A DNA stretch of 17,133 nucleotides from Gemmatimonadota bacterium. GTDB lineage: Bacteria > GCA-2686955. The position numbers and the translations under genes are program-made. The DNA lies in contig NYZA01000213.1 of the NCBI GenBank assembly GCA_002686955.1, positions 1 to 17,133 on the forward strand, written 5' to 3'. Under the pieces are notes generated by a model. It saw only the letters and a list, made by a program, of their open reading frames with translations. It had not been told where the DNA came from and made no database searches. Of this stretch, positions 1 to 17,133 are shown piece by piece; positions within the stretch are counted from its first letter, which is position 1, and the number at the start of each line of letters is the position of its first letter.

Positions 1-995
1 TCCTGCAGCCCTTCCATCCGAGGCAGGGATATGGTAGCGCGATGGGGCTCGAGCACCTCCTCTTGCAGGGGCGCCGGTTCGCCGCCAATGCGTACCACAT
101 GCATCCCGCCACCATCTCCGAGAGCGGCATCGACCCGACTTTCGGCCTCTGTGAGCGCGTCGGATCGCTCGATCAACTTCGGCTTCACCAGTGGCCACCG
201 ACCCCGCGACTCCCGCCCATCGAGCAGCTCCTGAGCGTCGAGGGCCGAAATCGGGCGATCGTCCGGGTCTTCGGCGATGAGACGAGCGATCAGTCGCGTC
301 AGGGCTGGGGAGTGGCATTTCGTGTCGAGGTTTTGGGCGAGCGAGTTCAGGCGTGCCTTCCTCTCGAGCAGAGAGATCGCCGAGCCATCGCCTCCTACAT
401 TCGCACCGCTCAACGCCTCGACGAGGATCACGCCGAGAGAGAAAAGATCCGCCCGGCCGTCGATCCGGCCCGTGCCCCGGAGAACTTCTGGTGCTGTGTA
501 GGTGGGTGTTCCGGTGGCCTGGTGAATTCGAGCGCCGAGGCTGCGCTGGAGCCCGAAATCGATGATGCGGGCGTTTGGTCGCGGTTCCCCCACCACGAGG
601 ATGTTCGCCGGCTTGATGTCGAGATGGACGAGCCCGTGGGCGTGGATGGTTGCGATCGCGTGGAGCACATCCCTCAGAACCTCGCGGAAGGCGTCTCGCT
701 TCGAGTGCCCGGCGAAGCGATCGATCGGTTCGCCCTGAACCAATTCCATCGAGAAGTAGTCGCCGCTCAGGCCCCAATCGAAGGCTCTGGCGATGTGGGG
801 ATGGCCGATTCGCCGCATCGCCAGGTACTCGCGGAGCAGCCGGCGGCGCGAGGAGCGATCACCGGCTCCGCGCAGCCGCTTGATCGCCACGTCTTGCTCT
901 CTGGCCAGATCGCGGGCGCGATAGACCTCTCCGGCGGTCCCCCGCCCCAGGATGAGCTTCAGGCGGAAGCGCCCGTCCAGAACAACGGGATCCAC
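1..995 (-). CDS. Hanks-type serine/threonine protein kinase, N-terminal part (C-terminus beyond the left edge)
   Basis: Cytosolic Ser/Thr kinase predicted to phosphorylate proteins from ATP. Visible kinase landmarks in order: glycine-rich loop GRGTAGEV (residues 17-24), VAIK lysine K39, catalytic loop HLDIKPAN (124-131, HLD instead of HRD), DFG at 146-148, activation segment ending in APE (168-170), and DLFSLGV (183-189). The kinase domain ends near residue 270. It is followed by IERSDALTEAESRVDAAL and RIGGEP, which resembles the start of an AAA/STAND ATPase module as found in large kinase-ATPase-TPR regulators, but the expected Walker A glycines and GK are replaced by APLQ. The GTG at 993-995 is chosen because AGGAGG lies 5 nt upstream and an in-frame stop lies about 40 nt further up with no ATG between. 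The gene is incomplete. The kinase call is firm, the ATPase module is inference, and the target is unknown. Confidence 0.93.
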   Translation of the reverse strand, partial: MDPVVLDGRFRLKLILGRGTAGEVYRARDLAREQDVAIKRLRGAGDRSSRRRLLREYLAMRRIGHPHIARAFDWGLSGDYFSMELVQGEPIDRFAGHSKRDAFREVLRDVLHAIATIHAHGLVHLDIKPANILVVGEPRPNARIIDFGLQRSLGARIHQATGTPTYTAPEVLRGTGRIDGRADLFSLGVILVEALSGANVGGDGSAISLLERKARLNSLAQNLDTKCHSPALTRLIARLIAEDPDDRPISALDAQELLDGRESRGRWPLVKPKLIERSDALTEAESRVDAALGDGGGMHVVRIGGEPAPLQEEVLEPHRATISLPRMEGLQ

Positions 996-1000
996 TGCGG

Positions 1001-1006
1001 CCTCCT
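1001..1006 (-). promoter_or_regulatory. Ribosome binding site fixing the GTG start of the kinase
   Basis: Perfect AGGAGG on the minus strand, 5 nt before the GTG at 995-993. It decides the start, since no ATG exists in frame between this point and the upstream stop. Confidence 0.8.
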
Positions 1007-1013
1007 CGACAAT

Positions 1014-1030
1014 CGGGTCGCTTCGACCCG
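1014..1030 (-). repeat. Hairpin just upstream of the kinase ribosome binding site
   Basis: CGGGTCG (1014-1020) and CGACCCG (1024-1030) form a perfect 7-bp stem with a 3-nt loop, 7 nt upstream of the AGGAGG. It would lie in the kinase mRNA leader if transcription starts further upstream. A role in translation control is only inference. Confidence 0.45.
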
Positions 1031-1138
1031 CGCGGACCTTTTAGAGGGTAAGCGTTGCAGTCCTGTTTCTGGGAGCCCTCTGGATCGCCGGTGGCGACGA
1101 AGGGGGGGGTGACGAGCTCGTCGAAAGCGACGGGAGAC

Positions 1139-1269
1139 TCTAACAGGTTGAATTGTAATGGATTCTGAGCGCTGAAGGGCGGTCCGCCAGCTCCGCTGGT
1201 CTCTTGGCTCGTTGATTTCAACGAGAACCCCCAGGGGCGCGGCCGGGTCGCCGGGGCAAACCTGTTAGA
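1139..1269. repeat. 131-bp hairpin-rich element with 11-bp terminal inverted repeats
   Basis: TCTAACAGGTT (1139-1149) is the exact reverse complement of AACCTGTTAGA (1259-1269). Between them lie CTCGTTG/CAACGAG (1208-1225, 7-bp stem, 4-nt loop), CCAGC/GCTGG (1187-1199) and GGCGGtCCGCC (1178-1188). No convincing gene lies in 996-1366, which is the divergent intergenic region between the kinase and the secreted PrcB-like protein. The shape fits a small non-autonomous mobile or REP-like element, possibly with TA at each end, or a structured RNA. No clear target-site duplication is visible beyond the TA that is part of the repeat. Confidence 0.45.
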
Positions 1270-1366
1270 TGACAACGTGTTACATCCTCGTGCACCGAAT
1301 GGCACAGCTGATGCTTCTCAAAACGGCATCGAATCGCATAACACACAGACATCGGAGAAACCCACA

Positions 1367-2200
1367 ATGTTCCGTCTCGCCCTCGCAGCAGCTTCCGCCC
1401 TGGTCGTCAGCGCAACAACCGCCGGCGCCTCCATGGCCGTCGCCAACTTCCTCGACGTACCTTTCACTACTCTCGACAAGGGCCAAGAGACCGGAATCGT
1501 GGATTCCGGCTACATGGTCTTCACAGAGGACGCCGAATTCGCGCCCTTTTGGAACGAGCACGCCGCGGGTCTCGACTACCTCCCCCTGATGCCCGCGATC
1601 GAATGGGAAAACGAGATGGTGATTGCCGCCTTTCTGGGGACCCAGTACGGCGGGACCGGTGATATCGAGATCACGCAGGTCGATGTGCTCACCAGCGCGG
1701 TTTTCGCGCACGTCGCGAAGCAGGGAGAGATCTCGGCACGGCCGATCGCAACGAATCCCTTCCACATCATCGTCACCGATCGTTGGAATACGCCGGTGCT
1801 CTTCCCCGATTTCGATCTAAACCCGACGACACTCGAGAGCGGCTTCACCCAGACCAGACTCCTACCCGACATGAATGTCGTCGTCGATAACAACGCCGAT
1901 TGGAATCAGGTTTGGGGCGCGATTCATCGTGACGACATCGAGGCGCCCGATGTCGATTTCTCCGAGCATCTGGTTCTCGCGCTCTCCAGCGGCATGGTTC
2001 CTTCACCCGGCCACGGCATCGACCTGGCCTGGGCCAAGACCGTCGATATCGCCGGGCGGACCTTCTCGCTGGCGATGATCGAGAACACCGTTCCTAGCCG
2101 CCCCGCCATCATGATTCCGGGCTACGCCTGGCAGTTCGTGCAGATCGATCGCACCGGCGCCCCGCTTAGCCTCTTCGAGTTCACTCAGGCGACAGAGTAG
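1367..2200 (+). CDS. Secreted protein with two PrcB_C-like domains
   Basis: Predicted exported 277-aa protein. A signal peptide (residues 1 to about 22, hydrophobic ALAAASALVVSATTAGA) is followed by two halves that look alike. The first half (about 35-147) has FAPFWNEHAAG, then NEMVIAAFLGTQYGGTGDIEI and NPFHIIVTD. The second half (about 160-272) has ADWNQVWGAIH, APDVDFSEHLVLALSSG and a weaker glycine patch. This pattern (Trp-containing helix, P-x-(I/V)DF, M/LV-h-A-x-x-G) is that of the PrcB C-terminal domain, known from a spirochaete protease-complex subunit; its molecular role is poorly known. The ATG at 1367 is preferred over the upstream in-frame ATG at 1277: GGAGA lies 8 nt before it and a clean signal peptide follows. 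The gene ends in an intrinsic terminator, so it is probably monocistronic. Family call moderate, function unknown. Confidence 0.8.
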   Translation: MFRLALAAASALVVSATTAGASMAVANFLDVPFTTLDKGQETGIVDSGYMVFTEDAEFAPFWNEHAAGLDYLPLMPAIEWENEMVIAAFLGTQYGGTGDIEITQVDVLTSAVFAHVAKQGEISARPIATNPFHIIVTDRWNTPVLFPDFDLNPTTLESGFTQTRLLPDMNVVVDNNADWNQVWGAIHRDDIEAPDVDFSEHLVLALSSGMVPSPGHGIDLAWAKTVDIAGRTFSLAMIENTVPSRPAIMIPGYAWQFVQIDRTGAPLSLFEFTQATE

Positions 2201-2226
2201 CATCTTCCAGCTCTCGCGGGAGAAGC

Positions 2227-2260
2227 GCGGCCCTCTCATTCGGGAGGGTCGCCTTTTTTT
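2227..2260 (+). terminator. Rho-independent terminator of the PrcB-like gene
   Basis: Stem GCGGCCCTCTC (2227-2237), loop ATTC, GGGAGGGTCGC (2242-2252), with only two G-T wobbles, followed by C and seven T. It lies 27 nt after the stop codon. Confidence 0.93.
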
Positions 2261-2349
2261 GTGCGTTCGGGGGCTCTCTACCCGCTCATCACGTCAAGAC
2301 CTTGTAGCCTTGAGTACGAACCCGAATCCGACCGCAAGAAAGAGCTCCG

Positions 2350-2778
2350 ATGAGCCACTTTCCCGCCACGATCATCTCCGTCTTCGCCCTTTTCGCGATC
2401 TCCTCCGCGCTCGCCATCGATTCGCTCGAGCTGCCCGGCCCCTGCGACGATTCCTATCATTACCGCTACTTCGCCAATGATGTGACATTCCTAGCGACAT
2501 TGATGAACCGAGGAACCGATATGACCCAATCCCAGGTGCGCTTCTATCTGTCGAGCAACGACTACATCTCGAACTACGACATCTACATCGGCGGCGGCAC
2601 CTTCACCGGAGAGGCTGGCTCGACCGGCACCTTCGATCTATCGCTTCCTATCCCGACGAGCGTCGCGTCCGGCAACTACTACGTCGGCCATCTCTTCGAT
2701 CCGAACGACAACGTGAGCGAGGTGAACGAGAGCAACAACGCCGTGGCGCTGAGAAAGCCGATCAAGGTGATGCAATGA
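2350..2778 (+). CDS. Small secreted CARDB-domain protein
   Basis: 142-aa protein with a signal peptide (hydrophobic residues 6-22, cleavage likely after A-L-A) and one immunoglobulin-like CARDB domain (about 40-135), an extracellular adhesion-type fold. Diagnostic stretches are VTFLATLMNRG (45-55), VRFYLSSND (63-71), the central YDIYIGGG, then SGNYYVGHLFDPNDNVSEVN running into ESNNAV (107-132). The acidic and Asn-rich end of this last stretch is typical of the family. The gene follows the PrcB-like gene after its terminator, so it should have its own promoter, which I could not identify with confidence. A single CARDB domain with nothing else is short; it may act as a minimal surface or periplasmic binding module. 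Partner unknown. Confidence 0.82.
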   Translation: MSHFPATIISVFALFAISSALAIDSLELPGPCDDSYHYRYFANDVTFLATLMNRGTDMTQSQVRFYLSSNDYISNYDIYIGGGTFTGEAGSTGTFDLSLPIPTSVASGNYYVGHLFDPNDNVSEVNESNNAVALRKPIKVMQ

Positions 2779-2859
2779 CCGAACCCAGGAGCGAAGGCCT
2801 GCCGCTTAAAATGCCCGGGAATAGACCCCACCCTCGGCGGCAGTATTGGTTGAGGAGCC

Positions 2860-3003
2860 ATGACCAAACCGTCTCCAACCCCGACCGATGAAGACCTGGC
2901 CGCCCTGGCCCGCGAAGGTGATTCGGGCGCGTTCGAGCAGATCGTGGTGCGGCATTGCCGCGCTCTCTTCGCGCTCTTCCTGCGATCGACCGGTCGCTCG
3001 GCT
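2860..3003 (+). pseudogene. ECF sigma factor, truncated after the start of region 2
   Basis: After GAGGAG and an ATG, the first ~48 codons read as the start of an ECF (sigma-70 family) factor: [20 protein letters not shown] then [18 protein letters not shown], matching the usual (D/E)-x-x-L-(V/A)-x-x-A-x-x-G-D-x-x-A-F-(E/D)-x-(I/L)-(V/Y) pattern of region 2.1 and the beginning of 2.2. The similarity then stops: the expected DAEDLVQ-type region 2.2 and the whole region 4 are missing. The frame stays open to 3510, but that part is the antisense of an efflux adaptor remnant, so it is not a genuine C-terminus. A truncated protein might still be made; it could not bind -35 elements. The breakpoint near 3000-3008 coincides with the end of the adaptor fragment. 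Confidence 0.72.
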
Positions 3004-3648
3004 GACAACCTCGCCCACAGTGGCATGTCGAGACACCACGCAGCCCGTTATCGGGCTCCTGATGGTCAGCTCACTGCCACTACCGTCTTGTCCGTAGATG
3101 TCGAGGGCACGCTGTGCGGCGGACTCTTCGGCTCGAGCGCGTCGAAGCGTCGCCTGTGCCTCCAGGAAATCCCGTTTCGCGCCTATTCCCTCACGCTGAA
3201 GCTCCTGTTGGCGGGCGTAGTTCGCTTACGCTACCTCTACATTCGCGCGGGTTCTCGTGGCTTGGGCTCTGGCTTCGCCGAGAGCGATGCTGCGTACTAT
3301 CGCGAGCGGCTGACCGGCTCGAACGCTTTCTCCAATCTAGGCCATTACAGCTGCGAGCTGACCCGAGACGATAGTGGACACGTGCGCCTCTCTGTCGGGC
3401 TCCAACTGGATCTCCGCCGGGACCTCTATGCCTCCTTGTGCCGGCGCCCCCTCGACCGTCGCGAAACGTATCCCCATTCGTTCGATGGCATCGGGACTGA
3501 TATGTACTAGATTCCGACCACCTCGACTCTCGCTTTGCTCATCGTGTTGCTCGTGGTCGTCGTGGCGTGCGGGCGCGAGACGATTGTCGCAGCCGGCGGC
3601 CAGGGGTAGGAGTGGGAATACGATCGTCCAGAACGGGCGGAGACTCAT
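3001..3648 (-). pseudogene. RND efflux periplasmic adaptor (CzcB/CusB type), truncated and with two in-frame stops
   Basis: Lipoprotein adaptor of a tripartite cation pump. It begins at the ATG at 3648, which overlaps the upstream TolC-like gene by ATGA. Visible parts are a lipobox signal (PLAAGC), a His/Asp-rich stretch [25 protein letters not shown], then QLAAVMA followed by TAG (3339-3337). The same frame continues with [12 protein letters not shown] and [13 protein letters not shown], then a TAA (3228-3226). It goes on with [27 protein letters not shown] and [18 protein letters not shown], the two lipoyl halves and the hairpin in family order. Similarity ends at about 3003, where an ECF sigma fragment begins on the other strand. 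The C-terminal half (barrel and membrane-proximal domains) and any CzcA pump gene are absent. Two different stop codons plus truncation argue for decay rather than stop-codon recoding. Confidence 0.85.
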
Positions 3649-5054
3649 CGATCATCCTCGTGCGGCTGCAAGGGCAAATCATGTCGCTCGTCGGGCCATA
3701 TGTCGGTGCCGATCGAGGCTTCGAGATTCGCGACGGCTTGGAAGTAGTCCGAGTGGGCATCCAGTGCGTCGGATTGGGTACGCAAGAATCGCTCCCGTGC
3801 CACTGAGACCTCGAGAATGTCGATTTCGCCGAGCTCGTATGCACGTTGAATGAGGTGCAAGTTCTTCTCGAAAGTGGGCAGAATCTCGCTTCCGTAGCTG
3901 CGCACGCGGGCCGCGGCGGCGGTAAGAGCGCTACGATCCTGCTCTAATCGAGCAGCGAGCTGAGCGCTGTAGACCTGTTGCTCGGCCTCCGCGAGACGAA
4001 CCTCCGCGTGCGCTTTCGCACGCGCCCCCTGATCGCGTGCGAATAGGGGAATGGACACGGAAAACGTGCCGATTACCACGGCCTCGTCGAAGCCGGCGGG
4101 AGCGCCCTCTCGCGCATACTCGAGCCCCAAGGTCGGTTCGGGCCAGGCCTCGCGTTCGGCTGAATGCGCAAGGGCTTCCGCCTCGGCCCGAATCGCCCGC
4201 AATGTTCTCAACCGCGGTTGATGGCTCTGCGCGGCGACCCAGAGCATCTCGCGCGGAGGCGGATCCAGCGGCGCATCGAGCGATCCGGCCGGTTCTGGGG
4301 GATGGGTTTCGGGCCACCCTGCCAGAGCCCCCAATTCGAGGCGCGCATGTCGATAGGCCTGCTTCGCGGCGATCTTGGCGACGCGAGATTGACTCAATTC
4401 GCCCTCGGTCACCCGCACAGCCAGCTCCGAAACATCCCCTGCCCGAAACCTGCGCCGCGCGATGTCGAGTAGGCGTTCCTGGAAAGCCAACAGTCGATCG
4501 GCGGCCAACATCTTTTCGCGAGCGACGAGTGCCCGATGAAATGCCGCATGCACGTCGCGATGCACATGCCACCGGGCCTCATCGAGCTCTGCGTTGAATC
4601 GCCGCCTGGAACGCTCCGCCGCCTCGATTCGTAGCCCCCGTTCTCCCGCAATTTCGACGCGCTGTGAAATCGAGGCGCTGAGGTCGGTGTACCGTCCGGC
4701 AACTCCGCGCCTGGGCCCCGCACCGATCGAAAACTCTGGATTATGAGGAAGCCAAAGCGATGCGCCATCGACCGCGGCATCGCCAAGCTCCAGGCGCGCG
4801 CGCCCGCGGCCAAGCAAGGGCGAGTGCCGGTCCGCGAAGGCAAGAATCCCATGCAGCGACACTATGCCCTCGGTCAGAGGATTCGGCAAGGGCGCTGCCT
4901 GAATCTGAATTCCCGGGAGATCTCGAGATCGTCTCTCAGCATCGGCGTACGTGGCCGCGATCCCGCCAACGATTAGTATGGTCCAAATGCGCAATATACT
5001 ATTCCCAATAGTTGCCGTCGCCGCATTACTGGGACTCGACACGGTCTTGTTCAT
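3645..5054 (-). CDS. TolC/CzcC-family outer-membrane efflux factor
   Basis: 469-aa outer-membrane channel component of an RND efflux system, most like the heavy-metal CzcC/CusC branch. Signal or anchor region at residues 18-36, NPEFSIG at 105-111, long helical repeats with [11 protein letters not shown] (203-213) and, in the second half, the matching [11 protein letters not shown] (406-416). This duplicated F/Y-x-x-G-(D/E)-(V/I)-x-x-L signature is typical of the family. [10 protein letters not shown] (334-343) is the usual beta-strand/turn segment. The reading frame is complete and clean, unlike its partner: its stop overlaps the start of the decayed adaptor by ATGA. It lies 4 nt after the M56 peptidase gene, so it is translated from the repressor-led operon. 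Without an adaptor or pump here, it would need partners encoded elsewhere. Metal specificity is inferred from the family only. Confidence 0.9.
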
Positions 5055-5058
5055 TGCT

Positions 5059-6084
5059 TCAGATGATTCCTACTAGACTCGCGCAGCTCTCGACACCGTA
5101 ATGGAGCACATCCAAGGGACCGGTGCCGGACACGTGCGGGAGCACGATCAAAAGTGGTGTGACCAAAGTGAGAAACCCCACTGAAGCAAAACGCCGGGGC
5201 GGCGCGGGCCGACGATTCGCAGAGTCGAGAAGAAGGTGGATCCGAACTCGGATCCCATCCATTCCGTGGCCACTCAACGCCTCCGCGCGAGCTCTTGCCG
5301 AGCCCGTCCGAGCCACGGCAACAATGCCGCTGGCGAGCGAGAGTGGATCCGCGCCAAGCTGTACTGCACGGCGGTCACAAATCGCTTCACGCGCAAACCA
5401 GTAGCGTTCGAATTCAGCTTCGAGAATCCGCCCCAGCGGATTGATGGAGAGAGCCAGTCGTGCCACCAGCAGGCGCAGCGGATCCCTTGCGCGGGTATGT
5501 TCCAGCTCATGCAGGAGCGCCGCTTCTATCTCTTCGTCGCTGAGCTGATCCGCGACATCCGCGGCGATCTCGACAACCGGGTGGAGCACGCCGCTGGTGC
5601 AAACCGGGGCGAAGTTCCTGTCGACGACGCAAACCCGCCGAGCGATGGGCGCCAGGGCGGGGTGTCGGGCGCATACTCGGCGCACGCGGTCGACGACCGC
5701 CGACGATTTCGAAACCGGCTTGTGTATGTTCGGGCCGCGGAAACTGCTGATCCCGTACCCGACGCCCGCCAGCGGAACCGCGGAGAGCACGAGAGCAAAG
5801 AGGACCACGTCTCGGCAAAACTCCACGCCGAAATATGGTGCGATACAGACAGCGAGCGGCGCTCCCTCCTCGGACTGATGGGCGGCCGCCGATACGAGCC
5901 AGAGCACCGGACCGATAGTTGGACCGACGATGAGCATATAGCGCAGTGAGCTTCCGTGACGGTCGATGCAGCATTTCCGATCCGGAGCCGCCGCGAGCAG
6001 TAGCCGAGCCGCCACGGTGAGCGGAGGGACCACTACAGAAAACACGATGGTGGCTCCGAAGAGGGGAAAGATGAGCTCCGTCAT
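5059..6084 (-). CDS. M56 (BlaR1/MecR1-like) membrane metallopeptidase
   Basis: 341-aa integral-membrane zinc protease. Membrane segments lie at about 5-30, 48-68, 92-112 and 302-318. The zinc motif HELEH is at 192-196, with the probable third ligand E233 in [11 protein letters not shown], in the family arrangement. The usual large C-terminal penicillin-sensor domain of BlaR1 is missing; only about 20 residues follow the last membrane segment, so the signal is unlikely to be a beta-lactam through the classical route. In known systems such peptidases are activated by an envelope signal and lead to cleavage of the cognate BlaI-type repressor. Here the repressor gene lies directly upstream and overlaps it by ATGA (6081-6084), which supports that pairing. 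The efflux gene follows 4 nt downstream. The signal is unknown; a metal or envelope stress is plausible. Confidence 0.9.
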
Positions 6085-6506
6085 TCCCCGAGCTCCTTCT
6101 TGCGCCTGCGAATCAAGACCTCGAGCATCTCCAATTCCTCGCCATCCGATTCGCGAACCTGGTCGACCAGCAACGACAGAGCCTGGCGATGCCCCAAGCC
6201 GGACAGAGACCCAAGCAGCTCACGCGCCATCGTTTCGGAGAACTGCTCTCGGCTCATCAGCGGCCGGTAAACGTAGCGGCGCCCTTCGCGCACCCGGTCG
6301 AGCAGTCCCTTCTCGTGCAACCGGCCCACGGTGGTCATCACGGTGGTATAGGCGATGTTGCGCTGTCGCTGAAGCTCCTGCTGAACATCCGCGACAGCGA
6401 ACTCCTCCCACTTCCTCGCCCAGACGGCCTCCATGATGTCGGCCTCGAGATCGAAAAGCGTGGCACGGAGCCCCGACTGCTCGGGACGAAATCGGATTCC
6501 TCTCAT
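6081..6506 (-). CDS. BlaI/MecI/CopY-family winged-helix repressor
   Basis: 141-aa dimeric DNA-binding repressor. N-terminal winged helix: [13 protein letters not shown] (helix 1), VADVQQELQ, the recognition region [20 protein letters not shown], wing [14 protein letters not shown], then a C-terminal dimerisation region (about 85-141) with [14 protein letters not shown]. This is the standard length and order for the family. The ATG at 6504-6506 is preferred over an in-frame TTG at 6525-6527, because that TTG sits at the promoter -10/operator, while GAGG lies about 8 nt before the ATG. First gene of the operon repressor - M56 peptidase - TolC factor - decayed adaptor. An inverted repeat overlapping its own promoter indicates autoregulation. 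Confidence 0.94.
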
Positions 6507-6525
6507 CGTGAACCTCAGGTCGAGC

Positions 6526-6557
6526 AACTACTATAGACCGTAGTAGTTAGTTGTCAA
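6526..6557 (-). promoter_or_regulatory. Promoter and overlapping inverted-repeat operator of the blaI-like operon
   Basis: On the minus strand, TTGACA (6557-6552) and TATAGT (6535-6530) are separated by 16 bp, a near-consensus sigma-70 promoter. AACTACTA (6526-6533) and TAGTAGTT (6541-6548) form a perfect 8-bp inverted repeat with a 7-bp spacer, covering the spacer and the -10. The ACTACT half-sites resemble the TACTAC-type half-sites of BlaI/MecI operators. Binding by the adjacent repressor is inferred. Confidence 0.85.
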
Positions 6558-6671
6558 CAGCCCGGGTCCAGAAAATGCGATGGCATGGGCTCACCTGTCG
6601 TACTAGCAACCGACGGTCGTCCCGCCATCCGCGCATGTCCGCGATTATCGACGATCGAATACACTCCGCCC

Positions 6672-7949
6672 ATGTTTGTTCTTCGTGCGCTGATCGGTCT
6701 CCTCTTCTTCTGCGGCGTGGCATGGTTGTTCTCGAGCCATCGACGGGCCTTTCCAGGTCGGGTCGTCGTCTTCGGGCTCGCGATCCAGCTCGCACTGGCC
6801 GCGTTCATCCTCGAGACCTCGATAGGGATCGTGGTCTTCCAGGCGATCGCCGACTTCGTGGCGCGCTTGATCGGCATGACCGGCGAGGGCGCGGCGCTGG
6901 TCTTCGGGGGCCTCTCCCGGGGGGATTTCGCGGAGGGCGGCTGGGGGTTCGCCTTCGCCTTCGCGAGCTCCGGGCTGACGGTCATCATCTTCTTCAGCGC
7001 GCTGATGGGGGTTCTCTACCACCTGGGGATCATGCAGGTGCTGATCTACGGCTTGGCCCGGATAATGACCACGCTGATGGGAGTGAGCGGGGCCGAGTCG
7101 ATGGCGATGGCGGCGAATGTCTTCGTGGGGCAGACCGAGGCGCCGCTCGTCGTGAGGCCCTATATCGCCGAGATGACCGCATCGGAGCTCAACGCTTTGA
7201 TGACGGGGGGCTTCGCGACGATCGCGGGGTCCGTTCTCGCGGTCTACATGGGGCTTTTGGGCGCCGAGTACGGTCCCCATCTTCTGACGGCGTCGGTGAT
7301 GAGCGCGCCGGCGGCTTTCCTCATCGCCAAGATCATGCTCCCCGAGACCGAAAGCTCGGTGACGGGCACGAAGGTCGAGCTGAAGATCGAGAGAAGCGCG
7401 GGGAATCTGATCGAGGCGGCGGCCAACGGGACGGGCGACGGACTGCAGCTCTGGCTCAACGTAATCGCCATGCTGATCGCCTTCATGGGGCTCGTCGCTC
7501 TGGTGAACTGGCCGCTCGGATGGGCCGGTGAGCAGCTCGTGGCGGTCGGATGGCTGACCGGCACGCTCGATTTGGGACGGATCTTCGGCTGGGTTTTCGC
7601 CCCGGTCGCATGGTGCATGGGCGTGGAGGGCTGGCACGACTGTCAACTGATGGGCACGTTGCTCGGCACTAAGATCGCGGTGAATGAATTCATCGCTTTC
7701 GAGGGGATGCAGCGAATGCTACCGGGAGGCGATCCGAGCAGCACTTTCGAGCATATTCGCAGCGCCAAGATGGCGGCCTACGCACTCTGCGGCTTCGCCA
7801 ACTTCGCGTCGATCGGAATCCAGATCGGGGGCATCTCGCCGCTGGCGCCGGAGCGCAAGCCGGCGATCTCGAAGCTGGCCCTGCGCGCGATGCTGGGGGG
7901 AGCCTTCGCATCGTGGATGACGGCGACGGTGGCGGGGATGTTCTTGTAG
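6672..7949 (+). CDS. Concentrative nucleoside transporter (CNT/NupC family)
   Basis: 425-aa inner-membrane symporter importing nucleosides with Na+ (or H+). Key residues align with the Vibrio cholerae CNT structure even in numbering: N149 and V152 (sodium site), Q154-T155-E156 in GQTEAP (base binding) and V188. In the second half come E339 in NEFIAF, then N377 and S380 in CGFANFASIGI (ribose binding). The usual Ser at the sodium site (position 183) is Thr here. Re-entrant and transmembrane segments are spread over the whole length, as usual for the bacterial family. The ATG at 6672 is chosen since FVLRALIGLLFFCGVAWLFS is the family N-terminus; the open frame also extends upstream to an ATG at 6585, but that stretch looks unrelated. 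No strong ribosome binding site is visible. Divergent from the blaI-like operon. Confidence 0.93.
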   Translation: MFVLRALIGLLFFCGVAWLFSSHRRAFPGRVVVFGLAIQLALAAFILETSIGIVVFQAIADFVARLIGMTGEGAALVFGGLSRGDFAEGGWGFAFAFASSGLTVIIFFSALMGVLYHLGIMQVLIYGLARIMTTLMGVSGAESMAMAANVFVGQTEAPLVVRPYIAEMTASELNALMTGGFATIAGSVLAVYMGLLGAEYGPHLLTASVMSAPAAFLIAKIMLPETESSVTGTKVELKIERSAGNLIEAAANGTGDGLQLWLNVIAMLIAFMGLVALVNWPLGWAGEQLVAVGWLTGTLDLGRIFGWVFAPVAWCMGVEGWHDCQLMGTLLGTKIAVNEFIAFEGMQRMLPGGDPSSTFEHIRSAKMAAYALCGFANFASIGIQIGGISPLAPERKPAISKLALRAMLGGAFASWMTATVAGMFL

Positions 7950-7977
7950 GCGTCACACAGGAGACGACAGGCGCACG

Positions 7978-8493
7978 ATGATTCGAGCAGTCACCCCGGA
8001 CGATTCTGCGGCGATCCGAATCATCCACAACCACTATGTCGAAAACACGGTCGTTACCTTCGAAGAGAATCCGATTTCCCGCGAGAAGATGCGCGAGACC
8101 ATCGATGAAGTAACCGCGTATCATCCTTGGCTAGTCTACGAACGTGATGGCGATATCGCCGGCTACGCATACGCAAGCCGATGGCAGAGCCGATGCAGCT
8201 ATCGCTATTCCGCCGAGAGCACGATCTACCTTGCGCCCGAGGCCGTGGGGAGAGGAAGCGGCACTCGTCTGTACACCGAGTTGATCTCCATTCTCCAGGG
8301 CCGCACAATCCACAGTGTCATCGGCGGAATCGCACTCCCGAACCCCGCCAGCATTGCGCTACACGAGAAGTTGGGCTTCGAGAAAGTCGCTCACTTCAAA
8401 GAGGTCGGATGGAAGTTCGACCGGTGGATCGACGTGGGCTATTGGGAGCTCATTTTCGACGCCCTCCCACCCTCGTCGCCGCAATGTGAATGA
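7978..8493 (+). CDS. GNAT N-acetyltransferase of the phosphinothricin/methionine (PAT/MnaT-like) group
   Basis: 171-aa cytosolic acetyl-CoA-dependent N-acetyltransferase. Pattern typical of the PAT/YncA branch: RAVTPDDSAAIRIIHNHYV (3-21), TVVTFEENPIS (24-34), WLVYERDGDIAGYAYASRW (51-69), RCSYRYSAESTIYLAPE with the conserved Glu at 80, the acetyl-CoA loop GRGSGT (91-96), GGIALPNPASIALHEKLGF (116-134) and VGWKFDRWIDVGYWE (143-157). These enzymes acetylate the amino group of methionine derivatives such as the sulfone or sulfoximine, and sometimes phosphinothricin; actual substrate unknown. An AGGAG-like site lies in the 28-nt gap after the CNT gene, so the two genes may be co-transcribed. Its 3' end overlaps the convergent dehydrogenase gene by 44 bp. 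Confidence 0.92.
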   Translation: MIRAVTPDDSAAIRIIHNHYVENTVVTFEENPISREKMRETIDEVTAYHPWLVYERDGDIAGYAYASRWQSRCSYRYSAESTIYLAPEAVGRGSGTRLYTELISILQGRTIHSVIGGIALPNPASIALHEKLGFEKVAHFKEVGWKFDRWIDVGYWELIFDALPPSSPQCE

Positions 8494-9253
8494 GCCCCGG
8501 GAAGTGCTTCCCCATAAACGCGCCAATTCTCCCATGTCCCGTGAAGACGTATTCGCGCTTCCTCGCGGCGATTGCATCGAGCATCACCTTCGCTGCCCGA
8601 TCGGAGGGCCACATCAGGCGCTGGGGCCGCAGATCTGGGCGGGACGCATCGTAGTGCCCTTGATTGTCGACACGATTGATATCGCTCTCCACGAAACCCG
8701 GGCAAAGCGTCGTGCAGGACACACCAGAGCCGTGCAGCTCCTGTGCAAGCGACAATCCGATCGCTCGAACGGCGAATTTCGATGCGCAGTAGGCTGACGT
8801 CCGCTCGCCAGCGACGAGTCCAGTGACACTTCCCATCAACACAAGGCGCCCGTGGCTCTTGCGAAGCTCCGGTAGGGCGTGCCTCGCGGTGCTTACAAGC
8901 CCGAATAGATTGACGCCGAACTGCTGCTTCCACTCCGCATCGCTCAGTCGCTCGAATCGCCCCACGACGCCCATCCCCGCGTTGGCGATCGCGACGTCGA
9001 TCCTACCAAACGTCTCGACCACCGCTCCGACCGCGTCGCGCACCGCGTCGTCGCTCGTCACATCGCAGGGCACAACCATCGCCGTCCCCCCCGTGGCCCC
9101 GATCCCTTCAGCGACCTCGTTCAGGCGATCGACCCGCCGCCCGCTCAAGGCCACTCGCGCCCCGCGCGTAGCAAACTCCGCCGCCATCGCCTCTCCGAGC
9201 CCACTGCCGCCACCGGTGATCCAGACCGCCTGATCGGTAAATCGATGCTTCAT
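8450..9253 (-). CDS. Short-chain dehydrogenase/reductase (classical SDR)
   Basis: 267-aa NAD(P)(H)-dependent oxidoreductase with Rossmann fold: cofactor loop TGGGSGLG (13-20), a basic pair after strand 2 (SGRR, 37-40) suggesting NADP preference, CDVT (63-66), NAG (91-93), N115, and the catalytic S142, Y155 and K159 (Y-x-x-x-K in AYCASK). PGFVESDI (185-192) follows. The length is normal. The ATG at 9251-9253 is chosen because it begins just before the first beta strand; the frame stays open further upstream without family similarity. A weak AAGG lies upstream. Substrate cannot be told. The C-terminal stretch with GRIGAFMGKHFPGLIHIAA resembles a membrane-associated tail of lipid-related SDRs. 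It ends inside the convergent acetyltransferase gene and is divergent from the purine permease. Confidence 0.93.
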   Translation of the reverse strand: MKHRFTDQAVWITGGGSGLGEAMAAEFATRGARVALSGRRVDRLNEVAEGIGATGGTAMVVPCDVTSDDAVRDAVGAVVETFGRIDVAIANAGMGVVGRFERLSDAEWKQQFGVNLFGLVSTARHALPELRKSHGRLVLMGSVTGLVAGERTSAYCASKFAVRAIGLSLAQELHGSGVSCTTLCPGFVESDINRVDNQGHYDASRPDLRPQRLMWPSDRAAKVMLDAIAARKREYVFTGHGRIGAFMGKHFPGLIHIAATRVGGRRK

Positions 9254-9335
9254 TTCGCGCGATGCCTTTCTTGAGCCGCCACTCCTCGAAGCGAGCCGAA
9301 TTAGGTAGTATGGCACGCGGCGTTCGGAGATCCAA

Positions 9336-10634
9336 ATGGGGACCATGCTAGAGCGATTCTTCAGATTAGACGAACACAACACAACCCCGCGAACCGAGCT
9401 TCTTGCAGGGCTGACCACGTTTCTGACGATGCTCTACATCGTCTTCGTCAACCCCACCATGTTGGCCGAGGCCGGCATGGATCGGGGTGCGGTGTTCGTT
9501 GCAACCTGCCTCGCCGCCGCCATCGGCACCCTGCTCATGGGCGTCTTGGCCAACTACCCGATCGCCCTCGCGCCTGGAATGGGCCTCAACGCCTACTTCG
9601 CCTACACGGTGGTTCTCGGCATGGGACATCCGTGGCAGACCGCACTCGGGGCGGTGTTCATATCCGGCTGCATCTTCGTGCTCCTGTCTGTTTTCAAGGT
9701 GCGGATGTGGCTGATCGATGCCATCCCCCCCTCGTTGAAACTGGCCACGTCGACCGGCATCGGCCTCTTCTTGGCCGTGATCGCCTTCCAATCCGCCGGC
9801 GTGATCGCCGATTCCCCCGCCACCCTCATTACCCTCGGCGATCTCGGCAACCCCCGGACTTTGCTCGCCTGCCTCGGCTTTGTCCTCATGGTGGCTCTCG
9901 ACGTGCGCCGCGTTCCCGGCGCCATCGTGATCGGCATCTTGACGGTGACCGGTGTCGCCGCCTTGCTCGGCCTCACCCAATTCGAGGGCGTCTTCGCGCC
10001 GCCCCCCGACATCCGTCCCACCTTCCTCGCCATGGATATCCGCGCCGCGTTCGATGTCGGTCTAATCACCATCGTCTTCGCCTTCCTCTTCGTCGACCTG
10101 CTCGACACCGCCGGCACGCTCGTCGGGGTCGCCCACGGCGCGAGTATGCTCGACCGGCAGGGGCGTCTTCCGCGCCTCGGCCCAGCGCTTCTCGCCGACA
10201 GTTCCGCGACCGTGCTGGGAGCCACACTCGGAACCTCGACGACGACGAGCTACATCGAGAGCGTCTTGGGAGTGCAGGCCGGAGGGCGAACCGGTTTGAC
10301 CGCGCTGACGGTGTCCCTTCTTTTTCTCCTCGCCCTCTTCCTCGCACCCCTGGCGCAGAGCGTCCCCCCCTTCGCGACCGCGCCGGCCCTGCTCTACGTC
10401 GCCTGCACGATGGCTCGCGGTTTCGCCTCGATCGACTGGAGCGACGCCACCGAAGCCTCCCCGGCCCTGGTCACCGCTCTCGGAATCGCCTTGACCCTTT
10501 CGATCGCAACCGGAATTGGGCTAGGATTCCTGGCTTTCACAGCGATCAAGCTCCTGACCGGCCGCGGGCGAGATGTCACCCCAGGCGTGTTGGTCCTCAG
10601 CATCCTCTTTCTGCTGAAGTTCTCTTTGCTTTGA
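9336..10634 (+). CDS. AzgA-type NCS2 purine permease
   Basis: 432-aa inner-membrane permease of the AzgA/GhxP group (adenine, guanine or hypoxanthine uptake by proton symport). Motifs: TELLAGLTTFLTMLYIVFVN (20-39), ALAPGMGLNAYFAY (77-90), FVDLLDTAGTLVGVA (252-266), and ATLGTSTTTSYIESVLGV followed by GGRTGLTALTV, the central half-helix region that binds substrate. Around 12 hydrophobic segments cover the protein and the length is normal. GGAG sits 6 nt before the ATG at 9336; a second ATG three codons later is possible. The gene stands alone after the divergent dehydrogenase. Together with the CNT nucleoside transporter it points to purine salvage. The exact base cannot be told from sequence. 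Confidence 0.94.
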   Translation: MGTMLERFFRLDEHNTTPRTELLAGLTTFLTMLYIVFVNPTMLAEAGMDRGAVFVATCLAAAIGTLLMGVLANYPIALAPGMGLNAYFAYTVVLGMGHPWQTALGAVFISGCIFVLLSVFKVRMWLIDAIPPSLKLATSTGIGLFLAVIAFQSAGVIADSPATLITLGDLGNPRTLLACLGFVLMVALDVRRVPGAIVIGILTVTGVAALLGLTQFEGVFAPPPDIRPTFLAMDIRAAFDVGLITIVFAFLFVDLLDTAGTLVGVAHGASMLDRQGRLPRLGPALLADSSATVLGATLGTSTTTSYIESVLGVQAGGRTGLTALTVSLLFLLALFLAPLAQSVPPFATAPALLYVACTMARGFASIDWSDATEASPALVTALGIALTLSIATGIGLGFLAFTAIKLLTGRGRDVTPGVLVLSILFLLKFSLL

Positions 10635-10903
10635 TCCGGTGGCCGCCGAGAATGGCGGGCCCCTACCCCGCAACGGAACGTTGCAGCCGCTTGTTGCGCA
10701 GATTGAAACGATGCGTTGCGCCGGCTGGCGCTCGGCCGGATCCTCGTCGGGAAGCGGGGAAAGTCAAAAGGCCGCAACCCGTTGCATATCAACACGCTCA
10801 ACCGCATGAGCAGCTCATATCCGAAAGCCGGTCTTGCCCAACCCTGAGAATCGTTTTTGCGGCACGATCGATGCGCATGTAACGCATCCGTTCAGGAGTA
10901 TCC
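10635..10903. other. Intergenic region with no convincing gene
   Basis: I see no open frame with protein-like features here. GATGCG (10870-10875) and CGCATC (10883-10888) make a 6-bp inverted repeat 7 bp apart, 15 nt upstream of the next possible start. Operator use is speculative. Confidence 0.4.
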
Positions 10904-11485
10904 GTGAGGGCTTCCGCCACGGCCGCCGCCCACGAGGCGGCTGACGCCAACCCCGGGCACCACCCGCGCGACAAAAAGGGTCCGGGCCACCGCAAATCGT
11001 CGCCAATCAGGCGACGCGGAGTTTTTCATGGGTTGCGACAGCTCGCCCTTGGCCTCTGTGCCCTGATCGCGACAAGCACCTCCGCCACGGCGATCGGTCG
11101 GCCGTCTGCTCGCGCCCGTGGCCTATCAGGCGAACGACGAGCTGACCGTCGGCGGCTCGGCCGACCTGGTTTACGCGGGCCTCGATATGCAGATGCTCAT
11201 CGACGGTGCACAGATGAACGACATGCTCCCGGTCACGATGAACCCATTCGCGACACAGTCGGCGGGCGAGGTCGTTCCCGACGCCACCTTCGCCGGAATG
11301 CTCGGCTCGCTCGGAATGCTCCACTACGCCCACTTCGATATGAACAAGGAGGGGGACTACTCCAGTGAGGCGACCGCCTTCGGATTCGCCGGCAAGCTCG
11401 GCCTGCTCTACGACGTCAGCGAAACAGTCACGATCGGCGCCTCCTGCCACTTGAAGTCGGCGCTGGCCGATCTCGAAGGCCTCGC
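10904..11485 (+). pseudogene. FadL/OmpP1-like outer-membrane protein, internally deleted and frame-shifted
   Basis: Two pieces in different frames. Frame one: AGGAG, then GTG at 10904, with a signal-peptide-like stretch LRQLALGLCALIATSTSATA encoded at about 11033-11090. Frame two, from about 11100: RLLAPVAYQANDELTVG, GYDYSS-like loop DMNKEGDYSSEATAFGFAG, and GLLYDVSETVTIGASCHLKS, ending in ALADLEG near 11480. The second piece follows the strand pattern of FadL/OmpP1/TodX barrels, which carry hydrophobic compounds across the outer membrane. The ~100-150 residues that should lie between signal peptide and this segment are missing, as is the C-terminal half of the barrel. A hairpin lies inside the first piece. 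An alternative is a short functional ORF of 170 codons at 11118-11630, but it has no export signal and its last 45 residues look random. Family call moderate. Confidence 0.6.
10998..11025 (+). repeat. GC-rich hairpin followed by a T run
   Basis: CGTCGCC (10998-11004) and GGCGACG (11010-11016) form a perfect 7-bp stem with a 5-nt loop; CGGA and GTTTTT follow (T run 11022-11026). It resembles an intrinsic terminator but the T run starts 5 nt after the stem. It lies inside the first piece of the broken outer-membrane gene, so it could stop transcription into it. Confidence 0.4.
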
Positions 11486-11742
11486 TAAGTGCGGAAATAG
11501 CTGCCTTCATGGCGTACTCCTTCTTTGGCCGTGGCGGAGAGCCTGCCGCGACCGCGCTACACGACGCGGGTTTGGGCATCTCGCCTTGAGACAACCCGGT
11601 CCCCCCACGATCGTGCGTGGGTTCCCGTAGCGCCCCCCCGGGGGGATCCACTCCCGTCCACTTTTCCGGCCTGAACCAGTCTAAGACGATCCTCGATCGT
11701 CCGTAAGAGTCCGCGGCGTACTTTTTCGCGGGGGAGAAAAGG
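11486..11742. other. Palindrome-rich scar without a clear gene, possible mobile-element remnant
   Basis: Between the end of outer-membrane-protein similarity and the EAL-HDOD stop codon. It contains the palindromes CACGATCGTG (about 11607-11616) and CCCCCCGGGGGG (11634-11645). On the minus strand, GGAG followed by an ATG near 11513 starts a short frame (MKAAISALSEAF) that runs into the antisense of the broken gene. Its abrupt border with the pseudogene suggests an insertion or deletion scar. I could not assign it to a known element family. Confidence 0.35.
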
Positions 11743-12960
11743 TCATCCGCCGTGGGACGGCGCGGATCCCCGGCCAGACAGCTCGGCCCAGGTGAGGCCG
11801 TCCCAGTAGATCTCTTGCAGGGCCTGAGAAGAGACCCCAAATTCCGAACCCGCATCCCACCGGCAGCGCTCGCACGCGATGGCAATCCTCAACACATCGG
11901 AGAGCGGGCCGGATAGATCCGACAGCGCCATCTTGACGTCGTCGGAGAGTGGCAGCGACGCGATCACGTCGGCCATCGGTGCATCCATCAACGCATCGGC
12001 CGTCGAGAACAGGCCCACCGTGAAATGGGTTTCCCCACCCCCCCGCCCCAGCGCATCAGCGATCTGTTCGCACATCCGCGCCCGAATCAGCGAGACCTTC
12101 AGCAGCTCGGCCGGCTTGTCTTCGATGCCGGCGATCAGCCCGAGGGTGGCGAAACGCTTGATCTCTCGCAATCCGAGCAGAACGACGGCGTGCCTCATCG
12201 AATCGACCCTTTTCGACAGGCCGAAGAGCGCGGAGTTGATGTACTTCAGCAACTTGAAGCTCAGTCCCACATCGGCCTCTATCAGCGATTCGAGCTCTTC
12301 GACGTCGACATCGGGGTCCGCGAGTCTCGCGATCAACTCCAAGATCATCAGGCGATTGCTCGGCATCCTCCGCCCACGAACGACCGTCGGCTTGCTGAGG
12401 AAGTACCCCTGAAAGTAGTCGAATCCCATGTCATGAAAGTGTCGGAAATCCTCCTGCGTCTCGACCTTCTCCGCCAACAGCCGCACTCCGAAAGTCCTCA
12501 ACAATCGCCGCTGGCGGTTGATCTCGGCGCGGGAGAGAGCCAGCACATCGATCTTGACGATCTTGGCGATCCGCAACAGCGGCGTCCACGCCGGTGAAAA
12601 GACGAAATCGTCGAGCGCGACCATGAACCCCGCCTCCGCAAGGCGCGCGACTTCCGCGACGAGCTCGTCGTCCGGATGAACGTCTTCGAGAATCTCCAGG
12701 ACGATCCGCTGCTTAGGCAAAGCCATGAGCGTGCCGCCCAGGATCAGCTCGCGCGTGCAATTCACGAATGCGGGGTGGTGTCCCGCCATCTGGTCCAGGC
12801 CGATCGTCGTGAAGGTATTTGCCAGCACATCGGCCGTCGCGCGGTTCCCGTCGACCGCTCCGGCGCTGTTCCTCTCTCCGCTACGGAAGAGAAGCTCGTA
12901 CGCCCGAACGGTTTGGGACCGGTCGAAGATCGGCTGGCGGCCTACAAAGACTTCTGACAT
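11743..12960 (-). CDS. EAL-HDOD (YuxH-type) signalling protein
   Basis: 405-aa cytosolic regulator combining a c-di-GMP phosphodiesterase-like EAL domain (about 1-195) with an HDOD domain (about 200-400). EAL landmarks: FVGRQPIFD (5-13), YELLFR at 21-26 (ELL for EAL), FVN (65-67), LEILED (88-93), LDDF (116-119), VKID (135-138), AEKVE (163-167) and FQGYFLSKP (183-191). Most metal and substrate residues are thus in place, although loop 6 reads DDFVFS rather than DDFGTG. The HDOD part has ESLIEADVGLSFKLLKYINS then ALFGLSK, the usual start of this domain. Proteins of this layout act in motility or stress signalling; catalytic activity is uncertain. The ATG at 12958-12960 gives the standard N-terminus, though no clear ribosome binding site precedes it. 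Divergent from the PspA-type operon, 158 bp away. Confidence 0.94.
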   Translation of the reverse strand: MSEVFVGRQPIFDRSQTVRAYELLFRSGERNSAGAVDGNRATADVLANTFTTIGLDQMAGHHPAFVNCTRELILGGTLMALPKQRIVLEILEDVHPDDELVAEVARLAEAGFMVALDDFVFSPAWTPLLRIAKIVKIDVLALSRAEINRQRRLLRTFGVRLLAEKVETQEDFRHFHDMGFDYFQGYFLSKPTVVRGRRMPSNRLMILELIARLADPDVDVEELESLIEADVGLSFKLLKYINSALFGLSKRVDSMRHAVVLLGLREIKRFATLGLIAGIEDKPAELLKVSLIRARMCEQIADALGRGGGETHFTVGLFSTADALMDAPMADVIASLPLSDDVKMALSDLSGPLSDVLRIAIACERCRWDAGSEFGVSSQALQEIYWDGLTWAELSGRGSAPSHGG

Positions 12961-13106
12961 GGAAATGGGAGAATCGCTCTCGTCTGAACCCTAACCTATA
13001 TCGGCCTGGCGAAAGAAAGTCGGCGAGTGAATATCGGTGAAGATCCCCGTGTATGGACTTCGAACAGCATCGGGCGTACGGTACGCGTCCCAATCAGTTC
13101 GGAACC

Positions 13107-13112
13107 AGGAGG
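13107..13112 (+). promoter_or_regulatory. Ribosome binding site selecting a TTG start
   Basis: Perfect AGGAGG, 6 nt before TTG at 13119-13121. An ATG at 13053 also opens the frame but has no comparable site and adds 22 residues of unlike composition. Confidence 0.8.
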
Positions 13113-13118
13113 AATCCC

Positions 13119-13538
13119 TTGACCAATGAAACCATTAGCCTCGACCAGATTCGCGAGCTCGTCGCAGAAAGCGGCTACGAGATCGTGGAAAGTGACGACG
13201 AGAATCGGGTGCTGCGCATCCGCGATCTCGACAGCGGCATGATCCTGACTACGGTGCTGCAAGAGAGCGTTCTCTTCAACACGGTGCAGCTCGTAAACGT
13301 CGAGCGCTCGACCCTTTCGACCGAAGTGCTCTGGACGCTGCTAGACGGCACCAACGGCATCTCTACCTCGAGCTTCCAGCTCTACGAGGGCCCGAAGGGC
13401 GTCGCGATCACGCTCAACAACTTCGCCAAGCTTCAGGCGATGGGCGCCGACGACAAAGACGACATCCTCTCCTGCCTCGAGTTTCTCGTCGTCGACGCGT
13501 GGGCGGCGCGCGATCTACTTGGTGGATTGCTCGACTAG
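13119..13538 (+). CDS. Small YbjN/YjfI-like protein, first gene of the PspA-type operon
   Basis: 139-aa soluble protein starting at TTG. It reads as a chaperone-like alpha/beta fold: helix SLDQIRELVAESGYEIVES, strands RVLRIRDL, GMILTTVLQ and TVQLVNV, then an acidic C-terminal helix DDKDDILSCLEFLVVDAWAA. The pattern of a first helix with a Gly-Tyr, followed by paired strands, resembles YbjN/type-III-secretion-chaperone-like domains. Its place directly before a PspA-family gene is the same as that of YjfI (DUF2170) before YjfJ in Escherichia coli; whether it is a true YjfI homologue I cannot say from sequence alone. The PspA gene starts 39 nt downstream. Function likely tied to the PspA-like partner, by context only. 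Confidence 0.75.
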   Translation: MTNETISLDQIRELVAESGYEIVESDDENRVLRIRDLDSGMILTTVLQESVLFNTVQLVNVERSTLSTEVLWTLLDGTNGISTSSFQLYEGPKGVAITLNNFAKLQAMGADDKDDILSCLEFLVVDAWAARDLLGGLLD

Positions 13539-13577
13539 CTCTGCCCCGCCCCCATCTTCGAAAGGAAAGAAACTGTC

Positions 13578-14252
13578 ATGGCATTTTTCAAACGAATCTT
13601 CCGAGTTGCCAAGGGAAAAGCGAACGCCGCCGCCGAATCGATCGAAGACGCTACCTTCGAAACGACGCTCAAACAGAACATCAGAGACATGGACGCGCAG
13701 CTGAACAAGGTCGTCAAGGCCTCGGCAGAAGCCATGAGCAATCTCAATCGTCTCGAGACGGAATACCAGCGTCACATCGATCGCTCCGGCGAATGGAAGG
13801 CGAAGGCAACAAAGGCGCTCGAATCCGGGCGCGAGGATCTCACCAAGAAGGCGCTCGCCAAGAAGCAAGAGTCGGATCGCCAGGTCGTGGCGCTCGAGTC
13901 ATCCGTTGCTCAAGCCCGGGCCGCCCGTGAAAAACTCAAGGGGCAGGTCGATACACTCCGCTCGAAGATCGAGGAGGCGCGCCGAAACAGCTCCACATTG
14001 ATCGCGCGCAAGAACGCCGCCCGCGCCCAGCGGCAAGTGGCGCAGACCTTGGCCGGCGTCAACGTCGACGACAACGCATTCGCCGCCCTGGGTCGCTTCG
14101 AGGAATCGGTGGCGCGCGATGAGGCGATGACCCAGGCGTACGAAGAGATGAGCCCCGAAAGTGACGGCGATCTCGACGACGAGCTCGCCGCCCTCGACGT
14201 CTCGACCACCGATGACGAGCTCGCCAAGCTAAAGGCGGAGCTGGGTAAGTGA
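13578..14252 (+). CDS. PspA/IM30 (Vipp1, YjfJ-like) family protein
   Basis: 224-aa coiled-coil protein of the ESCRT-III-related PspA/IM30 superfamily, which binds the inner face of the cytoplasmic membrane and forms large oligomers that stabilise damaged bilayers. It begins with the amphipathic helix MAFFKRIFRVAKGKANAAAE, then shows the family hairpin of long charged helices (about 25-150; e.g. KQNIRDMDAQLNKVVKASAE, KALAKKQESDRQVVALESS) and a shorter acidic C-terminal part with DDELAALDVSTTDDELAKLK. Length is the family norm. No PspF or PspBC is present, so it belongs to the other branch in which PspA-like proteins sit with DUF350 and DUF4178 genes. AAGGAAA lies about 11 nt upstream of the ATG. 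Its stop overlaps the next start as GTGA (14249-14252), indicating translational coupling. Confidence 0.92.
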   Translation: MAFFKRIFRVAKGKANAAAESIEDATFETTLKQNIRDMDAQLNKVVKASAEAMSNLNRLETEYQRHIDRSGEWKAKATKALESGREDLTKKALAKKQESDRQVVALESSVAQARAAREKLKGQVDTLRSKIEEARRNSSTLIARKNAARAQRQVAQTLAGVNVDDNAFAALGRFEESVARDEAMTQAYEEMSPESDGDLDDELAALDVSTTDDELAKLKAELGK

Positions 14253-14884
14253 CACAATTTCTCGTCCTCGTCCTTTTGCTTCTCTGCGCCGGACTTCTGG
14301 TGGCTGCCTACCGCGGGCACAAGTCGAAAGAAGAAGAGGAGAAGAGGGAGGGGGATGGAAGCGATATGCGAAATCTTTCGACTCCATCTATCGCGGACGC
14401 AAAGCACGGCGATGCTGTCACAGTCATAGGCGCGTCGGAAGATTTCGATGATCTGCATTTCACGGTCGACCGAGTCAGTACTTATCGCCGCGGAGAAGAA
14501 CGCTGGGGTGAGATCAGCGGCGTCGCCAAGAACCGCCGCATCTTCGTGGAATGGCACGACGACGATGAGATCACCCTGCTTCTTCGCCGCGCGGACGACC
14601 TGAAACTGGCCGACTTAGGCATTGGCGACGAAAATCTCGCCCGCTTCGACGAAGAGGAGTCCCGAGACAATCACATCGTCTACGATGGCGATCGCTACGA
14701 CTACAGCTTCAGCGGAGAGGTTCTCTACTCTCGCGACGGCGCCGAGGAAGAGGGTTTCTACGCGTGGGACTTCGAAGGCCAGGGCGCCATGGTGGTCTGG
14801 GTCGAGAAATGGGCTGGTGAACCCTTCGTAGTGGGCGTCTCGGAGAGGATCCTGCCGCACAACGTGACAATCCTCCGAAAGTGA
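14249..14884 (+). CDS. Membrane-anchored DUF4178 protein
   Basis: 211-aa protein. An N-terminal membrane helix (residues 4-20, LVLVLLLLCAGLLVAAY) is followed by a charged linker rich in Glu/Lys and one beta-rich DUF4178 domain (about 40-205). Domain landmarks: AKHGDAVTVIGAS, ERWGEISGVAKNRRIFVEW with the conserved Trp and Glu, DRYDYSFSGEVLYS, FYAWDFEGQGAMVVWVEKWA. The domain has no assigned biochemical activity; it recurs next to PspA, DUF350 and polyamine-related genes. The GTG start overlaps the PspA stop (GTGA). The soluble domain's side of the membrane cannot be fixed; a basic cluster right after the helix (RGHKSK) suggests the domain is cytoplasmic. Equivalent by position to YjfK of enterobacteria. 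Confidence 0.85.
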   Translation: MTQFLVLVLLLLCAGLLVAAYRGHKSKEEEEKREGDGSDMRNLSTPSIADAKHGDAVTVIGASEDFDDLHFTVDRVSTYRRGEERWGEISGVAKNRRIFVEWHDDDEITLLLRRADDLKLADLGIGDENLARFDEEESRDNHIVYDGDRYDYSFSGEVLYSRDGAEEEGFYAWDFEGQGAMVVWVEKWAGEPFVVGVSERILPHNVTILRK

Positions 14885-14894
14885 TCGGGAGACT

Positions 14895-16355
14895 ATGCAA
14901 CCGAAACCGCTCATGTACCTGGCGGCCGCGGTGGCGTGCGTCGCGCTCATTCTCACCCTCACCGGCCGAGGGGGGCTCGACGCTCGAACGCGGACCCTCT
15001 TAGAGGTCGAATCGACGAGCTACCCGCGGGCTGAAGACCAATTCACCGCGCAACGAGAGGCGATCGCCGGCTCTCTGACCGATGCCCCGGCGCTCTTCCG
15101 GCGCAAGAGCCGGCAGTGGGAGCTGAGCCTCGAAACGGCCGCGGCCCGGCTCGACGAAGGCAAGACATCGCTCCGGGGGGCCGCAGAGCTCGCGCGAGAG
15201 AACCGTGGCGAGCTTCGCCCAAAGATCGAAACCGCCCTCCTCGGCGCCCGTGAGGCCCGGATCTTCGCGTTGGCCGAGAGCGCCACGATCGAGGGCGAGA
15301 TCGAACGTCTCCTGGAATTGAGGGAAGACCGCGAGAAAACCGTGAGCGACGCCCGTGCCGATTTCGAGGCGATTCAGGCGATGAGCTTGAGCGAAACCGA
15401 ATCGCGCGTCGACCGCGCCAAGCGCGACTGGCCTCCAAAGGAGGCCGACCTTGGCCGTCGTCTCTCCGGGCTTCTGGCGACAAAAGAGAGCGCCGGAGAG
15501 GCATGGAATACGGTTCGCGCCGAAGACGCCAAGGCGAGCGATGATATTGACCTCATCGCCCTGGCAAGCGCCTCTGATCTGCTCCGCCGGGGATTGATCG
15601 ATCTCAGCGAGGCAAATGCCCATCTCGCCGCCCTCGTATCGCAGCTCTACATCTCGTGGGACAAGATCCTGGTCGACATGTCGATCGAAGAGGGCGAAGA
15701 GGTGACGTTCCAGCACAAATACCGAACCGTGCGCGTGACCGCGGGCGAGGGAGAGGCCCCGAACCCTCCGAGCGAAAAGTGGGAGGCCGTCAGCCGCGCC
15801 GATTACGAGCGACACAAAGAGAACCTCGGCATGACGGTCGCGTCGAAACCGGCGGGGCTGTACGACAGCGAAATCGACGCCGCGGCGGCCCAACCCGCCG
15901 GTTTCGCCTACATCGCCACCCCAGAAGAGGGGCGAAACGAGTACGGCCAATGGAGGCGTGACGACCGCGGGAACAGCTTTTGGGAGTTCTACGGCAAGTA
16001 CGCCTTCATGCGAAGCCTCTTTTGGGGACCGATGTACTCGCCGATCCATATGGGGGACTACCGAGGCTACCGAAGATCGTACGACGCCGGACGAAGCTAC
16101 TACGGCACGAGCCGCTCGGGTGTAAAGCAGTACGGATCGAGCGCCCAGAAGACCCGAACGCGTCTCGCATCGAGCCGATACGTCGGAAACGACGGGTTCA
16201 AAGGGAGCCGATACGAGCAATCCGGCGGCAAATACAAGGGGTCGAAGTACGAAACGAAAGCGTCGCGTTCTCGCGGAGGAACCCGCGCGGCATCGACCAG
16301 CCGGAGCCGGTCGACGCGATCCCGGAGCTCAAGCCGATCGAGGGGAGGCAAGTGA
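14895..16355 (+). CDS. Membrane-anchored coiled-coil protein with Tyr/Gly-rich and Arg/Ser-rich tail, family not recognised
   Basis: 486 aa, no family recognised. From N to C: membrane helix (7-24, MYLAAAVACVALILTLTG); about 200 residues of charged helix (30-240) with heptad-like Leu/Ala and many Glu/Arg, likely coiled coil; a mixed region (245-370) with ISWDKILVDMSIEEGEEVTF and KWEAVSRADYERHKE; a Trp/Tyr-rich stretch (about 350-385: SFWEFYGKYAFMRSLFWGPM); a Tyr/Gly/Ser/Arg low-complexity segment with imperfect repeats KGSRYE and KGSKYE; and a strongly basic tail SRSRSTRSRSSSRSRGGK. CGGGAG precedes the ATG by 4 nt. It lies 10 nt after the DUF4178 gene and its stop shares a base with the next start (TGATG), so it belongs to the same operon. 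It may be a scaffold linking the membrane to the PspA-like oligomer or to an anionic polymer, by inference only. Confidence 0.85.
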   Translation: MQPKPLMYLAAAVACVALILTLTGRGGLDARTRTLLEVESTSYPRAEDQFTAQREAIAGSLTDAPALFRRKSRQWELSLETAAARLDEGKTSLRGAAELARENRGELRPKIETALLGAREARIFALAESATIEGEIERLLELREDREKTVSDARADFEAIQAMSLSETESRVDRAKRDWPPKEADLGRRLSGLLATKESAGEAWNTVRAEDAKASDDIDLIALASASDLLRRGLIDLSEANAHLAALVSQLYISWDKILVDMSIEEGEEVTFQHKYRTVRVTAGEGEAPNPPSEKWEAVSRADYERHKENLGMTVASKPAGLYDSEIDAAAAQPAGFAYIATPEEGRNEYGQWRRDDRGNSFWEFYGKYAFMRSLFWGPMYSPIHMGDYRGYRRSYDAGRSYYGTSRSGVKQYGSSAQKTRTRLASSRYVGNDGFKGSRYEQSGGKYKGSKYETKASRSRGGTRAASTSRSRSTRSRSSSRSRGGK

Positions 16356-17133
16356 TGCCGGTACCGGAAGGACTCGCGATGAGTCTGGCATATGTCGCGT
16401 CGGGTCTTGCATTGCTGATCTTGGCCAAGATCGCAAAAGATATCACAACACCTTTTTCCATCGATGAAGAGCTAACAGCGCGCGACAACAGAGCGCTGGC
16501 TCTCAGCATATCGGGTTACTACCTGGGCGTAACGGCGATCTTCATCGGGGCCGCGACCGGCGCCGATATCGAAGCCGCGACTCGGCTCGAGGCCGCGGCG
16601 GAGCTCGGCGGCGATCTGGCCTACGCCATCGGAGGAATCGTTCTGCTCAATCTGGGCAGATGGCTTCTCGATCGCCTCGTGCTCCCTCGCTTCAGCACAC
16701 GCAAAGAGATCATCGAAGATCGCAACATCGGTACAGGGGCGGTCGAGGCCGGCGCTTATGTCGCGACGGCTTTGGTGGTGGCCGGCGCAGCTCACGGCGA
16801 GTCGGGCGGCGCGATGAGCACTCTGGCCTTCTTCGCGGCGGGGCAGGTGGCTTTGATCGCTTTCGCGAAGCTCTACGACTGGATCACACCCTACGATCTG
16901 CACGAGGAAATCGAAAGCGACAATGTTGCCGCGGGGGTGGCATTCGGTGGCAGCATGGTCGCGATCGGCGTGGTGCTCTTGCGGGCGACGATGGAGCCCT
17001 ACGTTGGCTTCGCGGAGAACGCGGGCCATTTCCTTCCCTTGATCGTGATCGGATTCGTCGCACTGGTGGTGGCGCGTTTCGTGACCGACCGAGCCCTGCT
17101 TCCCAACTCATCGCTTAGCCATGAGATCGCGAA
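16355..17133 (+). CDS. DUF350 (YjfL-like) multi-pass membrane protein, C-terminus beyond the right edge
   Basis: The visible 259 residues are an inner-membrane protein with about seven hydrophobic segments. They contain repeated units beginning with E-(I/L)-x-x-(D)-(R)N: ELTARDNRALALSISGYYLG (39-58), KEIIEDRNIGTGAVEAGAYV, EEIESDNVAAGVAFGGSMVA, and the start of a fourth (LSHEIA) at the window edge. Such paired units make up DUF350 domains, known from YjfL; at least two domains are implied here. Function is unknown. The ATG at 16355 is supported by GGGGAGG ending 6 nt upstream and by TGATG overlap with the preceding stop. An ATG eight codons later is the alternative. The start of each repeat is highly charged and follows a KD-x-x-TP-type turn (KDITTP, YDWITPYD), as in the family. 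Confidence 0.9.
   Translation, partial: MPVPEGLAMSLAYVASGLALLILAKIAKDITTPFSIDEELTARDNRALALSISGYYLGVTAIFIGAATGADIEAATRLEAAAELGGDLAYAIGGIVLLNLGRWLLDRLVLPRFSTRKEIIEDRNIGTGAVEAGAYVATALVVAGAAHGESGGAMSTLAFFAAGQVALIAFAKLYDWITPYDLHEEIESDNVAAGVAFGGSMVAIGVVLLRATMEPYVGFAENAGHFLPLIVIGFVALVVARFVTDRALLPNSSLSHEIA

Follow-up and report, generated by a model that had tools for sequence, protein, structure and literature searches.

The window, i.e. the whole stretch of 17,133 nucleotides that was analysed, is an entire contig (C213) of genome G000 (4.28 Mb, 270 contigs, 84.5% complete). Five genes on the plus strand reach to its end, the fourth of them encoding a protein with a distinct tail:

13119..13538, plus strand: small CesT/Tir- and YbjN-like protein of 139 aa with a TTG start, the positional equivalent of YjfI
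13578..14252, plus strand: PspA/IM30-family protein of 224 aa (Pfam PspA_IM30, 5.7e-42)
14249..14884, plus strand: DUF4178 protein of 211 aa with a hydrophobic helix at the N-terminus (PF13785, 2.6e-7)
14895..16355, plus strand: P4, a signal-anchored protein of 486 aa without Pfam match, whose homologues share the C-terminal half
16242..16352, plus strand: coding region of the basic disordered tail of P4, the last two codons being Gly-Lys, with the stop at 16353-16355
16355..17133, plus strand, cut by the window end: DUF350 (YjfL-like) membrane protein with two domains (PF03994, 6.8e-50)

The junctions are, in order, a 39-base gap, a GTGA overlap (pspA/DUF4178), a 10-base gap and a TGATG overlap (P4/DUF350). 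Open reading frames, junctions and Pfam matches agree with an earlier note on this DNA, which had described five tightly packed plus-strand genes. The TTG start of the first gene (13119-13538) comes after AGGAGGAAT. By itself, the first protein gives only a weak CesT_Tir_1 match in Pfam (0.061), and the CesT profile yielded no match in the PDB. It is 46-54% identical to its homologues in loci L006 and L011. The positional homologues match CesT_Tir_1 (15/18, best 4e-54), CesT (13/18) and YbjN (11/18), and through them the label 'YbjN/YjfI-like' given by the note holds. The PspA protein aligns over its full length with solved PspA/Vipp1. Among the scanned ORFs of the window and of a second contig, C253, none encodes PspF, PspB or PspC. 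The classical pspFABC set is thus not present, and the description as an atypical PspA system stands.

A polyamine or ATP-grasp gene had been predicted just past position 17133. With the 7TM-spermidine synthase of L006 as query, contig C253 of the same genome was found (54% identity). It opens with AALVEAAAAVSLAVVIFFMF and a stop codon, which is the expected C-terminus of DUF350; the L006 counterpart reads AAWIESIVSIGMAVVIFFM. The following features are encoded:

C253, 2-64: the C-terminal ~20 residues of DUF350, reading AALVEAAAAVSLAVVIFFMF up to the stop
C253, 64-396: SpeD, an AdoMet decarboxylase (PF02675, 1.8e-24), with a TGATG overlap with DUF350
C253, 393-2045: mSpeE, a 7TM-spermidine-synthase fusion, with an ATGA overlap with SpeD
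C253, ~2042-3058: K+ channel with an RCK domain
C253, 3055-3855: M55 peptidase

The contigs C213 and C253 are inferred to be physically joined; judged against L005, the gap between them, inside DUF350, amounts to about 15 bases. Across this join, the cut DUF350 gene continues into speD and mSpeE, which confirms the predicted polyamine gene. The window holds the leading five members of an operon with eight or nine genes, comprising cesT-like, pspA, DUF4178, P4, DUF350, speD, mSpeE, K+ channel and M55 peptidase. SpeD keeps the Glu-Ser-His processing site and looks intact. In the nearest relative (G001), mSpeE is located on a 3-kb contig.

Absence of this gene set from related genomes had been named as evidence against the reading as a system. 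Instead, the gene order of the window recurs in most of 58 DUF350 loci, which were fetched and read with home-made profiles, from Planctomycetota, Myxococcota, Nitrospirota, Bacteroidota, Desulfobacterota and others. The arrangement is therefore not due to chance. The recurring module comprises CesT-PspA-DUF4178, a tail protein, DUF350 and mSpeE, often SpeD, a K+ channel, and sometimes a rhomboid. Cultured carriers of such operons include Aureivirga marina LMG 26721 (L060), Carboxylicivirga linearis (L025) and Shewanella oneidensis MR-1, the last of these with the group-2 example already published.

This operon class has already been described as PspA group 2, according to the consulted sections of Ravi et al. 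2024 (PMC11237479). The present operon almost certainly belongs to it. The CesT/Tir-PspA dyad and the DUF350 and DUF4178 genes are located in the window, and the 7TM-spermidine synthase is encoded on C253, across the inferred join with C213. Group-2 operons hold in addition a Ctha_1186-domain lipoprotein, as given in these sections, which may be equivalent to the C-terminal half of P4. P4 differs from this lipoprotein by its signal anchor and an additional helical bundle of 220 residues. Unlike in group 2 as presented there, SpeD and an RCK K+ channel share the operon; the channel is listed there under the third group, variants of which contain AdoMet decarboxylase. The same sections suggest that polyamines or aminopropylation are what PspA systems monitor; Li et al. 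2019 is cited there, and an invariant Gly-Lys end goes unmentioned (PMC11237479).

As such, the present operon counts as a variant of this described class. Li et al. 2019 reportedly found gene clusters of an AdoMet decarboxylase, an MFS-spermidine-synthase fusion and DUF350. The fusion is said not to have complemented a spermidine synthase mutant and not to have made spermidine. It was reportedly proposed that it probably aminopropylates a substrate other than putrescine, which was not named. These three genes are common to those clusters and the present operon, and a candidate substrate is named here. The bacABCDEF genes of P. aeruginosa likewise pair YjfI-like and PspA-like genes, but without a spermidine synthase, and BacA is a DUF2170 protein (PMC10948618).

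The catalytic domain of mSpeE matches solved aminopropyltransferases, which are its best solved relatives. GGGDG and the Asp pair D404/D407 are kept in all aligned sequences, so that the fold, the GxG(D/E)G motif and the catalytic Asp pair of aminopropyltransferases are present. The AF2 model (pLDDT 91) has seven TM helices, and Lys or Arg residues occur in the N-terminus and in loops 2, 4 and 6 in 49/49 sequences. Because these positive residues place the N-terminus inside and seven helices follow, the catalytic domain is predicted to face the outside of the inner membrane. This orientation suits both a tail that is exported and the Tat-like amine oxidases encoded near mSpeE in L005 and L088. 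An outside active site requires decarboxylated AdoMet outside the cytoplasm. The fungal 7TM His methyltransferase NHMT likewise combines seven TM helices with a spermidine-synthase-like domain and modifies exported proteins at a terminus. It uses a methyl donor, targets an N-terminal His and lacks the acidic donor-binding residue, Ile replacing it in the GxG(D/E)G motif; the likeness is one of architecture (PMC10349129).

P4 consists of a TM helix (residues 4-23), a helical bundle (30-250), a small beta-containing C-terminal domain and a disordered Ser/Arg-rich tail. The AF2 model (pLDDT 88) is confident for the folded body, while the tail is disordered. No family in Pfam or NCBIfam covers P4. 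A fold search with the model against the PDB gave 388 matches, none at E <= 0.001, and only weak helical-bundle matches, e.g. EzrA, were obtained. Short lipoproteins that hold the same operon position are homologues of the C-terminal half, P4 itself being signal-anchored. The P4 profile found nothing in 13 genomes, most of them with mSpeE but without a P4-family locus, a weak result because the set had no positive control.

The C-terminal end of P4 is ...RSRGGK. All 31 relatives in the first locus set carry a Gly-Lys end. The same holds for q88 (small, aromatic/Gly-rich) and q283, which are unrelated to P4 but stand in its place. With later loci included, this end is found in 62/62 members of three families in the place of P4 (40/40, 7/7 and 15/15); since the proteins within a family are related by descent, these do not represent 62 independent events. 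Between the three families, nothing but the final two residues is invariant. Five more small, unrelated neighbours with a Gly-Lys end were found in L081, L093, L096, L098 and L121, and among the other ORFs of the first loci the frequency was 5/726. An N-terminal hydrophobic segment is present in 66/67 of these Gly-Lys (GK) proteins; the sole exception, in L035, probably has a mis-called start.

A survey of 386 genomes with the mSpeE profile was chosen to avoid seeding by DUF350, and 32 neighbourhoods were read. GK neighbours were defined as same-strand, Ser/Gly/Arg/Lys-rich ORFs with a Gly-Lys end. They occurred in 12/13 loci with DUF350 vs 1/17 without (Fisher 1.9e-6). The GK proteins of L081, L096 and L098, three of the twelve, and of L093, which is without DUF350, were unrecognised by the three family profiles. 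With both locus sets taken together, a GK neighbour is present in 57/59 of the loci that contain mSpeE and DUF350. L088 contains mSpeE, SpeD and DUF350 and no GK protein, and L044 has none within the locus. In G106, G223 and G319, a GK protein lies beside DUF350, and mSpeE is located on a separate contig.

A Gly-Gly counterpart was found in operons that pair DUF350 with a YgiC/YjfC-family ATP-grasp enzyme. There, the equivalent Ser/Gly-rich lipoprotein ends Gly-Gly in 8/10 operons, namely in YgiB (...RSMGG), YjfM (...HWGG), L144, L145, L146, L110, L134 and L147, the exceptions being L113 and L117. As far as the literature examined goes, the Gly-Lys rule and its counterpart are new. YgiC and YjfC carry the RefSeq name peptide-spermidine ligases, which goes back to Pederick et al. 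2023 (cited in PMC12270671 and PMC12568646).

The E. coli operons yjfI-yjfJ-yjfK-yjfL-yjfM-yjfC and ygiB-ygiC likewise link CesT/YjfI, PspA, DUF350 and a Ser/Gly-rich lipoprotein to polyamines. They encode an ATP-grasp peptide-spermidine ligase where the present operon has SpeD and mSpeE, and their lipoproteins end GG, whereas the tail protein here ends GK. The parallel to yjfIJKL drawn in the earlier note stands for the gene order of yjfIJKL-yjfM-yjfC, but not for the third gene, which is DUF4178 here and DUF2491 in yjfK. An ATP-grasp (YjfC) enzyme downstream of the window, the other part of its prediction, was rejected, as no match to PF03738, the ATP-grasp peptide-spermidine ligase family, was found in G000 (84.5% complete). 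A ligase requires a carboxylate, and an aminopropyltransferase requires an amine. The GG and GK endings match the two chemistries, a pattern from few operons and no proof.

In the favoured, proposed mechanism, SpeD would supply decarboxylated AdoMet, and the 7TM domain is a candidate path for this donor to the outside active site. With its outside-facing catalytic domain, mSpeE would move an aminopropyl group onto the C-terminal lysine of P4. The tail would be exported, and in its modified, more cationic form may have its effect at the membrane or in the envelope. A membrane complex may be supported or sensed by DUF350, DUF4178, PspA and the CesT-like protein, and the K+ channel would couple this complex to ion balance. 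Judged from sequence, it is plausible, though far from settled, that the C-terminal lysine of the tail protein is the aminopropyl acceptor. That a polyamine-type compound may modify or protect the inner membrane had been suggested; since the Gly-Lys ends are conserved, an exported protein tail is the better candidate substrate.

More tentatively, two parallel bacterial pathways may put polyamine-type groups on the very C-terminal end of envelope proteins that are exported and rich in Ser/Gly. Gly-Gly carboxyls would be the target of ATP-grasp ligases, and Gly-Lys amines that of 7TM aminopropyltransferases with an outside active site and SpeD providing the donor. If true, a C-terminal polyamine-type modification of envelope proteins would be defined, Gly-Lys aminopropylation would be a new protein modification, and polyamine-linked PspA operons would gain a biochemical purpose. 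Membrane-bound spermidine-synthase fusions that come with an AdoMet decarboxylase of their own are spread over many bacterial phyla. The GK end of the neighbouring exported protein, which has its mirror image in the GG ends beside the ligases, gives a specific candidate target.

A different product is conceivable, albeit rather unlikely. Working at the membrane, mSpeE would make a small free polyamine or an aminopropylated metabolite. This product would stabilise lipids or act as a signal for the PspA complex, and the GK tail would be a binding or sensing element. This lies close to the proposal in the consulted sections of PMC11237479. In its fold, the catalytic domain closely resembles the Thermus triamine/agmatine aminopropyltransferase, SpeD is encoded within the operon, and outside polyamines would fit the Tat-type amine oxidases adjoining mSpeE in L005 and L088. 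The invariant final lysine is left unexplained, however, and the fusion of Li et al. 2019 reportedly neither complemented the mutant nor gave spermidine. Furthermore, the genome (84.5% complete) yielded no SpeD and no SpeE match other than the C253 copies, both in this operon, and no ornithine/arginine decarboxylase in a search that covered PF02784 but not the PF01276 type.

Gly-Lys could also be a never-modified tag for docking, sorting or stability, e.g. for DUF350 or the export machinery, and mSpeE would aminopropylate another acceptor, for instance a phospholipid head group. GK proteins track DUF350 more strictly than mSpeE. They are usually missing near mSpeE without DUF350, and in L102, L103 and L121, DUF350 and a GK protein occur together and mSpeE lies on a different contig. 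A comparison of mSpeE sequences from loci that have a GK neighbour with those from loci that lack one gave no position that tells the two apart, so that nothing in mSpeE points to a lysine acceptor. Such a tag does not explain why the ends are GG in the ATP-grasp operons, which also have DUF350, vs GK in the mSpeE operons, and it is considered unlikely. That mSpeE is a protein methyltransferase is highly improbable, although NHMT, which acts on secreted proteins, pairs seven TM helices with a spermidine-synthase-like domain in the same way (PMC10349129), since mSpeE keeps GGGDG in all aligned sequences where NHMT has Ile at the acidic residue, and SpeD is encoded beside mSpeE.

Flavin amine oxidases with Tat-like N-termini are encoded directly after mSpeE, the 7TM-spermidine synthase fusion, at the loci L005 (10747-12390) and L088 (6465-8084), suggesting that an amine product or substrate is located outside. 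L088 harbors SpeD, mSpeE, a short DUF350 and a zinc-ribbon-like protein of 464 aa. The Gly-Lys protein is absent from this locus despite SpeD, mSpeE and the short DUF350, making L088 the clearest exception to the Gly-Lys pattern.

Genome G319 carries both the Gly-Lys and the Gly-Gly branch. A 54-aa ORF with a Gly-Lys end is located near DUF350 (L121:6774-6938), and a Gly-Gly-ending lipoprotein adjoins the ATP-grasp ligase (L144:2286-2918). The mSpeE gene lies apart from both, on a third contig (L083).

On contig C253 of the same genome as the window (G000), the inferred continuation of the operon, an ATGA overlap joins the K+ channel gene to a DppA-like M55 D-aminopeptidase gene (1e-87; L064:3055-3855). 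The latter may be the ninth gene of the operon; no regular operon membership was seen at other loci. In several genomes (L023, L045, L047, L057, L058), the operon contains an inserted rhomboid-family protease gene.

In the window, a divergent EAL-HDOD gene (11743-12960) lies directly upstream of the operon. The gene for a CNT-type nucleoside transporter (6585-7949) is located less than 3 kb from one that encodes a xanthine/uracil permease (9336-10634). Two further genes are:

3645-5054, minus strand, outer-membrane efflux protein gene, directly downstream of the BlaR1-type M56 peptidase gene
5059-6084, minus strand, BlaR1-type M56 peptidase gene
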